From Fibrobacter sp. UWR2 (GTDB lineage: Bacteria > Fibrobacterota > Fibrobacteria > Fibrobacterales > Fibrobacteraceae): a DNA stretch of 64,000 nucleotides. The notes under the pieces are model-generated. The model did not search any database. It worked only from the letters and a program-made list of their open reading frames with translations, and was not told the DNA's origin. Made by a program: the position numbers and the translations under genes. The DNA is taken from assembly GCF_002210285.1 (NCBI RefSeq), contig NZ_MWQE01000003.1, positions 186,001 through 250,000 on the forward strand, given 5' to 3'. How positions within the stretch are numbered: the first letter of the stretch is position 1; each line of letters begins with the position of its first letter. This document shows positions 1-64,000 of the stretch, piece by piece.

Positions 1-730
1 GCTTCACGATGATGGCGAGCGTCGGGGTCTGCACGCGGCCGCACGGCGTAATCTGGAACCCGCCCATGCTGCTGTTGTACGCGGTGAGGCCGCGGCTGCC
101 GTTCATGCCTACGAGCCAGTCGGCTTCGCTACGGCAGAGGGCCGCATTTTTCAGGTTTTCCATCTCCTCTGCGGTGCGAAGGTGCTCGAAGGCATCCTTG
201 ATGGCGGCAGGCGTCATGCTCTGCATCCACAGGCGCTTGATGGTCTTGCCCGTAAACTTGCCCTTGAGCACGTAGTCGAGAATGTAGAAGAAAATCAGTT
301 CACCTTCGCGGCCCGCATCGCATGCGTTCACGATGGTCGTCACGTCCTTCCTCTTGATGAGCTTGCCTACGATGGAAAGCTGCGACTTGGTGGCGGGCGT
401 GGCGACGAGCGGGAACTTCTCGGGGAGCATCGGGAGCGTCTTCATGTCCCATGCCTTGTAGCGCTCGTCTATATCTTTCGGGTCGGCGATGGTCACCAGG
501 TGGCCGATGGCGTGGCTCACGATGGTCGTGTCGCTTTCGTAAAAACCGTTGTTCTTCTTGAACGACTTTGCACCGAGGACTTTCACGAGGTCGGCGGCGA
601 CGCTCGGCTTTTCGGCGATGATGAGGGTGATTCCCTCGCCGGTAGCCTTGGCTGCCTTCTTCGTTGTAGTCTTGGTCGCGGTCTTTGCCGCAGTTTTTGC
701 ACTTTCAGTCGTTTTCTTAGTCGTTGCCAT
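1..730 (-). CDS. topB: DNA topoisomerase III (type IA), 5' part only
   Basis: Reading the minus strand from an ATG at 730-728 gives an open frame that leaves the window at position 1, so only about 243 N-terminal residues are visible. After a Lys/Thr/Ala-rich extension of about 33 residues comes a TOPRIM start (LIIAEKPSVA), then the acidic CDAGREGELIF motif, and later RSEADWLVGMN and GRVQTPTL, which are typical of type IA topoisomerases of the TopB branch. The active-site tyrosine lies beyond the visible part. Such enzymes pass single strands to decatenate DNA. The start is 3 nt after the stop of the upstream glycosyltransferase, so the two are probably cotranscribed. The basic N-terminal tail is unusual and may be a DNA-binding extension. 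Confidence 0.9.
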   Translation of the reverse strand, partial: MATTKKTTESAKTAAKTATKTTTKKAAKATGEGITLIIAEKPSVAADLVKVLGAKSFKKNNGFYESDTTIVSHAIGHLVTIADPKDIDERYKAWDMKTLPMLPEKFPLVATPATKSQLSIVGKLIKRKDVTTIVNACDAGREGELIFFYILDYVLKGKFTGKTIKRLWMQSMTPAAIKDAFEHLRTAEEMENLKNAALCRSEADWLVGMNGSRGLTAYNSSMGGFQITPCGRVQTPTLAIIVK

Positions 731-733
731 TGC

Positions 734-1879
734 TTATTTCCATTTGAAGCGCCCGAACAGGCCGAAGAGTACGGCCAGCACGGTAAAGGGGGCGTGGATG
801 ATTTCGACCGGGATGCACCACTTGAGCAGGTGCTCCTGCCGGAAAATCCTGAGCCCGCGTAATATTAGGACAAGGTCGCCGACGCACTTGGCCACGAAGG
901 TGGCCGCGAAGGCTATGAGAATTTCGAGGCTGAACGGCGCGAGAATCGCCGCGACACACTGCATGGTGAGGAACAGGAACACCATGCTGAGCACGAACAC
1001 GATTTTCGGCGTGTAGTAGATGGTTTTCGAGGCCCAGCGCTTGCGCTGTTCCCAGAGTTCGTGGAGTGTCTCCTTGCCGCTTGTGGTCACGAAGGTAGAT
1101 TCGGCGATGCAGTAGCGCATGGCCCAGGGGCGGTCTGCGGCGAGTTTCTGCATCAGGAGGTCGTCGTCGCCGCTCTGGATCTTGATGACGTTGTCGAACC
1201 CGTGGACGCTCTTGAAGAAACTCTTGCGGTAGGCGAGGTTGTTGCCGGTACTCGTGAGGGGCAGGTGCATCGCGAGGCCCGCGGTGCCTGCCACGCGGTA
1301 AATAAGCGTCTCGACAGCCTGCATGCACACGATGACTTTCGACTTGCCGGGTTCGGTCGGGATGTAGGAGTGCCCGGCCACGAGTTCGATACCCGGTTCG
1401 AATTCCCGGACGATTCCGGCGACCCAGGTGGGCTTCACGATGCAGTCGGCGTCGGTGAGGCAGAGGATTTCGCCATCGCAGGCTTCGATGAGCTGGCTGA
1501 GAGCGTGCTTCTTGGGGCTAACTCCCTCGGGAATCTCCCTGATGGTGAGCACGTGCAGCCGCGGGTCGCGCGCTGCATACTCCGCGAGGATTTTCGGGGT
1601 GTCGTCGTCGCTGCGGTCGTCGGCGACCCAGACTTCCCATTTGCCGGCGTAGTCCTGGGCGAGTACCGAATCGAGGGTAGCGCGGATGCCCGCCGCCTCG
1701 TTGCGGGCAGAAATCAGTATGCTCACGTCCGGCTTGGGCTCCACGTCGGATTCCCCTTCGCGCACGCCTCCCAGGGCACGGAAGAACCGCACCTCGAGGG
1801 CCAGGTAGAACAGCCCGAAGGTGACCAGCAGGCCGATGACCGCGTATGTGAGTACTGTCCAGAGCATTTTTTCGGGCAA
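734..1879 (-). CDS. membrane glycosyltransferase, family 2
   Basis: 381 residues. A hydrophobic N-terminal segment (about residues 8-30) precedes a GT-A catalytic domain: VSILISARNEA opening, VADDRSDDD nucleotide-sugar site, TDAD metal site near residue 140 and an EQRKRW motif near residue 275, all hallmarks of processive-type GT2 enzymes. At least two further membrane segments fill the C-terminus (about 290-375). It should transfer sugar from a nucleotide-sugar donor at the cytoplasmic membrane; the acceptor cannot be read from sequence. It sits directly upstream of topB with a 3-nt gap. Plain ATG start at 1879 with no competing strong ribosome-binding site. Confidence 0.85.
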   Translation of the reverse strand: MPEKMLWTVLTYAVIGLLVTFGLFYLALEVRFFRALGGVREGESDVEPKPDVSILISARNEAAGIRATLDSVLAQDYAGKWEVWVADDRSDDDTPKILAEYAARDPRLHVLTIREIPEGVSPKKHALSQLIEACDGEILCLTDADCIVKPTWVAGIVREFEPGIELVAGHSYIPTEPGKSKVIVCMQAVETLIYRVAGTAGLAMHLPLTSTGNNLAYRKSFFKSVHGFDNVIKIQSGDDDLLMQKLAADRPWAMRYCIAESTFVTTSGKETLHELWEQRKRWASKTIYYTPKIVFVLSMVFLFLTMQCVAAILAPFSLEILIAFAATFVAKCVGDLVLILRGLRIFRQEHLLKWCIPVEIIHAPFTVLAVLFGLFGRFKWK

Positions 1880-2065
1880 AATTTAGTTCATCGAATCGGA
1901 ATTTTGGACTGCGGGTGCCGGAACGGGACGAAAATTCTTGATACATATATATATGTTAATGTATCGGCGGGTGGCAGACGTGAAAAACGCGGCCCGAAGG
2001 CGGCTGATGTCTACCGAAGGCGGTTGAAGGCGGTTTGAAGGCTGAAAAAGTGCCGGCGCCGCGCC

Positions 2066-2392
2066 TTTTACGGACTGACGACGGGTTGACGGTGTAAAAT
2101 GTGCGCCTTTTACGGACTAACGGCAGGGGGTAGGGTGTTTAGTCTGTAAAATATCGCGAAAAGTGACGAGTTTTTAGTGCTCCTTACGGACTAAAGACCG
2201 AGGGGTGGCCGTTTAGTCCGTAAAAAAGTCGCGCTTTGGCACCAAAATGCACCGATTTCGGGCATAACTCCTGCAAAATTACGGACTAAAGGCAGGGGGG
2301 TGGGCATTTAGTCCGTAAATCGCTGCGAAAAGTGACGAGTTTTTAGCGCTCTTTACGGACTAAAACCCGAGGGAGGCACGTTTAGTCCGTAA
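2066..2392. repeat. array of 40-bp hairpin units (TTACGGACTAAA...TTTAGTCCGTAA)
   Basis: The gene-free stretch 1880-2490 holds four good 40-bp units at 2110-2149, 2184-2223, 2279-2318 and 2353-2392, plus a decayed one at 2066-2099. Each has a 12-bp arm TTACGGACTAAA, a 16-nt loop with a run of G, and the complementary arm TTTAGTCCGTAA. The G-run is always on the plus strand. Two spacers share the words CGAAAAGTGACGAGTTTTTAG, so larger two-hairpin units may have duplicated. The same family recurs at 28450-28710. I see no open reading frame here. Confidence 0.8.
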
Positions 2393-2420
2393 AAGCCGCT
2401 TCTTGCTCGCAAAAAAAAGA

Positions 2421-2448
2421 ATTCCGGGCTTTTTTCAAAGCCCGGAAT
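2421..2448 (-). terminator. rho-independent terminator after the GH26 gene
   Basis: A perfect 12-bp stem, ATTCCGGGCTTT paired with AAAGCCCGGAAT, has a 4-nt loop. On the minus strand it is followed by a run of T, 43 nt beyond the GH26 stop codon. Confidence 0.8.
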
Positions 2449-2490
2449 AGGGTTTTTTAAGGAGAGAACGTGTCGTTTAAGGAGAAACTT

Positions 2491-3357
2491 TTACCCTGCG
2501 AGTGCGTTGACGCCCGCCTTCCAGGCGTCCACGGCGGCCTTCGACGTATCGAGCGCCCAGTCCGCCTCAAAACTCTTGCTCTGGCTGAACCACATGATGG
2601 CGAAAATCTTCGGGAATTCCGCGGGCAGCACCTTGAACATGTCGGCAATCCACTCGGCCTTGCTGCCGCCCGATTCGGTGCACGAGGTTTCCGCGATGAA
2701 CACCGGCTTGTCGATGTTCGAGAGCGCAGTGTACGACTTCTTGAATACCTGCGAGAAGCTCTTCCACCGGGACCAGCACTTTTTATTGCCCCAGTTATAG
2801 CCATCGATGGATATGTAATCCACGTATTCGTCGCCAGGGTAGGTACCCGTGAACGTCGTGTTTTCGCCCACGTTCGAGGAGTTGGTCGTCCAGACCCACT
2901 TTACGTTATCGACGGATTCTTCCCTGAAGATCCGCACGATGTGTCGGAATGCTTCCGCAACGTCCTCGTCCGTGTTGCCTGCGCCGAGCTTGCCTACGCC
3001 CCAGTCGTACCAGTCGCCGTTTGCTTCGTGCAGCGGCCGGAGCCAGATTTCCTTGCCGTAGCTCTTGACGCCCTTGGCAAAGTGCTGGATATAGGGGTCG
3101 GCTTCGCCCTCGATGATCTTGTGTGCGCTGTAGCCAGTCGGCATCCACGTGACAACGAGCGTGGAGCCGTTTTTACGGGCTGTTTCCGCGAACTGCTCGA
3201 CCCAATCCCAGCAGTTGACGTCGAATTGCGCAAAAAGGCTCACCAGGTCGATATGACCGCCTTGCAGCGCCTGGAAGGATTGGATGTTGTCTTCCGTGGG
3301 TTGCGGATAGAGACCTGTACCGCCGACCCACGCCCCGAGCAATAATTCTTTTTTCAT
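2491..3357 (-). CDS. glycoside hydrolase family 26 (mannanase type), apparently cytoplasmic
   Basis: 288 residues from the ATG at 3357-3355, chosen because AAGGAGG lies 6 nt upstream; a longer frame to 3432 lacks such a site. The catalytic domain begins almost at once (LLLGAWVGG) and includes RPLHEANGDWYDWG, where the Glu matches the GH26 acid/base, and FIAETSC near residue 220, where the Glu fits the nucleophile. GH26 enzymes mostly cleave beta-mannan or mixed-linkage glucans. No signal peptide is visible, so unlike typical secreted mannanases it would act on imported oligosaccharides. It is divergent from a GntR-type regulator with an inverted repeat between them, suggesting substrate-responsive control. 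Confidence 0.82.
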   Translation of the reverse strand: MKKELLLGAWVGGTGLYPQPTEDNIQSFQALQGGHIDLVSLFAQFDVNCWDWVEQFAETARKNGSTLVVTWMPTGYSAHKIIEGEADPYIQHFAKGVKSYGKEIWLRPLHEANGDWYDWGVGKLGAGNTDEDVAEAFRHIVRIFREESVDNVKWVWTTNSSNVGENTTFTGTYPGDEYVDYISIDGYNWGNKKCWSRWKSFSQVFKKSYTALSNIDKPVFIAETSCTESGGSKAEWIADMFKVLPAEFPKIFAIMWFSQSKSFEADWALDTSKAAVDAWKAGVNALAG

Positions 3358-3443
3358 ATAACCTCCTTGCATTGTAAAAGATATTTTATCTCGGACGGTG
3401 GCCGCACTTTCGTTTTTTTTATTATTTTCCAAAGTGTATCTAG

Positions 3444-3470
3444 TGTTTCAGGTGATTGTGATTTGAAACA
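3444..3470. promoter_or_regulatory. candidate operator between GH26 gene and regulator
   Basis: Inverted repeat TGTTTCA, 13-nt spacer, TGAAACA in the divergent intergenic region between the GH26 gene and the GntR-type regulator. It is the obvious symmetric site for a dimeric winged-helix regulator. Binding is inferred. Confidence 0.45.
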
Positions 3471-3572
3471 CGGTATAGACAAATTATTTTGTGATGTGCG
3501 TCATACGAAATTTAGTACGTACAAGTGAACAATGTTGTCTGCAATACTCGAGACCGAAAAAAGGAGGCTCAA

Positions 3573-4889
3573 ATGACGGTGGAAGAAATCTGTAAGTGGC
3601 TAGAAGCCTCTAAATTCAAGGATGGCGCCAGGCTTCCGTCTGTCAGGACAGTGGCTGAACGGTTTTCGACGTCGACCTGTACGGTGTTCCGCGCCTACCG
3701 CAAGTTGATAGAGGCCAAGAAGGCTTACGGTGAACACGGCAATGGTTATTTCTGGGGCGCGGCGAAGGTTGCCGTGCCGGAACCTCTCGTGCACGAGCAG
3801 GTCGTGGAACGCCTGGAACGCTTGCTTCAAGAAGACTGGAAGTCCGGACGTTTTTCTACGGATGCACCGCTACCGACAATCAAGGAACTTTGTATGCAAT
3901 ACGAAACGTCGGTTGGCTCCATGAGGCGCACGCTCGAAAAGTTGCGGGCAGAAGGGATTCTCGCGCGCCGTGGCCGCGGTCGATTCTACTTCCGCACGGT
4001 GCAGGCGCAGAAGGCAAAGGAAATCCTTTTGGTAATGCGCTCAAACCCGACGGGGGATTTTTATTGCCTGGGAGATCGCGAACTCGAATTCATGCAGAAA
4101 GTTTATGCTGAGGCCGAAAAACGCGAGTTGCGTGTGCATGTACTCGGTTACCACGAGGATTCAGGCAAGTTCTTGGATTCGGCGGGCAAAGCCGTGTTGC
4201 CCGAGACATTTCGCGATGCCTTCGGGGCGATACTCTCCACGATGCTCGTCTTTAAACCGAACCGCCTCTTTATGCTTTTTGCAAGGACGCGCTTCCCGAT
4301 ATCGGTGTGGTGGGAACACCCGCTTTCCGAAATTCCGCGTGCCCTGAAGAAGGAACCGCGGTATGCCTTCTTTAACCTCGCCTTCGGCGAGTTTCCGGGC
4401 CGCTCCGTAGGGCGTTTTTTGCGTGAACGCGGCTGCATGAATGTCGCCTACATTTCGCCGTATCATTTGAGTTCCTGGTCAGTCGACCGCCTGAATGGTC
4501 TCAAAAAGTCGGGCCTGCATGTTTTCGAGGCGGTGGATGCCGAACGCGCAAGTCCGTTCGAATTCAGCAAGGAACCTCCGGCATTTTTTGAAGAAGTTGT
4601 CGCGCGCCTTGCGGCGAGTGCCCCCCAAGATGTAGATGCCTGGGTCGTGGTGAACGACGAGGTCGGCTGCGCGCTCCACCGCATGTTCCTGCGCGGCGAA
4701 CTTGCGCGCCCGCCCTATGTAGTTTCGTTCGACAATACGGTGGACAGTTACCGCATCCGTCTGGATTCCTTCAAGTTCAATCTCGATACGCTTGCCGAAC
4801 AGTCGGTGTTCCATATCGTTTCGCCGGGAGTCACGCTGTACGCCCGCGACGATTTCCGCGAACTCTCTGGCCGTGTGGTGGAGAAGTAG
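3573..4889 (+). CDS. GntR-family regulator with two winged-helix domains and a LacI-like sensor
   Basis: 438 residues from the ATG at 3573, which follows AAGGAGG by 5 nt; the frame stays open upstream to 3525. Residues about 3-65 form a GntR winged helix (LPSVRTVAERFSTSTCTVFRAYRKL). A second, similar domain follows at about 75-145 (LPTIKELCMQYETSVGSMRRTLEKL...RRGRGRFY). The remaining about 290 residues resemble the periplasmic-binding-protein-like sensor of LacI/AraR regulators. Two tandem DNA-binding domains in one chain are unusual. It is divergent from the GH26 gene and probably controls it in response to a sugar. Ligand unknown. Confidence 0.75.
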   Translation: MTVEEICKWLEASKFKDGARLPSVRTVAERFSTSTCTVFRAYRKLIEAKKAYGEHGNGYFWGAAKVAVPEPLVHEQVVERLERLLQEDWKSGRFSTDAPLPTIKELCMQYETSVGSMRRTLEKLRAEGILARRGRGRFYFRTVQAQKAKEILLVMRSNPTGDFYCLGDRELEFMQKVYAEAEKRELRVHVLGYHEDSGKFLDSAGKAVLPETFRDAFGAILSTMLVFKPNRLFMLFARTRFPISVWWEHPLSEIPRALKKEPRYAFFNLAFGEFPGRSVGRFLRERGCMNVAYISPYHLSSWSVDRLNGLKKSGLHVFEAVDAERASPFEFSKEPPAFFEEVVARLAASAPQDVDAWVVVNDEVGCALHRMFLRGELARPPYVVSFDNTVDSYRIRLDSFKFNLDTLAEQSVFHIVSPGVTLYARDDFRELSGRVVEK

Positions 4890-4899
4890 GCCCAAATCC

Positions 4900-4928
4900 T
4901 TGACTTTGCCCCCCGATTTTATTAAATT
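4900..4928 (+). promoter_or_regulatory. promoter TTGACT-17-TAAATT for yceD-rpmF-plsX
   Basis: TTGACT at 4900-4905, a 17-nt spacer and TAAATT at 4923-4928. The TTG start codon of yceD is only 9 nt beyond the -10 box, so the message would be nearly leaderless. Confidence 0.6.
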
Positions 4929-4937
4929 TGGGCCACT

Positions 4938-5468
4938 TTGAGAATCGATATCGCACAGAAACTTACTGAACCCGAAGACCGCCGAGTGGTCTGGTCCCAT
5001 GCCGACGCTCCCGAAATCTTCGACGAACTGCACCTCAAGGGCGATCTGGTAGCCGAGGTGCTGGTGAGCCCCGAAGGCCCCGGTAAGTGTCTCGTGACCG
5101 GTACGCTCTCCGGAGTGCAAACTCTGACCTGTTCCAGGACGCTGGATTTGTTCGACCGCCCGTTCACGACCGAAGTCGTGGCGGAAGTCGAGAGGCTCCC
5201 CATCGCAAAGCAGGAGCTGGACGAGGACGATGCAGATGTCTTCGCCTACAAGATCCCCCAGGGGCAGGACTTCGTAGATGTATCCGAGTGCATCCGACAG
5301 CTGGTTCTGCTGCAAGAACCGGTCGCGCCCGTGAAAAATCCTGACGAATATTTTATCTTTGTATCAAACAATCCGCCCGACGACGGTGCCGATGAGGCCG
5401 AAAAGCCCATGGACCCGCGCTGGGAAAAACTCATGGCTCTTAAGAGCAAAATGGAAAATAGGAGTTAA
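4938..5468 (+). CDS. yceD: YceD/DUF177 family protein (large-ribosomal-RNA accumulation)
   Basis: 176 residues from a TTG codon at 4938. The pattern is that of YceD: a beta-rich N-terminal half, a conserved LVTGTLSGVQTLTCSRTLDLF segment with the family Cys, and an acidic second half. In E. coli the gene lies directly before rpmF and affects 23S rRNA level; here too rpmF starts 2 nt after its stop. The start codon is very close to the promoter, which supports a leaderless message. Function beyond the family assignment is not shown by sequence. Confidence 0.82.
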   Translation: MRIDIAQKLTEPEDRRVVWSHADAPEIFDELHLKGDLVAEVLVSPEGPGKCLVTGTLSGVQTLTCSRTLDLFDRPFTTEVVAEVERLPIAKQELDEDDADVFAYKIPQGQDFVDVSECIRQLVLLQEPVAPVKNPDEYFIFVSNNPPDDGADEAEKPMDPRWEKLMALKSKMENRS

Positions 5469-5470
5469 AA

Positions 5471-5659
5471 ATGGCAGTACCTAAAAGAAAAACCTCGACC
5501 GCCCGTCGTGACAAGCGCCGTACCCACTGGAAGATGGAAGCTCCCGCTATGGCTACCTGCGACCACTGCGGTTCTGCAAAGCGTCCGCACCGCGTGTGCC
5601 CGGTTTGCGGCTTCTACAATGGTGTCGAAGTTGTCAACATGAAGGACGCCGAAGCCTAA
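5471..5659 (+). CDS. rpmF: 50S ribosomal protein bL32
   Basis: 62 residues, typical length. The start MAVPKRKTS and a four-cysteine zinc ribbon (CDHCGS...CPVCGFY) identify bL32 of the zinc-binding form. AATAGGAG precedes the ATG. It lies in the conserved yceD-rpmF-plsX order that couples ribosome and phospholipid synthesis genes. Confidence 0.97.
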   Translation: MAVPKRKTSTARRDKRRTHWKMEAPAMATCDHCGSAKRPHRVCPVCGFYNGVEVVNMKDAEA

Positions 5660-5694
5660 TTTGCTGAAGCAGCGTTTGTTGCAAGGAGATGTTC

Positions 5695-6678
5695 ATGGTT
5701 AAAGTTGCTCTTGATGCTCTGGGTGGCGATTTTGCCCCCGACGTCGTTGTTGAAGGCGCGGTAAACGCCGTCAATAAGAATGCCAACCTGCACGTGGTCC
5801 TGTGCGGACCGGAGGCCGTGGTCAAGGCTAAACTCGAGTCGCTCGGGTATGCCGGCAACGGTATTTCGGTCGTCGATGCACCGGACCCGGTCGCCATGGA
5901 CGAACATCCCGTGCAGGTTCTCAAGAAGAAGCCCCACTCCGGCCTGGTGACCTGCGTCGCCCTGCAGAAGAAGGGTATGGTCGATGCCTCCGTGAGCGCC
6001 GGCAACTCCGGTGCCATGATGGCTAGCTGCCTCATGCTTCTCGGGAAGTCTAGCGAGAAGTTCAGCCGTCCGCCTATCGGTTGCGTTATCCCGACCGCCG
6101 ACCGCCCGATCATCCTGGTCGATGCCGGCGCGAACGTCGATGAACGTGCCTCCACGCTGGTCGATTTCGCCATCGCGGGTTCCGCCTTCGCCGAGACCTA
6201 CTTCGGTTACGAGAAGCCGAAGGTTGGCCTCCTCAATATGGGCGAAGAAGAACACAAGGGCCCGGCAGTGCTCCAGGAAGCCCACCAGCTCCTGAAGGCC
6301 GCTCCGGTGAACTTCATCGGCAACATCGAAGGCGAGACTCTCATCATGGGTGCCGCTGACGTGGTCGTTACGTCCGGTTTCACGGGCAACGTTGTCTTGA
6401 AGATGCTTGAAGGCTTCTTCGAGATGCACCACAAGATGTTCGGCTCTATCGACACTCCGGCTGGCCGCCGCTTCGACGAGATGTGGGACTACCGCATGAC
6501 CGGTGGCGCCCTGCTCCTCGGCCTCAACGGCACGGGCATCATCGCCCACGGCCGCTCCGACGCCCTCGCTATCGAGAAGGCTGTGGAAGTCGCCGCCAAG
6601 TACGCCGAGAAGGGTGTATTCAAGAACGTCAACGAACGCCTTGCCGCCATCAAGGACGAATCTGCCGAAGCCAAGTAA
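5695..6678 (+). CDS. plsX: phosphate acyltransferase PlsX
   Basis: 327 residues. An ATG at 5689 overlaps the AAGGAG ribosome-binding site, so the ATG at 5695 (6 nt behind it) is preferred. Family signatures are the opening VALDALGGDFAPD, SAGNSGAMMA near residue 100, and GFTGNVVLKMLEG plus GLNGTGIIAHG in the C-terminal half. PlsX converts acyl-ACP and phosphate to acyl-phosphate for glycerophospholipid synthesis at the membrane. It follows rpmF and precedes the fab genes, as in many bacteria. A strong terminator follows the gene, so fabD is likely transcribed separately. Confidence 0.96.
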   Translation: MVKVALDALGGDFAPDVVVEGAVNAVNKNANLHVVLCGPEAVVKAKLESLGYAGNGISVVDAPDPVAMDEHPVQVLKKKPHSGLVTCVALQKKGMVDASVSAGNSGAMMASCLMLLGKSSEKFSRPPIGCVIPTADRPIILVDAGANVDERASTLVDFAIAGSAFAETYFGYEKPKVGLLNMGEEEHKGPAVLQEAHQLLKAAPVNFIGNIEGETLIMGAADVVVTSGFTGNVVLKMLEGFFEMHHKMFGSIDTPAGRRFDEMWDYRMTGGALLLGLNGTGIIAHGRSDALAIEKAVEVAAKYAEKGVFKNVNERLAAIKDESAEAK

Positions 6679-6715
6679 TAGGCTTCTGTTAGTTTGTCTG
6701 TAAAAGGCTTTTGGG

Positions 6716-6747
6716 GACGGAACCGCAAGGTTCCGTCTCTTTTTTTA
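6716..6747 (+). terminator. terminator after plsX
   Basis: Perfect stem GACGGAACC / GGTTCCGTC with a GCAA tetraloop, followed by CTCTTTTTTT. Confidence 0.9.
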
Positions 6748-6770
6748 TTGTCATCCCCGACATCTTCATT

Positions 6771-6818
6771 GTCATCCCCGCCCTCACCTCCGTGAGGGCA
6801 GGCTCCGGCGGGGATCTT
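6771..6818. repeat. dispersed palindromic repeat, GTCATCCCCGC...GCGGGGATCTT type
   Basis: An element beginning GTCATCCCCGCC and ending GGCGGGGATCTT lies in the plsX-fabD gap; a partial GTCATCCCCG copy sits just upstream at 6750. Related copies in this window: 9927-9953, 28317-28343, 28369-28400, 38349-38373, 59329-59355, 59389-59416 and 61899-61924. Confidence 0.75.
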
Positions 6819-6972
6819 CTTGCCAATCCGGCCCTTGCTTACAAAAACATTCTATTTTCCTTTCATACGAGGGTAAAGAGTGCTTTTTGCCCCGCGACCC
6901 TAGAAACGGGACTGTTCTTTTTTAAATTTGGGGGGAACAAAAATGCGGGTCTACCGCAGAGGTATGTATATA

Positions 6973-7893
6973 ATGTCTAAGACGATTCTGCTTTTCCCTG
7001 GCCAGGGTGCCCAGTACGTGGGCATGGGCCAGACCCTCGCCTCCACTTTCGAACCGGCCAAGAAGATTATGCAGCAGGCCGACGAGATTCTCGGCTTCTC
7101 GCTCTCCAAGCTCATGGCCGAAGGCCCCGAAGATGTTTTGAAGAGCACCGACAACACGCAGCCGGCTCTCTTTACCGTGTCTGCGATGGTGATGGAACTC
7201 CTCAAGTCCGAAGGCTTTGCCTTTGACTACGTGGCTGGGCATTCCCTCGGTGAATATTCCGCCATCTACGCTGCTGGCGGTTTTAGCTTTGAAGAGGGCC
7301 TCCGCCTGGTGCGTACCCGCGGCGAACTCATGGCCAGCGCCGGTAGCAAGAACCCGGGTGCGATGGCCGCCATCATGGGCCAGGACGAAGCCAAGATTCT
7401 TGAACTTTGCGAAGCCGTGAAGGACGTGGGCGCCGTGGTGCCCGCCAACATCAACTGCCCGGGCCAGATTGTGGTGTCCGGTGCCGTCGCCGGCGTGAAC
7501 AAACTCGTGGAAAACTGCGGTGCCGCCGGTATCAAGGCCATCCCGCTCGCCGTCTCCGGCGCCTTCCACAGCCCGCTGATGCAGTTCGCACAGGCTGGCC
7601 TCGCCGAAGCCATCGCGAAGACCAAGTTTAACGATGTCGAAAAGCCGGTCATCGCCAACGTGATTGCTGAACCGGTCACGAAGGGCTCCGAAATTGCCGA
7701 CCTGCTGGTGCGCCAGCTGGTGTCTCCGGTCCGCTGGAACGACTGCATGAACAAGGCCATGTCCTTGGGCGTGACGCAGGGTGTCGAAGTGGGCTCCGGC
7801 AAGGTGCTCATGGGCCTGATGCGCAAGATTAGCCGCGACGTGAAGGTCACGCCGGTCGAAACCATCGAAGCCTTCCAGGCTTTAAAGGGGTAA
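6973..7893 (+). CDS. fabD: malonyl-CoA:ACP transacylase
   Basis: 306 residues from the ATG at 6973, where family similarity begins (KTILLFPGQGAQYVGMG). The frame is open back to 6928 but the extra residues look non-family. The nucleophile motif GHSLGEYSA is near residue 90; NCPGQIVVSG and the catalytic His context SGAFHSPLM follow. FabD loads malonyl groups on ACP to start fatty-acid elongation. fabG begins 4 nt after its stop, so the two share a message. Confidence 0.96.
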   Translation: MSKTILLFPGQGAQYVGMGQTLASTFEPAKKIMQQADEILGFSLSKLMAEGPEDVLKSTDNTQPALFTVSAMVMELLKSEGFAFDYVAGHSLGEYSAIYAAGGFSFEEGLRLVRTRGELMASAGSKNPGAMAAIMGQDEAKILELCEAVKDVGAVVPANINCPGQIVVSGAVAGVNKLVENCGAAGIKAIPLAVSGAFHSPLMQFAQAGLAEAIAKTKFNDVEKPVIANVIAEPVTKGSEIADLLVRQLVSPVRWNDCMNKAMSLGVTQGVEVGSGKVLMGLMRKISRDVKVTPVETIEAFQALKG

Positions 7894-7897
7894 TAAA

Positions 7898-8638
7898 ATG
7901 GGTAAACTTACAGGTAAAAAGGCCATTGTCACCGGTGCTTCCCGCGGTATCGGTCTCGCTATCGCCACCAAGCTCGCGAGCGAAGGCGCCGACGTCGCCA
8001 TCCTCTCCACCTCGGTCAAGGAAGAACTGGCGGCCAAACTTTCCGCCGAACTTGGGGTGCAGGTCAAGAGCTACGCATGCAACGTTGCCGACTCCCAGAC
8101 CGTGCAGGACGTGTTCAAGCAGATTATCGCCGACATGGGAACGGTCGACATCCTGGTGAACAACGCCGGCATTACCCGCGATGGCCTCCTGATGCGCATG
8201 AAGGACGAAGACTTTGACGCCGTCATCGCCACCAACCTGCGTTCCGTGTTCCTGTGCACCCGCGCCGTCGCCCGCACCATGATGGGCAAGCGTACCGGCC
8301 GCATCATCAACATTTCGAGCATTAACGCCCTGCGTGGCCAGGCAGGCCAGGCGAACTACGCCGCCGCCAAGGCCGGCATCATCGGCATGACCCGTTCCAA
8401 CTCGAGGGAATTTGCCTCCCGCGGCATCACGGTGAACGCAATCGCCCCCGGCTTTATCGGTACCGACATGACCGCCGCCATGGACGACGCCACCAAGGAA
8501 AAATATGCAGCTCAAATCCCTCTCGGACGTATCGGAAAACCCGAAGACGTGGCCAATGCGGTCGCATTTTTGGCATCTGACGACGCCTGCTACATCACCG
8601 GCCAGATTCTGGGCGTTGATGGGGGGTTGAACGCCTAG
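7898..8638 (+). CDS. fabG: 3-oxoacyl-ACP reductase
   Basis: 246 residues, typical of FabG. Rossmann motif TGASRGIG at about 11-18, NNAG at about 86, catalytic Ser in NISSINALRG, and YAAAKAG for the Tyr-Lys pair. The C-terminus ITGQILGVDGG is the usual FabG end. It reduces 3-ketoacyl-ACP with NADPH. It follows fabD by 4 nt and precedes acpP, whose promoter overlaps the end of this gene. Confidence 0.96.
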   Translation: MGKLTGKKAIVTGASRGIGLAIATKLASEGADVAILSTSVKEELAAKLSAELGVQVKSYACNVADSQTVQDVFKQIIADMGTVDILVNNAGITRDGLLMRMKDEDFDAVIATNLRSVFLCTRAVARTMMGKRTGRIINISSINALRGQAGQANYAAAKAGIIGMTRSNSREFASRGITVNAIAPGFIGTDMTAAMDDATKEKYAAQIPLGRIGKPEDVANAVAFLASDDACYITGQILGVDGGLNA

Positions 8639-8655
8639 GCGTTTTTTACTAAATT
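8627..8655 (+). promoter_or_regulatory. promoter TTGAAC-17-TAAATT for acpP
   Basis: TTGAAC at 8627-8632 lies inside the 3' end of fabG, followed by a 17-nt spacer and TAAATT at 8650-8655. It would give acpP its own transcript with a leader of about 25 nt that contains CGGAGTATATA before the ATG. Confidence 0.6.
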
Positions 8656-8684
8656 TATAACAAACAATCCAAACGGAGTATATA

Positions 8685-8927
8685 ATGACACAAGAAGAAA
8701 TTTTCCAGAAGATCACCGACGTCATCGTCGCCAAGCTCGAAGTCAAGGCCGAAGACGTGAAGATGGAATCTGAATTCGGTAACGACCTCGGTGCCGACTC
8801 CCTCGATCGCGTCGAGCTCGTGATGGCTCTCGAAGACGCTTTCGAAGTCGAAATCCTGGATACCGACGCTGAAAAGTTCCAGAAGGTTTCCGACGTGGTT
8901 GCCTTCCTGGAAGAAAAGAAGAAGTAA
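8685..8927 (+). CDS. acpP: acyl carrier protein
   Basis: 80 residues, acidic, with the phosphopantetheine site DSLDRVELVMALE (Ser in GADSLD). ACP carries the growing acyl chain. A CGGAG site precedes the ATG and a dedicated promoter lies just upstream. Confidence 0.97.
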   Translation: MTQEEIFQKITDVIVAKLEVKAEDVKMESEFGNDLGADSLDRVELVMALEDAFEVEILDTDAEKFQKVSDVVAFLEEKKK

Positions 8928-9002
8928 TCTTCTTATGCCCCGTGTACTTCGCCCGCAGGTCGGGCGGAGCGGATTTCCCGGCCTGTGCCGGGACGGCGAA
9001 TT

Positions 9003-9028
9003 CCCCGGTTCAAACCCGGGGTATTTTT
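9003..9028 (+). terminator. terminator after acpP
   Basis: CCCCGGTT pairs with AACCCGGGG (one bulge), followed by ATTTTTAT. The stretch 8945-9000 has further GC-rich imperfect pairing. Confidence 0.7.
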
Positions 9029-9060
9029 ATATCTTTTCGAGAGCAGAAAAGGAGTAGATA

Positions 9061-9882
9061 TTGGAAGAAAAGAACATGCTGCACAAACTGCTGAAACTCT
9101 GGTTTCGCCAGAAGTCCGGTGAGGGGCTTGAGGCAAAGCTTGGGTACAGGTTCAAGGATCCGGAGCTGCTGGCCCATGCGCTGGTGCACAGGTCTTACCT
9201 GTCGGGGCGGGACTTGCCCTACGAGAGCAACAACGAGCGCCTGGAGTTCCTGGGCGATTCCGTGCTGAACATGCTCACCACGGAATTCCTGTACAAGATG
9301 TATCCCGACGACCCGGAAGGCGACCTCTCCAAGCGGAAGAGCGCGATTGTTTCGGGCCATGCGTGCGCGCAGTCCTCGAAGGAATGGAGCCTGAGCGAAT
9401 ACGTGAAGCTCGGGAAGGCCGAGGCGAAGATGGGCGGCCGTGGCAAGGAAAGCATTCTGGCCGATGCCTACGAGGCCGTGCTCGGGGCGGTGTACCTCGA
9501 CGGCGGGCTCGAGGAAGTCCGCGCCATCCTCAACAGGTTCCATTTCCCGCGTGTAAAGGAAATCATCGTAGCCGAGGACTTCGTGAACTTCAAGAGCGAA
9601 CTGCTTGAGTACACGCAGGGAGGCGCGTTGCGCGTATCCCCGGAATACGAAATCGTGGGCGAGGAAGGCCCGGAACACCAGAAGGAATTTACCGCCGAGG
9701 TGCGCGTAAACGGGAAGGTGTATGGCCGTGGCGTTGGCCCGAACAAGAAGAAGGCCGAACAGGAGGCTGCCCGCGTGGCGCTTGCGGCGCTCAAGGCCGA
9801 AGACGCAGAACGCGCGAAGAACGCCCCCGAAGTTGCCGAACCCGAAAAGCCCGTGAAACCCAAAAGGTATTTTAGACCTTAG
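9061..9882 (+). CDS. rnc: ribonuclease III
   Basis: 273 residues from a TTG codon at 9061 with AAAGGAG 6 nt upstream; the alternative ATG six codons later lacks such spacing. The endonuclease signature NERLEFLGDSVL is near residue 58, with the second acidic cluster ADAYEAVLGAVYLD. The double-stranded-RNA-binding domain fills about 180-250 (GVGPNKKKAEQEAARVAL). A Pro/Lys/Glu tail of about 25 residues is extra to the family. RNase III cuts double-stranded RNA in rRNA maturation and decay. Confidence 0.95.
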   Translation: MEEKNMLHKLLKLWFRQKSGEGLEAKLGYRFKDPELLAHALVHRSYLSGRDLPYESNNERLEFLGDSVLNMLTTEFLYKMYPDDPEGDLSKRKSAIVSGHACAQSSKEWSLSEYVKLGKAEAKMGGRGKESILADAYEAVLGAVYLDGGLEEVRAILNRFHFPRVKEIIVAEDFVNFKSELLEYTQGGALRVSPEYEIVGEEGPEHQKEFTAEVRVNGKVYGRGVGPNKKKAEQEAARVALAALKAEDAERAKNAPEVAEPEKPVKPKRYFRP

Positions 9883-9926
9883 GAACAGTGGAAGAGAAAT
9901 GTGTGGAACTCCCTTGTCGTGGTATC

Positions 9927-9953
9927 GTCATGGCGGGCGGAGCCCCGCCATCT
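9927..9953. repeat. short palindromic repeat GTCATGGCGGGC...GCCCCGCCATCT
   Basis: A 27-bp imperfect hairpin with the GTCAT...ATCT ends shared by the dispersed family, in the leader of the following lipoprotein gene. Confidence 0.6.
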
Positions 9954-9971
9954 AGAATGAGAGAACGAAGA

Positions 9972-11774
9972 ATGAAGAATATGAAGTTTTATGGAGTAGC
10001 ACTTGTATCCCTGATGGTATCGGCGATGGCCCTTACCGCCTGCAACGAGCAAGGAACTTCTAAGTCCGCGAAGGCTGCGGGTGGCGAGTTGAACTGCCCG
10101 GAACTGCCGCAGGACCCGGAAGCCACGGGCGAGTTCGACCCGATTGCCTCCAAGGACGCCCGCCCCTGCGGCACGATTACCCTCTGGGGCTCCGCGATGC
10201 CGAAGTCGTTCAACATGTGGGAAGACTACAACAGTTTCTCTGCCGAACTCATGGGCATGATGTTCGAGCCGCTCGTGAGTCTGCACTCCACCGAGGACCG
10301 CGAAGTCGGTATCCTCGCCGATAGTTGGAGCGTATCGGAAGACGGCAAGACGTTTACCTTCCACGTGGATGCGCGGGCCCGGTGGAGCGACGGCAAGCCC
10401 GTCACCGCCGAAGACGTGCAGTACTACTACGACGTCATCATGGACGAGAAGAACCTCACGCCGATTTTCAAGGTCGGGCTTAGCCGTTTCGACCGCCCGG
10501 AGGTGGTCGACAGCCTCACGGTGAAGATGACCGCGAAGGAATCCCACTGGGGCAACTTCTGGGAAGCCGCAGGCATGCTCGCGTTCCCCAAGCACGCCTG
10601 GGCGGGCAAGGACTTCAACCAGATCCGCTACGAGTTCCCGGTAGTTTCGGGCCCGTACAAGATCAAGACCTTCCGCGAAGACCGCTACGTAGAACTCGCT
10701 CGCCGCGCCGACTGGTGGGGCTTCAAGAAGAACTGGAACCGCGGCAAGTACAACTTCGAAAAGATCCGCTACCGCTTCATGAACGACCAGACGAAGGCGC
10801 TCGAAGCCTTCAAGAAGCAGGACTTCAACGCTTACGCCATCTACACCAGCAGCATTTGGATGAAGCAGACCGATTTCGATGCCGTCAAGAAGGGCTGGGC
10901 CGTGAAGCAGCGCATCTTCAACAAGGAGCCCATCGGCTTCCAGGGCATGGCCATCAATCTGCGTAAGCCGCAGTTCCAGGATGTGCGTGTGCGACGTGCC
11001 CTGAGCATGCTTTTAAACCGCGAGGCGATGAACGAGAAGTACATGTTTGGCCAGTACTTCTTGCTGAACAGCTACTACCCCGACCTGTGGGAAGGCAACA
11101 AGAACCCGACGGCGCCGCTCTACACGTTCAACCCGGACAGCGCCCGCGCCCTCTTTGCCGAAGCGGGCTACAAGGTGAACGCCCAGGGCGTTCTCGAGAA
11201 GGATGGCAAGCCGTTTGCAATTAACTTCATCACGAGCCAGGAAGACCTGCGCCACCTCACGCTGTTCCAGGAAGACCTGAAGAAGGTGGGCGTGGTGGCG
11301 ACCATCGAGCAGATGAGCCAGAGCACGCTCCGCAAGCGCTTGGACGATGCCGACTTCGATTTGTACTGGGTGAACTGGGGCGCTGGCCGCCTCCGCGACC
11401 CCGAAGCCAGCTGGTCTTCGGCAACCGCTCTCCAGAAGGGTACGAACAACCTTGCCGGCGTGCAGGACAAGGTGGTCGATAGCTTAATCAACCTCCAGAA
11501 GACGGAATTCGACCTCGCGAAGCGTAACGAAATCCTGAAGGCGCTCGACAACCGTCTCGCCGAAATCGTGCCGTACGTGCTCATGTGGCAGTGCGACCAC
11601 CATCGTATCCTCTACTGGAACCGCTACGGCACTCCCGAGAAGGTTCTGGACCACTTCAACCGCGAAGACGCCATCCCGGTTTACTGGTGGCTCGACCCGG
11701 AAAAGTCCAAGAAGCTCGACGCCGCCATGAAATCCGGCGAAAGCCTCCCGATTCCGGAATACGACGTGAAATAG
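9972..11774 (+). CDS. peptide/oligosaccharide ABC transporter substrate-binding lipoprotein
   Basis: 600 residues from the ATG at 9972. A lipoprotein signal (KFYGVALVSLMVSAMALTAC) puts the lipid-modified Cys at residue 26. The mature part is a family-5 solute-binding protein (OppA/DppA type): DSWSVSEDGKTFTFHVDARARWSDG is the usual early block, followed by RFMNDQTKALEAF and a C-terminal lobe. Frame-open residues upstream from 9888 include a palindromic repeat and are not taken as coding. No permease or ATPase genes adjoin it, so its partners must be encoded elsewhere. Substrate unknown. Confidence 0.85.
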   Translation: MKNMKFYGVALVSLMVSAMALTACNEQGTSKSAKAAGGELNCPELPQDPEATGEFDPIASKDARPCGTITLWGSAMPKSFNMWEDYNSFSAELMGMMFEPLVSLHSTEDREVGILADSWSVSEDGKTFTFHVDARARWSDGKPVTAEDVQYYYDVIMDEKNLTPIFKVGLSRFDRPEVVDSLTVKMTAKESHWGNFWEAAGMLAFPKHAWAGKDFNQIRYEFPVVSGPYKIKTFREDRYVELARRADWWGFKKNWNRGKYNFEKIRYRFMNDQTKALEAFKKQDFNAYAIYTSSIWMKQTDFDAVKKGWAVKQRIFNKEPIGFQGMAINLRKPQFQDVRVRRALSMLLNREAMNEKYMFGQYFLLNSYYPDLWEGNKNPTAPLYTFNPDSARALFAEAGYKVNAQGVLEKDGKPFAINFITSQEDLRHLTLFQEDLKKVGVVATIEQMSQSTLRKRLDDADFDLYWVNWGAGRLRDPEASWSSATALQKGTNNLAGVQDKVVDSLINLQKTEFDLAKRNEILKALDNRLAEIVPYVLMWQCDHHRILYWNRYGTPEKVLDHFNREDAIPVYWWLDPEKSKKLDAAMKSGESLPIPEYDVK

Positions 11775-11844
11775 AAGTAGAAAATGTCACCCTGGAGGCT
11801 CCGCATCAAGTGCGGGGTAAACTCCGGCGGGGATCTTTCATAAA

Positions 11845-11876
11845 AAAAGAGACGTGCTTTGCGGCACGTCTCTTTT
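11845..11876. terminator. bidirectional terminator
   Basis: AAAAGAGACGTGC pairs with GCACGTCTCTTTT between two convergent genes. T-runs occur on both strands, so it can serve both. Confidence 0.85.
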
Positions 11877-11897
11877 GCAATATCGCGTTATGCGGGT

Positions 11898-12485
11898 CTA
11901 CAGGAACCAGTAGGTGACGCCGAGCATGAACTGCAGGTTGGAAGTGTCCCAGGGGTCGCCTCCCTTCTCGCCGACCAAGCCGGACATCCAGTCGGACAGG
12001 CCGAGTACGACGCGGAAGTCGATGTCTACGAACGGAAGGATGTCCGTGCCCCCACCGAGGACGAAGTCGAATTCAAAGGTGTTGAACTCGAAGATGTCGG
12101 AAATGTCCTTGCCGAGAACCTTGTCGGAGGAGGTGCTCAGGTTGAACGCGAACTGCGGACCGGCTTCAATATAGAACACGGGCATCGGGGAGAAGCGTGC
12201 CATCACGGGAATGTCCAATGCCCAAGTCGTGATGTTATATTCCGCACCGGGATCATAGCTGAAGTTGCGCATGTCGATCAAGATTTCCGGCACGAGCACG
12301 AGAGGGATGACGGGTACGGCGAACTTGCCGGCGACACCGGCCTGGAAACCGATGCTGGTGCCAATATCTTCGGCGTCGTCGCCCTTGAGGGTGCTCAGGT
12401 TGGCACCGAGGGTGGCGCCGACATTGATTTGTGCGAAGGTGGCCGTCGCTGCTACGACTGCTGCTAGGAGGATTTTCTTGAGCAT
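11898..12485 (-). CDS. outer-membrane beta-barrel protein, paralogue 1
   Basis: 195 residues. Signal peptide MLKKILLAAVVAATATFAQ with likely cleavage after FAQ, then alternating hydrophobic strands ending in an aromatic (LGVTYWFL), as in small outer-membrane barrels of the PorT/OmpW-like type. The next gene upstream encodes a paralogue with a nearly identical signal peptide and the same C-terminal pattern, so they arose by tandem duplication. Each has its own terminator. Cargo or ligand unknown. Confidence 0.75.
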   Translation of the reverse strand: MLKKILLAAVVAATATFAQINVGATLGANLSTLKGDDAEDIGTSIGFQAGVAGKFAVPVIPLVLVPEILIDMRNFSYDPGAEYNITTWALDIPVMARFSPMPVFYIEAGPQFAFNLSTSSDKVLGKDISDIFEFNTFEFDFVLGGGTDILPFVDIDFRVVLGLSDWMSGLVGEKGGDPWDTSNLQFMLGVTYWFL

Positions 12486-12533
12486 ATTGAATCCTTTGTT
12501 TAGAGGTTTTCAAGAAATATAATATAAAATGCC

Positions 12534-12567
12534 ATAAAAAAGACCCCCGTCGGTGCGGGGGCTTTTG
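12534..12567 (-). terminator. terminator after barrel paralogue 2
   Basis: CCCCCG / CGGGGG stem; on the minus strand it is followed by CTTTTTT. It separates the two barrel genes transcriptionally. Confidence 0.75.
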
Positions 12568-12587
12568 CGTTTATTTGAAAAAACGGC

Positions 12588-13175
12588 TTAGAACCAGTAG
12601 GTGGCGCCGAGGGCGAACTGCATGTTAGATGCGTCCTTAGCCTTGACGGTCACGAGCTTGGTTTCGTAGTCGGCGTAGATGTTGGTGAGGCCGAGAATCA
12701 CGCGGAAGTCGATGTCGACGAACGGAACGATGCCCGTGCCAATGCCGAATACGAGGTCGAATTCCATGGTGTTGAATTCGTCGTCGTCGTACTCGACTTC
12801 GTTGCCGTCGTCATCTTCGGCAGAAACGCTAAGGTTGATGGCGAGTTCCGGGCCGGCTTCCAGGTAGAGGATGGGGAGCAGGGAGAAGCGGACGAGAACT
12901 GGAATGTCCAATGCCCATTCGGTCCAGGTGACGTTCTTGCTGATGTCAAGGTTGCGCATGTCAATCAAGACTTCCGGTGCGACAGTGATCGGCAGGAGCG
13001 GCAGGGAAATCTTCATGCCGACACCGGCATTGAAGCCTACGCCAGTAGCGGCATCGTCTTCGACGTCGTCGCCCCACATGGTGTTCATGTCCACGCCGGC
13101 ATGGATACCGACGTTGATCTGTGCGAAGGTGGCCGTCGCTGCTACGACTGCGGCCAGAATGATTTTCTTGAGCAT
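12588..13175 (-). CDS. outer-membrane beta-barrel protein, paralogue 2
   Basis: 195 residues, same length as the downstream paralogue and with the same signal peptide (MLKKIILAAVVAATATFAQ) and ending (LGATYWF). It differs by an acidic insert (SAEDDDGNEVEYDDDE) near residue 125 that could be a calcium-type or extracellular loop. It is likely inserted in the outer membrane by the BAM machinery. No enzymatic motif seen. Confidence 0.75.
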   Translation of the reverse strand: MLKKIILAAVVAATATFAQINVGIHAGVDMNTMWGDDVEDDAATGVGFNAGVGMKISLPLLPITVAPEVLIDMRNLDISKNVTWTEWALDIPVLVRFSLLPILYLEAGPELAINLSVSAEDDDGNEVEYDDDEFNTMEFDLVFGIGTGIVPFVDIDFRVILGLTNIYADYETKLVTVKAKDASNMQFALGATYWF

Positions 13176-13213
13176 TGTTGTTCCTTTGTTGAGGGTTTTG
13201 TACTAAAATAATA

Positions 13214-13248
13214 TAAAAAACGCACGTTTGCAATAAAAAACGTGCGTT
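13214..13248 (-). terminator. terminator after the 272-residue barrel gene
   Basis: ACGCACGTTT pairs with AAACGTGCGT, followed by a T-run on the minus strand. Confidence 0.7.
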
Positions 13249-13312
13249 GTGTGATTTTCGTTGCAGTCTAGACCGGGCGAAAAGGCCGTTTTAGTCCGCT
13301 GGCAGGGCGTAA

Positions 13313-14131
13313 CTAGAAATTGAAGCCGCCGGCCATGTAGAGCCCGGTCGCCTCGCCGTCCATATCGCCGGTGCGGAACTTCAGGTGGGCCTTCACGTAG
13401 ATGGCGCTGCTGATGTCGACCTGGACGCCGAGCCACAGGTTGAACTGTCCGTCGTCGAAGTCGTCGTTGTCGCCCCTTTCCTTGTTGCCGTCTTCCCAGG
13501 TGTCTTCGGTCAGCTGGAGCTTGAATTGCATGCCGAGGTAGGGAGTGACCTGCGACTTAGGTACGGTGTAGTCCAGTTCGCCGGAGAGGTGCATCTCGAG
13601 CCCGCGTTCGTAGCCCTTGCGACCGTCATAGGGGTTGGTGTGCTCGAAACCCCAGTCGAGGCCCGCTTCCGTACCGAACTTGAGGCCCGGAGCTTCCTTG
13701 ATGGGCATGGAGAACTGTGCACCGAAGTAGATTGCGAACTCGTTGTTGCCCGGGGGCGTGGTGTTGTAGCCGTCGTACACTTCGCGGCCGATAGGCAGGT
13801 GGGCGTCGATAAAGGCGCTGACCATCGGGTTGATCTGGAACCTACCGCCAATCGTCACGTCACGGAGGCCGTCACCGCCGTTGACGCAGTCGTCGCAGTC
13901 GTCTTCGCCCCAGACCTGGTAGCCAAAGCCCATGACGGCAATTTCAAAGACGCTAAGCAGCGAAAAGCGAGCGCCCGCCGAAAGGCCGGCCTGCGACCAG
14001 CGGTGGTCCCAGTCGTAGTAGAGCCCGATTTCGCCGGTACCGCTCCCTGCGGGGCGGATGGGGAAGTAGTCCCATGTGGCAAAAGAAGCGCTGATGGCGA
14101 GCGCGACGGCCAGAATAACCCTTTTGAACAT
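13313..14131 (-). CDS. outer-membrane beta-barrel protein (transporter/porin-like)
   Basis: 272 residues from the ATG at 14131-14129, preceded by AAGGAG; a longer frame to 14155 spans that site. Signal peptide MFKRVILAVALAISASFA, then a barrel of about 250 residues that opens DYFPIRPAGSGTGEIGLYYDWDHRW and ends GLYMAGGFNF with a terminal Phe, the outer-membrane assembly signal. A CDDC motif near residue 80 could form a loop disulfide. Unlike the two downstream barrels in sequence, though in the same direction. Function unknown. Confidence 0.72.
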   Translation of the reverse strand: MFKRVILAVALAISASFATWDYFPIRPAGSGTGEIGLYYDWDHRWSQAGLSAGARFSLLSVFEIAVMGFGYQVWGEDDCDDCVNGGDGLRDVTIGGRFQINPMVSAFIDAHLPIGREVYDGYNTTPPGNNEFAIYFGAQFSMPIKEAPGLKFGTEAGLDWGFEHTNPYDGRKGYERGLEMHLSGELDYTVPKSQVTPYLGMQFKLQLTEDTWEDGNKERGDNDDFDDGQFNLWLGVQVDISSAIYVKAHLKFRTGDMDGEATGLYMAGGFNF

Positions 14132-14276
14132 CCTAAACTCCTTGTGTGGCGACAATATTGAACCATCGGAAATCTAGCAAAAAGTTTTGGGGAGGATGTG
14201 AATTACAACACAATGTGCTCCCGGACACCCCTAATACCTTAAAATTTTCTTATTTTCTATGAAAAGTGAGGCCTCT

Positions 14277-14639
14277 ATGAAGCTGAATTTGAAGTTTATC
14301 GTGTTTTCCGCTATTCTTGGACTTGGCTCTGCAGTCGAATCGGTTGCTGCAGATTTGTCGAATTCGGATGTCGGTGTCTTTGCGTATACCTGTAGCGAAC
14401 CTACGGCGGCGGCGCCCGAGGTGGCCTGCTTCATCGGCCAGTATGCCTCCGTGGACGATGCGACCTGGGACATTTTCACCACGTCGGAGGTGTATGATTC
14501 GTGGAACGACCTCGTTACGGCAATAGAATCGGATACACGGTTGACAGCTTCGAGTCCTGCTACCGGGGTGACGTTTTACCTGAAGACGGACCTGGATTTG
14601 GCGGCTATAAGGACGATGGTTCCGAAGTCACCTGCGTGA
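14277..14639 (+). CDS. N-terminal fragment of the giant surface protein (frameshifted)
   Basis: 120 residues from the ATG at 14277 (TGAGG precedes it). It carries a signal peptide (KFIVFSAILGLGSAVESVAA) and then reads into GVTFYLKTDLDLAA before stopping at 14639. The overlapping frame continues the same protein: with one extra G at TTTGGCGG (14597-14604) the text would read LKTDLDLGGYKDDG and run on for about 1960 residues. So this is most likely the secretion signal of the next entry, split off by a one-base deletion in a short G tract, whether real or a sequencing error. Confidence 0.7.
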   Translation: MKLNLKFIVFSAILGLGSAVESVAADLSNSDVGVFAYTCSEPTAAAPEVACFIGQYASVDDATWDIFTTSEVYDSWNDLVTAIESDTRLTASSPATGVTFYLKTDLDLAAIRTMVPKSPA

Positions 14640-17600
14640 ACGATTTCAAGCCGATTAATTTTGGCGCCCTATACATGCCGCTGAAGGAATTCAATGGCCG
14701 TTATGACGGCGTAGAACATGTTATCCGTAATTTTTGCCAGATCGGTACGGGAACGGTAGGCTTTTTGGGCAATATAGACGACTGTAACATTCAAAACCTG
14801 CATTTTGACAATGCCTATGTGAATGCAAAGTCGGCTTACAGGGGGATTGCCGCGGCAGGTGTCGTCGCTGCGATAGCGAAGAACGTGACTTTCGGGAATA
14901 TTTCCGTCGATAGATCGAAGGTGTTTTCCTTTGATGCGGCTGGTGGCTTGTTCGGCATTGACTCTGTGACAACCGCTTCCGCGACGGACCCCCAGTTTGT
15001 CGCTTCCATTCTGCAGGTCGATGTCGAACTGAACGCTCCGATGGCGGGCGGCCTCATTGGAAGAATGACCCACAAGAGTGGATTGCTGTCGTTCCGGTCG
15101 AATACGGTTTCGGCCACCTTTACGGGAAGCGCTCTCGGTACAAGGGCTGGCGGCCTTGTGGGCATGGTGGTGTTTAACGGGTCGATGGCGACAGATACCA
15201 TGAGTGTCGAGTGCGAAGCGAACAATGTCACCTTGACATACGAGGCTTTGCCCTCTAACGACGAAGACCTGTTTGTTGGGGGCCTGTTTGGCGATGTCTC
15301 TCTACTCAAGACCATCAAGGTGTTGAACGGATCGGTAAAGACCCGTATTTCTTCGGCTGGGTACGGAGACCAGTATTTTGGCGGCCTTGTGGGTAGGGCG
15401 AGGATGACGCAAACGAAATCAAATCGCGATTCCGTTGTTGTCCGTAATAATCAGGTGGATGTTTCCATTGCCAGCACAAGTACGAAAAATTTCACTCTGA
15501 CGATGGGTGGCCTCATTGGCTTTGGCGGCGAGTTTAATGACGGAACAAACGATTATGAACGAGGCGCCGTGTATGTATCGGATAACGATGTGGTCACGGC
15601 TTCTATGGAAGCCGCGACTTCGGGCACTGTCTATGCGGGCGGCCTGGCGGGGCGTATCAAGGCCGAAGTAAAAAATGGGACTGCGCCATGTGGAGCATTC
15701 AAGTCTACTTCGACAACGGTTAAGGCTCCAGACGGGCAAGCGCTCATTTCGACTTCGTCGACTGGTGTGCAACAGCTTTATGCGGGTGGCTTTATTGGCC
15801 TTGCTGATTTTTCGGGAGGGGATGTCGAGATCCGCAGGGCGTATGTCGAGGGCGATATCGATATTGCAGCGGAAACAGTTTCCAGTGGAGTTGGCGTGGG
15901 TGGCATGATTGGCAAACTGGACTATTATAGGGCGAACCTGTACGATAACCTGAGTGTCGGGAACATCCGTTCGGGTAGTGATAATGTCGGCTTTGTAATC
16001 GGTTCCTGCTCTTCCGAATTTGTATTTAAAGACAAGATTGTGATGTATGCGAACGTCCATCAGGGTACAGACGATGTCGACGCCAAGGATGCTATGGGTT
16101 CCTTTGCTCTGGCCGGGGGTGCCGTAACGGGTTGGGCGGCCGGTGATGGCTCTGTTAGTGGTTATTCGTATGTATTCAGGTACAATTACCGCAATGCTGT
16201 CGAATCGGGATCTGCCAAGCTGGAGCCCACGGGCCTGCTGGGCTTGAACGGCGACGGCAATATTCTTATTACGAGTTCTACTGGCGCGGTAGTAGATTCA
16301 GTGCAGAACGGTGTGCTCGACGACTCGACAATGGTTTCGCGTGAACTCACCTATATCCTGAGCAAGAAGTCTGTCGACCGCTATGGTTCGGGATTTTACG
16401 ATGACCTTGACTCGAGTTCCTTTCCTGGTAAGGTTTCGTTCATCTGCTGGGAAAGCGAAAAGGGTAAAATCCCTCACGTATGTGAATCGACTACGGATAC
16501 GCGCACTGCGTACAAGGTGGAAATAAGCCTTGCACAAATCAAGTCCAGTTTGTCGGCCGATGATATCGATGCCTTGCAAAAGGAAGGTGTCCTTTATAAG
16601 ACGCCGATATTTGATGGTGGTGGCTTGCCGACAGGCGATAGTAGCTTGAGCCTTATCACCTATTCCGAAAAGGACGGGAGCGTAAGCGCCGATTTTTTGG
16701 ATAAGGTCAAGTTCCTGAGCGCCAAGTACGGAATTGTCGATGCGCTGCAGTCGGTAAATCTCAACTATGTCAATATTGCCGGGGATATTGAATATGGAAT
16801 GGACGTGGATTACATGGTCAAGATTGAATACCTGGTGTATTCGGATGCCCAGGGTGACTTTGTAAACATGGATGACCCTTCGCTTGGGCCGGTGTATTCC
16901 TTGCTGCCCAAGACACAAGTTTCAAGGTACAACTCGACGGACATGGTCCCGACTGCGGCTTTGCTTTCCGAGTCCTTTTCGACGGTTTATTCTGTGGAAG
17001 AAGTTACTATGGAGTGTAATGGAACTGTAGCCAACTGCCCGGCGACTCCGATTGGCGTTTCGGGTATCGTTTCTTACACTGAAGTCCTAGACGCGCTTAA
17101 GGACTATCTCGGCCCGACACAAGAAAATGTGGTGCAATTAAGGTATGTGCACAGGACTCCTTCTCTAATACCGTCCGTCGGAAACACCAGCACGCAGACG
17201 GAGATTACGGTGACCTATTCTGGTTACAAGGAAGGCGTGCACTACGACTACAGACAAGTTGACGTCGATAAAATTAATGAAGGCGGTACAATGATTGCCT
17301 ACGAACTACCTGCCGCCTATAGCGCTAGCGTTGAAACGGGATTTGATTTGCATGGCTGGACGGTTGATTTCTGGGCTTATGCTGTGGGGTACGATAGTGA
17401 TATCCAGGCCTGCTATTTTGCCCAGATGCCTCCGTCTATTTGTGGCACAGAAATAACTGTCAATGCTACGGACTCCTACTTTACAGATGTGAAGTCTTTT
17501 GTCGATACCTTGTCTGCAGCCATGAATACGACCAAGTTGGTAAAATGGACGACGGATATCGATAGCCTTGACCAGGTTTATATGGATAGCCTGGCAAAGG

Positions 17601-20485
17601 CAATCGGAGCAGTCAAGGCCAAGGGCCTTAGCTATGACTACGTCCTGATGTGGACGCCCAAGATGGATGCGATTCCCTACTACATTAATTTCGATGTGAA
17701 CGAGGGTGATTTCCCGGTGTTTATTTCCGGCAATATGAATAATCTGACGACATACTCTAGGGCGGATACCTCGACGGTGAAACTCCCGAAACTGTCCAGT
17801 ACTAAGGCCTGCTTTGACGGGTGGAAGGAAACTGCCAGTGAACCGAGCGTCATTGTTTCCGATGCGTTGAACGCAAATCTCCTGAACAATGTCACTATTC
17901 AGGATGGAACATTTAGCTTGTATGGAAAGTGGAGTACTCCCGAAACGTCGGCCATGTGTTATGATCCGGATACGACCACGATAACGCTGGAATACGCCGG
18001 TGGTGATTCGACCCTTGGCGAAGTCTACCTCTGGCAGGCGTTGGTGAACCCGAGTGATTCCGTGATATTCAGGCACGACTTTAAAAACAATTCAATCGCA
18101 ATCCCAGATTTGAGAGGCAAAAAGGAAGATCGTCCGTTCGTATTCCATGTGGGGTCGGTGCCCAAGCAGGGCTACGTGCTTGCGAATGTAGATGTTACTT
18201 ACTTAAATAGTGGATTTACGCCCTCGAATTTCGACATACTGAACGATGAACTTGTCTACATCTATCCGATGGATGTTGTCGACGGGGTCCTCCTGACGGC
18301 GAACTTCGCCCAGTATGTCGATATAGAACTCGTACTGAACAAGGGAGAGGAAGGCTTGTTCTATGACATGGATTATACGCTGGGTGACCCCTTGACGGTT
18401 ATTGATGATGCCAATAGGTGGTTCGAAGTGCCGACCTGGATCTATACGGCGGACGCCTGCGTGCTGGGCTGGGCCTTCAGCGAAAATGCGCCGACTTATG
18501 ACTTTAGGACCGCTAATTCTGGAAGCGTTATATATCAGGGCGCCAGCGATAAGAAACTTTACGCTGTCTGGGGCGAAGCCGATTCGTGCGTGGCACAGGC
18601 CATGTATGTGAGCGTTACCGCGGAATCCGATAAGGGCAGCCTGGAACTTATCGAATCGGATGCTACGGGGAAATCCCGCGTACACACCTTCGACGTGAAG
18701 GGTAACCGGATTATCTTGCCGCCTATGAAGTTTGCCGGCACGTTTACGGTGCACGGCGTGGGTGAAAATGGCTACAAGCTCGATAAGGTCGAGCTGGACG
18801 AACTGGGCTATGTAACGGAATTTAGGGAGGGCGATACGATTGCCATCTCTGTCGACGGAGCCAAGCTGACGGCCTACTTTGTCGTGGACAATAGCCCTGC
18901 CGGTGGCGAACCCGTGCTGATGCAGTCGGGCAATGCGGTGCAGTTTAACGTGAGTGTCTACTCCTTCGCGAAGCGCGATACTTCCTGGTACCACATCTTA
19001 CTCGAAGATGACGACGGCAACTCGGTTGAAGATACCTTGTTCGAATGCTTCACGAAGAACTGCAATGTCTACTGGGACAAGTTCCCGCTCAAGTCCGGCG
19101 ACTACCTCTTTAGCGCGGCACTGTTCAATGGTGTGGATACGACCATCTTCGAACGTACCTTCGAGGTCAAGAGCGAGATTGCCGTGGGCAAGTCCTGGCA
19201 CATGGTGGCTCTCGCGAGTGCCGATATAGGAAGTTTTGGCTGGGATGGCGACGAGAAGGTGTACTGGTGGAACGAAAGCGCGAACTACGGATCGTACTGG
19301 CAGTACCAGGAACTCACCAAGAAGGGCAAGCCGCAGGTGGGCGTTGGCTATTGGTACAATTCCATCGAGGGTAGGCCGCTCAAGGTGGGCGACAATGCGT
19401 TTGCCGATACCATGACCTGGCAGCTCGATAGCGTGAACACCGGCTGGAACCTCGTGGCCAACCCGTACGGCTGGGACATGGAATTGTATGGCTACGAAGT
19501 CGATACACTACCTATCATGCAGACAATACAGTATGAGCAGCAGGCCAACGGTTATGACGATGACTGGGTTGCCGAACAGATGAAACGTCGCCTTGTCCCG
19601 GCCGTGGAATACAGGAGCTGGAACGAGAAGACGGGCCAGTACGACGAAGTGACCTCCCTGAAGCCATACGAGGCGGTCTGGGTGAAGCTGGTCGATAGTT
19701 CCAGGTTCGACGGGTATCTCTCGCCTTATCCCATTTACATGGATACGGTGCAACTGGACGGCAGTCTCAAGAGAGCAAGGCCGCTGGCCAAGCAGCTGGC
19801 GAAGTCCGGAGTTACAAGCTTGGGCTGGAATATGCGCCTTATGCTCTCCGACGAGAAGGGCAAGAAGGATACCCGCAACACGCTCGGTGCAGGCAAGTTT
19901 GCCTGGAATTTCGAGGAACCGCCTGCCGGCATGGGCGACCGCGTCAATCTCTCTATTCTTGATGGCGGAAAGCGCCTTGAAAAGTGCATGAAGGTCGAAA
20001 CCGAGGGCAATGCGTACGAATGGAACGTGGAACTCTCGGCTACGAGCAGCCGCAGGGGCTATCTGGAAGTTGCGGGCGCCGATGCCCTGCCCGAAAGGGG
20101 CCTGCGCGTATTCGTGACTCTCGACGGCGAGACGCATGAACTCCATGCGGGCGAAAGGCTCCCGGTGGACCTTGCCCCCACGGCGAAGGCTGCGACCATC
20201 CGCGTGGCGCCGGCCGCAAGGAAGGTTGTGGTGCGTGAACTCCGCGGGCTCAACGCTGTCCAGGCGGGCGGCTCGCTCCAGGTCACCTTCGATGCTGCCG
20301 GAATGGGCGGCTCGCGGGCCCAGGTCGACGTGTTCGACATGAAGGGCGCCTCTGTCGCGAAGACGGCCCTCCGGGCGGTCGATGGCCGCAATACGGTCTC
20401 GATTGCGGTTCCGCGACGTGGCCTCTATATGGTCCGTGTCTCCGTGGCGGGCCAGGTCGCCTTGCGCCGGGTGCTCTTTAAGTAG
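14501..20485 (+). CDS. giant secreted surface protein with GLUG-like repeats and T9SS-like C-terminal domain
   Basis: The open frame spans 14501-20485, but the true protein probably joins it from about position 14600 after the signal peptide encoded at 14277. Residues about 100-500 carry many GLUG-like motifs (GGLIGRM, GGLVGMV, GGLFGD, GGLVGRA, GGLIGFG, AGGFIGLA), a solenoid found in adhesins. The middle (about 850-1550) has repeated Trp/Gly-rich modules like Listeria-Bacteroides repeats (DGWKETASEPS, LGWAFSENAPT). The last about 90 residues (VDVFDMKGASV...GLYMVRVSVAGQ...RRVLFK) match the pattern of type IX secretion sorting domains. Expected location: cell surface. Ligand unknown. Transcribed alone. 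Confidence 0.75.
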   Translation: MERPRYGNRIGYTVDSFESCYRGDVLPEDGPGFGGYKDDGSEVTCVNDFKPINFGALYMPLKEFNGRYDGVEHVIRNFCQIGTGTVGFLGNIDDCNIQNLHFDNAYVNAKSAYRGIAAAGVVAAIAKNVTFGNISVDRSKVFSFDAAGGLFGIDSVTTASATDPQFVASILQVDVELNAPMAGGLIGRMTHKSGLLSFRSNTVSATFTGSALGTRAGGLVGMVVFNGSMATDTMSVECEANNVTLTYEALPSNDEDLFVGGLFGDVSLLKTIKVLNGSVKTRISSAGYGDQYFGGLVGRARMTQTKSNRDSVVVRNNQVDVSIASTSTKNFTLTMGGLIGFGGEFNDGTNDYERGAVYVSDNDVVTASMEAATSGTVYAGGLAGRIKAEVKNGTAPCGAFKSTSTTVKAPDGQALISTSSTGVQQLYAGGFIGLADFSGGDVEIRRAYVEGDIDIAAETVSSGVGVGGMIGKLDYYRANLYDNLSVGNIRSGSDNVGFVIGSCSSEFVFKDKIVMYANVHQGTDDVDAKDAMGSFALAGGAVTGWAAGDGSVSGYSYVFRYNYRNAVESGSAKLEPTGLLGLNGDGNILITSSTGAVVDSVQNGVLDDSTMVSRELTYILSKKSVDRYGSGFYDDLDSSSFPGKVSFICWESEKGKIPHVCESTTDTRTAYKVEISLAQIKSSLSADDIDALQKEGVLYKTPIFDGGGLPTGDSSLSLITYSEKDGSVSADFLDKVKFLSAKYGIVDALQSVNLNYVNIAGDIEYGMDVDYMVKIEYLVYSDAQGDFVNMDDPSLGPVYSLLPKTQVSRYNSTDMVPTAALLSESFSTVYSVEEVTMECNGTVANCPATPIGVSGIVSYTEVLDALKDYLGPTQENVVQLRYVHRTPSLIPSVGNTSTQTEITVTYSGYKEGVHYDYRQVDVDKINEGGTMIAYELPAAYSASVETGFDLHGWTVDFWAYAVGYDSDIQACYFAQMPPSICGTEITVNATDSYFTDVKSFVDTLSAAMNTTKLVKWTTDIDSLDQVYMDSLAKAIGAVKAKGLSYDYVLMWTPKMDAIPYYINFDVNEGDFPVFISGNMNNLTTYSRADTSTVKLPKLSSTKACFDGWKETASEPSVIVSDALNANLLNNVTIQDGTFSLYGKWSTPETSAMCYDPDTTTITLEYAGGDSTLGEVYLWQALVNPSDSVIFRHDFKNNSIAIPDLRGKKEDRPFVFHVGSVPKQGYVLANVDVTYLNSGFTPSNFDILNDELVYIYPMDVVDGVLLTANFAQYVDIELVLNKGEEGLFYDMDYTLGDPLTVIDDANRWFEVPTWIYTADACVLGWAFSENAPTYDFRTANSGSVIYQGASDKKLYAVWGEADSCVAQAMYVSVTAESDKGSLELIESDATGKSRVHTFDVKGNRIILPPMKFAGTFTVHGVGENGYKLDKVELDELGYVTEFREGDTIAISVDGAKLTAYFVVDNSPAGGEPVLMQSGNAVQFNVSVYSFAKRDTSWYHILLEDDDGNSVEDTLFECFTKNCNVYWDKFPLKSGDYLFSAALFNGVDTTIFERTFEVKSEIAVGKSWHMVALASADIGSFGWDGDEKVYWWNESANYGSYWQYQELTKKGKPQVGVGYWYNSIEGRPLKVGDNAFADTMTWQLDSVNTGWNLVANPYGWDMELYGYEVDTLPIMQTIQYEQQANGYDDDWVAEQMKRRLVPAVEYRSWNEKTGQYDEVTSLKPYEAVWVKLVDSSRFDGYLSPYPIYMDTVQLDGSLKRARPLAKQLAKSGVTSLGWNMRLMLSDEKGKKDTRNTLGAGKFAWNFEEPPAGMGDRVNLSILDGGKRLEKCMKVETEGNAYEWNVELSATSSRRGYLEVAGADALPERGLRVFVTLDGETHELHAGERLPVDLAPTAKAATIRVAPAARKVVVRELRGLNAVQAGGSLQVTFDAAGMGGSRAQVDVFDMKGASVAKTALRAVDGRNTVSIAVPRRGLYMVRVSVAGQVALRRVLFK

Positions 20486-20493
20486 ACCCTTGT

Positions 20494-20522
20494 TTGCCAT
20501 ACCTGCGCCCTTTTTCTAAATT
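20494..20522 (+). promoter_or_regulatory. promoter TTGCCA-17-TAAATT for the transporter gene
   Basis: TTGCCA at 20494-20499 and TAAATT at 20517-20522 with a 17-nt spacer. The ATG is 10 nt beyond the -10 box, so the transcript would be close to leaderless, exactly as for yceD. Confidence 0.6.
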
Positions 20523-20532
20523 TGGGCGCACT

Positions 20533-23500
20533 ATGACAAAGGCAAAATTCATCAAATTCATCATTGCGTCGGTGCTAGCCATCGTCGCTCTCTTCTTGCC
20601 CTACGAATCCCTCGGATTCGATGCCGCAAGCCCCATGGGACTCCTGAATCCGCTCGAAATCCGCGTCATCGGCGTTTTCGTCATGGCCGCGCTTTTCTGG
20701 ATCCTCCAACCGTTCCCGATTTGGTCCACCTCGGTGCTCGTCATCGTCTTGATGATTGTCACCATGTCGGATTCTTCCCTCATGCCGTTCCGCGTGGACG
20801 GTGTGTCGATGATTAGCCACAAGTCCATCATGGGGACCTTTGCGAACCCCATCATCATGCTCTTCCTGGGCGGGTTCTTCCTGGCCGCTGCCGCGACCAA
20901 GTACAAGATGGACCTGAACCTGGCCCGCGTGCTCCTGAAGCCCTTCGGCAAGAACCCGAAGTTCGTGCTCCTCGGCCTCATGCTCATTACCGCCGTGTTC
21001 TCCATGTTCATGAGCAACACCGCTACCGCCGCCATGATGCTTGCCATCCTCGCTCCGGTGCTCAAGCTCTTCGACGAAGATGACCGCGGTAAGGCCGCCT
21101 TTGCCCTTGCCATTCCGCTCGGTGCCAACATCGGTGGTATGGGTACCCCGATTGGTACGCCTCCTAACGCCATCGCCCTCGGTGCCCTGAACGACGCCGT
21201 TGCCCGTGGCGACCTCGTTGCGAACCCCGTGACCTTCGGTCAGTGGATGGAATTCGGTATTCCGTATGTGCTTATTCTTATGGTCGTTGCCTGGCTTTTG
21301 CTGGTGAAGATTTACCCCATCAAGATGAAGGAGATGGTCCTGAACATCGAAGGTGCCGGCAAGTTCGATACGAGCCCCAAGGCCATCATCGTGTACATTA
21401 CCTTTGCCCTGTGCGTGATTTTGTGGGTGATTGGCAAGGATGGTATCTGGATCATTCCGGGCCATGGCATTAACGATAACTCGATTGCTATGATCCCGAT
21501 GGCCGTGTTTGCCTTGACTGGCGTGATTACCAAGAAGGACTTGAACGCGATGAGCTGGGACGTGCTCTGGCTCGTGGCCGGTGGTTTTGCCCTTGGTGTT
21601 GGCCTCAATGCGACGGGCCTTGCCGCTCACTTGATCAAGACGATTCCGTTTGCAAGCTGGTCTCCGATTGTCCTGATGATTGGCTGCGGTGTCATCTGCC
21701 TTTTCATGGCGAACTTCATGAGCCACACATCCACTGCGACTCTGCTTGTTCCGATTCTCTGCGCCGTGGGTATCGCTTGCCAGGACAATCTCGTTGGCCT
21801 CGGTGGTGTGACCGCCCTGCTCGTGTCTGTTGCGTTTGCTAGCTCTCTCGGTATGAGCCTCCCGATTTCTACTCCGCCTAACGCTCTTGCGCATTCTACA
21901 GGTTATACCGATACCCGTGGAATGGCCATTACGGGCGTTGTCATGGGTCTTGTCGGCCTCGTGCTCTCCTGGGTGATGATGATTTTCCTTGCCAAGGTGA
22001 ACTTCTTCGGAACTCCGGTGCCGAAGGCCGCTGAAGCCGTTCCGGCAGCTCCGGTTGTAGAGAAGGTTGTCGAACAGCCTGCTCCGGAAGCACCTACTGC
22101 AGTCGTTGCCGATTCGTCTGTTGTTGATTCTACTGTTGTCGATAGCGCTGCTGTTGATTCCACGGCTGCTGATACCGCTGTTGTGGATAGTGCTGCCCAG
22201 GCCGCTGCCGATAGCGCCGCCGCCGCTCAGGCTGCCGCTGATTCTGCTGCCGCGAAGGCTGCTGCGGACAGTGCCGCCGCTGCTCAGGCTGCTGCCGATA
22301 GCGCTGCCGCTGCTCAGGCCAAGGCCGACTCCATCGAGCAGGTGAAGGCTGCCGAAGCTGCTGCCCTGGTTGCCGCTGCCGAAGCAAAGAAGGCTGAAGA
22401 AGAAGCCAAGAAGGCCAAGCAGGATAGCATTGCTGCCGCGAAGAAGGCCAAGGCCGATAGCGTCGCTGCTGCTAAGAAGGCTGCCGCTGAAGCCAAGAAG
22501 GCAGAGGCCGAAAGGAAGAAGGCTGAAGCTGCCGAAGCAAAGAAGAAGGCTGCTGAAGAACGCAAGGCTGCTGCCGCTGCCAAGAAGGCCAAACAGGATA
22601 GCATCGCCGCTGTGAAGAAGGCCAAGGCCGACAGCGTCGCTGCCGCCAAGAAGGCTGCCGCTGAAGCCAAGAAGGCTGAAGAGGCCAAGAAGAAGGCTGA
22701 AGCCGAAGAGGCGAAGAAGAAGGCCGCTGAAGAAAAGAAAGCCGCTGCCGCCGCCAAGAAGGCCCAGCAGGATAGCATCGCCGCAGTGAAGAAGGCCAAG
22801 GCCGACAGCGTCGCTGCCGCCAAGAAGGCTGCCGCCGAAGCCAAGAAGGCTGAAGAGGCCAAGAAGAAGGCTGAAGCCGAAGAGGCGAAGAAGAAGGCCG
22901 CTGAAGAAAAGAAAGCCGCTGCCGCCGCCAAGAAGGCCCAGCAGGATAGCATCGCCGCTGTGAAGAAGGCCAAGGCCGACTCCATCGAGCAGGTGAAGGC
23001 TGCCGAAGCTGCTGCCCTGGTTGCTGCCGCCGAAGCCAAGAAGGCCGAGGAAGAAGCCAAGAAGGCGGAGGCCGAAAAGAAGAAGGCCGAAGCTGCTGAA
23101 GCTAAGAAGAAGGCCGCCGAAGAAAAGAAGGCTGCTCTTGAAGCTAAGAAGGCAGAAGAAGCCAAGAAGAAGGCCGAAGCTGCCGAAGCAAAGAAGAAGG
23201 CTGCTGAAGAACGCAAGGCTGCTGCCGCTGCCAAGAAGGCCAAACAGGATAGCATCGCCGCTGTGAAGAAGGCTAAGGCCGACAGCGTCGCTGCCGCCAA
23301 GAAGGCTGCCGCTGAAGCCAAGAAGGCGGAAGAAGCTAAGAAGAAGGCCGAAGCTGCCGAAGCTAAGAAGAAAGCCGAAGAAGAAAAGAAGGCTGCCGCT
23401 GAAGCCAAAAAGGCAGAAGAGGCCAAGAAGAAGGCCGAAGCTGAAGAGGCTAAGAAGAAGGCCGCCGAAGAAAAGAAGGCTGCCGCTGAAGCCAAGAAGG

Positions 23501-24591
23501 CAGAAGAAGCCAAGAAGAAGGCTGAAGCTGCTGAAGCAAAGAAGAAAGCTGAAGAAGAAAAGAAAGCCGCAGCTGCCGCTAAGAAGGCTCAGCAGGATAG
23601 CATCGCCGCAGTGAAGAAGGCCAAGGCCGACAGCGTTGCCGCTGCCAAAAAGGCAGCCGCTGAAGAAAAGAAGGCTGCTCTTGAAGCCAAGAAGGCAGAA
23701 GAAGCCAAGAAGAAGGCCGAAGCCGAAGAGGCTAAGAAGAAGGCCGCTGAAGAAAAGAAAGCCGCTGCCGCCGCGAAGAAAGCTCAGCAGGATAGCATCG
23801 CCGCAGTGAAGAAGGCTAAGGCCGACAGCGTCGCTGCCGCTAAGAAGGCCGCCGCCGAAGCCAAGAAGGCAGAAGAAGCCAAGAAGAAGGCCGAAGCTGA
23901 AGAGGCTAAGAAGAAGGCCGCCGAAGCTAAGAAGGCCGAGGAAGCCAAGAAGAAGGCCGAAGCTGCTGAAGCAAAGAAGAAGGCTGAAGAAGAGAAGAAG
24001 GCCGCAGCTGCCGCAAAGAAGGCCCAGCAGGACAGCATCGCTGCTGTGAAGAAGGCTAAGGCCGACAGCGTCGCTGCTGCTAAGAAGGCCGAGGCAGAAA
24101 AGAAGAAGGCTGAAGCTGCTGAAGCAAAGAAGAAAGCCGAGGAAGAAAAGAAAGCCGCTGCTGCCGCCAAGAAAGCCCAGCAGGATAGCATTGCCGCTGT
24201 GAAGAAGGCTAAGGCCGATAGCGTCGCTGCCGCCAAGAAGGCTGCCGCCGAAGCCAAGAAGGCAGAAGAGGCCAAGAAGAAGGCTGAAGCCGCTGAAGCA
24301 AAGCGCGCAGAAGCCGAAGCCAAGAAGGCTGAAGCTGAAGCAAAGAAGGCAGAAGCCGAAGCAAAGAAGGCCGAGGCCGAAGCAAAGAAGGCTGAAGCAG
24401 AGGCCAAGAAGGCCGAAGCAGAAGCAAAGAAGGCTGAAGGCGAAGCTGCCCCTGCAGCACAGCCGGCCGCAAAGCCTGCCGAAGCCAAGAAGGCCGCTCC
24501 CGCAGCAAAGCCCGCAGAAGCCCCGAAGGCTGCCAAGCCTGCCGAAGCCAAGCCCACTGCAAAGCCGGCCGCCGCTCCCGCCAAGAAGTAA
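20533..24591 (+). CDS. SLC13/DASS-family sodium:anion symporter fused to a long Ala/Lys/Glu repeat tail
   Basis: 1352 residues from the ATG at 20533. Residues about 1-500 form a complete DASS transporter with many membrane segments and both paired family motifs: SNTATAAM with TPIGTPPNAIA, then SHTSTATLL with LPISTPPNALAHSTG. These bind sodium and a di- or tricarboxylate or sulfate. After an Ala/Pro/Val linker with DSSVVDS repeats (about 505-555), about 800 residues consist of A, K, E, D, S, Q and R, with a 58-residue period (DSIAAVKKAKADSVAAAKKA...KKAQQ). Such TolA-like sequence should form a very long single helix or coiled coil, and could span the periplasm or reach the cell wall. The family normally ends after the transporter, so the tail is extraordinary. 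Confidence 0.85.
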   Translation: MTKAKFIKFIIASVLAIVALFLPYESLGFDAASPMGLLNPLEIRVIGVFVMAALFWILQPFPIWSTSVLVIVLMIVTMSDSSLMPFRVDGVSMISHKSIMGTFANPIIMLFLGGFFLAAAATKYKMDLNLARVLLKPFGKNPKFVLLGLMLITAVFSMFMSNTATAAMMLAILAPVLKLFDEDDRGKAAFALAIPLGANIGGMGTPIGTPPNAIALGALNDAVARGDLVANPVTFGQWMEFGIPYVLILMVVAWLLLVKIYPIKMKEMVLNIEGAGKFDTSPKAIIVYITFALCVILWVIGKDGIWIIPGHGINDNSIAMIPMAVFALTGVITKKDLNAMSWDVLWLVAGGFALGVGLNATGLAAHLIKTIPFASWSPIVLMIGCGVICLFMANFMSHTSTATLLVPILCAVGIACQDNLVGLGGVTALLVSVAFASSLGMSLPISTPPNALAHSTGYTDTRGMAITGVVMGLVGLVLSWVMMIFLAKVNFFGTPVPKAAEAVPAAPVVEKVVEQPAPEAPTAVVADSSVVDSTVVDSAAVDSTAADTAVVDSAAQAAADSAAAAQAAADSAAAKAAADSAAAAQAAADSAAAAQAKADSIEQVKAAEAAALVAAAEAKKAEEEAKKAKQDSIAAAKKAKADSVAAAKKAAAEAKKAEAERKKAEAAEAKKKAAEERKAAAAAKKAKQDSIAAVKKAKADSVAAAKKAAAEAKKAEEAKKKAEAEEAKKKAAEEKKAAAAAKKAQQDSIAAVKKAKADSVAAAKKAAAEAKKAEEAKKKAEAEEAKKKAAEEKKAAAAAKKAQQDSIAAVKKAKADSIEQVKAAEAAALVAAAEAKKAEEEAKKAEAEKKKAEAAEAKKKAAEEKKAALEAKKAEEAKKKAEAAEAKKKAAEERKAAAAAKKAKQDSIAAVKKAKADSVAAAKKAAAEAKKAEEAKKKAEAAEAKKKAEEEKKAAAEAKKAEEAKKKAEAEEAKKKAAEEKKAAAEAKKAEEAKKKAEAAEAKKKAEEEKKAAAAAKKAQQDSIAAVKKAKADSVAAAKKAAAEEKKAALEAKKAEEAKKKAEAEEAKKKAAEEKKAAAAAKKAQQDSIAAVKKAKADSVAAAKKAAAEAKKAEEAKKKAEAEEAKKKAAEAKKAEEAKKKAEAAEAKKKAEEEKKAAAAAKKAQQDSIAAVKKAKADSVAAAKKAEAEKKKAEAAEAKKKAEEEKKAAAAAKKAQQDSIAAVKKAKADSVAAAKKAAAEAKKAEEAKKKAEAAEAKRAEAEAKKAEAEAKKAEAEAKKAEAEAKKAEAEAKKAEAEAKKAEGEAAPAAQPAAKPAEAKKAAPAAKPAEAPKAAKPAEAKPTAKPAAAPAKK
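22190..24440 (+). repeat. tandem coding repeat, about 174 bp (58 codons) with shorter sub-repeats
   Basis: Copies of GACAGCGTCGCTGCCGCC and GATAGCATCGCCGC recur at roughly 174-bp steps (for example 22773 and 22947), with insertions and deletions of smaller KKAEEAKKKAEA units. Synonymous variation between copies shows they have diverged while the amino-acid pattern is kept. The 3' end (about 24305-24440) is a simple run of AEAKKAE heptads. Confidence 0.85.
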
Positions 24592-24611
24592 TTCTTCTGG
24601 AGATCGCATTT

Positions 24612-24638
24612 AAAAAGACGCCTTTACGGCGTCTTTTT
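24612..24638 (+). terminator. terminator after the transporter gene
   Basis: AAAAAGACGCC / GGCGTCTTTTT perfect stem with a 5-nt loop. Confidence 0.9.
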
Positions 24639-24674
24639 GTATATTTACAATACACTAAAAACACAGGAGCACAA

Positions 24675-24815
24675 ATGAAAAAACTGTTCGCCCTCCTTAT
24701 CTTATTGTCTGTCATGGGGTTAGTCGCCTGCAACGATTCCTCCAGCGAAGCGACGGACGATTGCCTCGACGATCCCTCCCTCTGCTCGACGCAGGACGTG
24801 GAAGTCGTAGAGTAG
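24675..24815 (+). CDS. very small lipoprotein
   Basis: 46 residues: MKKLFALLILLSVMGLVAC followed by an acidic, Ser/Asp-rich mature peptide with two more Cys. The VAC lipobox predicts lipidation at Cys19 and a mature peptide of only 28 residues. AGGAG lies 5 nt before the ATG. It stands alone between a terminator and the carB leader. Unknown function; the form resembles small entericidin-like or LPS-assembly-type lipoproteins, but no family is claimed. Confidence 0.65.
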   Translation: MKKLFALLILLSVMGLVACNDSSSEATDDCLDDPSLCSTQDVEVVE

Positions 24816-24855
24816 CCGTGCCGGTCTAGGCCTTTACATTTTTTATGCTTTGCTA

Positions 24856-24884
24856 TTGAAAGTGTTACACTTTTTGTCTATATT
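24856..24884 (+). promoter_or_regulatory. promoter TTGAAA-17-TATATT of the carB leader
   Basis: TTGAAA at 24856-24861 and TATATT at 24879-24884, spacer 17. It is followed by a leader of about 200 nt before carB. Confidence 0.65.
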
Positions 24885-24920
24885 TGCGCAAGTTTAAACC
24901 TTGAGTAATCAGACAAGAAG

Positions 24921-25067
24921 ATGAAACAAATTCTTGCAATGTTGAAGACCGAACCGAACTGCGCAATCCACTGCGCAACAGCAGTCGGTTTTTTCAAGGT
25001 TAATAGTTTTTCTGATTTTGCTGAACTTTTTAGTTCAGCATTTTTTTTACCCGAGTTTAAAAATTAA
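24921..25067 (+). promoter_or_regulatory. carB leader with short ORF and two terminator-like hairpins (candidate attenuator)
   Basis: A 48-codon ORF (MKQILAMLKTEPNC...) runs from 24921 to 25067 and ends 21 nt before carB. Two hairpins lie within it: 24953-24989 (ACCGAACTGC paired with GCAGTCGGT, inner TGCGCA repeats) followed by T5, and 25020-25039 (GCTGAAC / GTTCAGC) followed by T8. Both look like intrinsic terminators before a pyrimidine/arginine gene, so transcription attenuation is plausible. No PyrR-type binding sequence was recognised. It could instead be a small RNA with its own promoter. Confidence 0.45.
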
Positions 25068-25088
25068 TTAGTTCAACGGAGATAAAAA

Positions 25089-28000
25089 ATGAAGATTGAA
25101 GGCATCGACAAAGTCCTTATCATCGGTTCTGGCCCGATCGTGATCGGTCAGGCTTGCGAATTCGACTATTCCGGCACCCAGGCTTGTAAGGCCCTGCGCG
25201 AACAGGGTTACAAGATCGTGCTCGTGAACTCTAACCCGGCTACCATCATGACCGACCCGGTCATGGCCGATGCCACTTACATCGAACCGCTGAACGTCGC
25301 CCGCCTCACCCAGATCATCGAGAAGGAACGTCCGCAGGCCCTCCTCCCGAACTTGGGCGGCCAGACCGGCTTGAACCTCGCTTGCGCCCTCAACAAGGCC
25401 GGCGTGCTTGACAAGTACGGCGTGAAGGTCATCGGTGTGAACCTCGACGCTATCGAACGCGGCGAAGACCGTGAAGTCTTCAAGGAAACCATGCAGAAGC
25501 TCGGCATCGATACTCCGCGCTCCGGCATTTGCCACTCTGTGGAAGAAGCCGAAAAGATCGTGGCCGAAATCGGCTACCCGGTCGTCGTTCGCCCGGCTTA
25601 CACCATGGGTGGTGCAGGCGGCGGTTTCTGCTACAACGTGGAAGAACTCCGCACCATTTGCTCTAACGGTCTTGAACTCTCCATGACGCACCAGTGCCTC
25701 ATCGAAGAATCCATCCTCGGTTGGGAAGAGCTGGAAGTCGAAGTGGTTCGCGACTCCAAGAACCAGATGATCGCCATCTGCTTCATCGAAAACATCGACC
25801 CGGTGGGCGTGCATACCGGCGACTCCTTCTGCGCAGCCCCGTTCCTCACCATCGACAAGAAGCTCGAAGAAGAACTGAAGGAAAAGGCCTTCAAGATTGT
25901 GGAATCCATCGGCGTGATTGGCGGTACCAACGTGCAGTTCGCTCACGACCCGAAGACCGGCCGCGTGGTGATTATCGAAATCAACCCGCGTACCAGCCGC
26001 TCCTCTGCCCTTGCTTCCAAGGCTACCGGCTTCCCGATCGCTCTCATTTCTGCAAAGCTCGCCGCAGGCCTCACCCTCGACCAGATTCCGTACTGGCGCG
26101 ATGGAAGCCTCGAAAAGTACACCCCGAGCGGTGACTACGTTGTGCTCAAGTTCGCTCGCTGGGCATTCGAAAAGTTCCGCGGCGTTGATGACTGCCTCGG
26201 CACCCAGATGAAGGCCGTGGGCGAAGTCATGGCTATCGGCAAGACCTACAAGGAAACCCTCCAGAAGGCTATCCGCGGCCTCGAAAACGGTCGCTCCGGC
26301 CTCGGCTTTGCGAAGGACTTCAACAAGAAGAGCAAGGAAGAACTCCTCGAAATGATGAAGACCGCTTCTTCCGAACGCCACTTCCAGATGTACGAAGCCA
26401 TCCGTAAGGGTGCTACCGACGAAGAAATCTTTGCCGCCACCTACGAAAAGGCTTACTTCGTGCAGCAGATGCGCGAACTCGTGGAACTCGAAGAAGAAAT
26501 GCTCAAGACTCCGGGTCGCCTGCCTTCCGACGAACTCCTCATCAAGGCCAAGAAGGACGGCTTCAGCGACAAGTACATCGCCAAGATTCTCGGCATCCGC
26601 GAGAAGGACGTGCGCAAGAAACGTACCGAACTCGGCGTGGTTGAAGGCTGGTGCGCAGTGCCGGTGAGCGGTGTGGAAAACCAGTTCTACTACTACAGCA
26701 CCTACAACTGCAAGGACGAATCTACCGCTTCCACCAACCCGAAGAAGATCATGATCCTCGGCGGTGGCCCGAACAGAATCGGTCAGGGTATCGAATTCGA
26801 CTACTGCTGCTGCCATGCTGCAATGGCTCTCCGCGAAATGGGTTACGAAACCATCATGGTGAACTGCAACCCCGAAACGGTTTCTACTGACTACGATACT
26901 TCCGACAAGCTGTACTTCGAACCGGTCAGCCTCGAAGACGTTCTCCAGATTTACCACAAGGAAAAGCCGGCTGGCGTGATCGTGCAGTTCGGTGGTCAGA
27001 CCCCGCTGAACATTGCCCGCGCTTTGAGCGACGAAGGCGTCAAGATTCTCGGTACGAGCATCGATTCCATCGACATCGCCGAAGACCGTGACCTGTTCCG
27101 CAAGATGATGGACCAGCTCGGCATCCCGATGCCGGAAAGCGGCATGGCCACGAACATCGACGAAGCCCTCGCTTGCGTCAAGCAGATCGGTGGCTACCCG
27201 GTGATGATCCGCCCGAGCTTCGTGCTTGGCGGCCGCGGCATGGAAGTCATCTATGACGAAAACATGCTCCGCGAATACGTGGCGAAGGCCGTGGGCGTGA
27301 CCCCGGACCGTCCGCTCCTCATCGACCGCTTCCTCCACAACGCTCTGGAATGCGAAGCCGACGCTCTCTCTGACGGCGAACACGTTTACATCCCGTCCGT
27401 GATGGAACACGTCGAACTTGCCGGTGTCCACTCCGGTGACTCCGCCTGCATTATCCCGCCGGTGACCATCACGAAGGAAAACCTCGCAACCATCAAGGAT
27501 TACACCAGGAAGATTGCTGAAGCCCTCCACGTTTGCGGCCTCATGAACATGCAGTACGCCATCGAAGACGGCAAGGTGTTCGTGCTCGAAGCAAACCCGC
27601 GCGCTTCCCGCACGGTGCCTCTGGTCTCCAAGGTCTGTAACACGCAGATGGCCCGCCTCGCGACCCGTCTGATGCTCGGCGCGAAGCTCGAAGACCTCAA
27701 GCTCAAGGACAAGAAGTTCAACCACCACGGCGCCAAGGAAGCCGTGTTCCCCTTCGACAAGTTCCCGAAGGTGGACCCGGTTCTCGGCCCCGAAATGCGC
27801 TCCACCGGCGAAGTCCTCGGTCTCTCCGATGACTACGCCCTCGCTTACTACAAGAGCCAGGAAGCCGCAGGTTCCTTCCTCCCGAACGAAGGTGCCGTGT
27901 TGATTAGCCTCTCCGACAAGGTTAACTTGTCTGAACAGGCCATCGAAATCGGCAAGGAATTCCAGAAGCTCGGCTTCAAGATCTACGCAACCGAAGGCAC

Positions 28001-28307
28001 CGCCAAGTTCTACGAGAAGGCCGGTGTCAAGTGCGAAGTGGTGAACAAGATTGCTGAAGGCCGCCCGAACGTCCTCGACATCATCCTGAACAAGCAGGTG
28101 AACCTCATCATCAACACGCCGTGGGCAAAGCGCGACGCCATCAAGGACGAAAGCGCCATCCGCAAGGCCGCCATCAAGTACAAGGTTCCTTACATCACGA
28201 CGCTCGCCGGTGCCTACAACACCGTGAAGGGCATCGCCGCCGCCCGCAACGGCCACGGCGCTGTTAAATCTCTTCAGGAGTATCACGCTTCTATCGAAGA
28301 GGTGTAA
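25089..28307 (+). CDS. carB: carbamoyl-phosphate synthase large subunit
   Basis: 1072 residues, the full family length. Two homologous ATP-grasp halves are visible: KVLIIGSGPIVIGQACEFDYSG at the start and KIMILGGGPNRIGQGIEFDYCC near residue 552, each followed by its ATP-binding segments (VVRPAYTMGG and MIRPSFVLGGRG). The C-terminal about 140 residues form the MGS-like allosteric domain. The enzyme makes carbamoyl phosphate from bicarbonate, ATP and ammonia delivered by CarA. carA is not adjacent. ACGGAG precedes the ATG, and the leader may attenuate the gene. Confidence 0.97.
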   Translation: MKIEGIDKVLIIGSGPIVIGQACEFDYSGTQACKALREQGYKIVLVNSNPATIMTDPVMADATYIEPLNVARLTQIIEKERPQALLPNLGGQTGLNLACALNKAGVLDKYGVKVIGVNLDAIERGEDREVFKETMQKLGIDTPRSGICHSVEEAEKIVAEIGYPVVVRPAYTMGGAGGGFCYNVEELRTICSNGLELSMTHQCLIEESILGWEELEVEVVRDSKNQMIAICFIENIDPVGVHTGDSFCAAPFLTIDKKLEEELKEKAFKIVESIGVIGGTNVQFAHDPKTGRVVIIEINPRTSRSSALASKATGFPIALISAKLAAGLTLDQIPYWRDGSLEKYTPSGDYVVLKFARWAFEKFRGVDDCLGTQMKAVGEVMAIGKTYKETLQKAIRGLENGRSGLGFAKDFNKKSKEELLEMMKTASSERHFQMYEAIRKGATDEEIFAATYEKAYFVQQMRELVELEEEMLKTPGRLPSDELLIKAKKDGFSDKYIAKILGIREKDVRKKRTELGVVEGWCAVPVSGVENQFYYYSTYNCKDESTASTNPKKIMILGGGPNRIGQGIEFDYCCCHAAMALREMGYETIMVNCNPETVSTDYDTSDKLYFEPVSLEDVLQIYHKEKPAGVIVQFGGQTPLNIARALSDEGVKILGTSIDSIDIAEDRDLFRKMMDQLGIPMPESGMATNIDEALACVKQIGGYPVMIRPSFVLGGRGMEVIYDENMLREYVAKAVGVTPDRPLLIDRFLHNALECEADALSDGEHVYIPSVMEHVELAGVHSGDSACIIPPVTITKENLATIKDYTRKIAEALHVCGLMNMQYAIEDGKVFVLEANPRASRTVPLVSKVCNTQMARLATRLMLGAKLEDLKLKDKKFNHHGAKEAVFPFDKFPKVDPVLGPEMRSTGEVLGLSDDYALAYYKSQEAAGSFLPNEGAVLISLSDKVNLSEQAIEIGKEFQKLGFKIYATEGTAKFYEKAGVKCEVVNKIAEGRPNVLDIILNKQVNLIINTPWAKRDAIKDESAIRKAAIKYKVPYITTLAGAYNTVKGIAAARNGHGAVKSLQEYHASIEEV

Positions 28308-28316
28308 GGCTTGAAT

Positions 28317-28400
28317 GTCATCCCCGCGAAGGCGGGGGTCTTTCTAGCGTTACACAGCGACCATCATCGTCATCCCCGCGAAGGCGGGGATCTTTTTTTT
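28317..28400. repeat. two GTCATCCCCGCGAAGGCGGGGATCT palindromic repeats
   Basis: Copies at 28317-28343 and 28369-28400, the second followed by eight T, so it probably also terminates carB transcription. Confidence 0.85.
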
Positions 28401-28449
28401 AATTACCCATAGCGAAATTACTTTGTATGTACCCCGTTTTTGAGGGGTC

Positions 28450-28710
28450 TTACGGACTAAACAACGGGGGGTGCGCATTTAGTCCGTAAAAATTAACGAA
28501 AAAGCACTAAAAAATGCCTGATTTTGCCTCAAAAAGCCCCGAAAGGGCACTTTTTGCCCCTTTTTCGCGCCAAAATATCGAAATTTTACGGACTAAATGG
28601 CAGGGGGTGCGCTTTTAGTCTGTCGCACACCCTAAATTTGATACAAATAAATTAACAAAAAGGCAGAAATTTACAGACTAAACGCCTGGGGGTGTGCATT
28701 TAGTCCGTAA
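28450..28710. repeat. second cluster of 40-bp hairpin units
   Basis: Units at 28450-28489, 28586-28625 (right arm decayed) and 28671-28710 have the same 12-16-12 structure as the cluster at 2066-2392, again with the G-run loop on the plus strand. The rest of the gap 28308-28916 holds no gene. Confidence 0.8.
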
Positions 28711-28738
28711 CACTCCCCGCGAACAAAAAAAGTTCCTA

Positions 28739-28783
28739 TTTGGCTCATTTTCGCTGCGAAACCGTTTATATAGGTAGATAGGG
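28739..28783 (+). repeat. 45-bp repeat, copy 1
   Basis: Identical over 45 bp to 31140-31184 (it contains CGCTGCGAAACCGTTTATAT). The second copy precedes an intact Rpn-type nuclease gene by 48 bp. Here no such gene follows, so this may be the left end of an element whose body was lost or replaced by the BrnT/BrnA pair. Confidence 0.8.
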
Positions 28784-28864
28784 GAGTTCCCTGTCCGCGA
28801 AGCGGTCGCATTGCCGCGCAAAAGGACAATAAAATGGATTGCATTGTCTTTCCGCAAGAAAATG

Positions 28865-28903
28865 TTGCTTTCTTTGTGGAATATAATTATATTATAATTA
28901 TAT
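28865..28903 (+). promoter_or_regulatory. promoter and operator of the BrnT/BrnA pair
   Basis: TTGCTT (28865-28870), 17-nt spacer, TATATT (28888-28893). A perfect 23-bp palindrome, ATATAATTATA-T-TATAATTATAT at 28881-28903, covers the -10 box, as expected for autoregulation by the antitoxin. Confidence 0.6.
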
Positions 28904-28916
28904 CCAGGAGTTCTAT

Positions 28917-29231
28917 ATGCAGATAGGATTCATCTGGGACGAAAAGAAAAATGCTGCGAACCAAAGGAAACATGACATTTCGTTTGAAGAAGCCAAGACA
29001 TGTTTTGAAGATGAACATGCCAGGGTGTTTTTTGACGCAGAACATTCGGCACAAGAAGATCGGTCTATTCTTATTGGCTTGTCGACAAACTTAAGAACGC
29101 TGGTTGTTGTTTTTACTGAGCGCAGTGGCATTGATGCTGAACATATCGTCCATCGCATAATTAGTGCTCGTAAAGCTACAAAAAAGGAATTTCAGTACTA
29201 TTGGAACGAACGTAAAGGAGACGGTTTATGA
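28917..29231 (+). CDS. brnT: BrnT-family toxin
   Basis: 104 residues. The opening FIWDEKKNAANQRKHDISFEEA and later RIISARKATKKE are typical of BrnT (DUF497), RelE-fold RNases of type II toxin-antitoxin systems. CAGGAG precedes the ATG. The stop overlaps the start of the antitoxin gene by 4 nt (ATGA), so translation is coupled. The operator palindrome upstream fits autorepression. Confidence 0.85.
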   Translation: MQIGFIWDEKKNAANQRKHDISFEEAKTCFEDEHARVFFDAEHSAQEDRSILIGLSTNLRTLVVVFTERSGIDAEHIVHRIISARKATKKEFQYYWNERKGDGL

Positions 29232-29443
29232 AAAAGGAATACGACTTCTCAAAGATGAAGGCTGTGAAGAACCCCTATGCCAAGGTTCTCAAGAAGCAGA
29301 TTACGATTAGGCTTAACTCGACTGCAATCGAATACTTCAAGAACATGGCTGAAGAAATGGGAATCCCGTATCAGGTTCTGATAGATTCGTACCTGACGGA
29401 TTGCGCTGTCTCGAAGCGCCGGTTGAATCTCAAGTGGAGATAG
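29228..29443 (+). CDS. brnA: BrnA-type antitoxin
   Basis: 71 residues: basic N-terminus, then ITIRLNSTAIEYFKNMAEEMGIPYQVLIDSYL, a ribbon-helix-helix pattern like that of BrnA/CopG antitoxins. It overlaps brnT by 4 nt. It should bind the toxin and the palindrome over the promoter. Confidence 0.8.
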   Translation: MKKEYDFSKMKAVKNPYAKVLKKQITIRLNSTAIEYFKNMAEEMGIPYQVLIDSYLTDCAVSKRRLNLKWR

Positions 29444-29553
29444 AGTCCACCGCGCCTCCTAAGAACGCCGCCCGTGAGGCTAGGATTGCGGAATACCTCC
29501 GTTCTATTGGGGTTCCTGCTGAAAAAGTGGACGCGGCTCTCGCTATCAAATGA
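29401..29553 (+). pseudogene. possible C-terminal remnant of another gene
   Basis: A frame overlapping the end of brnA continues to a stop at 29553 and reads ...NAAREARIAEYLRSIGVPAEKVDAALAIK, which looks like a genuine helical protein C-terminus rather than noise. An imperfect hairpin (GCTATC / GATAGC) followed by T8 ends the stretch at about 29543-29581. Family not recognised. It could be the tail of a gene displaced by the toxin-antitoxin insertion. Confidence 0.3.
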
Positions 29554-29619
29554 CAAAATCGCGATAGCAGGGCTTTTTTTTGCCAAAACACCCTATTTCT
29601 GCAATTTTTGTCAGAAGTA

Positions 29620-29654
29620 TTGACTAATTTAATATTTAATATTATATTAGTCAA
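29620..29654. promoter_or_regulatory. 35-bp near-perfect palindrome upstream of the DUF4143 ATPase
   Basis: TTGACTAAT at 29620-29628 and ATTAGTCAA at 29646-29654 with an AT-rich, largely symmetric centre. It could be an operator or a target site; nothing else in the gap explains it. Confidence 0.5.
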
Positions 29655-29708
29655 CAAAACCAGGGCCGAGCAGGCTGTCGGATGGTCGAAAAGCAAAAAG
29701 AGGGCTGT

Positions 29709-30929
29709 ATGGCATATTTTAAGCGCACGCTAGAAACCGCAATCAAGAGGATGAATGCTTCTTTCCCTGTGGTCATGGTGACGGGGCCGCGTCAGGTGGG
29801 CAAGACGACCGTTCTCCGTAATTGCGACCCTGATCGGCGGTATGTTTCGCTGGACAAACTCGAGCTGCGGGCCCTGGCACGGGAGAATCCTGACCTGTTC
29901 CTTCAGCGGTTTCCGCCCCCCGTTCTCATTGACGAGGTTCACCATGCCCCGCAGCTGTTGCCCTATATCAAGGCCTACGTAGATGAAAAACGCGAGAAGG
30001 GATTGTTCTGGCTGACAGGTTCGCAACAGTTCCGCTTGATGAGGGGCGTTTCGGAAAGTCTTGCAGGACGAGTGGGTGTTTTGCAATTGCAGGGGTTCTC
30101 CATTGACGAACTGCGCGGTGCTCCCGAAGTCGAGAAGTTTGTGCCGACCGCACAATGGGTTCAAAAGAAGTCTTCAAACAAGGCTGTGATGACTTACGAA
30201 GAGATTTTCGAACGGATATGGCGCGGAAGTTACCCGGCCCTGTACGAGAATCCCGAAATGGACTGGGAGGATTTCTACAGTTCCTACATCCAGACCTATA
30301 TCGAAAGGGATATCCGCGAGTTGATTAACGCGGGCGAAGAAATCTCTTTTACGAAGTTCATCACGGCGGTAGCCTCCAGAACCGGACAGTTGCTGAATTA
30401 TTCCGACATAGCGAAGGATATCGGGAAGAATGTGCCGACGGTGCAACGTTGGCTTTCTTTGCTGGTGGCTTCGGGATTAGTTTATCTGCTGTACCCCTAC
30501 GCACAAAGTATTGGGAACCGGATGACGAAGATGCCCAAGGTGTATTTTCTTGATACGGGACTGGCCTGCTATTTGACGCGCTGGACCTCGCCCGCAGTAT
30601 TGGAGGCTGGCGCCAAGAGCGGAGAAATGCTTGAAACCTTCGTTGTGTCGGAAGTGCTGAAAACGTACTGGCACAACGGACGGCAACCGAATGTCAGCTT
30701 TTATCGCGACAAGGAAAGGCGCGAAATAGACCTGATTGTGGAAGACGGCGGCATGCTGTACCCGGTAGAAATAAAGAAGACGTCTAACCCTACAAGGAAC
30801 GATATCAAACACTTTGATATCCTGGAAAAGAATGGTGTGAATGTCGGCGAGGGCGCGGTAATTTGCCTGGCGCAGACGCACCTGCCCTTGACGGAAAAGG
30901 TCAACGTTTTTCCTTTAAGTTTCCTGTGA
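29709..30929 (+). CDS. AAA ATPase with DUF4143 domain
   Basis: 406 residues from the ATG at 29709. Walker A GPRQVGKTT at about residue 27, Walker B-like PPVLIDEVHHAP near 75, sensor LTGSQQF, and a C-terminal DUF4143 nuclease-like domain (FYRDKERREIDLIVEDGGMLYPVEIKKT), which has the D-x(n)-E-x-K spacing. The family is common and often mobile; its role is not established. Monocistronic, between a long palindrome and the Rpn-type gene. Confidence 0.8.
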   Translation: MAYFKRTLETAIKRMNASFPVVMVTGPRQVGKTTVLRNCDPDRRYVSLDKLELRALARENPDLFLQRFPPPVLIDEVHHAPQLLPYIKAYVDEKREKGLFWLTGSQQFRLMRGVSESLAGRVGVLQLQGFSIDELRGAPEVEKFVPTAQWVQKKSSNKAVMTYEEIFERIWRGSYPALYENPEMDWEDFYSSYIQTYIERDIRELINAGEEISFTKFITAVASRTGQLLNYSDIAKDIGKNVPTVQRWLSLLVASGLVYLLYPYAQSIGNRMTKMPKVYFLDTGLACYLTRWTSPAVLEAGAKSGEMLETFVVSEVLKTYWHNGRQPNVSFYRDKERREIDLIVEDGGMLYPVEIKKTSNPTRNDIKHFDILEKNGVNVGEGAVICLAQTHLPLTEKVNVFPLSFL

Positions 30930-31231
30930 TTTAGCCCTTTACATATCGCTGCTTGCTGCTCTTGCATCTTCTTTCGTTAATGCAAAAGTTTGCCAACAAA
31001 AAGCAATAGTTTGCCAAGTTGTTGCTTGATTTTGCCAACTGTTTTTTGAAGTATGGTGTGCGAACCGTCTCGTCCTTAATCGGTAAAATAGGCGCGGGAG
31101 CCCCGCGCCACCTTGTGTAAACAAAATTTTCACGCCCTGTTTGGCTCATTTTCGCTGCGAAACCGTTTATATAGGTAGATAGGGACATCTCTATCCGCCT
31201 TTGCGGGGGCGTTCCCGCCATAAACGAAAAA
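30930..31231. other. gene-free stretch with 21-bp periodic TTTGCCAA repeats
   Basis: TTTGCCAA occurs at 30989, 31010 and 31031, exactly 21 bp apart. The 45-bp repeat copy 2 follows at 31140. I see no convincing gene; a minus-strand frame with period-7 Trp-Gln residues simply reflects the DNA repeat. Confidence 0.5.
31140..31184 (+). repeat. 45-bp repeat, copy 2, before the Rpn-type gene
   Basis: Identical to 28739-28783. It lies 48 bp before the start codon of the nuclease gene, so it may be that gene's leader or the element's left end. Confidence 0.8.
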
Positions 31232-32089
31232 ATGGAAAATAAGCGCATACCCTTTGAACAACTCCCCATCACGGACCGTTTCATGTTCGCCATGGTGTTC
31301 AGCCACAAGGAAATCGCCAAGCCCTTCCTCGAAGCTGTGCTTGGCATCAAGATTCACGAACTTAGGGATCCCGAACCCGAAAAGACAGTCGAGGTAAGCC
31401 CTTTCTACAAGGGAATCCGCTACGATGTCTTTGTGAAGGAAACGGGCCCCGGTGGCGAGACCCTCCGCAGTTTCGATATCGAAATGCAGATGGAAGATAC
31501 CAAGGAAATCCCCAAGCGGACGCGCTATTACCAGGCGATGTGCGATAGCGAGTCGCTGAACAAGGGCGAGGTATACTACAACCTGAAGGAACTATACATC
31601 ATGTTCCTGTGTCCCGAGGACATTTTCGGACAGGGAAAAGCCGTTTATAGGTTCAAGAATCTCGAGGTCGACAACCCGGAAATCGAACTGGGTGACCTCT
31701 GCTTCAAAAATTTTTATATATTCAATAAGTACCGCGACGTCGCCGAGAAATCGATCAGGGAGTATATGGAGTATTTCGCCACCAGGAAACCGAGTTCTCC
31801 AGAAACCAAGAAGATTGACAGGATGGTGAAGTGGTACCAGACGGACAACGAAACGAGGAAACGCTATATGACTTGGCAGCAGGAAATCGACATCGCCGTA
31901 GACCAGGAACGCCAGCGTGCAAATGATGCTGAAAGGCGTTATTTCGAGGCGAAGGATCGTGCTGACGAAATTCAGAAGCAGGCAGACGCGGCAGAAGCTC
32001 GTGCTGACGAAATTCAGAAGCAGGCTGACGCAGAAAAGGCTCGTGCCGACAAGTACGAAAAGATGCTCCGCGACCTCGGTAAACTGTAG
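31232..32089 (+). CDS. Rpn/PD-(D/E)XK nuclease family putative transposase
   Basis: 285 residues. Opening LPITDRFMFAMVFSH and KPFLEAVLG, then YDVFVKE followed after 17 residues by FDIEMQ: the D...ExQ arrangement of the PD-(D/E)XK transposase-like family (Rpn, recombination-promoting nucleases). The C-terminal 60 residues are a charged coiled coil with repeated RADEIQKQADA units, a known site of length variation in this family. It follows the 45-bp repeat closely. The ribosome-binding site is weak. Confidence 0.82.
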   Translation: MENKRIPFEQLPITDRFMFAMVFSHKEIAKPFLEAVLGIKIHELRDPEPEKTVEVSPFYKGIRYDVFVKETGPGGETLRSFDIEMQMEDTKEIPKRTRYYQAMCDSESLNKGEVYYNLKELYIMFLCPEDIFGQGKAVYRFKNLEVDNPEIELGDLCFKNFYIFNKYRDVAEKSIREYMEYFATRKPSSPETKKIDRMVKWYQTDNETRKRYMTWQQEIDIAVDQERQRANDAERRYFEAKDRADEIQKQADAAEARADEIQKQADAEKARADKYEKMLRDLGKL

Positions 32090-32100
32090 GTATTCATATA

Positions 32101-32144
32101 AAGAAACAGTTGGTGGCGGCCGCTGAGCGGTCGCCGCGTTTCTT
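32101..32144 (+). terminator. terminator after the Rpn-type gene
   Basis: Nested stem: outer AAGAAAC / GTTTCTT, inner GGCGGCCGCT / AGCGGTCGCC, followed by TTTAAAAAA. Confidence 0.65.
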
Positions 32145-32240
32145 TAAAAAATTATTTTATCCATAATGCGCTATTCTAGTCTCAGAATGGCGGGACGAAT
32201 TAGGTATAACGCGTCTAAGAAATGGGTCTTATCGAAATGA

Positions 32241-32264
32241 AAACCTCTTAATTTTAAGAGGTTT
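32241..32264. promoter_or_regulatory. 24-bp perfect palindrome upstream of the pilin gene
   Basis: AAACCTCTTAA-TT-TTAAGAGGTTT. Half-sites recur at 32272-32284 and, inverted, at 32336-32348. These could be binding sites of a regulator of the pilin gene 400 bp downstream. The rest of 32145-32568 is AT-rich and gene-free. Confidence 0.4.
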
Positions 32265-32568
32265 GTCGAAAATTTAAGAGGTTTTAAGCTTTTTTTAAGA
32301 GAAAATTGCCGAATTTACTTCAAAAACGGCATTTAGACCTCTTAAATTTCTTTTGCTTGCTCCAAATGACAAAACCATGACAAATGGGGCGTGATTTATT
32401 CCACATTGGAATATAAATTTTTGCCGAAAGTTCCCATTTCTGGAAAAAAAATCTATAATTGTAAGCATCCGAAACACCCCTAAAATGGCGATTTTGGTCG
32501 AAAAAAGCAATTTTTGCGTCTGCTCCAGGTTGTTATGACACAAAAATGACAAAAGTTTGACAAAACTA

Positions 32569-32597
32569 TTGCTTTTCCGAAAAAAATTGTGTATATT
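32569..32597 (+). promoter_or_regulatory. pilin promoter TTGCTT-17-TATATT
   Basis: TTGCTT at 32569-32574 and TATATT at 32592-32597, spacer 17. It gives a leader of about 70 nt with AAGGAG before the ATG. It is the only recognisable promoter pointing into the pilin array, so only the cassette joined to it would be made. Confidence 0.55.
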
Positions 32598-32674
32598 AGG
32601 GAAGTAAACGAGTCGAACGCTCAATTCCGGGCCAGGACTCAAACAAGTGTGTCACAAACAACAAGGAGTACACT

Positions 32675-33205
32675 ATGAAGAAACAAGGTTTTACCCTCAT
32701 TGAATTGATGGTCGTGATCGTGATCATGGGCATCCTCGCCGCCGTCGCAGTTCCCAAGCTGTTCGGCATGATCGCCAAGTCCAAGGCCTCTGAAGTCGGC
32801 CCTGCCGCTGGAGAATACGTGAAGTTGCAGCAGGCTTATATCTCTGAAGCTGTTGCAGTTGGCAACTGGCAGATTATTGGCTACAAGGGACCTGGTGATA
32901 ACACCAATGGTACAACAGCTGGAGGATCCAAATCGAGTACAACCAATTTTAGTTATGCCGATGCTGGTTCGTACACGAACAATACAGCGGCTTTAAATAC
33001 AACTAAAGTTGTAGGCTTTGCGGCAGCCAATAAAGCTCAGCTGAATGATTGCGCAGCAAAAACTGGTGATGCATCTTCGTCTAACTTTAACTGGAAGGTT
33101 GAAGTTGAATCCGCCGGCAACGCAGCCTCTGGTGGCGATTCTAAATTCACCTCTACAACAAACTGTGCAGAACTCACACCGAGTTTCGCAACTATTGGCA
33201 AGTAA
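32675..33205 (+). CDS. type IV pilin (expressed copy: constant N-terminus plus current variable C-terminus)
   Basis: 176 residues. MKKQG followed by FTLIELMVVIVIMGILAAVAVP is a class III signal with the prepilin peptidase cut after Gly5 and Glu at mature position 5. Residues 1-47 are found only here. From residue 48 (YVKLQ) on, four other copies exist nearby as detached cassettes. The C-terminal half has a Cys pair (NDCAAK...TNCAELTPSF) that should close the pilin D-region disulfide; all cassettes keep it. AAGGAG lies 7 nt before the ATG. No other pilus assembly genes are in the window. The 15-bp recombination-like core lies at 32816-32830. Confidence 0.9.
   Translation: MKKQGFTLIELMVVIVIMGILAAVAVPKLFGMIAKSKASEVGPAAGEYVKLQQAYISEAVAVGNWQIIGYKGPGDNTNGTTAGGSKSSTTNFSYADAGSYTNNTAALNTTKVVGFAAANKAQLNDCAAKTGDASSSNFNWKVEVESAGNAASGGDSKFTSTTNCAELTPSFATIGK
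32816..32830 (+). repeat. cassette core site 1 (in the pilin gene)
   Basis: TACGTGAAGTTGCAG, codons 48-52 (Y-V-K-L-Q). Identical 15-mers head all four cassettes. Plus orientation. Confidence 0.85.
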
Positions 33206-33224
33206 AAAATGTTCATATATGTAG

Positions 33225-33252
33225 AAAGAGCCTTCCAATGGAAGGCTCTTTT
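33225..33252. terminator. bidirectional terminator shared by the pilin gene and cassette 1
   Basis: AAAGAGCCTTCC / GGAAGGCTCTTTT between the convergent pilin gene and cassette 1. Confidence 0.85.
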
Positions 33253-33269
33253 AATTAACTTCAGATAAA

Positions 33270-33656
33270 CTAGCCGTTGCCGCCAGCCTGCTGACCACCC
33301 TGCTGACCGCTATTGCCACCAGTTGCTGCTGTACCACGGCTCAAGTCTTCGAAGCGAGGAGTGAGCGCCTTGCAGTCGTTGGAGGAAACAGATGCGGTCC
33401 AAGCTGCGCCATTGCCAGTGCTAGAGGGATCCAGTTGCAAAGACCATGCTCCCGATGCACAATTGTTCAACCCAGACTTTGCAGCCGCTTTCCATGCATC
33501 TGCGGTTTGTGCAATGTCACCCTTTGCGGTGATTGCGGTTGAATACGTGAAGTCGGTTGTTTCGTTACTTGCGTCACCGATTTCATAGCCAATGTCTGTG
33601 AACGTTCCCATCTGATCGCCAGATTCTGCAATGAAGGCGTCCTGCAACTTCACGTA
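33270..33656 (-). CDS. silent pilin 3' cassette 1
   Basis: Starts at the core TACGTGAAGTTGCAG (33656-33642) and encodes 128 residues in the same frame as the pilin variable region: YVKLQDAFIAESGDQMG..., GLNNCASGAW, SNDCKALTPRF, then a Gly/Gln/Asn-rich tail (GGNSGQQGGQQAGG) not found in the other versions. It lacks the prepilin leader, hydrophobic helix, promoter and ribosome-binding site, so it cannot be a working gene here. Opposite orientation to the pilin gene: inversion between the two cores would fuse it to the constant N-terminus. Confidence 0.75.
   Translation of the reverse strand, partial: YVKLQDAFIAESGDQMGTFTDIGYEIGDASNETTDFTYSTAITAKGDIAQTADAWKAAAKSGLNNCASGAWSLQLDPSSTGNGAAWTASVSSNDCKALTPRFEDLSRGTAATGGNSGQQGGQQAGGNG
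33642..33656 (-). repeat. cassette core site 2
   Basis: TACGTGAAGTTGCAG on the minus strand at the head of cassette 1; upstream flank ...GCTTCATAC. Confidence 0.85.
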
Positions 33657-33694
33657 GTATGAAGCACAAATGTTTTTTTTCGAACAACATAGAG

Positions 33695-33736
33695 CAAAAA
33701 AGAGAGTCTTCCTTTTACGGGAGACTCTCTTTTTTG
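33695..33736. terminator. terminator after cassette 2
   Basis: AAAAAAGAGAGTCTTCC pairs with GGGAGACTCTCTTTTTT; the loop is TTTTAC. It lies between the head of cassette 1 and the end of cassette 2. Confidence 0.85.
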
Positions 33737-33753
33737 CTGTTAAGCCAAAATTA

Positions 33754-34122
33754 TTAGTTGTTGTCAGCGATTGTCTTGAAGGACGCGGTCAAAGGTGCGC
33801 AATCAGCAGCGTACGTTCCAATCTTTGCCGCGGCGCCGTCACCAATACCACCAGTGTAATCAACACCAGAACCAGAAGTCTGCTTGGTTGCATTCAACTG
33901 CCATTCCGAGTTGACATCGCAATCATTGAGAGCGACCTTAGCCTTGGCTTTCCACACGGGAGTCGTGGAGGTCGGAAGGGCCGTGGTTCCATTAGTCCAT
34001 GAGGTGTTTGTCGCAATTTCCGTATAATCAAAATTGGTGGTCGTTGCCATTTCATAACCGATGGTTTTATAGTTGCCCAAAGCAGCAGTTTCCGTAATGA
34101 ACGCATTCTGCAACTTCACGTA
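33754..34122 (-). CDS. silent pilin 3' cassette 2
   Basis: Encodes 122 residues from the core (34122-34108): YVKLQNAFITETAALGNYKTIGYEM..., NDCDVNSEWQ and ADCAPLTASFKTIADNN. The two cysteines align with those of the pilin. There is no leader peptide, promoter or ribosome-binding site. Same orientation as cassette 1, opposite to the pilin gene. Its head faces the AbiE pair; the flank CAACC before the core is shared with cassette 3. Confidence 0.75.
   Translation of the reverse strand, partial: YVKLQNAFITETAALGNYKTIGYEMATTTNFDYTEIATNTSWTNGTTALPTSTTPVWKAKAKVALNDCDVNSEWQLNATKQTSGSGVDYTGGIGDGAAAKIGTYAADCAPLTASFKTIADNN
34108..34122 (-). repeat. cassette core site 3
   Basis: TACGTGAAGTTGCAG on the minus strand. 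With its flank ACAACC it forms a longer inverted repeat with site 4 (35531-35545), and the two enclose the AbiE genes. Confidence 0.85.
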
Positions 34123-34137
34123 GGTTGTGGCAAAAAC

Positions 34138-34863
34138 TTAGAGATTTTTTAGTTTGTCGCAAAGTGCGAGAATTGCCGGTCTTATTCTGAAAGATAGACC
34201 GGCCAATTCACTGGATTCCAACAACGGCACGAGTTCACCAAAGGATTCTTCCGTCAAGTTTTCTGCGCAAACTCTCAATTTGTCGACAAGTCCGTCCAAA
34301 TCTTTGGCTGCGACTACATTCTTATACGAACGAGCCTTTTTCAGGCGCATGAGTAAAACGTCCATTCGCGGCACAGCCTTGAACAACGACTCGTACTGAT
34401 AGACGTCGTACAAATCTCGCATCAGTTCTCGTTCGTTCCATGCTGCAATTTTGTGCGCAAACGAAACGCCAGGCTCCATTACGCGAACAATTCTAGCAGG
34501 ACGACCATACGGAGTCGTGAGTAGCGACGAGGACATCGGGATAGACGGGCATTCCTTTTCAGCGTTGATTTCAATTTGCGCCCGCCGCCCGCCGTATTCT
34601 ACGAGAATCCTCAAGGCCTTTGAATTCATGGTAGATTCAAAATGCAAACCGTCAACTCGGGATAAGGCGCCTTCCACAAGGGATTTCGCATCTTTCTTAG
34701 AATCGAAAGGGACGAAGATGTAGTCGACGTCATTCGTGTATCGCGGGCTATGCATCAGCCTGAGCGACATGCCACCCTTGAGAATGGCGGAGTTTCCGAA
34801 ATTGTCGGCGAAAAAATCGACAATCCACGCCAGCAGGGCTTCTGTGCTTTCAATTTTTTCCAT
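34138..34863 (-). CDS. abiEii: AbiEii-type nucleotidyltransferase toxin
   Basis: 241 residues. AILKGGMSLRL and YTNDVDYIF give the GG...(D-x-D) nucleotidyltransferase core of the AbiEii/MenT family, then a helical C-terminal half. Family members modify tRNA or other targets and act as type IV-like abortive-infection toxins. The gene overlaps its partner (AbiEi-like) by 14 nt. It stops 15 bp from the core of cassette 2, so the module fits tightly between two cassette cores. Confidence 0.82.
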   Translation of the reverse strand: MEKIESTEALLAWIVDFFADNFGNSAILKGGMSLRLMHSPRYTNDVDYIFVPFDSKKDAKSLVEGALSRVDGLHFESTMNSKALRILVEYGGRRAQIEINAEKECPSIPMSSSLLTTPYGRPARIVRVMEPGVSFAHKIAAWNERELMRDLYDVYQYESLFKAVPRMDVLLMRLKKARSYKNVVAAKDLDGLVDKLRVCAENLTEESFGELVPLLESSELAGLSFRIRPAILALCDKLKNL

Positions 34864-35455
34864 TTATCGTATTCCTTGCAAACGCTTTGAACTTTGGATT
34901 GGCAAAACTCTCTAGATAGGCGTCGATCTTTTCTTTGGATAGCACGGAATAATTGACATCCTGGAAGATGTTGAAATAAAATTTTTTCTTGTGCTGGTAA
35001 AAGTAGAGTGTGTCGAGCACGGCCTTTTCTGCATCGGCCATTCGCACGCCATTTTCAAGCAGTATTGTTCCAAAACAGAGTTTTGGGGAAATTCTCGCAT
35101 AGGATAGATTAATCTCCCCGACGTATTCGCTCGCCCTTGAAGGAGTCGCGCAACTTACCAGAAAAGGGCTTTCTGTTCCAATGAGTTTGTGGTATGCAAG
35201 CGCGGAACCAAACGTGATGTAAGAATCTGTACGGACCTTAGCGGAAAGGACCTGCGGATCGAAATCGCGGGCGACATAAATTCCGCGACAATAGCGTTTC
35301 AGGAGACCGACCGCCTCGAACTGTCGGACGGCAATCCAAAGCGCCTGTTGGCTAGAAATATCGAAAAGAGAGCTTAGTTCAGAAAGGGAGAAAACCCCGC
35401 CCACCCTCGGAGCGAAATCCGCCAATTTCCCCGTATTTTCCACCGCATTTTTCAT
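34850..35455 (-). CDS. abiEi: AbiEi-type antitoxin/transcription regulator
   Basis: 201 residues from the ATG at 35455-35453; the frame continues to 35506 through AT-rich promoter-like DNA. An N-terminal winged helix (FSLSELSSLFDISSQQALWIAVRQFEAVGLLKRYCRGIYV) is followed by a C-terminal domain with SYITFGSALAYHKLIG and DAEKAVLDTLYFY, as in AbiEi/type-IV antitoxins. It should repress the pair and neutralise the toxin. Promoter probably within 35456-35500. Confidence 0.8.
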   Translation of the reverse strand: MKNAVENTGKLADFAPRVGGVFSLSELSSLFDISSQQALWIAVRQFEAVGLLKRYCRGIYVARDFDPQVLSAKVRTDSYITFGSALAYHKLIGTESPFLVSCATPSRASEYVGEINLSYARISPKLCFGTILLENGVRMADAEKAVLDTLYFYQHKKKFYFNIFQDVNYSVLSKEKIDAYLESFANPKFKAFARNTINGKN

Positions 35456-35500
35456 ATTTACATATAATATAGCATTATTTATACTATATGTCAATATGTA

Positions 35501-35896
35501 ATGCACAAGAAAACAAAAAAAACTACAACCTACGTGAAGTTGCAGGATGCGTTCGTGTCTGAATTAAATACCTCTCTCGGCCAGTTTGCTGTTATTGGCT
35601 ACAAAATGCCTAACGGAAACGTCTTTGAATATACTGATAATGTCGCAAACACGGCAGATGGAACAAGTGCAATTTCTGCTCACGGGACAGCGACAAAGTC
35701 GTGGACCGCGAAGGCTATTGTCGCTCTCAACGACTGTGCCGTCAACTCCGAATGGGGCCTTTTCACTCAAAAAGCCACGGACGGAAACGGGCTTGAATGG
35801 TCTACCGGAATTAAGGAAGGTGCGGCAGTAACTAATAATGCTGCTGACCAAGACTGCGTTGTCCTTACGCCATCATTCAAAACTTTGGCAAAGTAA
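35501..35896 (+). CDS. silent pilin 3' cassette 3
   Basis: The cassette proper starts at the core (35531) and encodes YVKLQDAFVSELNTSLGQFAVIGYKMPN..., LNDCAVNSEWG and DQDCVVLTPSFKTLAK. An ATG at 35501 is in frame (MHKKTKKTTT), but it has no ribosome-binding site and supplies no prepilin leader, so it is probably incidental. Same orientation as the pilin gene: direct recombination with it would delete the DNA between, including the AbiE pair, whereas recombination with cassette 2 or 4 would invert it. Confidence 0.72.
   Translation: MHKKTKKTTTYVKLQDAFVSELNTSLGQFAVIGYKMPNGNVFEYTDNVANTADGTSAISAHGTATKSWTAKAIVALNDCAVNSEWGLFTQKATDGNGLEWSTGIKEGAAVTNNAADQDCVVLTPSFKTLAK
35531..35545 (+). repeat. cassette core site 4
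   Basis: TACGTGAAGTTGCAG on the plus strand at the head of cassette 3; flank ACAACC. Confidence 0.85.
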
Positions 35897-35916
35897 AAAG
35901 TTCAAAGGAATGCAAA

Positions 35917-35945
35917 AAAAAGAGGCTCCCTAAGGAGTCTCTTTT
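35917..35945. terminator. bidirectional terminator shared by cassettes 3 and 4
   Basis: AAAAGAGGCTCC / GGAGTCTCTTTT between two convergent cassettes. Confidence 0.8.
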
Positions 35946-35963
35946 GCTATAGATCCATTTTCT

Positions 35964-36329
35964 TTACTTGATGGACTTGAAACTAGGAGTGAGAGTTTCG
36001 CAGTTGTCGTTAGCGACATTCGGCGTATACGTTGCTTCACCAGCAGCGGATCCAGCCGCAATCGTTATCGTCCAATTGTATGTCGCGCCATCGCCTGCGC
36101 AATCATTCAACTTAGCCTTATTAGCGGCCTTCCAACCTATACCACCTGTAGCAAGAACCACGGAACCAGCGAATTCACCGGTGTAAACAAAATTGGTGGA
36201 TGCACTTGTTTCTGCCGTCGTCTTAGAACCGGCGGTCGTCACAGTGCCCGGGCCCTTATAACCAATGAGGAACCAGTTGCCAAGTTGGTCTCCGGATTCA
36301 GCAATATAAGCATTCTGCAACTTCACGTA
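35964..36329 (-). CDS. silent pilin 3' cassette 4
   Basis: 121 residues from the core (36329-36315): YVKLQNAYIAESGDQLGNWFLIGYKGPG..., LNDCAGDGATYNW, NDNCETLTPSFKSIK. It is the closest to the expressed pilin: IGYKGPG and the upstream codons GGAGAA are shared, so the identity continues 6 bp beyond the core. This suggests it was once joined to the constant region. No promoter or leader. It lies next to the recombinase gene, head to head. Confidence 0.75.
   Translation of the reverse strand, partial: YVKLQNAYIAESGDQLGNWFLIGYKGPGTVTTAGSKTTAETSASTNFVYTGEFAGSVVLATGGIGWKAANKAKLNDCAGDGATYNWTITIAAGSAAGEATYTPNVANDNCETLTPSFKSIK
36315..36329 (-). repeat. cassette core site 5
   Basis: TACGTGAAGTTGCAG on the minus strand, preceded by GGAGAA as in the pilin gene. 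Outermost core of the array on the recombinase side. Confidence 0.85.
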
Positions 36330-36415
36330 TTCTCCTGCTATGTTGGAACAAAATAATTCTAACTTTGCCCGCCGCTTTTAAAGGACAAAATAACAATCAA
36401 AAAAAGGATTACGAT

Positions 36416-37249
36416 ATGCTTTTTTGCGATGTCGCTATACAATATCTGGAGAAGGAAAAATACAATCTTGCGCCGCTTTCGGTGCGGACTTATTATTGGA
36501 ATATCAAGAAAATAGCAGATTTTAGGCCGGAGTTGGATTGCGAAGACTTGACTCCTGCATTGGTCCAAGAATACAAGTTTCATTTGCAAAAATTGGGGAA
36601 TAAACCCGCCACAATCAACAAGGCGCTTTCCGTATTTCGGATTTTTACGAACAAGATGGTTGCGGATGGCCTGATTGCAACAAACCCGTTTGACAAGGTG
36701 AAGATCGGTCGTGTTTATACGCGTCGGGGATTCCTGACCATGCGTGAGCTCAAGTCGCTCTACCTGAATTTTAATGATAAAAGGCAGTTCCTGACGGAAA
36801 CTGAGCAGGATGTGGTTCGTGTATTTCTGTTCAGTTGTTTTACTGGACTCCGCTACAGCGACTTGAAGTCTCTTGATGCGGGAGAGATTTTTGACTGGAA
36901 AATTCGCAAGCAGATGCACAAGACCGGGGACCCGGTTTATGTGCCTATTCCGCCGCAGGCGAGATTACTTTTGCCGGAGAATATGCCGTCGGGTAAGGTT
37001 TTCCACGTTGTGGAAAACTCGCACTTTAACCGGACACTTCGCAGGGCGTCCAAAAAACTGGGGTATCTCAAGCATATCCATTGTCACCTTGCCCGTCATA
37101 CCTTTGCGACGACGTGCATTTCGCTTGGCATACCATTGCCCGCAACAAGTAAGTTGCTCGGCCATAGGAATCTAGAAACGACGCTAATTTATGCGAAATA
37201 TGTCGATACGTTCCTTGACAAAGAAATGAAAAAGTTCAACAAACTGTGA
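36416..37249 (+). CDS. tyrosine recombinase adjoining the pilin cassettes
   Basis: 277 residues from the ATG at 36416 with AAGGA 7 nt upstream. A SAM-like core-binding domain (about 5-95) precedes the catalytic domain with Arg in FTGLRYSDLKSL (about 145), HLARHTFAT (His and Arg), LLGHRN and the nucleophile Tyr in TLIYAKYVD. All five catalytic positions are present. It resembles the short Bacteroidetes-type integrase/invertase branch. The gene lies just outside the last core site, like rci beside the R64 shufflon, so it is the natural candidate to recombine the cassettes. Head to head with cassette 4. Confidence 0.88.
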   Translation: MLFCDVAIQYLEKEKYNLAPLSVRTYYWNIKKIADFRPELDCEDLTPALVQEYKFHLQKLGNKPATINKALSVFRIFTNKMVADGLIATNPFDKVKIGRVYTRRGFLTMRELKSLYLNFNDKRQFLTETEQDVVRVFLFSCFTGLRYSDLKSLDAGEIFDWKIRKQMHKTGDPVYVPIPPQARLLLPENMPSGKVFHVVENSHFNRTLRRASKKLGYLKHIHCHLARHTFATTCISLGIPLPATSKLLGHRNLETTLIYAKYVDTFLDKEMKKFNKL

Positions 37250-37264
37250 TCGGTGCTTTGCAGG

Positions 37265-38536
37265 TCAGTTCAGCACGATGAACGGAACCCACCGCTTGTA
37301 GAATTTCTCCTGGAACCCAACAGGGGATAAAATCGGGTTATGGTCGCCCTGGATTATGAATCGTGTTTCAGGGTGCCGGCGAGCCAAATCGGCAATCATG
37401 ATGAAATCGTTATGCAGTTTGGAACTGTATACGGAGTCAATTGCATCTGCGTTGCTGTAGTATATGTCCGGGAATTCCGACATTGGGAATTTAGTGTCTG
37501 CTGTGGTCCAGGCAATAAAATGTTTTTGTGTTGTGTCGGCTAGAATACTATCGATTCTCGCGATTATCTCGGTATCGCGAAGCTGTTTACCTTTGCTTGT
37601 AGTTTTCCCGTAAATAACCTCGCCAAAACCGATATTCCTGATGTACTTGTATCGGTAATGTTCTAGACTGTCGCCACCAAAGAGGAAAGTTGTCTGGAAT
37701 CCGGTATCGGCAAAAACTTTTGGCAAGAAAGTTGTATCACGATGCAATGTAACGGAATCGCGGGTGCAGGTTTGCATAAGGTCCTCTCGCTCGGCGGTGC
37801 GTGTGCGGCTGTACATGCGATTATGTGTACCGACTGCGGTTGTGATGCCATTGAATAAACTTATTTGTTTTTCAAAACGCTTCATATCGAGTGGCAAACC
37901 CCAACTTTCTACAAGGATTATCACGTTGTTGCGGGTCGAGTCAACATAATCCCGTGTAATGGTGACAGAGTCTGTGACGATGTATTTTGCCTTGTAGTCT
38001 TCGGCGATGTGTTTCCTCTGTACGGGCTTGGGAGCAATTCGTTCAAGGTAATCTATGGTCGGGAATTGGGCCAAGGGTTGAGCCGCGTAACGGTTGTTTG
38101 CTTCCAGGTGTAACATCAGTGCAACGAATAAAATAAAGCAAATTGTATTGAATTTGAATGGTTTGATTTTCCAAACTATAGCGATGGCAATGCCACATGT
38201 GGCAAAAGGTAAAATGCCATACCAACCAGTAGGCCACCCCTTTATGGCGAGTTGGTTTTGTAAGTCAATCCAAGCGATAGAGAATAGGCTGATAGTGAAC
38301 GAAGCAAGAATGAAAATGAAAAAAAAGAATCGGAGAAGTCGTCCCTTTGTCATCCCCGCGAAGGCGGGGATCTCCTTTAACATGTAGTTCTTTACGAATA
38401 CGATAAGCAACAGCAGTGCAAAATATTCATACCCAAACAATCCGCGGACAATGTCTTGCCCCTTCTCGAATGTGAGCAAGAACGGCACAATAGTAATCAG
38501 TGCACTTGCGATTAGCGGATACAGGAGGCGTTTCAT
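37265..38536 (-). CDS. membrane-bound sulfatase-superfamily protein (LTA-synthase/phosphoethanolamine-transferase-like)
   Basis: 423 residues from the ATG at 38536-38534, behind AAGGAGG; the stop of the upstream gene overlaps this ATG by one base (TAATG), so translation is coupled. About five membrane helices (1-150) precede a periplasmic domain with NNVIILVESWG, a metal-binding opening of the alkaline-phosphatase fold, THNRMYSRTRT, the Gly/Asp block FLFGGDSLEHY, and the late QGDHNPIL metal site. It likely transfers a phospho-group to surface glycan or lipid. Residues EIPAFAGMT (about 55-63) come from a palindromic DNA repeat inserted in frame. Confidence 0.72.
   Translation of the reverse strand: MKRLLYPLIASALITIVPFLLTFEKGQDIVRGLFGYEYFALLLLIVFVKNYMLKEIPAFAGMTKGRLLRFFFFIFILASFTISLFSIAWIDLQNQLAIKGWPTGWYGILPFATCGIAIAIVWKIKPFKFNTICFILFVALMLHLEANNRYAAQPLAQFPTIDYLERIAPKPVQRKHIAEDYKAKYIVTDSVTITRDYVDSTRNNVIILVESWGLPLDMKRFEKQISLFNGITTAVGTHNRMYSRTRTAEREDLMQTCTRDSVTLHRDTTFLPKVFADTGFQTTFLFGGDSLEHYRYKYIRNIGFGEVIYGKTTSKGKQLRDTEIIARIDSILADTTQKHFIAWTTADTKFPMSEFPDIYYSNADAIDSVYSSKLHNDFIMIADLARRHPETRFIIQGDHNPILSPVGFQEKFYKRWVPFIVLN
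38349..38373. repeat. GTCATCCCCGCGAAGGCGGGGATCT repeat inside a coding region
   Basis: Perfect family member within the sulfatase-type gene. It keeps the frame and encodes EIPAFAGMT in a loop between membrane helices. Confidence 0.9.
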
Positions 38537-40263
38537 TATTCCGCCTCCTTTGTTGCGGAATCGGTCGGCTGTACAAGGCGATATTTTAGGAATGTCATCT
38601 CGCCTATTTCTCTCAAGGTGTCCACGGCAACGCTGTCGTAATAGTGCCGTTGCAAAAAGTCTACCAAGTGAGGCTCGTTCAGTACAATTACGTTGTCGTG
38701 AACAACATCTTTGATGGGGTTTGCTACCCCAAAATCGTTCAATGCATTCGTGACCTCGGGCAGGTACGGAGTCCAATAGCCGAAAGAAACCGTGCGACGG
38801 TATTGCCCGATTGGTTCCGCCAAGTAAGGCGGGTTGCGATGATGACTAAACCGCATAAAGGCGTTCATGCTGAGCAGGAACATCTTGTCGGGCTGGCTAT
38901 CGATGTAATCGAAAACTTGCATGTAATCGGTGGTGTCTTCGATGGCGAGGGTACGCATTGCGCCGCTACTTGGGTCGCGGACCATTTCGCCTGAGGTCGC
39001 GTAGATAAAAATGTTGGCAGCAGCAATAATGGCAAGGATAGAATAGACCAATTTGTGAGGAACGTTCAAGGTGAACTTGCCAAAAAGAGGTATGGCGAGT
39101 ACCGCCGCATAAAGCCAGAAACCGCTTTCTACGCGGTAAACGAGGCGCCCCATAGCGAGTAGGTATGCCACAAGTGCCAATACCGTAGCCAATGACAACC
39201 ACAGGTACATGTATCTTTTGCGGTTGGTCGCGTAAATCAGTAGGCACAAAATAAACCAAGTCCAAAATAAGGGCGAACGCAGGGAATGCGCCAACGCATT
39301 TAGCAGATCTCGGGGTATCAATTCTTTGGGGTTGTTCGTTCGGTATGGGGGGATGAGGTCGGAGTATTGCTTGATGCTGTCAACGGAAAATACTTCGGTA
39401 TCGTACATGATCCAGTTTGATAGCATGTGCATGTCTTTTCCGGAAAGCCCCAGTTCTTCGGCATCTTCATACACTGCATTCTGGTTGTAATTCCCGTTAT
39501 CGCCAAATGTTACGCGCGGTCCTTGGAATTTAACGAAGTCGGCATATTCGGGGGCCTGGTATATTTTCTGGTCCCAGCTGTGCATGGCGAATGCACCCGC
39601 GAACAAGATTGCTAGCCCTGCAATAACCCGCCACTTGACTTTCCAACAGTCCTTGAAAATGAACAGCATCCCGAGGCAGAAGAACGGCATCCCCATCAAA
39701 AAGGCCTGCCACCGCATCACGGAGCCCCACAGCATCAGCAAAACACCCAATGCAAAAGGGACTGTTTTTTTGATGTCATTGCGAGCCCCGTCAGGGGCGC
39801 GGCAATCGCAATTCCGCTTGTACTCAACTACCCCATACGCGAACAGCAGCATCCCCGCTGCACTCAGTATCGAGGCGCACTGCGTAAACTGCACCACCAA
39901 ATAAAAGTCACTCGCGAACAGAGCCGTAAACAGCGCGGCCAGAATCGCTCCCCACCGCTCGCCACAACGCTGCAGCAAAACGTAGCCGATGACCGTGAAT
40001 GACAGGAAAACGGAGAGCATCTCGCCTATGTAGTACCACCCGATTTCCGGGAAAAGGTGGTAAAGAGGCAATAAGGCGTAACCGTAGATGGCGTTTACGA
40101 AGATCAGGTGCGGGTTGTAGTCGGTGCCCAATGCACCGGAGAGCCTAGCTGCCATAAAGTAGTCGTCAATCGCCCCGAACTTGAGGTCACCAAAAACAAG
40201 GCATAATGCCAAGAAGAACAGGTTGATAGCTACGGAATAGGTTATGGCGCGCTTGAAGGACAT
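38536..40263 (-). CDS. polytopic membrane protein of the surface-glycan locus
   Basis: 575 residues with about 11 predicted membrane helices between residues 8 and 430 and a hydrophilic C-terminal domain of about 140 residues (from about 435). The layout resembles lipid-linked-sugar-using GT-C glycosyltransferases: an acidic pair (GAIDDYF) at the end of helix 1 is the usual GT-C motif. No specific family assigned. It is cotranscribed with the sulfatase-type gene. A second type of palindromic repeat interrupts it in frame (residues about 153-163, CDCRAPDGARN). Confidence 0.55.
   Translation of the reverse strand: MSFKRAITYSVAINLFFLALCLVFGDLKFGAIDDYFMAARLSGALGTDYNPHLIFVNAIYGYALLPLYHLFPEIGWYYIGEMLSVFLSFTVIGYVLLQRCGERWGAILAALFTALFASDFYLVVQFTQCASILSAAGMLLFAYGVVEYKRNCDCRAPDGARNDIKKTVPFALGVLLMLWGSVMRWQAFLMGMPFFCLGMLFIFKDCWKVKWRVIAGLAILFAGAFAMHSWDQKIYQAPEYADFVKFQGPRVTFGDNGNYNQNAVYEDAEELGLSGKDMHMLSNWIMYDTEVFSVDSIKQYSDLIPPYRTNNPKELIPRDLLNALAHSLRSPLFWTWFILCLLIYATNRKRYMYLWLSLATVLALVAYLLAMGRLVYRVESGFWLYAAVLAIPLFGKFTLNVPHKLVYSILAIIAAANIFIYATSGEMVRDPSSGAMRTLAIEDTTDYMQVFDYIDSQPDKMFLLSMNAFMRFSHHRNPPYLAEPIGQYRRTVSFGYWTPYLPEVTNALNDFGVANPIKDVVHDNVIVLNEPHLVDFLQRHYYDSVAVDTLREIGEMTFLKYRLVQPTDSATKEAE
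39775..39807. repeat. GTCATTGCGAG...GGCAATC palindromic repeat inside a coding region
   Basis: GTCATTGCGAGCCCC paired with GGGGCGCGGCAATC. Related copies at 50011-50041 and 53272-53305. Here it encodes CDCRAPDGARND in frame. Confidence 0.8.
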
Positions 40264-40288
40264 GTTGAAAATATATATTTAAAATAAG

Positions 40289-41362
40289 ATGTGTATCACA
40301 AAAGTTCCTTTAATCTCATTCGTTGTTCCCGTCTATAATGCAGAAAGGACTTTGCACGACTGTGTCCGCAGTCTAATAAAACAGACATTTGGCAATATAG
40401 AGATAATCTTGGTTAATAATTGCTCTACAGATGAGAGCCTCGGTAAATGTAATGAACTGGCGAAGGAAGATGAACGTGTGAAAGTAGTTGACATCGCTGA
40501 AAAAGGCGTGTCTGCAGCTCGCAATAGGGGAATCGAACTTGCGACTGGCGAATATATTGCTTTCGTTGATGCGGATGATTGGGTCGATTCGAACGTCTGT
40601 GAATTATTTGCCGACTTAAATGCCAAGTATGATTATGATCTTTTTTGCTATTCGGCGCAATATCATAAAAAAAGCAAAACAACCACTACCTATTTATTTG
40701 GTAAAGACATAGAATTGCTTTCTCAAAATCAAAAGGAAGAACTTCAAATAAAGGTCTTTGCTCCCCAGGCTCCGATTTTTAGTTATAAAACGAATACACG
40801 TTTTGTTGGTAGCGCATGGGGAAAATTTTATAAACGCGAAATACTGCTAAAAAATAATCTTCGCTTTGCGACAGAAACGATTATCAGCGAAGACGTCCTG
40901 TTCAATACGTTGTCTTTAGATAATTTCCAGAGAATTGGCTATACAAAGCGGTGTTTTTATAATTATGAACAAAGTAGTGACTCTGCGCAAAATAGATATC
41001 GCCCTAATAGCGACAAGTATTTCATGTTTGTGATTGAAAAAATACAGGAGTGGTTGCAAAATACGGGAAAAGACCAACGCTTTGTTGATGCCGCAAATTG
41101 TTTGTTCGTGCACTATTTATTTGGAATACTGAAAGAAGACCTGTTTCATAAGAACAATAGAATGTTTTTTGTTACGAAAGTATCTCTATTAAAGATAATT
41201 CTGAATGAAAATTGGTGTACAAAAATACTACAACGTACAAAGAAGGCGTATTTCACCTTATTAGAAATTTTTTTAGTAAATTTGCTCTTAAATAAAAAGT
41301 ATTGGACTGTGTCAATTTTTTTAACATGCTACTGTAAATTACAGGCTTTCGTCAAGAGGTAA
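40289..41362 (+). CDS. glycosyltransferase family 2 (first of three in a row)
   Basis: 357 residues. GT-A opening ISFVVPVYNAERTL, EIILVNNCSTDES, and the DADD metal motif (VDADDW) near residue 95; the C-terminal about 150 residues are helical and family-variable. The start of an AT-rich operon with two more transferases; the next gene begins 2 nt after its stop. It should add one sugar to the repeat unit of a surface polysaccharide on the cytoplasmic side. Confidence 0.85.
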   Translation: MCITKVPLISFVVPVYNAERTLHDCVRSLIKQTFGNIEIILVNNCSTDESLGKCNELAKEDERVKVVDIAEKGVSAARNRGIELATGEYIAFVDADDWVDSNVCELFADLNAKYDYDLFCYSAQYHKKSKTTTTYLFGKDIELLSQNQKEELQIKVFAPQAPIFSYKTNTRFVGSAWGKFYKREILLKNNLRFATETIISEDVLFNTLSLDNFQRIGYTKRCFYNYEQSSDSAQNRYRPNSDKYFMFVIEKIQEWLQNTGKDQRFVDAANCLFVHYLFGILKEDLFHKNNRMFFVTKVSLLKIILNENWCTKILQRTKKAYFTLLEIFLVNLLLNKKYWTVSIFLTCYCKLQAFVKR

Positions 41363-41364
41363 TT

Positions 41365-42351
41365 ATGGACTCCCCTTTAATAAGCGTTATTGTCCCTGTA
41401 TACAATGTAGAACGGTACTTGAAAGTTTGTGTCGACAGCATTATTGGTCAAACATATTTAAACTTGGAAATTATTTTAGTAGACGATGGTTCGCCTGATA
41501 AATGTCCTAAGATATGTGATGAATATGCCGAATTTGATAATCGAATAGTAGTCATTCATCAAAAGAACGGGGGGTTGTCTGTAGCGCGAAATGCAGGAAT
41601 TGATATTGCCAAAGGTGAATTTCTGACTTTCATAGATGGCGACGATTTCGTTGCTAAGAATTATATTGAGTTGTTATTTAATGGTTTGTTAAAATCGGAT
41701 GCAGATATATCGATTGCTTCATTTTGTGCTTTTGCAGAAGGAAATCCTTTGGAAAAAATGTATGACTTTTTGCCCTTTGTTGAAATGGCAAAAGATGAAT
41801 GTTTTAAGCGATACGGGTCATTGAAAGCGGAATTGTCAATGCCGTTTATTTCTGCCTGCAATAAAATATACAAGAAAGAATTGTTTAACACAATCAGGTT
41901 TCCTGTAGGAAAGTTATATGAAGATGCTTTCATTACTTATAAAATGATTGACAATGCCAAAAAAATAGCCTTTACCCCGTCTAAATTATATTTCTATCGT
42001 ATAAACCCTCAAAGCATCCTTGGGCAATCCTTTAGAGAGAAACATCTTGAGATGGTAGAAGCTTTTCATGACGGGTTAGACTATTTTTGTCAAAAGGGGG
42101 AAGGGGCGATAGCCGAATTTTTTTTGCCGCCGTTGCTGATGCGAGAAATATATTGTTGGTGGGGGACGAAGAAAATTTTGAAAGATGAAAAAATGGCAAA
42201 AAAATTATTAAATGACTACAGGAGTCACTGTAAAAAGCTAAAACAATCAAACCTGTTGCTGCTTATCGCATTTAAGTTAATTTCCATTTGTCCATGGCTG
42301 TATATCATGTATAGAAAAATCAGTCCAGCTTATTTTGGAGATAGACGATGA
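41365..42351 (+). CDS. glycosyltransferase family 2 (second)
   Basis: 328 residues: ISVIVPVYNVERYLKVCVDSI, EIILVDDGSPDKCP, NGGLSVARNAG and DGDDFV form a textbook WfgS/EpsJ-like GT2 domain. It overlaps the next gene by 4 nt (ATGA). AT-rich base use like its neighbours. Confidence 0.88.
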   Translation: MDSPLISVIVPVYNVERYLKVCVDSIIGQTYLNLEIILVDDGSPDKCPKICDEYAEFDNRIVVIHQKNGGLSVARNAGIDIAKGEFLTFIDGDDFVAKNYIELLFNGLLKSDADISIASFCAFAEGNPLEKMYDFLPFVEMAKDECFKRYGSLKAELSMPFISACNKIYKKELFNTIRFPVGKLYEDAFITYKMIDNAKKIAFTPSKLYFYRINPQSILGQSFREKHLEMVEAFHDGLDYFCQKGEGAIAEFFLPPLLMREIYCWWGTKKILKDEKMAKKLLNDYRSHCKKLKQSNLLLLIAFKLISICPWLYIMYRKISPAYFGDRR

Positions 42352-43157
42352 TTCCAAAGATTGTTCACTATTGTTGGTTGAGTGATGACCCTATGCCAGA
42401 AGAATCCATCAGGTATATCAATTCCTGGCATCAACTCTTGCCTGACTATAGATTCATTCTCTGGAACAGGGATAACTTTGATATAGATTCAATACCTTGG
42501 GTCAAAGAAGCCTTCAATAGTAAGAAATACGCTTTTGCGGCGGACTTTATTAGGCTTTGGGCAGTCTATAATTATGGGGGGTTTTATTTAGATTCTGATA
42601 TTGAATTAAAAAGATCCCTTAATAGACTTTTGGAAAGTCATGTTGTCTTTGGTTATGAAAGTCCACAAAAGAATGGTCTCGAAGCAGGTTGCTTTGGTGC
42701 CGAGCCAAAAAATCAATTTATCGGGAATTGCTTGTCTTATTACAATAATCGACATTTTATAAGTAACGACGGATCTCTTGATACGAAACCGTTGCCTTCA
42801 ATAATGAGCAAATTTATTACTTCTGAAATAAAAGAACATGTTTTCTCGTATGATTTTTTTACGGCGATGAATCAAGATACTGGTGCGATTGAAGAAACGT
42901 CAAATACTTATGCAATTCACCATTTCGCTGGAAGTTGGCTGAGTGATTTTGAAAAAAAGATTATGACAATGACCTCTTGTATACATAAGATTTTCGGGAG
43001 AAATCTGTTCAGTAAAATCGTTTTTATTGTAGGTATATTTGCATTGAGAATAAAAATTTTTGGAGTAAAAAAATCCCTTTCGTACTATCGTCGGCAGTAT
43101 TTTACGGCAAAAAAAAATACATTAGAACCGATAGTCTCTTTTTTTAGAGATAAATGA
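42348..43157 (+). CDS. glycosyltransferase with GT32-type DXD domain
   Basis: 269 residues. PKIVHYCWLSDDPMP at the start and AADFIRLWAVYNYGGFYLDSDIEL near residue 80 (DSD as the DXD) are the marks of the Och1/capsular GT32 family. The C-terminal about 60 residues are basic and hydrophobic, suggesting membrane association. Last of the three-gene plus-strand unit; convergent with the FkbM gene. Confidence 0.85.
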   Translation: MIPKIVHYCWLSDDPMPEESIRYINSWHQLLPDYRFILWNRDNFDIDSIPWVKEAFNSKKYAFAADFIRLWAVYNYGGFYLDSDIELKRSLNRLLESHVVFGYESPQKNGLEAGCFGAEPKNQFIGNCLSYYNNRHFISNDGSLDTKPLPSIMSKFITSEIKEHVFSYDFFTAMNQDTGAIEETSNTYAIHHFAGSWLSDFEKKIMTMTSCIHKIFGRNLFSKIVFIVGIFALRIKIFGVKKSLSYYRRQYFTAKKNTLEPIVSFFRDK

Positions 43158-43177
43158 AATTTCCCAAAATGAAGTAA

Positions 43178-44143
43178 CTAGGTATTGCTAGTTTTTATAT
43201 TACTGGCTCTAATGACGCCTTTTCTAAAATAAGGTGGTTGGAAGACGTTGTCCATAAAACAAAGCATATATCCATCTGATGAGGACACGGAATAGCCCCA
43301 TTTTTCGAACACATCCTTTAATGTGGAGTAATGATTGTATTTATGATAGGTACAGCAAGCGACATTGATTTTTCTATTTAAGAAGAAATCAGAATTTCCT
43401 TTTATAACCATTTCTTCTGCGCCCTCTATATCCATTTTCACAAAAAAATGCTCCATAGGATCTTCTTTTACAGAGGAATTTAATGTAACCGACGTGGAAT
43501 CGTCTTTATCACTGACCCATTTGTTGATTATTACAACCTTGTCTTTGTATGGAGCGAACGTAGCATGAAGAGGTCTCTGCCATATAGGATCCGCCTCATA
43601 CAAATACAGTTTTTTCAAATCGTCAATTGAGTCTAATGCAATTAAGCCCTCAGCACATCCAATATCTAGCAAGATATCTCCAGGTTCAATTTTAAATTGT
43701 TCCGACTGGTATTGGTGTGGTGCTTTAGAAGTGAATCCTCCCCCTAACAGATTTTCTCGTTCAATGTAGTATTTGTATTTCTCGGAAACTTCTTTGGGGT
43801 TCCAACATGCAGGAAAAAACAATTTTTTCCCATTATGCAAAACATAGGGTAGTTTATAGCGTTTATCAACACCCACAAGAATTTCATCAGATTCTAGAGT
43901 CTTAACCTGATCATAAGGAAACATATCATGAATATTTTTTTTATCTAAAAAATCTAATTCGTCAGAATATTGCTGAGCAAGTTCAGGCATGTTTTTTAAA
44001 CACAAACTAACAATGAAACCTCGCAACCGATCAATTTCATTCAACTTGTTTAGATAATCATCTTGGATATTGTATTTACCCATAAGATGAAAATTTTTTA
44101 TTAGATTGAAAAGAACTCTTTTCAAATAAGACATATCAAACAT
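43178..44143 (-). CDS. FkbM-family methyltransferase (paralogue A)
   Basis: 321 residues from the ATG at 44143-44141, chosen because AAGGAG lies 6 nt before it; the frame begins at a GTG at 44158 that overlaps that site. Class I methyltransferase motif LLDIGCAEGLIALD near residue 165, acidic YEADPIW, and FFVKMDIEGAEEMVI, the FkbM signature. It is a close structural paralogue of the gene at 47719 (same length and ending PYFRKGVIRA). Likely O-methylates a sugar of the glycan. It follows the GT4 gene by 18 nt. Confidence 0.85.
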   Translation of the reverse strand: MFDMSYLKRVLFNLIKNFHLMGKYNIQDDYLNKLNEIDRLRGFIVSLCLKNMPELAQQYSDELDFLDKKNIHDMFPYDQVKTLESDEILVGVDKRYKLPYVLHNGKKLFFPACWNPKEVSEKYKYYIERENLLGGGFTSKAPHQYQSEQFKIEPGDILLDIGCAEGLIALDSIDDLKKLYLYEADPIWQRPLHATFAPYKDKVVIINKWVSDKDDSTSVTLNSSVKEDPMEHFFVKMDIEGAEEMVIKGNSDFFLNRKINVACCTYHKYNHYSTLKDVFEKWGYSVSSSDGYMLCFMDNVFQPPYFRKGVIRASNIKTSNT

Positions 44144-44161
44144 TTCAAACTCCTTCACTTG

Positions 44162-45310
44162 TTAAAGACGTTGTAATAAAGAATCCCACTTATCACCGAT
44201 TGCCTTGGAAGAATAGTTCTGGCATTTGTTTATGCAATTTTGAGCTAGTTGTTGCCGCAAAGGTTCGTTCTTTATTAGTTCAATTACTTTTTTAGCAAAT
44301 TGCAATTCATCATTTTTTTCTACGATATAACCATTGACTCCATTTTCAATAACCTCTGGAAGTGCAGCAAAGGTGTTGAATGCTATTGGGACGCATCCAC
44401 ATTGTTGCGCCTCAAGTAAAGTCATTGGCCAACCCTCAAAACGAGATGTCATCATAAAGAGGGGGCTCTCTATATAAAAATTTTCAGGTTCTGACGTTGC
44501 TCCGAGAAAAGAGTAATTCTTTATATTAATGCCTTTTGCGTAATCCCTTAATTTTTGTTCGTCTATTCCCGAGCCGACAATAATTAAATTCCAATCACAG
44601 ATGCCCGAATCCTCAATTATTTTCCAAATGCGTAATGCTGCCGAAATGTTTTTTTGAAAATCATCAAGTCTACCAAGAATGAGCGCGACTTTTTTCTTTT
44701 GAATGAAATTCAATTGCTGAGGTTGAAAGGTTAAGGGGTTGTTTATACAACTGATTTTGCCAACATCTTGTCTTTTTACGATACTACGGAATTCTTCGAC
44801 GTACGCGTCGGAGAGTAAAATGAATCTATTCGCAATATCGTACATTTGCCCCAACATATTGATACGGTGATTGCGAAAATCAAAAATTACCATTTGAAAT
44901 TTTACGAAATACCAAATGAGAATCTTTAATCGGTTTATTACCGATAATGGCTTTTTCCTATTGTGAGCAGATGGCGCATTATGCAAACAAAAAACAATTT
45001 TGCATACGCCTCTTTTTTTCAAATAGGACATTGCATGGTTTATATTGGGATCAAACAGTCCCTGAATGATGATAACGTCTATATTGTACTTTTGAATGTA
45101 AGTTAAAAAGTCAACTGAAACTTTTTTTCTAGAGTCGTTGAAGTTGTATTCGAATACATCTTGTTGATGAGTTGTATTTTCACCTTTTATACAGCCTTCA
45201 AAACAATTATAATTATGGTCGCATAATTCTTTTTTCAACAAAAAAGAAACTCTTTCTACACCACTTTGATTGTAGTCAAGAGAATTATGCAAAATTAAGA
45301 TGTTTTTCAT
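44162..45310 (-). CDS. glycosyltransferase family 4
   Basis: 382 residues. The C-terminal Rossmann half has KVALILGRLDDFQKNI, IVGSGIDEQKL, and SRFEGWPMTLLEAQQCGCVPIAF, the E-x7-E type block of GT4 retaining enzymes. The N-terminal half (NILILHNSLDYNQSGVERV) opens the acceptor domain. Between a small ORF (1 nt upstream) and an FkbM gene in a minus-strand operon. Confidence 0.88.
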   Translation of the reverse strand: MKNILILHNSLDYNQSGVERVSFLLKKELCDHNYNCFEGCIKGENTTHQQDVFEYNFNDSRKKVSVDFLTYIQKYNIDVIIIQGLFDPNINHAMSYLKKRGVCKIVFCLHNAPSAHNRKKPLSVINRLKILIWYFVKFQMVIFDFRNHRINMLGQMYDIANRFILLSDAYVEEFRSIVKRQDVGKISCINNPLTFQPQQLNFIQKKKVALILGRLDDFQKNISAALRIWKIIEDSGICDWNLIIVGSGIDEQKLRDYAKGINIKNYSFLGATSEPENFYIESPLFMMTSRFEGWPMTLLEAQQCGCVPIAFNTFAALPEVIENGVNGYIVEKNDELQFAKKVIELIKNEPLRQQLAQNCINKCQNYSSKAIGDKWDSLLQRL

Positions 45311-45311
45311 A

Positions 45312-45497
45312 TTACGAGATCCTCAGTCCAAGAACCAGGAACGCCTTACTTAGATGCAAGGTCTGCTTGACTTTTTCTAGTCCAAGGAAAATGTGAATGC
45401 CCATGCCGCAAAACGGCGCATATTTTGTCTGTGTCAATTTAAGGTTTTTGTATTTTTTTATCAAAGACGAGATATCTTCGGCTTTTAAGGTTTCCAT
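45312..45497 (-). CDS. small ORF before the GT4 gene, unknown
   Basis: 61 residues (METLKAEDISSLIKKYKNLKL...) with a basic C-terminal half. Its stop is 1 nt before the GT4 start, as in a translationally coupled operon, and its codon use is like its neighbours. No family recognised; it may be a decayed end of another polysaccharide gene. The rest of 45498-45649 appears to be promoter region only. Confidence 0.4.
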   Translation of the reverse strand: METLKAEDISSLIKKYKNLKLTQTKYAPFCGMGIHIFLGLEKVKQTLHLSKAFLVLGLRIS

Positions 45498-45649
45498 ATC
45501 CTAAATATAATATTCCAGAGTTTGAAAAATTACCATTTTTGACGGGCAAATGGTGAAATTTCTTGAATTCATGAGCGATGGATGTTTTATTTTGAGAAAA
45601 AAAAGTATTGTTTGTTAGATAGATGCCGTAATTAAGTTATTTTTTTGCT

Positions 45650-47572
45650 ATGGATAGTTTTAAATCATTTGATGTCTTCGACACCTGCTTAATTAGGCTT
45701 TGTGGAACTCCAGAAAAAGTTTTTGACATAATGTCAAAACGTTTGTTTTGTGACGCCCAGATCCATTTGCAAAAAGCTTTTCTTGCTGAACGAGAACGTA
45801 TTGAAAGCGAGGTGCTTAAAAATAATCCTAACGCAAACATTACGCAATTGTATGACGAATTTGATTCATCTTCATTTGGCTTAAGCAAAAACGATTTGAT
45901 TGAACTGGAAATGGCTGTTCAAGAAGAATTGCTATATCCAAATGGTCAAATACTAAAACAAGTACAAGAGGCTAGAAAAGCTGGCGTAAAAATTGCATTT
46001 CTTTCGGATATGTATCTTCCATCATCGTTGATAAAAAAAACTTTAGAAAAATATGGTTTTTATAAAGACGGAGATATATTAGCCATTTCATGTGAATGGA
46101 ACGCTTCAAAACATGAAGGCAGCCTGTTTGACAAAATATTAGACTTTACTAAATCAACGCCGAAACAATGGGAGCATTGTGGAGACAACCCATGGGCTGA
46201 TTACGAAATGCCTCGCCAAAAAGGGTTCAACGCTCAACTTTATAAAAATGGAGACTTCTCCAGCGATGAAATGGAATGGCTTAGGGAATCCACATATTCA
46301 GCGAGTAAACTTGCTGTAGAACATTTTTGTGGGATTTGCCGCGCAGTTCGTTTAAATTTGCCAAATGGCATTGAATACACGTTGGCTGTTGATTTTGTTG
46401 CGAGTATATATGTCCCTTACGTTTACCAGGTTTTACAAGAATCTCACAAGAGAGGCTTTAAACGGCTTTATTTTATTGGTCGTGATGGGAGGATTTTTTT
46501 GAAAATAGCAGAACAGTTTCAATCTCGATTTCCTGATATTGAACTGAGGTATATTAAGTTTTCTAGAAAAGCTATTTATCCGTGTTCATTCTACAACGCT
46601 GATGAAAAGGAATTGGAATGGTTTTTCCGATATTCCAAAAACCAGAAATTGTCAAACGCATTGTCATATCTTGGAATAGAATGGGATGAAATGTCCGCAA
46701 TATGGCAACAGTCTTTTTCCGAAGATATGGTGCTGAATAACGCCAATATTCCGAAAGTAATAAAAGTGTTTGCCCAAAACGATTCTGCTTTATTACGGCA
46801 GCGTTCTTCTCAGAAAAGAAATGTTTTTTTGAAATATTTGCGACAAGAAGGAGTATTGGATCAGGTAAAAAAGGCTTTTGTTGATTTGGGGTGGATTGGG
46901 ACTACGCGAGTTTGCATAAATAAAATCCTAAAAAAAGAAGGGCAAAATCCATTTTATGTTTTTTATTTTGGCGTAACAAGCGGATATATGGTTGGTGGCG
47001 AAAAAGATGACGCATTTATTTTTCTAAGGCAAGGTCTTGTTTGTTCGGAATTGGCTATAACATTGTTAGAGCATTATGCTTCTATGAATGAAGATGGAAG
47101 CGTTCTTTCATATGAGCAGAATGACGAGTTGGTCTTCCCGATTGAAGCCGAAGCTATGTTTTCGGGGAATCAATTAATCCGGATAAATGAAATTGCAGTG
47201 GAAAAAATTTCCCAATTATACGCACGTCTTAACTTTTCTGAAGAAGAAAATTATAATGTATTCTTGTGTTGTGGATTTAGAAAAATGAATTCTGTAGAAA
47301 AAGCACCATCACTACAGGAATATGAGATGATTTCAAAGTTGCAATCAGAAGATTTTGGTGTGAAATCGCGCATTGCAAAGAAATATTCTGCAAAGGACAT
47401 TCTGGCGTTACTGGTATGGGGCGTCCCATCGCAACCATATTGGAATGCTGGGGCTCAAATAAAAACTTTTGGCAAGTCTAGCCGTTTTTTTGCAAAAATC
47501 TTTAAAATAACATCATCTTCTACTTTATCGGCTAAACTTAGGTATTGGTGGGATCAGAAAAAAAGAAGATAG
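45650..47572 (+). CDS. HAD-superfamily hydrolase of polysaccharide loci (COG5610-like), two-domain
   Basis: 640 residues. The N-terminal about 220 residues are a HAD phosphatase: FDVFDTCLIR (nucleophile Asp, DxD variant), AFLSDMYLP (Ser motif), and HCGDNPWADYEMPRQ (acidic motif). The C-terminal about 400 residues belong to the large domain usually fused to this HAD type (YFIGRDGRIFLKIAEQF, FVDLGWIGTTR), often found in O-antigen clusters, activity not established. Monocistronic on the plus strand between two minus-strand operons. AT-rich. Confidence 0.72.
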   Translation: MDSFKSFDVFDTCLIRLCGTPEKVFDIMSKRLFCDAQIHLQKAFLAERERIESEVLKNNPNANITQLYDEFDSSSFGLSKNDLIELEMAVQEELLYPNGQILKQVQEARKAGVKIAFLSDMYLPSSLIKKTLEKYGFYKDGDILAISCEWNASKHEGSLFDKILDFTKSTPKQWEHCGDNPWADYEMPRQKGFNAQLYKNGDFSSDEMEWLRESTYSASKLAVEHFCGICRAVRLNLPNGIEYTLAVDFVASIYVPYVYQVLQESHKRGFKRLYFIGRDGRIFLKIAEQFQSRFPDIELRYIKFSRKAIYPCSFYNADEKELEWFFRYSKNQKLSNALSYLGIEWDEMSAIWQQSFSEDMVLNNANIPKVIKVFAQNDSALLRQRSSQKRNVFLKYLRQEGVLDQVKKAFVDLGWIGTTRVCINKILKKEGQNPFYVFYFGVTSGYMVGGEKDDAFIFLRQGLVCSELAITLLEHYASMNEDGSVLSYEQNDELVFPIEAEAMFSGNQLIRINEIAVEKISQLYARLNFSEEENYNVFLCCGFRKMNSVEKAPSLQEYEMISKLQSEDFGVKSRIAKKYSAKDILALLVWGVPSQPYWNAGAQIKTFGKSSRFFAKIFKITSSSTLSAKLRYWWDQKKRR

Positions 47573-47718
47573 TCTACATATTGATTCACTCTCTAAAAAG
47601 AATGAGTCTATCTCTAGTTAAAGAAAGGCTTGATTTAGTGAACGACCCATAATATTTCATTTTCTAGGAAATCTCGCATTTTCGAATGACGTAAATATCA
47701 CCGGTCTTTTTTTTCAGA

Positions 47719-48690
47719 TCAATTACGAACAGCTCTGACAAGTCCTTTTCTAAAATACGGTATATTTAAATTGGGATCCCAGTAAAAAACCATGAACCCA
47801 TCAGAAAACTCCGTTTGGAAGCCATGTGATTTCAAAAACAGTGGAATGTCTTTTTCATGGTCGGCTCGATGATAAGTGCAACAAGATACCTTTATTTTGT
47901 TGCTTGATTGTAGAAAGGTTTCGCAGGCCCGAAGAACGTTTTCTTCTTCGCCCTCTATGTCCATTTTTATAAAATATGATTCACCTGTTGTTTGGGGAAG
48001 AACGCTTGATAGAGTGGTGCAATCTTTGGAATCTACACCGGATAAATATTTGGAAATTATAGAAACCTTGTCTTTATAAGGCTCAAAAGTTGCTTTAAGA
48101 GCATCTATCCAAACTTCATCAACTTCGAACAAATAAACGAATTTAGCTTTTTCAATGACATCTAGAGCGAATAATCCTTCGGCAGCACCGGCATCAATTA
48201 TAATATCACCATTATCAACATGAATTTGATTGGATTGATATTGATGAGGTGTTTTGGTTGTAAAATCACCGCCTAAAATGTTCTCGCGTTCTATAAATCT
48301 AAGATAATACTTGGAAGCGGTTTCTTTCGACCAACCTTTGGGAAGGTACATTTTTTTTCCGTTGTGAATGACGAAAACTTTACTTTTTTTTGAATCATAT
48401 TCCACATGCACTTCGGAAATTTTTTTTATTGTCGGATATGGGAACGGATCTATTAAGTTTACGGAATTAAGATAATTTAGTTCTTCGTTGTATTTTTCTG
48501 CTTCGAGGGGGTGCATATTGTAATAATTACTAATAATTTGTTTTTTACATTGAAGGACGCTTTGACGAAAATCGCTGTACTCAATGGGCTCATGTTCTTT
48601 AAATCTTGTAAAAAGGTCGTATTCCCCTAAATAGTGGAAATTGCGAATAAAGTTGCGAACAACAATAAAAAAATATTTAAACAAAGACAT
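47719..48690 (-). CDS. FkbM-family methyltransferase (paralogue B)
   Basis: 323 residues. IIDAGAAEGLFALDV, FEVDEVW and YFIKMDIEGEEENVL mirror the motifs of the paralogue at 43178; both end in PYFRKG. Position 4 nt downstream of wzt suggests one transcript. In O-antigen export of the Wzm/Wzt type, a terminal methyl group can cap the chain and be read by the Wzt C-terminal domain. That role here is an inference from position. Confidence 0.85.
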   Translation of the reverse strand: MSLFKYFFIVVRNFIRNFHYLGEYDLFTRFKEHEPIEYSDFRQSVLQCKKQIISNYYNMHPLEAEKYNEELNYLNSVNLIDPFPYPTIKKISEVHVEYDSKKSKVFVIHNGKKMYLPKGWSKETASKYYLRFIERENILGGDFTTKTPHQYQSNQIHVDNGDIIIDAGAAEGLFALDVIEKAKFVYLFEVDEVWIDALKATFEPYKDKVSIISKYLSGVDSKDCTTLSSVLPQTTGESYFIKMDIEGEEENVLRACETFLQSSNKIKVSCCTYHRADHEKDIPLFLKSHGFQTEFSDGFMVFYWDPNLNIPYFRKGLVRAVRN

Positions 48691-48694
48691 TTTC

Positions 48695-49978
48695 TTATTC
48701 CTTTATATGAGTTTGACCTTTCCAAATAATATTCCCCCAACCTCGATTCCATTGGGCAACATCTTCTTGTCTGCTTGCGGACAATTGACTAATTGCGAAA
48801 GCAATTACATGCGGAACGATATCAAAATCTCGTTGGCAGGTTAAAAAGTTTCCAATGCCTGTTGCAAAGGAAACATCGTACAACCCCTTTGCAAGAAAGT
48901 GGTCACATAATGTTAAAGAAATTTTTTTCGTTTCTCCTTCTTTTATTTTGAATGTTTGAGTATTAGAAACGCTACCAATTGGAAAACCGTCTATAGAGAA
49001 GACCGTTAAATTAATACGACATTCGTTTACAGTTTTATTTGCATAAACAGTAAAAACAAATTCAATAGGTTCGTCTGAGGCAAACTCATTGCTTTTCTTC
49101 GCAAATTCAATAGAAAAAAATTGGACGTCTTTTGTGCTGTCTAAATTTTCCATACATGCAATTTCTTTTTTCCATATTTTTTTATAAGCGTTCTGGTTAG
49201 AGTAGAAATCTACGGCATCTTCTACATTACCATCAAACGCCACTTGCCCCTGATTAAGCACAATCCCGCGTTTACACAAATTCTTCACTGCGCCCATATT
49301 GTGGCTCACGAACAGCACGGTCCTGCCTTCGCCGCGGCTTACGTCCTGCATCTTGCCGATGGCCTTCTTCTGGAATTCGGCGTCGCCCACGGCGAGCACT
49401 TCGTCAACCACCAATATTTCGGGTTCCAGGTGTGCCGCGATGGCGAACCCGAGGCGGACGGTCATGCCGCTGCTATAGCGTTTCACGGGGGTGTCCAGGT
49501 AGCGTTCGCAGCCGCTGAAGTCCACGATTTCGTCGAGCTTGCGGGTAATCTCGGCGCGGCTCATGCCCATGATGGCGCCGTTCATGTAGATGTTCTCGCG
49601 GCCGGTCATCTCTGGGTGGAATCCGGTGCCCACTTCGAGGAGGCTCGCGATGCGGCCCCGTGCGCGGATGGTGCCGGTAGTGGGGGCGGTCACGCGGCTC
49701 AGCAGCTTGAGGAGCGTGCTCTTGCCGGCGCCGTTCCTGCCGATGATGCCCACGACGTCGCCCTGTTCCACCTTGAAGTTGATATCCTTCAGGGCCCACA
49801 CGTATTCGCTTGCGCCCTTGTGCGCGCGGTCGTTGACTTCGCCCACCTTGAGGTAGGGGTCCTCGCGGCGCAGCACCTTGGTCTGCCAGAACCTGTTCAG
49901 GTCGTGGCTGAGCGTCCCGGTGCTCACAAGCCCCAGGCGGTACTGCTTGCTGATGTTCTCGAACTCGATCGCGGTCAT
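48695..49978 (-). CDS. wzt: polysaccharide ABC transporter ATP-binding protein with C-terminal glycan-binding domain
   Basis: 427 residues. The N-terminal about 245 residues are an ABC ATPase: GRNGAGKST Walker A, RYSSGMTVRLGFAIA signature, ILVVDEVLAVGD Walker B, SHNMGAV switch. Residues about 265-427 are beta-rich as in Wzt, where this domain binds the modified chain end. The 5' part (49240-49978) is GC-rich like the backbone while the 3' part is AT-rich like the O-antigen genes, which suggests exchange of the specificity domain. The permease gene wzm lies 6.4 kb upstream, separated by an island. The first half is duplicated as a pseudogene at 52731-53240. Confidence 0.93.
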   Translation of the reverse strand: MTAIEFENISKQYRLGLVSTGTLSHDLNRFWQTKVLRREDPYLKVGEVNDRAHKGASEYVWALKDINFKVEQGDVVGIIGRNGAGKSTLLKLLSRVTAPTTGTIRARGRIASLLEVGTGFHPEMTGRENIYMNGAIMGMSRAEITRKLDEIVDFSGCERYLDTPVKRYSSGMTVRLGFAIAAHLEPEILVVDEVLAVGDAEFQKKAIGKMQDVSRGEGRTVLFVSHNMGAVKNLCKRGIVLNQGQVAFDGNVEDAVDFYSNQNAYKKIWKKEIACMENLDSTKDVQFFSIEFAKKSNEFASDEPIEFVFTVYANKTVNECRINLTVFSIDGFPIGSVSNTQTFKIKEGETKKISLTLCDHFLAKGLYDVSFATGIGNFLTCQRDFDIVPHVIAFAISQLSASRQEDVAQWNRGWGNIIWKGQTHIKE

Positions 49979-50010
49979 GGTCTTTTCAAGGTCTTTAATA
50001 AACCGCCCTG

Positions 50011-50041
50011 GATTGCCACGGCCTTCGGCCTCGCAATGACG
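50011..50041. repeat. GGATTGCC...GGCAATGAC-type palindromic repeat
   Basis: GATTGCCACGGCC paired with GGCCTCGCAATGAC; same family as 39775-39807 and, in copy B, 53272-53305. Confidence 0.75.
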
Positions 50042-50069
50042 TTGGCGGTCATCTTGTTGAGTAATATAG

Positions 50070-50155
50070 ATTAAAAGGGGGTGCCGGGAACTTGATTTTG
50101 AAAAAATGCGCGAAAAACGCGCATTTTTCGCTGTCCCGGCAGGTCCCTTAAAATG
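50070..50155. repeat. large imperfect palindrome in the duplicated module
   Basis: Outer arms TTAAAAGGG...TGCCGGGA and TCCCGGCA...CCCTTAAAA enclose a perfect inner hairpin AAAAATGCGCG / CGCGCATTTTT. It is conserved in copy B (53335-53420) with changes on both arms. It may act as terminator or as the end of a mobile module. Confidence 0.65.
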
Positions 50156-50204
50156 GTGTTATTGGTGCCGACCCTGGGATTGAAAAAAATTTGTCTCAGA
50201 CCTA

Positions 50205-50233
50205 TTGACAAACAGGTTTTGAAAAAGTATATT
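50205..50233 (+). promoter_or_regulatory. promoter TTGACA-17-TATATT (copy A)
   Basis: Consensus boxes TTGACA (50205-50210) and TATATT (50228-50233), spacer 17, followed by a GGAAGGAG site before the ATG at 50318. It probably drives the ATPase/nuclease pair. Confidence 0.75.
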
Positions 50234-50317
50234 GTAGTGCACAAGCGTGCAGAAGCCGTGCGCAAAAATTGATCTAAGACCCGCAATTTCAAGCCTGTTT
50301 GCGGGAAGGAGTGAAAA

Positions 50318-50410
50318 ATGAGCGAAAGTAAAGGCAAAATTCTGGTTTTGAGAAACCAACGGGTTGTTTTGGGTTGTGGCGTGGCTGACGGGGGTGTATA
50401 TGTTAACTAG
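50318..50410 (+). pseudogene. truncated ORF6N-domain gene start
   Basis: 30 codons (MSESKGKILVLRNQRVVLG...) with a strong GGAAGGAG site, ending at a stop at 50408. ILVLRNQRVVL matches the usual beginning of ORF6N (phage KilA-type) domain proteins, which then continue for about 100 residues that are absent here. It is probably a remnant left when the following genes were inserted. Confidence 0.4.
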
Positions 50411-50456
50411 ATTTGGGGAAAACGTGCACAACCACAATATCCACGAGAAAGTGCCA

Positions 50457-51758
50457 ATGGAATTAAACATTGAAAATTTCGCGAAGATAAAGTCGGCCAA
50501 GATTAAGTTGGACGGCATAACTGCGATTGCCGGTTTGAACGATACTGGGAAAAGTACCGTTGGTAAGATTCTTTATGGAATTTTTAGTGCTGTTGCCAAT
50601 ATAGATAAGTCCGTTGTTCAAGCGAAGAAGCGTAACATTCGACAAGAAGTCGTTTCGCTTCTTCATCAGAATAATCTGAATTCGCATGGAAGTATATCTC
50701 AAAGTGTTTTTAGATATACGCTAGATTTTATTGAAGAGTTGGTTGTTTCAGAAAATAAAAAAGATGCCGTTGATTTATATCTACGGGATCTTGAAAAAAA
50801 GCAAAAAGAGTTTGAAATTACATTCAATGAAGATTTGAAATCGCAAATTACCGAGTCGATAAAGAAAGTCCTAACTATTCCAGATGAAAAAGTTGCGCAA
50901 TCGGTTGTTTCGCTAGCTTTCCAAAAGATTTTCAATGAACGAATTAATAATATTGACAACCCAGATGCCGATGCTATTGTCGGATTGCTGGTAAAAAAAA
51001 GGTATGTTGAATTAGTATTTAAGGATGATTCTCTTGAGTCCATGCGTAGAGAAATTTCCTTGGTAAATTCCGCCACGTATATTGACAATCCATTCGTATT
51101 GGACCGATTGAATCAATTGACAATTTATGAGAATCGTGAATCTCCATGGGTAAGGGATTTAACAAATAAACTCGTTTCCTTAAATGAGAAAAGAAGGAAT
51201 GAAACCTTAGAGGACGAGGCTCTTTCAAGAATGATTGTTAGCGAGGGCTTGCAAAAGATTCTTGATGAACTGGATGAGGTTGCTCCTGGTTCTATTGATA
51301 ACACCCATGATGGATATTTGTACAGAAGGGGAAAAAGCGGAAAAGCCTTGTCCGTCAATTCCTTGTCAACGGGTTTAAAAGCTTTCGCAATTATCAAACG
51401 CCTCCTTTTGAATCAAGGCTTGAAAGAAAGGGATGTTCTAATTTTGGACGAACCCGAGGTTCATTTGCATCCTGAATGGCAGCTGAAGTATGCCGAAATC
51501 ATCGTTCTTCTTCAGAAAACGTTCAATTTGACTGTTGTTGTGACGACGCACAGTTCCCATTTTTTGGAAGCCTTGGATTTGTATTCCAAAATCCACAAGA
51601 CAAGTGATGTTTGCTCATACTACTTTGCTTCTTGTGGTCAGGATTCTGATTTAGTCTCGTTTGAAAATGTGACGGGGCAATTGGAAAAGATTTACAGCAA
51701 TCTCGTTCAACCGAGTTTTTTTATTGATGAAATCAAAGAAAAACACGGGGTGGAATGA
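50457..51758 (+). CDS. AAA/ABC-type ATPase (SMC-like), first gene of a candidate defence pair
   Basis: 433 residues from the ATG at 50457 (ELNIENFAKIKSAKIKL is the normal start of the family; the frame is open to 50364). Walker A GLNDTGKST at about residue 26, a coiled central region (about 70-250), an ABC-like signature NSLSTGLKAFAII near residue 300, Walker B VLILDEPEVHLHPEW, and a switch TTHSSHFLEAL. It belongs to the OLD/RecF-like AAA_15/AAA_21 group but lacks a fused TOPRIM nuclease. It overlaps the next gene by 4 nt. AT-rich. Gabija, PARIS, Septu and retron defence ATPases are relatives in architecture. Confidence 0.8.
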   Translation: MELNIENFAKIKSAKIKLDGITAIAGLNDTGKSTVGKILYGIFSAVANIDKSVVQAKKRNIRQEVVSLLHQNNLNSHGSISQSVFRYTLDFIEELVVSENKKDAVDLYLRDLEKKQKEFEITFNEDLKSQITESIKKVLTIPDEKVAQSVVSLAFQKIFNERINNIDNPDADAIVGLLVKKRYVELVFKDDSLESMRREISLVNSATYIDNPFVLDRLNQLTIYENRESPWVRDLTNKLVSLNEKRRNETLEDEALSRMIVSEGLQKILDELDEVAPGSIDNTHDGYLYRRGKSGKALSVNSLSTGLKAFAIIKRLLLNQGLKERDVLILDEPEVHLHPEWQLKYAEIIVLLQKTFNLTVVVTTHSSHFLEALDLYSKIHKTSDVCSYYFASCGQDSDLVSFENVTGQLEKIYSNLVQPSFFIDEIKEKHGVE

Positions 51759-52423
51759 TGAGTATGTATGAGTCGTTTGTGAATTTGCTGACAAACTATT
51801 GTCGGCAAGTTGGCTGTCCGATACAAATAGAGAAATCTTTGCAGGATTCATCGGAAGACGATGCCAATGCGGTAAAGATTTTTATGTCAAAATACAAAGA
51901 CTTGAATTCTATTTCGATGGATGCGATTGCTCATGATGTTGTGAGAAAAATTCATTTTGCAGGCACAACAAAAGAGGACGAATCTCCGGCGTCAGTAGAT
52001 TCTTTTTTGATAGATTCAAATGGCTTTTGGTATTTTATCGAATTTAAAAATCAAAAGATTGGCGCGTCAAAAGAAAAGTGCATTGAAAAGTCTTATGCCA
52101 ATGTCTATTGGTTACTGAAAATTTTAGAGGAACTGAAAAATAACGATTCATTTTCGTTCGAATCTTTTAGTTCATGCCCTTCTGGCATTTCTCCACTAAA
52201 TTTTGTCAAAGAATATTGCAAATTTATTTTGGTCATAGCAGATGGTAAAGATGATCTTGAAATATACAAGATACGAGAGGCTAGAAAGGCTAAAAAAAGA
52301 TGGCCTGATTCTGATTGGGCAAAATATATGAAAAAATTAGAATCATATATTTATAAATCTGCAGAAGTGTATAATGTTAAACAGTTTGACCGAGAGTTTG
52401 TTAAAAATTTTAGATACTCCTAA
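51755..52423 (+). CDS. probable PD-(D/E)XK nuclease, partner of the ATPase
   Basis: 222 residues; ATGA overlap with the ATPase gene. SVDSFLIDSNGFWYFIEFKNQK near residues 70-92 has the D-x13-E-x-K spacing of PD-(D/E)XK nucleases, preceded by a helix with DAIAHDVVRKIHF. The C-terminal half (RKAKKRWPDSDWAKYMKKLESY) is basic and helical. No named family recognised. As an ATPase-coupled nuclease it would cut or degrade nucleic acid when the ATPase senses a trigger; this is inference from the gene pair. Confidence 0.6.
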   Translation: MMSMYESFVNLLTNYCRQVGCPIQIEKSLQDSSEDDANAVKIFMSKYKDLNSISMDAIAHDVVRKIHFAGTTKEDESPASVDSFLIDSNGFWYFIEFKNQKIGASKEKCIEKSYANVYWLLKILEELKNNDSFSFESFSSCPSGISPLNFVKEYCKFILVIADGKDDLEIYKIREARKAKKRWPDSDWAKYMKKLESYIYKSAEVYNVKQFDREFVKNFRYS

Positions 52424-52647
52424 GAGATGATTTGCTTCTGTGAAATCTTGCGTTAGGGACGGAGGTGGCGAAGCCATTCGGAGGGCCGCTTGTCAACAAC
52501 TCTCGGCCCTCTGAATCCTTCGTCTTCGCTCAGGACAGGCTCGAAAATCGCCATGCGAGGCGGCAATTTTATACCGCGACGGCCCGACCCCGGCCTGCCG
52601 GGGAAACGCCCAAGAAATTTAAGATAATTCGGGAAGGCCGGTCATTT
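52424..52647. other. gene-free GC-rich stretch after the ATPase/nuclease pair
   Basis: Contains a stem GGAGGGCCG / CGGCCCTC (about 52478-52515) that may terminate the pair, and a small palindrome CCCCGGCCTGCCGGGG. No gene seen. Confidence 0.4.
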
Positions 52648-52727
52648 GACGCCTACGGCGTCTGTGGCTGCGGCTCGATCATGTCGGTACGCAAGCGTCC
52701 CGCCGCGACACTCGCCTTGCACACTAC
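52648..52727. repeat. palindromic insertion family, member 1 (boundary of the wzt duplicate)
   Basis: Begins GACGCCTACGGCGTC and ends ...CACTCGCCTTGCACACTAC, the same termini as the minus-strand reading of the insertion at 53073-53151. It stops within a few bases of where homology to wzt begins. Confidence 0.55.
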
Positions 52728-52894
52728 TCCGGGTGGAATCCGGTGCCTACTTCGAGGAGGCTCGCGATGCGGCCCCGTGCGCGGATGGTGCCGGTGGTGG
52801 GGGCGGTCACGCGGCTCAGCAGCTTGAGGAGCGTGCTCTTGCCGGCGCCGTTACGCCCGATGATTCCCACGACGTCGCCCTGTTCCACCTTGAA

Positions 52895-52960
52895 AACCCG
52901 ATGAGCGAGAGCCGCGGCCAAACTTGTTTGGCCATGGCCGAGCGATAAGGGTTTCTGCAA
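52895..52960. repeat. 66-bp palindromic insertion in frame
   Basis: Absent from the intact wzt copy. Arms of about 29 nt (AACCCGATGAGCGAGAGCC... and the complement of ...GGCCGAGCGATAAGGGTTT) around GGCCAAAC-TT-GTTTGGCC. It adds [22 protein letters not shown] without breaking the frame. Confidence 0.8.
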
Positions 52961-53072
52961 GTTGATGTCCTTCAGGGCCCACACGTATTCGCTTGCGCCC
53001 TTGTGTGCGCGGTCGTTCACTTCGCCCACCTTGAGGTAGGGGTCCTCGCGGCGCAGCACCTTGGTCTGCCAG

Positions 53073-53151
53073 TAGCCCGAAGGCGAGTGCAGCAAGAAAG
53101 AACTTGTTCTTTCTTATTGCCGAGCCAAGGAGCGGACGCCGTAGGCGTCAA
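53073..53151. repeat. 79-bp palindromic insertion breaking the frame
   Basis: Absent from the intact wzt copy. Core AAGAAAGAAC-TT-GTTCTTTCTT with GC-rich flanks containing GCGAGTGC and GCCGAGCC, outer end GGACGCCGTAGGCGTC. Related to 52648-52727 at both ends. Confidence 0.8.
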
Positions 53152-53469
53152 AACCTGTTCAGGTCGTGGCTGAGCGTCCCGGTGCTCACTAGCCCCAGGC
53201 GGTACTGCTTGCTGATGTTCTCGAACTCGATCGCGGTCATGGTCTTTTCAAGGTCTTTAGTAAACCGCCCTGGATTGCCACGCCTCTATCGAGGCTCGCA
53301 ATGACGTTGGCGGTCATCTTGTTGAGTAATATAGATTAAAAGGGACTGCCGGGAACCCAAATCGGAAAAAATGCGCGAAAAACGCGCGTTTTTCGCTGTC
53401 CCGGCAGGTCCCTTAAAATGGTGTTATTGGTGCCGACCCTGGGATTGAAAAAAATTTGTCTCAGACCTA

Positions 53470-53498
53470 TTGACAAACAGGTTTTGAAAAAGTATATT
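53470..53498 (+). promoter_or_regulatory. promoter TTGACA-17-TATATT (copy B)
   Basis: Identical boxes and spacer to copy A, followed by GGAAGGAG and the ATG at 53583. Confidence 0.7.
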
Positions 53499-53582
53499 GT
53501 AGTGCACAAGTGTGCATAAACCATGCACGAAAACTGATCAAAGACCCGCAATTTCAAGCCTGTTTGCGGGAAGGAGTGAAAG

Positions 53583-53687
53583 ATGAAAGAAGGTGTGACC
53601 GTTGTGTCGGTTAAGAAACCTAGAAATCCCCTTATAAGAACCTGCTCAAGCCGCGAATGTACATCATTCTGGGGTAAAAGCGATTGA
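53583..53687 (+). pseudogene. short ORF after promoter copy B, probably a gene remnant
   Basis: 34 codons (MKEGVTVVSVKKPRNPLI...) with the same strong ribosome-binding site as 50318 but a different sequence after the ATG. No family recognised; it ends 8 nt before the next promoter. Confidence 0.3.
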
Positions 53688-53694
53688 ATTATAC

Positions 53695-53723
53695 TTGACG
53701 GGGATTTGTAAATTATGTATATT
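53695..53723 (+). promoter_or_regulatory. promoter TTGACG-17-TATATT of the toxin-antitoxin pair
   Basis: TTGACG at 53695-53700 and TATATT at 53718-53723. The preferred ATG (53736) is 12 nt beyond the -10 box, so the toxin message is probably leaderless. The in-frame ATG at 53715 lies inside the promoter and is excluded. Confidence 0.6.
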
Positions 53724-53735
53724 ATAAGTATAGAG

Positions 53736-54023
53736 ATGAAGGTGCGGTTTGATCCGGGGAAGGCTCTCGTGGTCAAGCAGAAGCATAGCATCGATATGGA
53801 ATCAGTAAGGCAAGAAATCCTTGCGGGCCGATTTGTCACTAGGATGGTTAATAACCAAACAGAACATAAGGGTCAAAGAATGTTTCTTGTTCTTGTGGAT
53901 GGGTATGTTCATTGCGTTCCGTTTATTGAGGAAAACGATGGAACATATTTCCTTAAGACAGCTTTCAAAAGCCGTTTGTATCAAAGGAGGTTTGAAAATG
54001 GCGAACTCGAAATTCATAGATGA
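53736..54023 (+). CDS. BrnT-like toxin of a type II toxin-antitoxin pair
   Basis: 95 residues. VRFDPGKALVVKQKHSIDMESVRQEI resembles the BrnT/DUF497 opening (a Lys-His pair followed by a helix), then a beta hairpin (MFLVLVDGYVHCVPFIEE) and basic end (KSRLYQRRFENGELEIHR), as in RelE-fold RNases. It overlaps the antitoxin gene by 26 nt. Start chosen from the promoter position. Confidence 0.65.
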   Translation: MKVRFDPGKALVVKQKHSIDMESVRQEILAGRFVTRMVNNQTEHKGQRMFLVLVDGYVHCVPFIEENDGTYFLKTAFKSRLYQRRFENGELEIHR

Positions 54024-54285
54024 GCCGATTGATGACGAAGAACGCGCTTTGATGGAAGCGGTGGAAAATGATGAAACTGTTCCGCTCCCGCAAGAAGAGG
54101 AAGAACGGATTCGGGCTGACATTATGTCTGCTTCGGCGAAGAACATCACCATCCGTATGCAGCTTGATGATTTGAACGGCATCAAGAAAATGGCGAAGGC
54201 CGCGGGCATGCCTTACCAGACGCTCATCAATTCCATCATCCACCGTTACGTGACGGGCGGCATCGTGTTCAAAGTCGCGGTGTAG
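53998..54285 (+). CDS. BrnA/CopG-like antitoxin
   Basis: 95 residues from the ATG at 53998, 6 nt after AAAGGAGG, inside the 3' end of the toxin gene. An acidic N-terminal half (toxin-binding) precedes ITIRMQLDDLNGIKKMAKAAGMPYQTLINSIIHRYVTG, the ribbon-helix-helix pattern shared with the BrnA at 29228. A perfect 14-bp palindrome, TACCGAATTCGGTA, lies just downstream at 54295-54308. Confidence 0.75.
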   Translation: MANSKFIDEPIDDEERALMEAVENDETVPLPQEEEERIRADIMSASAKNITIRMQLDDLNGIKKMAKAAGMPYQTLINSIIHRYVTGGIVFKVAV

Positions 54286-54372
54286 GCCTATTTATACCGA
54301 ATTCGGTAACATTAGATTTAATGCTGGCGGCAATACGGCTGACGATGACGTTTTCGGCTTGGTTCACCTTTT

Positions 54373-54906
54373 TTATTTCCATTTTTTGTCAAGTTCTTTA
54401 AAAAAGTTCCTGTCGTTTCCAGCAAAGCAAAATTCATAGAATTCCGGCTTGTTTTCTTTTAGCCATTTGCATTTTGCTCTGATTCCTTTTCGTATATGCG
54501 AAATGTTTAGATGTGAGTATTTTTCGGCGGCGTGGATGATGTTCATTATGTCTGGTCCGCAGATACAAACGTCGTAGTTGCTGTAGTCTTCATAACCGAA
54601 TTTGTCAACTTCCTTTTTTAGCTTTTCTTTGTAAGAGATGTAAATGAAATCATCTTTAAAAAGATGGTTGATTTTTGTCCAACGATACTGGATGTCTACA
54701 ATTCCCGAAGTTTTGAGATATCCATCCATATACCAAATGACTCGACTGTGAATTTTGATGTAATCGTCAGGTAAATCTTCTGCCGTAATCTTAGTGGGGT
54801 ATCGTCCGTGTGAGTAAAGGAATTTGTTTTCGGTATCCAGCGTCTCTCGAATACGTTTCCCGAATTTGCCTTGTGTGTAGATGTATGATCTGATGCGTTT
54901 TGTCAT
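54373..54906 (-). CDS. hypothetical protein, unknown
   Basis: 177 residues from the ATG at 54906-54904, preceded by GGAGGT. Basic, soluble, no signal peptide or membrane segment: MTKRIRSYIYTQGKFGKRIRETLD..., a hydrophobic strand DVCICGPDIMNIIHAAEKY, and a Lys/Glu-rich end. No motif I recognise. Convergent with the BrnT/BrnA-like pair and divergent from HigB/HigA, within the accessory island, so a role in that island (defence or mobile) is possible but not shown. Confidence 0.55.
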   Translation of the reverse strand: MTKRIRSYIYTQGKFGKRIRETLDTENKFLYSHGRYPTKITAEDLPDDYIKIHSRVIWYMDGYLKTSGIVDIQYRWTKINHLFKDDFIYISYKEKLKKEVDKFGYEDYSNYDVCICGPDIMNIIHAAEKYSHLNISHIRKGIRAKCKWLKENKPEFYEFCFAGNDRNFFKELDKKWK

Positions 54907-54978
54907 TTTACCTCCGAATGGTTGCCTTTGTCGGGGACAGTGCATGCCGAATATATATTTTTTTTAGAAAAATTACTA

Positions 54979-55020
54979 CACCTATTGCATTATTTAAAAT
55001 TTTAATATATATTATAGGTG
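54979..55020 (+). promoter_or_regulatory. promoter/operator of the HigB/HigA pair
   Basis: TTGCAT (54985-54990), 17-nt spacer, TATATT (55008-55013), flanked exactly by the inverted repeat CACCTAT (54979-54985) and ATAGGTG (55014-55020). This arrangement suits autorepression by HigA. Confidence 0.65.
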
Positions 55021-55041
55021 CAGTAAAATTAATAGGATGAA

Positions 55042-55365
55042 ATGCAGGTTGTGTTCGCAGACAAAGAATTAGCTCGCTGCGCGGGCGACAGGGCCTATGC
55101 TGTGCGAAAGTTGGGGCAACGTCGTGCGGATGTTTATTCGGTAAGAATAGACGCCTTGCTTCGAGCCGTTGATTTGGATTCATTGAAATATGTGGCGGGG
55201 CGTTTTCATGAATTGGTTGGCGACCGTGCGGGGCAATGGGCGTGCGATTTGGATCATCCGTATCGGCTTATATTCAAGCCGGTTTTAAATAGTGACGGGA
55301 ATATTGTCGGATTGATTGTGGAACAAACTGTTTCTATCTTAGAAATTGTAGATTATCATAAGTAG
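55042..55365 (+). CDS. higB: HigB/RelE-type toxin
   Basis: 107 residues: VVFADKELARCAGD, then RRADVYSVRIDALLRAVDLDSL, the central FHELVGDRAGQWACDLDHPYRLIFKP and a C-terminal IVEIVDYHK-type strand, as in HigB killer proteins that cleave mRNA on the ribosome. AGGA lies 4 nt before the ATG. The antitoxin gene starts 8 nt after its stop. Confidence 0.85.
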   Translation: MQVVFADKELARCAGDRAYAVRKLGQRRADVYSVRIDALLRAVDLDSLKYVAGRFHELVGDRAGQWACDLDHPYRLIFKPVLNSDGNIVGLIVEQTVSILEIVDYHK

Positions 55366-55373
55366 GAGCTCTT

Positions 55374-56372
55374 ATGCAGGTTTATAGATGTGATGAATTG
55401 GCTGTTGTGGTGCCTCCTGGGCGGCATCTTGCTGAAAAACTTGAAGAAATGGGCCTAGATGCGAATGACTTGGCTGCGCGTATGGGGTATACGCCCAAGG
55501 CGGTGAATGATATTTTGCAGGGCAATTGCCGCATTATGCCGGAAGTCGCAATCATGTTGGAGATGGTTACAGAAATCCCAGCTTCGTTTTGGCTGCGTAG
55601 CCAAATTGCTTATGATGAATACCTTTCACGCGAACTTATTAAGGCAACGCTTGAAAACCAACCCTTGTGGCGAAAATCTTTCCCGCCAGAATTGAATGCT
55701 CGTGATTGGGTGGAAAAAGACAAAGATAATGAGAAATCGGGCCTTTCGCTCCTCAAATTTTTCGCGGTGGCGTCCCCCAAGGCGTGGGACGGTTACTACA
55801 AGGATGCCCGCCTGAAGGTGGCGTTCCGCATTTCTCTTGCCGAGGTCAAGGACCCGTATGCCATGTCGGCATGGATTCGTCGGGGCGAGATTCTTTCGGA
55901 TCAGGACCCGATGGAAAAATTGGGACAGATTCCTGTTCGCAAGCGCCTAAAGGCTGCACTCCCCGAAATCATCGCGTTTGCGGCGGCCAACAAGGTGCGC
56001 CCGAAGGGCAAAAAACGCATTACCTACTGGACGCCCGAGGCGGAGGTTGTTGACGACTGTATGACGGGGCTGCAGGAACTATGCCGTAAAATTGGAATTC
56101 GCGTGCTGTTCGTGCAGAATTTCAAGAGCGCCCCTATACATGGTATGTATCGCTGGTACAAGGATGTGCCATTGATTCAGTTGCACGACCGTTTTAAAAA
56201 GCGCGAAACGATGTGGTTTACGTTCTTCCATGAGCTGGCGCATGTGCTGTATCACGGAAAGAAGGGTATTTGTCTGCAGAATATTGAAATTACGCACAAC
56301 TACCCCGAAAAAGAGGATGAGGCCAACTGCTTTGCGCAGAAATGCATGGTTGAAGCGGGATTTAAGGTGTAG
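55374..56372 (+). CDS. higA: HigA-type antitoxin fused to an ImmA/IrrE-like metallopeptidase domain
   Basis: 332 residues. Residues about 10-85 are an HTH (LAEKLEEMGLDANDLAARMGYTPKAVNDILQG) ending in the HigA segment EIPASFWLRSQIAYDEYL. After a linker, the C-terminal half carries WFTFFHELAHVLYH near residue 285, an HExxH zinc-peptidase motif with a following KEDEANCFA block, as in ImmA/IrrE proteins. Such fusions are longer than plain HigA (about 100 residues) and may use proteolysis to release the toxin. AGGAG site before the ATG. Confidence 0.85.
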   Translation: MQVYRCDELAVVVPPGRHLAEKLEEMGLDANDLAARMGYTPKAVNDILQGNCRIMPEVAIMLEMVTEIPASFWLRSQIAYDEYLSRELIKATLENQPLWRKSFPPELNARDWVEKDKDNEKSGLSLLKFFAVASPKAWDGYYKDARLKVAFRISLAEVKDPYAMSAWIRRGEILSDQDPMEKLGQIPVRKRLKAALPEIIAFAAANKVRPKGKKRITYWTPEAEVVDDCMTGLQELCRKIGIRVLFVQNFKSAPIHGMYRWYKDVPLIQLHDRFKKRETMWFTFFHELAHVLYHGKKGICLQNIEITHNYPEKEDEANCFAQKCMVEAGFKV

Positions 56373-56395
56373 AAGCACGGCAGGTGCGTTGCACT

Positions 56396-57256
56396 TTACA
56401 CCGTGTCCATGAACGTGCGCTGTATCTTGTTGAATACGATTACGCCCAGGGCCAGGATGAAGGCGGCGAAGCCGGCGGTGTAGCCGAGGGCGGCCCAGCT
56501 GAATTCGCCTACGCCGAGCATGCCGAACTTGAACGTTTCCATGATGCTGGTGAGCGGGTTTGCCTGCATGAGCATTTTGAGGCGCGGATCCTCGATGGTG
56601 CTGAGCGGGTAAATCACTGGAGTCGCGTACATCCACAGTTGCACAATGAAGCTTAGTAAAAATGTGAGGTCGCGGTACTTGGTGGTGAGGCTGCTGAACA
56701 GTACGCCAAAGCCGAGTGCGAGCGCGGCGATGAGCGCTATGAGCACGGGTGTGAGCAGCGCGTACAAGTTAGGGTGCACGGGTGCGTCGGTGAAAATCAT
56801 GTAGTACGCGAACACCAGGAAAAAGAGCCCCATCTGGATGCTGAGTCGCACGAGGTTGCTCGTGACGGTGGCAAGCGGCACCACGAGGCGCGGGAAATAC
56901 ACCTTGCCGAACATGTTCGCGTTCTCGATGAAGGTTTTGCTCGTCTGGTTCAGGCATTCCGAAAAGTATGTCCAGAGGCAGATGCCGGCGAGGTAGAATA
57001 GCGGCTGCGGTAATCCGTCTGTCGAAATTTTCGCGATGCCGCCGAACACGACCATGAACATGACGGTGGTCATGATGGGTTGAATGAAAAACCACAGCGG
57101 GCCGAGAATAGTTTGTTTGTACCACGTGACGATATCGCGCTTGACGAACATACGGTACAAATCGCGGTACTGCCAGATTTCGCCGAAGTCTACCGAGAGT
57201 AGGCTCGACTTTGGCTTAATGACTGTTGTCCATTCGTTTGTCTGTGCCGCGGCCAT
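56396..57256 (-). CDS. wzm: polysaccharide ABC transporter permease
   Basis: 286 residues with six predicted membrane helices and the ABC-2 pattern of Wzm/TagG: DLYRMFVKRDIVTWYKQTILGPLWFFIQP at about 35-65, and KYRDLTFLLSFIVQLWMYATPVIYPLS near residue 195. It forms the channel that exports the finished glycan with Wzt. It ends the wecE-to-wzm transcript; in most genomes wzt follows directly, but here 6.4 kb of island lie between. Confidence 0.92.
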   Translation of the reverse strand: MAAAQTNEWTTVIKPKSSLLSVDFGEIWQYRDLYRMFVKRDIVTWYKQTILGPLWFFIQPIMTTVMFMVVFGGIAKISTDGLPQPLFYLAGICLWTYFSECLNQTSKTFIENANMFGKVYFPRLVVPLATVTSNLVRLSIQMGLFFLVFAYYMIFTDAPVHPNLYALLTPVLIALIAALALGFGVLFSSLTTKYRDLTFLLSFIVQLWMYATPVIYPLSTIEDPRLKMLMQANPLTSIMETFKFGMLGVGEFSWAALGYTAGFAAFILALGVIVFNKIQRTFMDTV

Positions 57257-57265
57257 TTGCTTGCC

Positions 57266-58186
57266 CTAGAATGTCCGTTCGCGCACCACGTATTGCGGCG
57301 ACTGGTTGATGCTGATGTAGATGCGGCCTACGTATTCGCCGATAAGCCCGAGCAGTAGCATAATCATGCCGCCCACAAAGAGGAGCGTGGCGAGCATGCT
57401 GGTGTAGCCCACGGGAACTTCGGGGTGCATGAACTTTTGGTAAACGACGAAGATGCCTGCGCCAAAGCCCACAAGGGCGCAGAGGATGCCGATGAAGGTC
57501 GCTGCACGGAGCGGCTTGACGGAAAACGCGGTAAAGCCGTTAATCCAGAGCCCGATTAGGCCTGCGATGGTGTAGCCGGATTCGCCTTCGATGCGGCGTC
57601 GGTGCTGGACTTCGACGTTGCCCAAGTTCTTGGTCGCTCGGAAAACAAGGCCGCTGATATAGGCGAAGGGGTGGGGGTAGCGCACGATCTCTTCGACGAT
57701 GAACTTGCGCATTATAAAGAAGCTCGTAGTGCGCAGCGTCTTGGGCTGGCCGATGATGTTTTCGGCCATTTTCTTGTTGACCCACGTGCCAAAGCGGCGG
57801 AAGAGGTGCTGCGCGGAATGTTCGTAGTAGCCGTACACTACGTCATAGCCTTCTTCGAGTTTGTCAACCAGTTTGAATGTTTCGCTGGCAGGGGTTTGGC
57901 CATCGTCGTCGAGGCTTATCACGTAATCGCCGGTAGTTTGTGCGTAGCCGGCCATCAATGCGCAGTGCTGCCCGAAGTTCTTGGCGAGGCAGATTCCCCT
58001 GATATGGCTGTCTTCGGCGGCGAGGCGCTTGATGACTTGCCACACGCCGTCGGGGCTGCAGTCGTTCACCAGGATTATTTCGTAATCGGTGCCGGTGCGT
58101 GTCGCGACGGTGTCGCGGATTTCTTGCACCACGGTCTCGATGGTGTTTTCGCTTCGGTAGCAGGGAATTACAAATGAGAGTTTCAT
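57266..58186 (-). CDS. membrane GT2, polyprenol-phosphate glycosyltransferase type (GtrB/ArnC-like)
   Basis: 306 residues from the ATG at 58186-58184, which overlaps the stop of the upstream gene (ATGA); the longer frame to 58495 lies inside that gene. LSFVIPCYRSENTIETVV, ILVNDCSPD, and ISLDDDGQTPASE mark the GT2 domain; two membrane helices at about 235-295 and the R-x-Y-V-V-R end are as in DPM1/GtrB/ArnC. It probably loads a sugar on undecaprenyl phosphate. Confidence 0.87.
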   Translation of the reverse strand: MKLSFVIPCYRSENTIETVVQEIRDTVATRTGTDYEIILVNDCSPDGVWQVIKRLAAEDSHIRGICLAKNFGQHCALMAGYAQTTGDYVISLDDDGQTPASETFKLVDKLEEGYDVVYGYYEHSAQHLFRRFGTWVNKKMAENIIGQPKTLRTTSFFIMRKFIVEEIVRYPHPFAYISGLVFRATKNLGNVEVQHRRRIEGESGYTIAGLIGLWINGFTAFSVKPLRAATFIGILCALVGFGAGIFVVYQKFMHPEVPVGYTSMLATLLFVGGMIMLLLGLIGEYVGRIYISINQSPQYVVRERTF

Positions 58187-59310
58187 ACGTTCTCCCATTT
58201 GTTGCTCTGTGCGGAGCGGGCGGCGGCCTGCATCATGGCAAGGCCTTCGAGCGATGTGCGGATTCCGCAAACATATTGGCTTGTAAAACGGCCTGTCTCG
58301 AAATATTGCCTGAGGCAGTCGGCGATATCTTTGTAGTAGTTGGCGAAGGCTTCGATAAAGCCTGCAGGGTGGCCCGCCTTGAAGCGGTTGTAGCGCTGCT
58401 GGTTTGCAATTTTCACGTCGCCGGTGCGGTCGCGCAGGCTTACGTTGCCCCGCAGGTCGCATGTTTTGAGCGTTTCGGGCTCCAGCTGGAACCATTCGGC
58501 GCTGCCTTCACTGCCGTACACGCGAATGCGCAGGCCATTGCGGTTGCCGAGTGCCGTCTTGCTGAACCAGACCTGCGCGCGCATGTTGTTGGTGTACTGC
58601 GCAAGGGCCCCTACGTTATCTACAATCTGCGGGAAAAGCCCGAAGGTTGCCTGGTCGGCAACGATGCGTTCCGGGCGCTCGCCTGTCAAAAAGTATATCA
58701 TGTTGTGCAGGTGGCTGCCGAGGTCCAGCGAAATCTTCGGGATGACGGTATCCTTGAGGCGCCAGGCCTGCGGCTTGGGCGGCTCGTTGTGCGAACCCAG
58801 TCGCATAAAGCCTTCTTGCGGCATTTCGACTTGCACCTGCTGGATTTTGCCGAGTTTGCCGTCGGCGATGAACTGCTTGAGTTCGCGCACCATCGGGTAA
58901 CCGGTGTAGTTGTATGTGGTGCAAAAGAATCCCTTGGTTTCGGCGACAACCTTCGCGATGGCTTCGCCTTCTTCGAAACTTGTGGCGAGCGACTTTTCGC
59001 AAATCACGGGGAAGCCTGCCCGGAGTGCATCGATAACGATATCTTTGTGCAGGTCGGTGGGGGCAAGCACTACGACGGCGTCGAGTTTGCCTTTTTCGGC
59101 TTCGAGGAGTTCGCGGTAGTTTGCGTAGGTGCGTTCGGCAGGTACGCCCCAGACTTCGGCGGTCTTCTTGTTCGTTTCGGCGTGGGTGCTGAATGCGCCC
59201 GCCACCAATTCAAAATGACCGTCCATCTGGCTTGCCGCCTTGTGGACTTCGCCGATGGCGGAATTGATGCCGCCGCCGATAAAGGCAATCTGGTAAGGTT
59301 CCTTTTTCAT
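58183..59310 (-). CDS. Gfo/Idh/MocA-family oxidoreductase
   Basis: 375 residues. Rossmann start QIAFIGGGINSAIGEVHKAAS, then VVVLAPTDLHKDIVIDALRAGFPVICEKSLAT with the family EKSLA lysine, and TYNYTGYPMVRELKQFI. Such NAD(P)-dependent enzymes often oxidise or epimerise nucleotide sugars in surface-glycan clusters. The stop overlaps the next gene start. Substrate unknown. Confidence 0.88.
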   Translation of the reverse strand: MKKEPYQIAFIGGGINSAIGEVHKAASQMDGHFELVAGAFSTHAETNKKTAEVWGVPAERTYANYRELLEAEKGKLDAVVVLAPTDLHKDIVIDALRAGFPVICEKSLATSFEEGEAIAKVVAETKGFFCTTYNYTGYPMVRELKQFIADGKLGKIQQVQVEMPQEGFMRLGSHNEPPKPQAWRLKDTVIPKISLDLGSHLHNMIYFLTGERPERIVADQATFGLFPQIVDNVGALAQYTNNMRAQVWFSKTALGNRNGLRIRVYGSEGSAEWFQLEPETLKTCDLRGNVSLRDRTGDVKIANQQRYNRFKAGHPAGFIEAFANYYKDIADCLRQYFETGRFTSQYVCGIRTSLEGLAMMQAAARSAQSNKWENV

Positions 59311-59328
59311 ATTTCTGAATATAGGATA

Positions 59329-59416
59329 TTAGATGGCGGATCAGGTCCGCCATGACGTTATTTCTATCGTCATTCCGTGCTTTTTTGCGTCATTCCGTGC
59401 TTGACACGGAATCTCC
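59329..59416. repeat. two short palindromic repeats (AGATGGCGGA...GACG and GTCATTCCGTG...CACGGAATCT)
   Basis: Copies at 59329-59355 and 59389-59416 in the 112-bp gap inside the operon, both with GTCAT and ATCT ends of the dispersed family; a partial GTCATTCCGTG copy sits at 59369. Confidence 0.7.
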
Positions 59417-59422
59417 TAGAAG

Positions 59423-60640
59423 TTAATTGACTTTAATCTTCACTAAATCCGTCATTCTGGCGGTCTTGTCGGCCATTTCTTCGGAGGTATTGAATCGGAA
59501 GAATACTATTCCGGCCTTATATGTTAGTTTGTCTGCAATGGTTTCGCCGGGTGTGTACCACAGCAGTTTGTCGACGATATTCCCCTGGATTTCGGGGTCG
59601 AAAACGACTTCGCGGACGGTATCGCCCTTTTTTATTTCGGGGCCTGGCATTAGGCAGTGGCGTAGCCAGTAGCCCTGCGTGGGCTTATCCTGGATGCCAG
59701 AAATATCTTCGCCGGTTTCGGCCATCACAATGAATTTCGGGTAGTCGATTCCGGTGGCGTATTGCACGAACTTGATGTACAAATCGCCGGGAGCGCGGCG
59801 GCAGATTTCGATGATTACGGGAGTGCCGTCGGCTTTTTCGATGTACTGGATGTGCAAAATGCCGTCGACCAAGTGCAAATCGCTGGCAATGCGTTCGCAG
59901 TAGTTGCGGAGTTTTGCGAGAGTCTCGTTGCTCGATGTGCTCGGCGAGTTCGCTCCGCTCACCATGTACTTGTTCATAAAGTACTGCTCGTTATCGGCGA
60001 ATGCAAATGCGACTTTGCTCTTCACGAGCATGGCAGAAAAACCGTGGTTTGTGCCGGTGACGAACTCCTCGACCACGATGTGGTCTTGCCGTGTGCGGCT
60101 GCAGGCGTCTTTGTAGGCGGTGCGTGCTTCTTCCGGGTTGTTCGCACGGTGGATTCCTTTGCCGCCGGTGAGGTCAACGGGCTTGACGATGATGGGGTAG
60201 GTGAGGCTTGCGATGGCTTTGTCAAATTCAGTGCTGCTTGCGGCGTCCGTGTTTGCGACATCAACTGTAATGGCGCGCGGTGTCGGGATGCCGAGCCTTG
60301 TAGCGAGCGCGCGGTACTTGTCCTTGTGGTGAATCTCTAGGCTTGTCGCGTAACTGTCGTGCCCTGGCAATCCGAGTTTTTCGCTCACGTAAACGGTCGA
60401 AAGCAACGAGAAGTCGTTGCATCCGGAGCAAACCGCCTGAACACCTTCGGTGCGTGCTAATTCAAGCATCGCTTCTTTGTCGCTGAAGTCTGCAAAAACC
60501 GTCTTGTCGGCATAAGGGTGCCCGAGACCGTCGCGGTTGTTACCCGTAGTAATCACGTACCAGCCGAGTTCTTTGGCGGCCTTTATCATCGGGATTTCGG
60601 CGTGGCCGCCGCCTAAAATGAGAAGCTTCTTGGACGTCAT
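59423..60640 (-). CDS. ATP-grasp enzyme of the surface-glycan operon
   Basis: 405 residues. N-terminal LLILGGGHAEIPMIKAAKELGW, ATP-grasp segments YPIIVKPVDLTGGKGIHRA and HIVVEEFVTGTNHGFSAM, and metal ligand region GILHIQYIEKADGTPVIIEICRRAPGDLY. It forms an amide- or peptide-like bond using ATP; similar enzymes in O-antigen clusters attach amino acids to amino sugars. It follows the WecE-type gene by 10 nt, which would supply the amino group. Specific substrate not shown. Confidence 0.8.
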   Translation of the reverse strand: MTSKKLLILGGGHAEIPMIKAAKELGWYVITTGNNRDGLGHPYADKTVFADFSDKEAMLELARTEGVQAVCSGCNDFSLLSTVYVSEKLGLPGHDSYATSLEIHHKDKYRALATRLGIPTPRAITVDVANTDAASSTEFDKAIASLTYPIIVKPVDLTGGKGIHRANNPEEARTAYKDACSRTRQDHIVVEEFVTGTNHGFSAMLVKSKVAFAFADNEQYFMNKYMVSGANSPSTSSNETLAKLRNYCERIASDLHLVDGILHIQYIEKADGTPVIIEICRRAPGDLYIKFVQYATGIDYPKFIVMAETGEDISGIQDKPTQGYWLRHCLMPGPEIKKGDTVREVVFDPEIQGNIVDKLLWYTPGETIADKLTYKAGIVFFRFNTSEEMADKTARMTDLVKIKVN

Positions 60641-60650
60641 GCGCAGGCCC

Positions 60651-61787
60651 TTACTTCCCGAAGAATTCCTTCACTTTGCCGCACACGAATTCCAGGTCGG
60701 CGGGCTTGAGGCCATAGAACATGGGCAGGCGCAACAGCCGGTCGCTTTCGCGGGTGGTGCAAATGTCTTCGCCGTAGAATCGCCCGAACCGCTTGCCGGC
60801 AGGGGCGTTGTGGAGCGGCACGTAATGGAAAACAGCGAGAATTCCGTTCTGCACGAGGTGTGCGATGAGTGCGGTTCGCGTCTTGAGGTCGGCAACTTTC
60901 AGGTAGAACATGTGCGCATTGTGTACGCATTCTGCCGGAATGTAGGGGAGTTGCAAATCGCCTGCGTCGGCGAGCAGCTGCAGCTGTTCGCGGTAGGCGT
61001 TCCAGCTGGCCATGCGGTTGTCGTAAATCTTCTGCGCGTTTTCGAGTTCGGCGTACAGGTATGCCGCATTCAGTTCGCTCGGCAGGTAACTGGAACCGAG
61101 CTCGACCCAGGTATATTTATCTACTTCGCCGCGATGGAACTGCACGCGGTTAGTTCCTTTTTCGCGGATGATTTCGGCATGGTCGGCGTATTTCTTGTCC
61201 TTGATGAGGATTGCGCCGCCTTCGCCCATGCTGTAGTTCTTGGTTTCGTGATAGCTGTAGCAGCCAAAGTCGCCGAGGGCACCGAGAGAGCGCCCCTTGT
61301 AGGTAGACATCATTCCCTGCGCAGCGTCTTCGATAACATAAAGGTTGTGGCGGCGAGCGATGTCGTTAATCGTGTCCATCTCGCAGGCAACGCCGGCGTA
61401 ATGCACCGGTACGATGACCTTTGTCTTTTCGGTAATGGCACCTTCGATGAGTTTTTCGTCCAGGTTCATCGTGTCGGGCCGGATGTCTACGAAAACGCAT
61501 TTTGCTCCGCGCATCGCGAAGGCGTCGGCGGTACTCACGAACGTGAACGAAGGCATGATGACTTCATCGCCGGGCTGTATGCCGCAAAGCAGCGCCGACA
61601 TCTCGAGCGCATGCGTACAACTGGTGGTAAGGAGCGCCCGCGCAACTCCGGTCCTGTTTTCCAGCCAGGCGTGGCATTTCTGGTTGAACTGCCCATCGCC
61701 GCAAATACGTCCGCTTTCGACGGCCTGTTTTACGTAATCAATTTCGGGCCCCACGAAGGGCGGCTGGTTGAAAGGAATCTTAATCAT
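60651..61787 (-). CDS. wecE: dTDP-4-amino-4,6-dideoxygalactose transaminase type aminotransferase
   Basis: 378 residues (E. coli WecE has about 376) from the ATG at 61787-61785 (IPFNQPPFVGPEIDYVKQA, the family start). GDEVIMPSFTFVSTADAF, EDAAQGMMSTYKGRSLGALGDFGCYSYHETKNYSMGEGG with the PLP lysine in ETKN, and VFHYVPLHNAPAGKRFGR near the end are close to WecE/RffA. It transfers an amino group from glutamate to a 4-keto-dideoxy sugar nucleotide. First gene of the operon that ends with wzm. Confidence 0.9.
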   Translation of the reverse strand: MIKIPFNQPPFVGPEIDYVKQAVESGRICGDGQFNQKCHAWLENRTGVARALLTTSCTHALEMSALLCGIQPGDEVIMPSFTFVSTADAFAMRGAKCVFVDIRPDTMNLDEKLIEGAITEKTKVIVPVHYAGVACEMDTINDIARRHNLYVIEDAAQGMMSTYKGRSLGALGDFGCYSYHETKNYSMGEGGAILIKDKKYADHAEIIREKGTNRVQFHRGEVDKYTWVELGSSYLPSELNAAYLYAELENAQKIYDNRMASWNAYREQLQLLADAGDLQLPYIPAECVHNAHMFYLKVADLKTRTALIAHLVQNGILAVFHYVPLHNAPAGKRFGRFYGEDICTTRESDRLLRLPMFYGLKPADLEFVCGKVKEFFGK

Positions 61788-61866
61788 CGCTGCTTGAAAT
61801 ATACACACTTGAACCCGCGCGGTCAATGAAATCCAAACGCGACTTATCCCAACTTGGAATGAATAG

Positions 61867-61893
61867 AAACCCCCGCCCTTGGGGCGGGGGTTT
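61867..61893. terminator. terminator between nfn genes and the glycan operon
   Basis: AACCCCCGCCC / GGGCGGGGGTT stem followed by TTTT on the plus strand. On the minus strand it follows the gltA-type gene. Confidence 0.8.
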
Positions 61894-61898
61894 TAAAC

Positions 61899-61924
61899 GT
61901 CATGGCGGGCTTGACCCGCCATCT
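61899..61924. repeat. GTCATGGCGGGC...GCCCGCCATCT palindromic repeat
   Basis: GTCATGGCGGGCTTGACCCG-type hairpin with ATCT end, directly after the gltA-type stop codon. Confidence 0.75.
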
Positions 61925-61926
61925 CC

Positions 61927-63426
61927 TTACTTCTTCAGGAATTCATTAATTCCAGCGGCAGCACGGCGACCCTCACCCATGGCGAGAATGACCGTAGCAG
62001 CGCCGAGCACGATGTCACCACCGGCATAAACCTTCTCCATAAAGGTCTTGTTGGCGGTTGCATCTTCGAGAAGGATGTGACCCTTCTTGTCGACGGAGAG
62101 TTCCGGCGTGGTGTTGCTGATAAGCGGGTTGGAACCGTTACCGATAGCAACGAGCACGGTGTCGCATTCGATTTCAAAGCTTGCACCTTCGACCTTGACC
62201 GGACGCGGACGGCCCTTTTCGTCAGGTTCGCCGAGTTCGTACTTGTCGACGAGCATGCCACGAACGTGGCCGGCTTCGTCGCCAAGAATCTTGGCCGGGT
62301 TCTGCAAGACGCAGAATTCGACACCCTCTTCCTGGGCATGGAGAACTTCTTCCTTACGGGCCGGAAGTTCGTTCATGCTGCGGCGGTAAACGATGCGGAC
62401 CTTTTCGGCACCGAGACGGAGAGCCATACGGGCAGCGTCCATAGCGACGTTACCACCACCGAGAACCACCACATTCTTGCCGGGCCACATCGGAGTATCG
62501 GCATGTTCCTTGTCGTAGGCGCGCATGAGGTTGGCGCGGGTCAGGTATTCGTTAGCGGCGAACACACCGACGAGGTTTTCACCTTCGATGTTCATGAAGA
62601 GCGGGAGGCCTGCACCGGTACCGACGAACACGGCATCGAAACCATCCTTTTCAATCAAGTCCTTGAGCTTGCGGGTACGACCGATGACAAAATTTGTCTC
62701 AAACTTCACGCCCATGGCTGCGAGAGATTCGATTTCGTTGTCAACGATCTTCTTGGGCAGACGGAATTCAGGAATGCCGTAGCGGACCACGCCACCGAGC
62801 TTGTGGAAAGCTTCGAAGATGGTCACGTCGTGGCCTTCGCGGCGAACGTCGGCAGCGACGACCAAGCCAGCAGGACCGGAACCGATAACGGCAACCTTCT
62901 TGCCGGTAGCGGGCTTCACGGCCGGCACAGAGGCGCCACCGTTGTTGCGTTCGTAGTCGGCAGCAAAGCGTTCCAGGCGGCCGATAGCCACAGCCTGGTT
63001 CACGTCCTTGTGCATCTTGCCCATGGTGCAGTTCATCTGGCACTGGCGTTCCTGCGGGCAAACACGGCCGCAGATTGCCGGGAGCAAGCTGGTTTCCTTA
63101 ATCTTTGCGATAGCGGCCTTGAAGTCACCTTCGGCAATCTTTGCGATGAAGGCCGGAATGTCGATGTGCACCGGGCAGCTTTCGACGCAAGGCTGGTTCT
63201 TACAAGCGAGGCAGCGGTTAGCTTCCACGATAGCCTGAGCTTCGGTGTAACCCTGAGCCACTTCTTCCATCACGCGGGCACGGTAGCTGGGTTCAAGCTG
63301 CGGCATCGGCTGGGCCGGAATGGCAGTCTTGTCCTTCGGCTTGAGCGGCTTCGGGAGGGCGTTAATCTTTTCAAGTTCCACCTTGGCGGCGGCGTCCAAC
63401 TGTTCACGAGTCAAATGTTCAGACAT
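61927..63426 (-). CDS. gltA: NADPH-dependent glutamate synthase small-chain type oxidoreductase (NfnB/GltA-like)
   Basis: 499 residues. An N-terminal ferredoxin-like Cys set (CLACKNQPCVESCPVHID and CGRVCPQERQCQMNC) is followed by an FAD site VAVIGSGPAGLVVAADV and an NADPH site VVVLGGGNVAMDAARMA, ending with YAGGDIVLGAATVILAMGEGRRAA. Its start overlaps the stop of the gene for the FNR-like partner by 1 nt (TAATG), the NfnAB arrangement. The pair would exchange electrons between NADH, NADPH and ferredoxin by bifurcation; without gltB nearby, a role in glutamate synthesis is less likely. Confidence 0.9.
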   Translation of the reverse strand: MSEHLTREQLDAAAKVELEKINALPKPLKPKDKTAIPAQPMPQLEPSYRARVMEEVAQGYTEAQAIVEANRCLACKNQPCVESCPVHIDIPAFIAKIAEGDFKAAIAKIKETSLLPAICGRVCPQERQCQMNCTMGKMHKDVNQAVAIGRLERFAADYERNNGGASVPAVKPATGKKVAVIGSGPAGLVVAADVRREGHDVTIFEAFHKLGGVVRYGIPEFRLPKKIVDNEIESLAAMGVKFETNFVIGRTRKLKDLIEKDGFDAVFVGTGAGLPLFMNIEGENLVGVFAANEYLTRANLMRAYDKEHADTPMWPGKNVVVLGGGNVAMDAARMALRLGAEKVRIVYRRSMNELPARKEEVLHAQEEGVEFCVLQNPAKILGDEAGHVRGMLVDKYELGEPDEKGRPRPVKVEGASFEIECDTVLVAIGNGSNPLISNTTPELSVDKKGHILLEDATANKTFMEKVYAGGDIVLGAATVILAMGEGRRAAAGINEFLKK

Positions 63427-64000
63427 TACTTGCTCTCCTTGGCCTTTGCGTCAGCCATCTTATCAATGTTGCACTTGTGGCCGTCATTGGCACCGAAGCG
63501 GTGCAAGGCTTCCTGTTCCTGGGGCTTGAAGGCGCCCATACGCTGGAGCATGTTGTTCCAGTCGACCTCGTGGCCGTCGAATTCCGGGCCATCGACGCAG
63601 ACGAACTTCGTCTTGCCGCCGATAGTCACGCGGCAGCCACCGCACATGCCGGTCCCGTCCACCATGATGCTGTTGAGGCTCACGACGGTCTTCACGCCGT
63701 AGGGCTTGGTGGTGAGGGCGCAGAACTTCATCATAACCGGAGGACCGATGGCGAGCACCATGTCGGGCTTGCCCTTCGTGTCTTCGCAGAGTTCCTTCAG
63801 CGGTTCGGTCACGAGACCCTTGCGGCCGTAGGAGCCGTCATCGGTCATGAAAATGATTTCGTCGGCGAGGGCGGTCATTTCTTCCTTCATGAGGAAGAGG
63901 CTCTCGTTACGGGCACCCATGATGATAGTGACCTTGTTGCCGGCCTTCTTCATGGCCTGGACAATCGGGTGCATCGGGGCAATGCCCACGCCACCGCACA
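63426..64000 (-). CDS. sulfide dehydrogenase/ferredoxin-NADP reductase subunit NfnA-like, 3' part
   Basis: The frame enters from the right edge (CGGVGIAPMHP) and ends at 63426, so about 190 C-terminal residues are visible. GVGIAPM and TIIMGARNESLFL are the NAD-binding half of an FNR-type flavoprotein, and DGTGMCGGCRVTIGGKTKFVCVDGPEFDGHEVDW is the [2Fe-2S] cysteine block of NfnA/SudB/PyrK-like proteins. It partners with the overlapping gltA-type gene. The N-terminal FAD domain lies outside the window. Confidence 0.88.
   Translation of the reverse strand, partial: CGGVGIAPMHPIVQAMKKAGNKVTIIMGARNESLFLMKEEMTALADEIIFMTDDGSYGRKGLVTEPLKELCEDTKGKPDMVLAIGPPVMMKFCALTTKPYGVKTVVSLNSIMVDGTGMCGGCRVTIGGKTKFVCVDGPEFDGHEVDWNNMLQRMGAFKPQEQEALHRFGANDGHKCNIDKMADAKAKESK

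Follow-up and report, generated by a model that had tools for sequence, protein, structure and literature searches.

The 64,000-nucleotide stretch of Fibrobacter sp. UWR2 DNA that was analysed here (the window) contains a gene in which a predicted anion transporter is followed, in the same frame, by a very long tail built from few kinds of residues. This raises the question of what such a tail is, how it came to be attached to a transporter, and what it could do in the cell envelope.

The transporter domain and the side of the tail

The region 20533–24591 (+) is one open frame of 1352 aa, with ATG at 20533, TAA at 24589–24591 and no internal stops. As the original prediction had stated, it joins a complete DASS/SLC13 transporter to the tail (865 aa, aa 488–1352). 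The transporter domain (aa 1–488, 20533..21996, +) matched the family models TIGR00785 dass (240.2 bits, cut-off 198.6), PF00939 (129.3 bits, cut-off 27) and PF03600 (140.3 bits, cut-off 31.9), and it was the sole PF00939 match in the 3.28-Mb genome. In sequence comparison with solved members, Pho90 and VcINDY were the best for this domain (E ~1e-32). The AlphaFold2 model, with pLDDT mostly 80–90, showed a VcINDY-like fold over the full domain, with residues 2–488 aligned to residues 18–462 of VcINDY chains at Z 33.8–35.5. Over aa 1–498 the fold also corresponded to many solved members of the family, including VcINDY, NaCT and Pho90, with Z of ~30–40, whereas the 865-aa tail sets the Fibrobacter protein apart from them. 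Searches of an open-licence literature library listed no publication that describes a DASS transporter with such a tail, or the Fibrobacter protein itself.

The first SNT motif of the family is present at aa 161–163, while the alignment placed SHT at the second motif (aa 397–399), as in yeast Pho90 and in contrast to SNT in VcINDY. Because of this second motif, the Na+ coupling predicted from the sequence is uncertain. Arg/His surrogates are reported in DASS exchangers in section 7 of PMC7553777. Overall, the family matches and the fold identify a DASS-family inner-membrane anion carrier, probably for di/tricarboxylates, with transport itself predicted.

The topology check suggested in the original prediction points to the periplasm. 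Residue 488 of the model pairs with VcINDY residue 462 in structure rows 5uld, 5ul7 and 6okz, and PMC7553777 treats the last four residues of VcINDY together with changes at the extracellular/periplasmic surface. Since the modelled transporter and VcINDY share the same end point, homology makes a periplasmic tail most likely. A cytoplasmic N-terminus is consistent with the Lys found there and with Lys-rich segments at 123–143 and 259–283.

Composition and repeats of the tail

The tail consists of three parts. The first is an acidic linker (aa 489–603, 115 aa, 21997..22341, +), which is Pro/Val/Ala-rich and then DS/DT-rich, with a net charge of -6 in one half and -5 in the other. The DSSVVDS sequence reported earlier lies within it, in VADSSVVDS starting at aa 525. 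The AlphaFold2 model gave pLDDT <50 at aa 496–556 and a helix from aa 553; the first ~60 residues of the linker are thus predicted by the model to be disordered and the remainder helical. The second part is the charged Ala/Lys/Glu helix (aa 604–1302, 22342..24438, +), with 58-residue repeats and variants that keep the helical phase. The third is a C-terminal tip (aa 1303–1352, 24439..24588, +), which is Pro/Ala/Lys-rich, has a net charge of +6 and is predicted to be disordered from its composition and a single-sequence model.

The few residue types noted originally are evident from the counts of 354 A, 218 K and 129 E among the 865 residues. Searches against Pfam and NCBIfam found no family match in the tail, and no wall-binding, OmpA-like or Tol/Ton end domain was detected in it with Pfam. 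The 699 residues of the charged part contain no Pro and no Gly, are 87% Ala/Lys/Glu and have a net charge of +69. At 0.15 nm per residue they would extend for 105 nm, given one straight helix, which agrees with the earlier estimate of the order of 100 nm. Tandem repeats were found at the DNA level, with periods of 87, 174, 303 and others, as had been proposed; the proposed count of about fourteen repeats of 58 residues or fewer did not hold, as the tail has nine QDSIAA anchors (spacings 58, 58, 58, 101, 116, 65, 80 and 51), or about twelve 58-residue equivalents.

The charge pattern of the tail

The single-sequence AlphaFold2 model of the charged part was helical at its residues 3–211 and 218–702, with a mean pLDDT of ~65, which is not proof of a stable monomeric helix in solution. 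Like-charge i,i+4 pairs are absent from the 699 residues, where composition shuffles gave 88 ± 7, and pairs of opposite charge at i+3 and i+4 are nearly twice as frequent as expected. There are 97 K→E(+4) pairs, where 40 would be expected, and this is the pairing rated most stabilising for E-K in PMC5347031. The avoidance of like charges at i,i+4 extends to all nine long tails found in the genus (see below), with none in six and 1–2 in three. Because the repeats make these counts non-independent, distinct 5-mers were also tallied, which gave 0 like-charge and 20 opposite-charge ones among 110 in the tail of the source genome, and 9 and 49, respectively, among 264 in all nine tails.

The charges are also arranged around the helix axis. 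With a helix period of 3.625, the mean direction of Lys over the 699 residues is +42 degrees and that of Glu/Asp -170 degrees, and the coherence of Lys was 0.32, compared with a maximum of 0.21 among 20,000 shuffles. Lys and Glu/Asp lie on opposed faces at a period of 3.62–3.625 along the whole stretch. At exactly 3.60 the coherence was gone, so that in a strictly 3.60 helix the faces would turn slowly around the axis. The spacings between anchors follow the same geometry. Among genomes with at least two QDSIAA anchors, the distinct spacings were 29, 36, 47, 51, 58, 65, 69, 80, 87, 88, 101 and 116, and they approximate whole helical turns (R 0.84 at 3.63), a value reached by 0 of 20,000 random sets; without 58, 87 and 116 the phase was kept with P 0.009. 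Neither the heptad (3.5) nor the hendecad (3.67) period of coiled coils was supported by the periodicity analysis of the tail.

The few I/L/V residues sit on one helix edge (R 0.60), which, together with the opposite charged faces, could suit tail–tail bundling that gathers transporters into patches without the wall. DASS proteins are dimers according to PMC7553777, so each particle would carry two rods. On the other hand, the hydrophobic seam is weak, and the I/V-bearing QDSIAA anchor is missing from two of the nine long tails (G009 and G007), which makes bundling as the whole explanation unlikely.

The charged part has the features of single alpha-helix (SAH/ER-K) domains, namely its richness in E/K, pairs at i to i+3/i+4, few like-charge clashes and the lack of a strong hydrophobic seam. 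It differs from them in having ~41% Ala and very few Arg and in its location on a transporter in the bacterial envelope, and here the monomeric helix is a prediction. A second relative in design is domain II of TolA, also a membrane-anchored Ala/Lys/Glu helix with salt-bridge spacing in which like charges at i,i+4 are avoided. Residues 48–310 of E. coli TolA, which we take to be domain II, contain 5 such pairs compared with 22 expected, which is the same trend in weaker form. The 3.62-residue charge stripe is likewise stronger in the Fibrobacter tail, which is also longer (699 residues compared with ~263), and while TolA is anchored by one TM helix, the Fibrobacter tail is anchored by a transporter with many.

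Occurrence of the tail among relatives

The recurrence of the fusion in related genomes, which the original prediction had proposed to examine, was surveyed in 80 Fibrobacter genomes. The transporter orthologue, counted at E <= 1e-100, was present in 73 of them, and a match at E <= 1e-10 in 100 of 167 genomes of the phylum. Three tail states were observed: genes that end with the transporter itself, genes with a stub of 36–86 Ala/Pro/Val/Asp-Ser residues, and genes with the long Ala/Lys/Glu tail. Long tails recur in 9 of the 73 orthologue-bearing genomes, most others having a short stub, a state found in rows titled Fibrobacter, and some stopping directly after the transporter. A single contig of one genome (G030) carries both a long and a short copy, and each of the two follows a giant ORF of its own (see below). 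In a survey of 87 genomes from outside the genus, no long tail was found and no open frame exceeded 690 aa. The minority status of the long tail in the genus and its absence from these 87 genomes indicate that the transporter works without it.

Four long tails were read to a clean stop, in the source genome (G000, 865 aa), G030 (905 aa), G032 (708 aa) and G009 (394 aa), and in all four the order of linker, helix and Pro/Ala-rich tip is kept. In four others (G059, G007, G064 and G054) the tail is cut by the end of the contig, as expected of repeats that are hard to assemble, an observation in favour of an assembly join or a misread frame. The ninth is G045, whose frame is broken within the tail. 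This explanation is very improbable and already contradicted, given the four contigs that cross the tail to a clean stop, the same order of parts in separate assemblies, and the terminator that follows the stop. The latter is an intrinsic-terminator-like hairpin (24611..24639, +; 12 pairs and a T run) ~20 bases past the stop codon, and similar hairpins are visible 3′ of the stop at other loci. Of the two observations that were said to speak against the fusion, the first, orthologues ending directly behind the transporter, was found, while the assembly join fails. Assemblies from short reads may nevertheless misstate the exact number of repeats.

The nine long tails share the linker style and the Ala/Lys/Glu cassettes, and the QDSIAA anchor is present in seven. 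A search of the source genome with the repeat gave 10 matches, all in the transporter gene and none elsewhere, which rules out that the tail is shared with other proteins of this genome. In the genus, the repeat matched in 7 of 80 genomes, in every case either where the transporter lies or next to the break in its frame. No clear tail remnants were found 3′ of the 55 short and 11 tail-less genes that had enough flank, the best Ala/Lys/Glu share being 0.55, compared with 1.0 for the frame-broken positive control (L076).

Evolution of the tail

A DNA tree of the transporter part was built from 66 rows (9 long, 49 short and 8 without a tail), after 13 rows had been left out, which were distant or long-branch rows and one with an unreadable tail state (L061). 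The long tails fell in four places, which needs 4 changes of state, and five long genes of the main clade grouped together with weak support (79/53). A single-clade origin was rejected (AU p 3.7e-50). Repeated gain, transfer or exchange between species, and repeated loss of the tail are all possible, and the tree cannot separate them.

The suggestion that the copy number varies was borne out by the genomes G032 and G059, whose transporter DNA is 99.2% identical. Their tails, that of G059 being cut by the contig end, are set apart by in-frame blocks of 18 and 120 aa, so the copy number does move. A similar case is E. coli tolA, for which PMC3477136 reports intragenic repeats whose number varies between strains.

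The tails were also compared by matching each 30-codon window to its best nucleotide match in another tail, regardless of frame. The best matches were nearly all in frame, and the mismatches at codon positions 1, 2 and 3 numbered 4755, 6479 and 13371 over 72 ordered pairs, which, as the pairs overlap, show a tendency and are not a test.

The main rival to a functional tail is a near-neutral expansion of low-complexity sequence, in which repeat recombination lengthens the Ala-rich stub, and a soluble helical tail is tolerated and does little. The patchy distribution over 9 of 73 genomes and four separate places on the tree, the variable length with block indels between near-identical genomes, and the broken frame in the tail of G045, where the coding sequence goes on in other frames to the usual ending, are what it would predict. 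It does not account for the excess of changes at third codon positions, the complete lack of like-charge i,i+4 pairs, the phase-keeping spacings or the constant order of linker, helix and tip in the four complete tails, and we consider it somewhat unlikely. The lack of like-charge pairs, the opposed Lys and Glu faces, the phase-keeping spacings and the third-position changes make the tail look, at the level of sequence, as if it had been shaped by selection as a helix. Repeat lengths that preserve the phase in this way are a clear sign, in the sequence of a low-complexity protein, that helix geometry has been selected for.

Possible role of the tail

Long charged envelope helices are already known from TolA- and TonB-like proteins, in which they span to an outer-membrane partner. 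A bridge of this kind, in which the rod crosses the periplasm and the tip docks as in TolA–Pal or TonB–receptor pairs, would explain the TolA-like composition and charge pattern and the Pro/Ala-rich tip kept in the four tails with a clean stop. The genome also encodes outer-membrane-type proteins (8 OmpA-domain matches, and an OMP_b-brl match within the 64-kb window). Yet the tail lacks a folded C-terminal domain, TolA domain III (PF06519) has no match in it or anywhere in the genome in the Pfam search, and its length is unconserved, from 394 to 905 aa, which argues against a fixed bridge. A specific outer-membrane partner, one of the roles raised in the original prediction, is thereby made less likely, and we regard the bridge as quite improbable. 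That prediction's overall interpretation is partly supported.

If straight, tails of 394–905 aa would be many times the periplasm's width. A ruler of the periplasm should be shorter and more constant in length than this tail, which also has no docking domain, and we therefore favour a charged rod that lies along or threads the wall, bundles with its dimer mate, or both. Our preferred reading, to which we give about even odds (roughly 0.5), is that the tail is a TolA-like polyelectrolyte tether, variable between lineages, which keeps the transporter in place within the envelope or gathers it into clusters there. The acidic flexible linker, the long charged single helix with its Lys face and Glu/Ala face, and the basic Pro/Lys tip would extend the periplasmic C-terminus; the rod could then bind along, or thread, the anionic cell wall, pair with the tail of the second subunit in the dimer, or both, and in this way slow or place the transporter. 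The Lys face and the basic tip would suit an anionic partner. That the tail is helical in the cell, that it binds the wall or forms clusters, and that it affects transport are what we infer from these features. The minority status of long tails, the variable length, the missing end domain and the broken frame of G045 are observations that do not favour a tether.

A more specific form of the tether, which we put forward only tentatively, is an exchangeable and recombination-tuned one in Fibrobacter, in which a phase-locked charged helix of up to ~700–750 residues would position a metabolite transporter with respect to the wall or to nearby secretion/adhesion machinery, and its length would change in steps that leave the faces in register. 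The predicted rod of this metabolite carrier is several times the length of the known envelope helices and appears to have been gained or lost more than once within a single genus. The natural series of 0, ~60, 394, 708, 865 and 905 residues on nearly the same transporter makes the effect of the rod on placement and activity directly testable.

Genomic neighbourhood

Directly upstream of the transporter gene is a giant ORF (14675..20485, +; 1936 aa) with a T9SS-type-A-sorting-like C-terminus, where TIGR04183 scored 22.3 bits, just below the cut-off of 23. In each of the 20 loci of the genus that were compared, a member of this family immediately precedes the transporter regardless of the tail state; in other genera different genes are found there. 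As a constant neighbour that does not track the tail state, the giant ORF does not explain the tail. The two genes may form an operon: their adjacency is constant, but the gap is 47 nt at the source locus and 41–310 nt across the genus loci, and a weak promoter-like site lies between them (20494–20522). On the downstream side, carB is the next gene in 4 of the 20 loci (G000, G032, G045 and G026).

Giant ORF and paired transporter genes

The giant ORF directly upstream of the transporter (window 14675-20485) contains GGLIG/GGLVG-type repeats together with a T9SS-like sorting end, and such a frame precedes the transporter in all genus loci compared, whether these are tailed or tail-less. In one relative (genome G030), two transporter copies, L120 and L121, are located on the same contig (contig 19), each with a separate giant ORF ahead of it; one copy has a 905-aa tail, while the other has a short stub. 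Tandem pairs of DASS genes were also observed in other genera of Fibrobacter's family (L157 in G145 and L156 in G136), and one DASS copy of the L157 pair ends with a stub of PAPAK/PEAAPAK-type repeats.

Other features of the window

The transporter gene is mirrored on the minus strand by an open frame of 1344 aa (window 20575-24609), which is without support as a gene, and is probably a by-product of the codon make-up of the transporter gene. A PDDEXK_2-family protein (window 31232-32086) has its own short tandem repeats at the C-terminus (31957-32050), in which no charge-pair pattern like that of the transporter tail was found.

An AAA_15/AAA_21 ATPase gene and, downstream of it with an overlap of 4 bases, the gene of a 222-aa protein (window 50364-52420) could possibly form a two-gene defence system. 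The top PADLOC models for the ATPase were PD-T4-4_A, NsnB, and HEC-02A, with AriA ranking lower, and the 222-aa protein had no match in Pfam or PADLOC. An AbiEi/AbiEii-type pair is located on the minus strand (window 34138-35506; PADLOC AbiEi, 189 bits; PF08843, 60 bits), and an AAA_14/DUF4143 ATPase (window 29682-30926) matched the PADLOC candidate PDC-S01 with 375 bits.

Follow-up and report, generated by a model that had tools for sequence, protein, structure and literature searches.

We report a two-gene operon in Fibrobacter sp. UWR2 that is probably a mobile phage-defence module, in which an ABC ATPase would serve as the sensor and a small nuclease as the effector. The operon lies in the window analysed here, a stretch of 64,000 nucleotides from contig NZ_MWQE01000003.1. 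The argument for defence draws on the family and fold of the ATPase, the conservation of an Asp-Glu-Lys triad in the nuclease, the constant pairing of the two genes, purifying selection, and carriage by phages, plasmids and defence islands. A first-pass annotation, made from the sequence alone, had proposed such a pair of an ATPase and a PD-(D/E)XK nuclease as a candidate defence system. Family, fold, pairing, selection and neighbourhood bear this out, but the composition has precedents in WonAB, in the 'OLD-ABC ATPase + novel REase' operons and in PD-T4-4.

The ATPase gene and its nuclease partner

The two genes overlap by ATGA (51755-51758) and are AT-rich (37-40% GC against 58-62% in the flanks), both as originally noted. 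Gene A (50457..51758, + strand) encodes a 433-aa ABC ATPase of the OLD/Rad50/SMC type, assigned by Pfam and fold matches. Its start is the ATG at 50457 or, given the overlap with a 30-aa upstream ORF (MSESKGKILVLRNQRVVLGCGVADGGVYVN; 50318..50410, + strand), the in-frame ATG at 50400, on which the 3' end of that ORF lies and which would give 452 aa. An upstream ORF of equal length and overlap, with 53% aa identity, precedes the homologous module in genome G026. In Pfam the protein matches AAA_15 (7.7e-18) and AAA_21 (2.6e-17). Since its best PADLOC matches, PD-T4-4_A (7.5e-23), NsnB, HEC-02A (2.4e-22), AriA and PtuA (3.7e-16), all fall at about 1e-22 to 1e-16, the class of the ATPase is clear and its subclass is not.

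The ABC motifs that had been read in gene A are all present on the + strand: Walker A GLNDTGKS (residues 26-33; 50532..50555), with G26, N28, G31, K32 and S33 invariant in 11 homologues; the signature LSTGLK (residues 303-308; 51363..51380), with S, G and K invariant in the same set; Walker B VLILDE (residues 327-332; 51435..51452) followed by PEVHLHP, recognised by motif reading and by conservation in the 11 homologues; and the equally invariant H-loop histidine H365 (51549-51551). The coiled region said to lie between them did not hold up: in the AlphaFold2 model (pLDDT 75.5, pTM 0.77) a short insert of predicted helices (49-158) takes the place of a coiled coil of SMC length. This model aligns with the heads of Smc, Rad50, PtuA and OLD proteins at Z 15-18 over 235-297 residues. 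No TOPRIM domain follows the ATPase, in which Pfam recognises nothing but AAA domains and whose chain stops at residue 433. Nor was a partner of helicase, HNH, TOPRIM or methylase type found for gene A.

Gene B (51755..52423, + strand) encodes 222 aa and is assigned by conservation and a structure model as a PD-(D/E)XK-type nuclease. The D-x13-E-x-K signature already recognised in the first pass (D82 .. E96-F97-K98; 51998..52048, + strand) is its predicted catalytic centre. Across 10 homologues of 17-65% identity S33, D56, D82, E96, K98, N99 and K112 are invariant and S80 is nearly so, giving the family pattern TSxDD ... SxD-x13-hEFKN ... K. The protein has no significant match in Pfam, PADLOC or NCBIfam, a marginal one in PHROG (0.0041) and chance-level ones in PDB sequences; no relatives were found for it among plasmids and viral contigs, nor for A1 among the viral contigs. 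The structure model (pLDDT 74, pTM 0.78) was built on a five-sequence alignment and is of moderate confidence. Most of its top structural matches, EcoO109I (Z 5.0), FokI (4.9), VC1899 (4.8), Can2, Card1, DdmD, BstEII and PspGI, are PD-(D/E)XK enzymes, at Z scores (up to 5.0) that are low in absolute terms. Foldseek returned no match below E 0.001; a family missing from Foldseek or the VIA list was not counted as evidence. Because these individually weak matches agree on PD-(D/E)XK and the Asp-Glu-Lys triad is conserved, the model makes a PD-(D/E)XK fold likely. Both genes are under purifying selection, with dN/dS of 0.12 for gene A and 0.09 for gene B.

Distribution, mobility and the surrounding island

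Homologous ATPase/nuclease pairs occur in six other Fibrobacterota genomes, five from the same genus (G026, G004, G001, G074 and G047) and one from a different family (G111). Within the genus the distribution is patchy, with the pair present in 6 of 80 genomes. In G074 the pair sits less than 200 bases downstream of RdrA/RdrB (RADAR), in G047 between HsdS and HsdR, and in G026 next to AbiEi/AbiEii. Distant relatives of the ATPase are carried by the human-gut phage MT835532, by viral contigs L023-L025 and by plasmids of Klebsiella and Acinetobacter, and in each case a small nuclease-like ORF adjoins the ATPase gene (that of L024 is broken by a stop codon, and a further viral contig, L026, ends too early to judge pairing). 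The nucleases of the Klebsiella and Acinetobacter plasmids are homologous to the gene B family (hhalign profile comparison 95.5%, E 1.3e-8), and two more plasmid-borne ATPase relatives are followed by nucleases of the PD-T4-4_B and PDC-M47B types.

The modules of the window genome (G000) and G026 share 2.15 kb at 82% DNA identity between unrelated flanks, and at the G026 module, too, part of an adjacent gene is duplicated in the flanks. Judged from these sequence comparisons, the module is horizontally mobile. Between G000 and G026 (L007) identity is 81-93% across most of the ATPase gene and 92-98% over its last part (51236-51735), then drops to 57-77% at the ATPase/nuclease junction, at 51736, and from the nuclease start onward; synonymous divergence rises from 0.42 in the ATPase to 2.63 (saturated) in the nuclease. 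Recombination with a breakpoint where the two genes meet is the simplest account of this pattern, and the nuclease appears to have been swapped for a diverged relative behind a near-constant ATPase. Such an exchange would amount to a natural experiment, in which one sensor is combined with different effectors.

The flanks of the window module are duplicated, as had been claimed, in four blocks of 93-98% identity. The left copy (49610..50329) contains the 5' end of a wzt-like ABC-transporter gene, its upstream region and the structured leader described below. The right copy (52727..53594) has acquired two short insertions and ends in a second leader. The wzt-like gene itself is intact (48695-49978, - strand). 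The insertions, at 52895-52958 and 53073-53148 within the duplicated part of wzt, resemble small mobile or palindromic elements, as does an element (52465-52608) downstream of the nuclease gene. The toxin-antitoxin surroundings described in the first pass were recovered on weak to moderate Pfam matches: BrnT/BrnA-like genes (53715-54285) lie behind the second leader and are followed by HigB-like and HTH/ImmA-like genes (55042-56372). Next comes an ABC-2 permease gene (56396-57256), the presumed partner of wzt, and given the positions of these two transporter genes the island with the module and the toxin-antitoxin-like genes seems to have grown between them.

Two further observations concern this region and the wider window. 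Contig L001 (JAGCNL010000064.1), labelled a Salinivirgaceae MAG, matches the stretch that runs to 52608 at 97% identity; in it the end of the nuclease is identical over 66 aa (100%) and wzm has 88% DNA identity to that of the window. L001 is probably a misbinned Fibrobacter contig, or else reflects a recent transfer. At 22107-24446 the window holds a long imperfect tandem array with periods of 21, 87 and 174, which to judge by its codons probably encodes an Ala/Lys/Glu-rich helical repeat protein.

A structured leader shared among operons

A sigma-70-type promoter, TTGACA-17-TATATT, precedes the module at 50205..50233 (+ strand) and agrees with the consensus at 11 of 12 positions. The consensus match reported earlier is therefore real, but this is no private promoter of the operon: it belongs to a leader that is repeated before many other operons. 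An identical second promoter lies at 53470-53498 within repeat copy 2, and the same layout of promoter and then leader is found before many leader copies in other genomes. Promoter-like sites as such are not above chance in the region (9 found versus 6.0 +/- 3.1 expected). The leader (50234..50320, + strand) comprises a first hairpin, a second hairpin (CCCGCAA / TTTCAAGCCTGT / TTGCGGG) and then an AAGGAG ribosome-binding site and ATG; its second copy (53499..53585, + strand) stands ahead of the BrnT/BrnA-like genes.

Searching the genus with 141 bases around the promoter (50200-50340) gave copies in 43 of its 80 genomes. In an alignment of 26 leader copies, the -10 box is followed by two hairpins, and these by the ribosome-binding site. 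Around its conserved loop, UUUCAAGCNUGU, hairpin 2 has two neighbouring base pairs that change in a compensatory way (A-U/C-G and A-U/U-A); hairpin 1 is more variable. The covariation score of 0.209 compares with 0.091 for shuffled alignments (0 of 500 reach 0.209) and is far above slid controls; because these related copies are also the ones used to derive the structure, the covariation is strong evidence short of proof. Hairpin stability by itself gives no support (z -0.5 to -1.8), and the structure rests solely on covariation and position. With a covariance model the leader was found in 63 of the 80 genomes (35 of the 40 good ones), at up to 13 copies each and six in the window genome. Within the phylum it is limited to one family, occurring in these 63 genomes and in 6 of three sister genera. 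None of its Rfam matches exceeded the gathering score (two chance-level matches, E 0.44 and 0.72), and among open-licence papers no title or abstract of the Fibrobacter toxin-antitoxin literature mentions such a leader. The leader may be the new part of this system.

The genes behind the leader, which recurs in the window and at loci L138-L153 and L184-L223, were inspected for about 55 copies. All classifiable cargo is of toxin-antitoxin, defence or mobile type: AbiEi/AbiEii, BrnT/BrnA, YafQ/RelB, ORF6N, RhuM, YhcG/DUF1016, PDDEXK_2, AlbA_2, DUF4160/DUF2442 and addiction-module pairs. No housekeeping gene was recognised in this sample, in which some cargo is degenerate or unidentified and L212 and L214 are undecidable. 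Copies of the leader are frequently 1-3 kb apart. A second ATPase (PDC-M29A match 8e-61) is also among the cargo; the gene after it encodes a protein of 194 aa that has an ELK motif. One leader array, L224 (G060:C87:37500-43450), holds a PDC-M29A-like ATPase and the 194-aa ELK protein, which matches no PADLOC model, RhuM behind a second leader, and more genes. Some of the most frequent cargo is an unnamed pair, a 185-aa 'SGCVDIWLDEIVPCLKDTETGEIKETVVF' protein with a protein of 60-86 aa ending in 'ELTxEEIxQFK' (L185, L187, L189, L191, L208, L213, L153 and others). The members of this pair that were tested have no Pfam or PADLOC match, and we regard it as a candidate new toxin-antitoxin family.

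The leader is present at the G000 and G026 modules and was not found at those of G004, G001, G074, G047 and G111, so it is no inherent part of the defence pair. In the window, the repeated flank stops at 50329, just beyond the leader ATG, and similarity to G026 rises right after, which suggests that cargo joins at the 3' end of the leader. Tentatively, and with more doubt than confidence, we propose that the Fibrobacteraceae leader RNA with its own promoter is a common control element and at the same time a seam for cargo exchange, forming an integrase-free cassette system that heads unrelated toxin-antitoxin and defence operons, among them at least two different ATPase-nuclease pairs. One signal would then open or close translation of many defence toxins through the leader.

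LexA/SOS control of the leader was considered and rejected. Most copies read TGCACAAGTGAGTAG, a half site only, and the genome-wide pattern barely exceeds the reversed control (22 versus 15 strand matches). In the window, TGCACAAGCGTGCA / TGCACAAGTGTGCA occur within the leader copies and fit TGCNCN4GTGCA, the LexA box of Fibrobacter. The lexA gene of the window genome (G000:C5:27272-27285, L135) carries TGCCCAATTGTGCA between its -35 and -10 elements, likely an autoregulatory SOS box, and the palindromes in the window leader copies resemble it. For the window copy of the leader, LexA/SOS control is at most a possibility.

Discussion

Pairs of an ABC ATPase and a PD-(D/E)xK nuclease have been described before, namely WonAB, the 'OLD-ABC ATPase + novel REase' operons and PD-T4-4 (PMC12137116). 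The nearest characterised analogue is WonAB from the WASA-1 prophage of Vibrio cholerae (Adams et al., 2025; PMC12137116). Its phage defence has been demonstrated and needs the ATPase and nuclease residues; infection is aborted, with translation blocked and DNA left intact, and WonB is toxic only when WonA is present and active, for which reason the authors disfavour simple sequestration (PMC12137116). By description it resembles our pair, being a two-gene operon in which an OLD-type ABC ATPase without TOPRIM is followed by a small PD-(D/E)xK nuclease. In both ATPases the H-loop histidine comes 33 residues after the Walker B glutamate (E300/H333 in WonA, E332/H365 in gene A). The two differ in host phylum and in the shared structured leader that drives the window operon; a published wonA primer had no match in IMG/VR. 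The 'OLD-ABC ATPase + novel REase' operons come from an in-silico survey of ABC ATPases (example Anaerovibrio lipolyticus), and the wider group, which includes WonAB, is otherwise known from prediction only (PMC12137116). Their gene order and domain composition are, as described there, those of the window pair, which probably falls in this group.

Other systems match in part. PD-T4-4_A is the best PADLOC match of gene A, and PD-T4-4 shares a nuclease with a D..xK signature, but gene B matches no PD-T4-4_B model at E up to 1, whereas the true PD-T4-4 of E. albertii, as a positive control, matches at 5.2e-107; the A3 profile reached 6% against the PD-T4-4_B/PDC-M47B alignment, a weak comparison given its two-sequence target. 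Among the candidate systems of PADLOC, HEC-02A matches gene A at 2.4e-22, and no HEC-02 or PDC-M29 model, HEC-02B included, matches gene B; the divergent G074 member weakly matches HEC-02B (3.7e-4) and PDC-M29B (0.0024). That the nuclease fits neither Gabija, PARIS nor Septu, as the first-pass annotation held, is upheld by PADLOC and Pfam. PtuA of Septu PtuAB and retron Ec78 belongs to the same ATPase class as gene A (PtuA models 3.7e-16; structure Z about 16), but its partner in Septu is an HNH nuclease, and gene B has D..ExK and no PADLOC PtuB or Pfam HNH match. Gabija and OLD are set apart by the C-terminal TOPRIM that gene A lacks and by a GajB-type helicase, which gene B is not, and PARIS by the absence of a PADLOC match for gene B as an AriB partner.

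How could such a module work? By analogy with the family and with WonAB we infer dimerisation, complex formation, a trigger and a target. Gene A, as an OLD-class ABC ATPase, would form an ATP-dependent dimer and serve as both sensor and regulator, keeping the nuclease inactive or delivering it. An infection cue would switch the complex on, and activated gene B would cut nucleic acid, DNA or RNA, perhaps, on the model of WonB, tRNA or rRNA. The infected cell would stop and the population would be protected, so that the outcome, on the same analogy, is probably abortive infection. Expression would come from the shared promoter and structured leader, behind which toxin-antitoxin and defence cargo seems to be exchanged in this bacterial family.

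The toxin-antitoxin neighbours and the shared leader would also fit a role in addiction or island maintenance. Gene B would then be a toxic nuclease that gene A neutralises, stabilising the island or its host element, with phage defence secondary or absent. Copies of the leader do drive bona fide toxin-antitoxin genes, BrnT/BrnA- and HigB-like genes adjoin, and Pfam describes AAA_21 as a putative AbiEii toxin. Nevertheless, the ATPase gene comes first and is of an OLD/Septu-like class, WonB toxicity in the analogue needs active WonA (PMC12137116), and other copies adjoin RADAR or sit within a type I restriction locus; we consider addiction unlikely. Restriction is a variant of the defence reading, and its probability therefore overlaps with that of our preferred explanation. 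Here the ATPase would recognise foreign or modified DNA and load gene B to cleave the invader without arrest of the host. The combination of a Rad50/SMC-like head with a PD-(D/E)XK nuclease, the DNA restriction enzymes among the closest structural neighbours of gene B and the copy between hsdS and hsdR all speak for it, but the operon has no methylase or specificity subunit and the nearest characterised analogue blocks translation with DNA intact (PMC12137116), and we give it perhaps a minor chance. A housekeeping pair for repair or recombination of the Rad50/Mre11 type seems very improbable: the best structural matches of gene A are indeed Smc and Rad50 heads, but a pair that no more than 6 of the 80 genomes in the genus contain, and that is horizontally mobile and carried by small plasmids and a phage, hardly suits such a function.

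A mobile defence module of sensor and effector is thus the explanation we prefer, and it would extend the class of ABC-ATPase/PD-(D/E)XK defence systems to Fibrobacter. The nuclease family is missing from Pfam, PADLOC and NCBIfam, and is for this reason overlooked by annotation tools. If the leader is regulatory, one RNA element would control many unrelated defence and toxin operons across a bacterial family, and its covariance model offers a sequence handle for new defence genes in these genomes.
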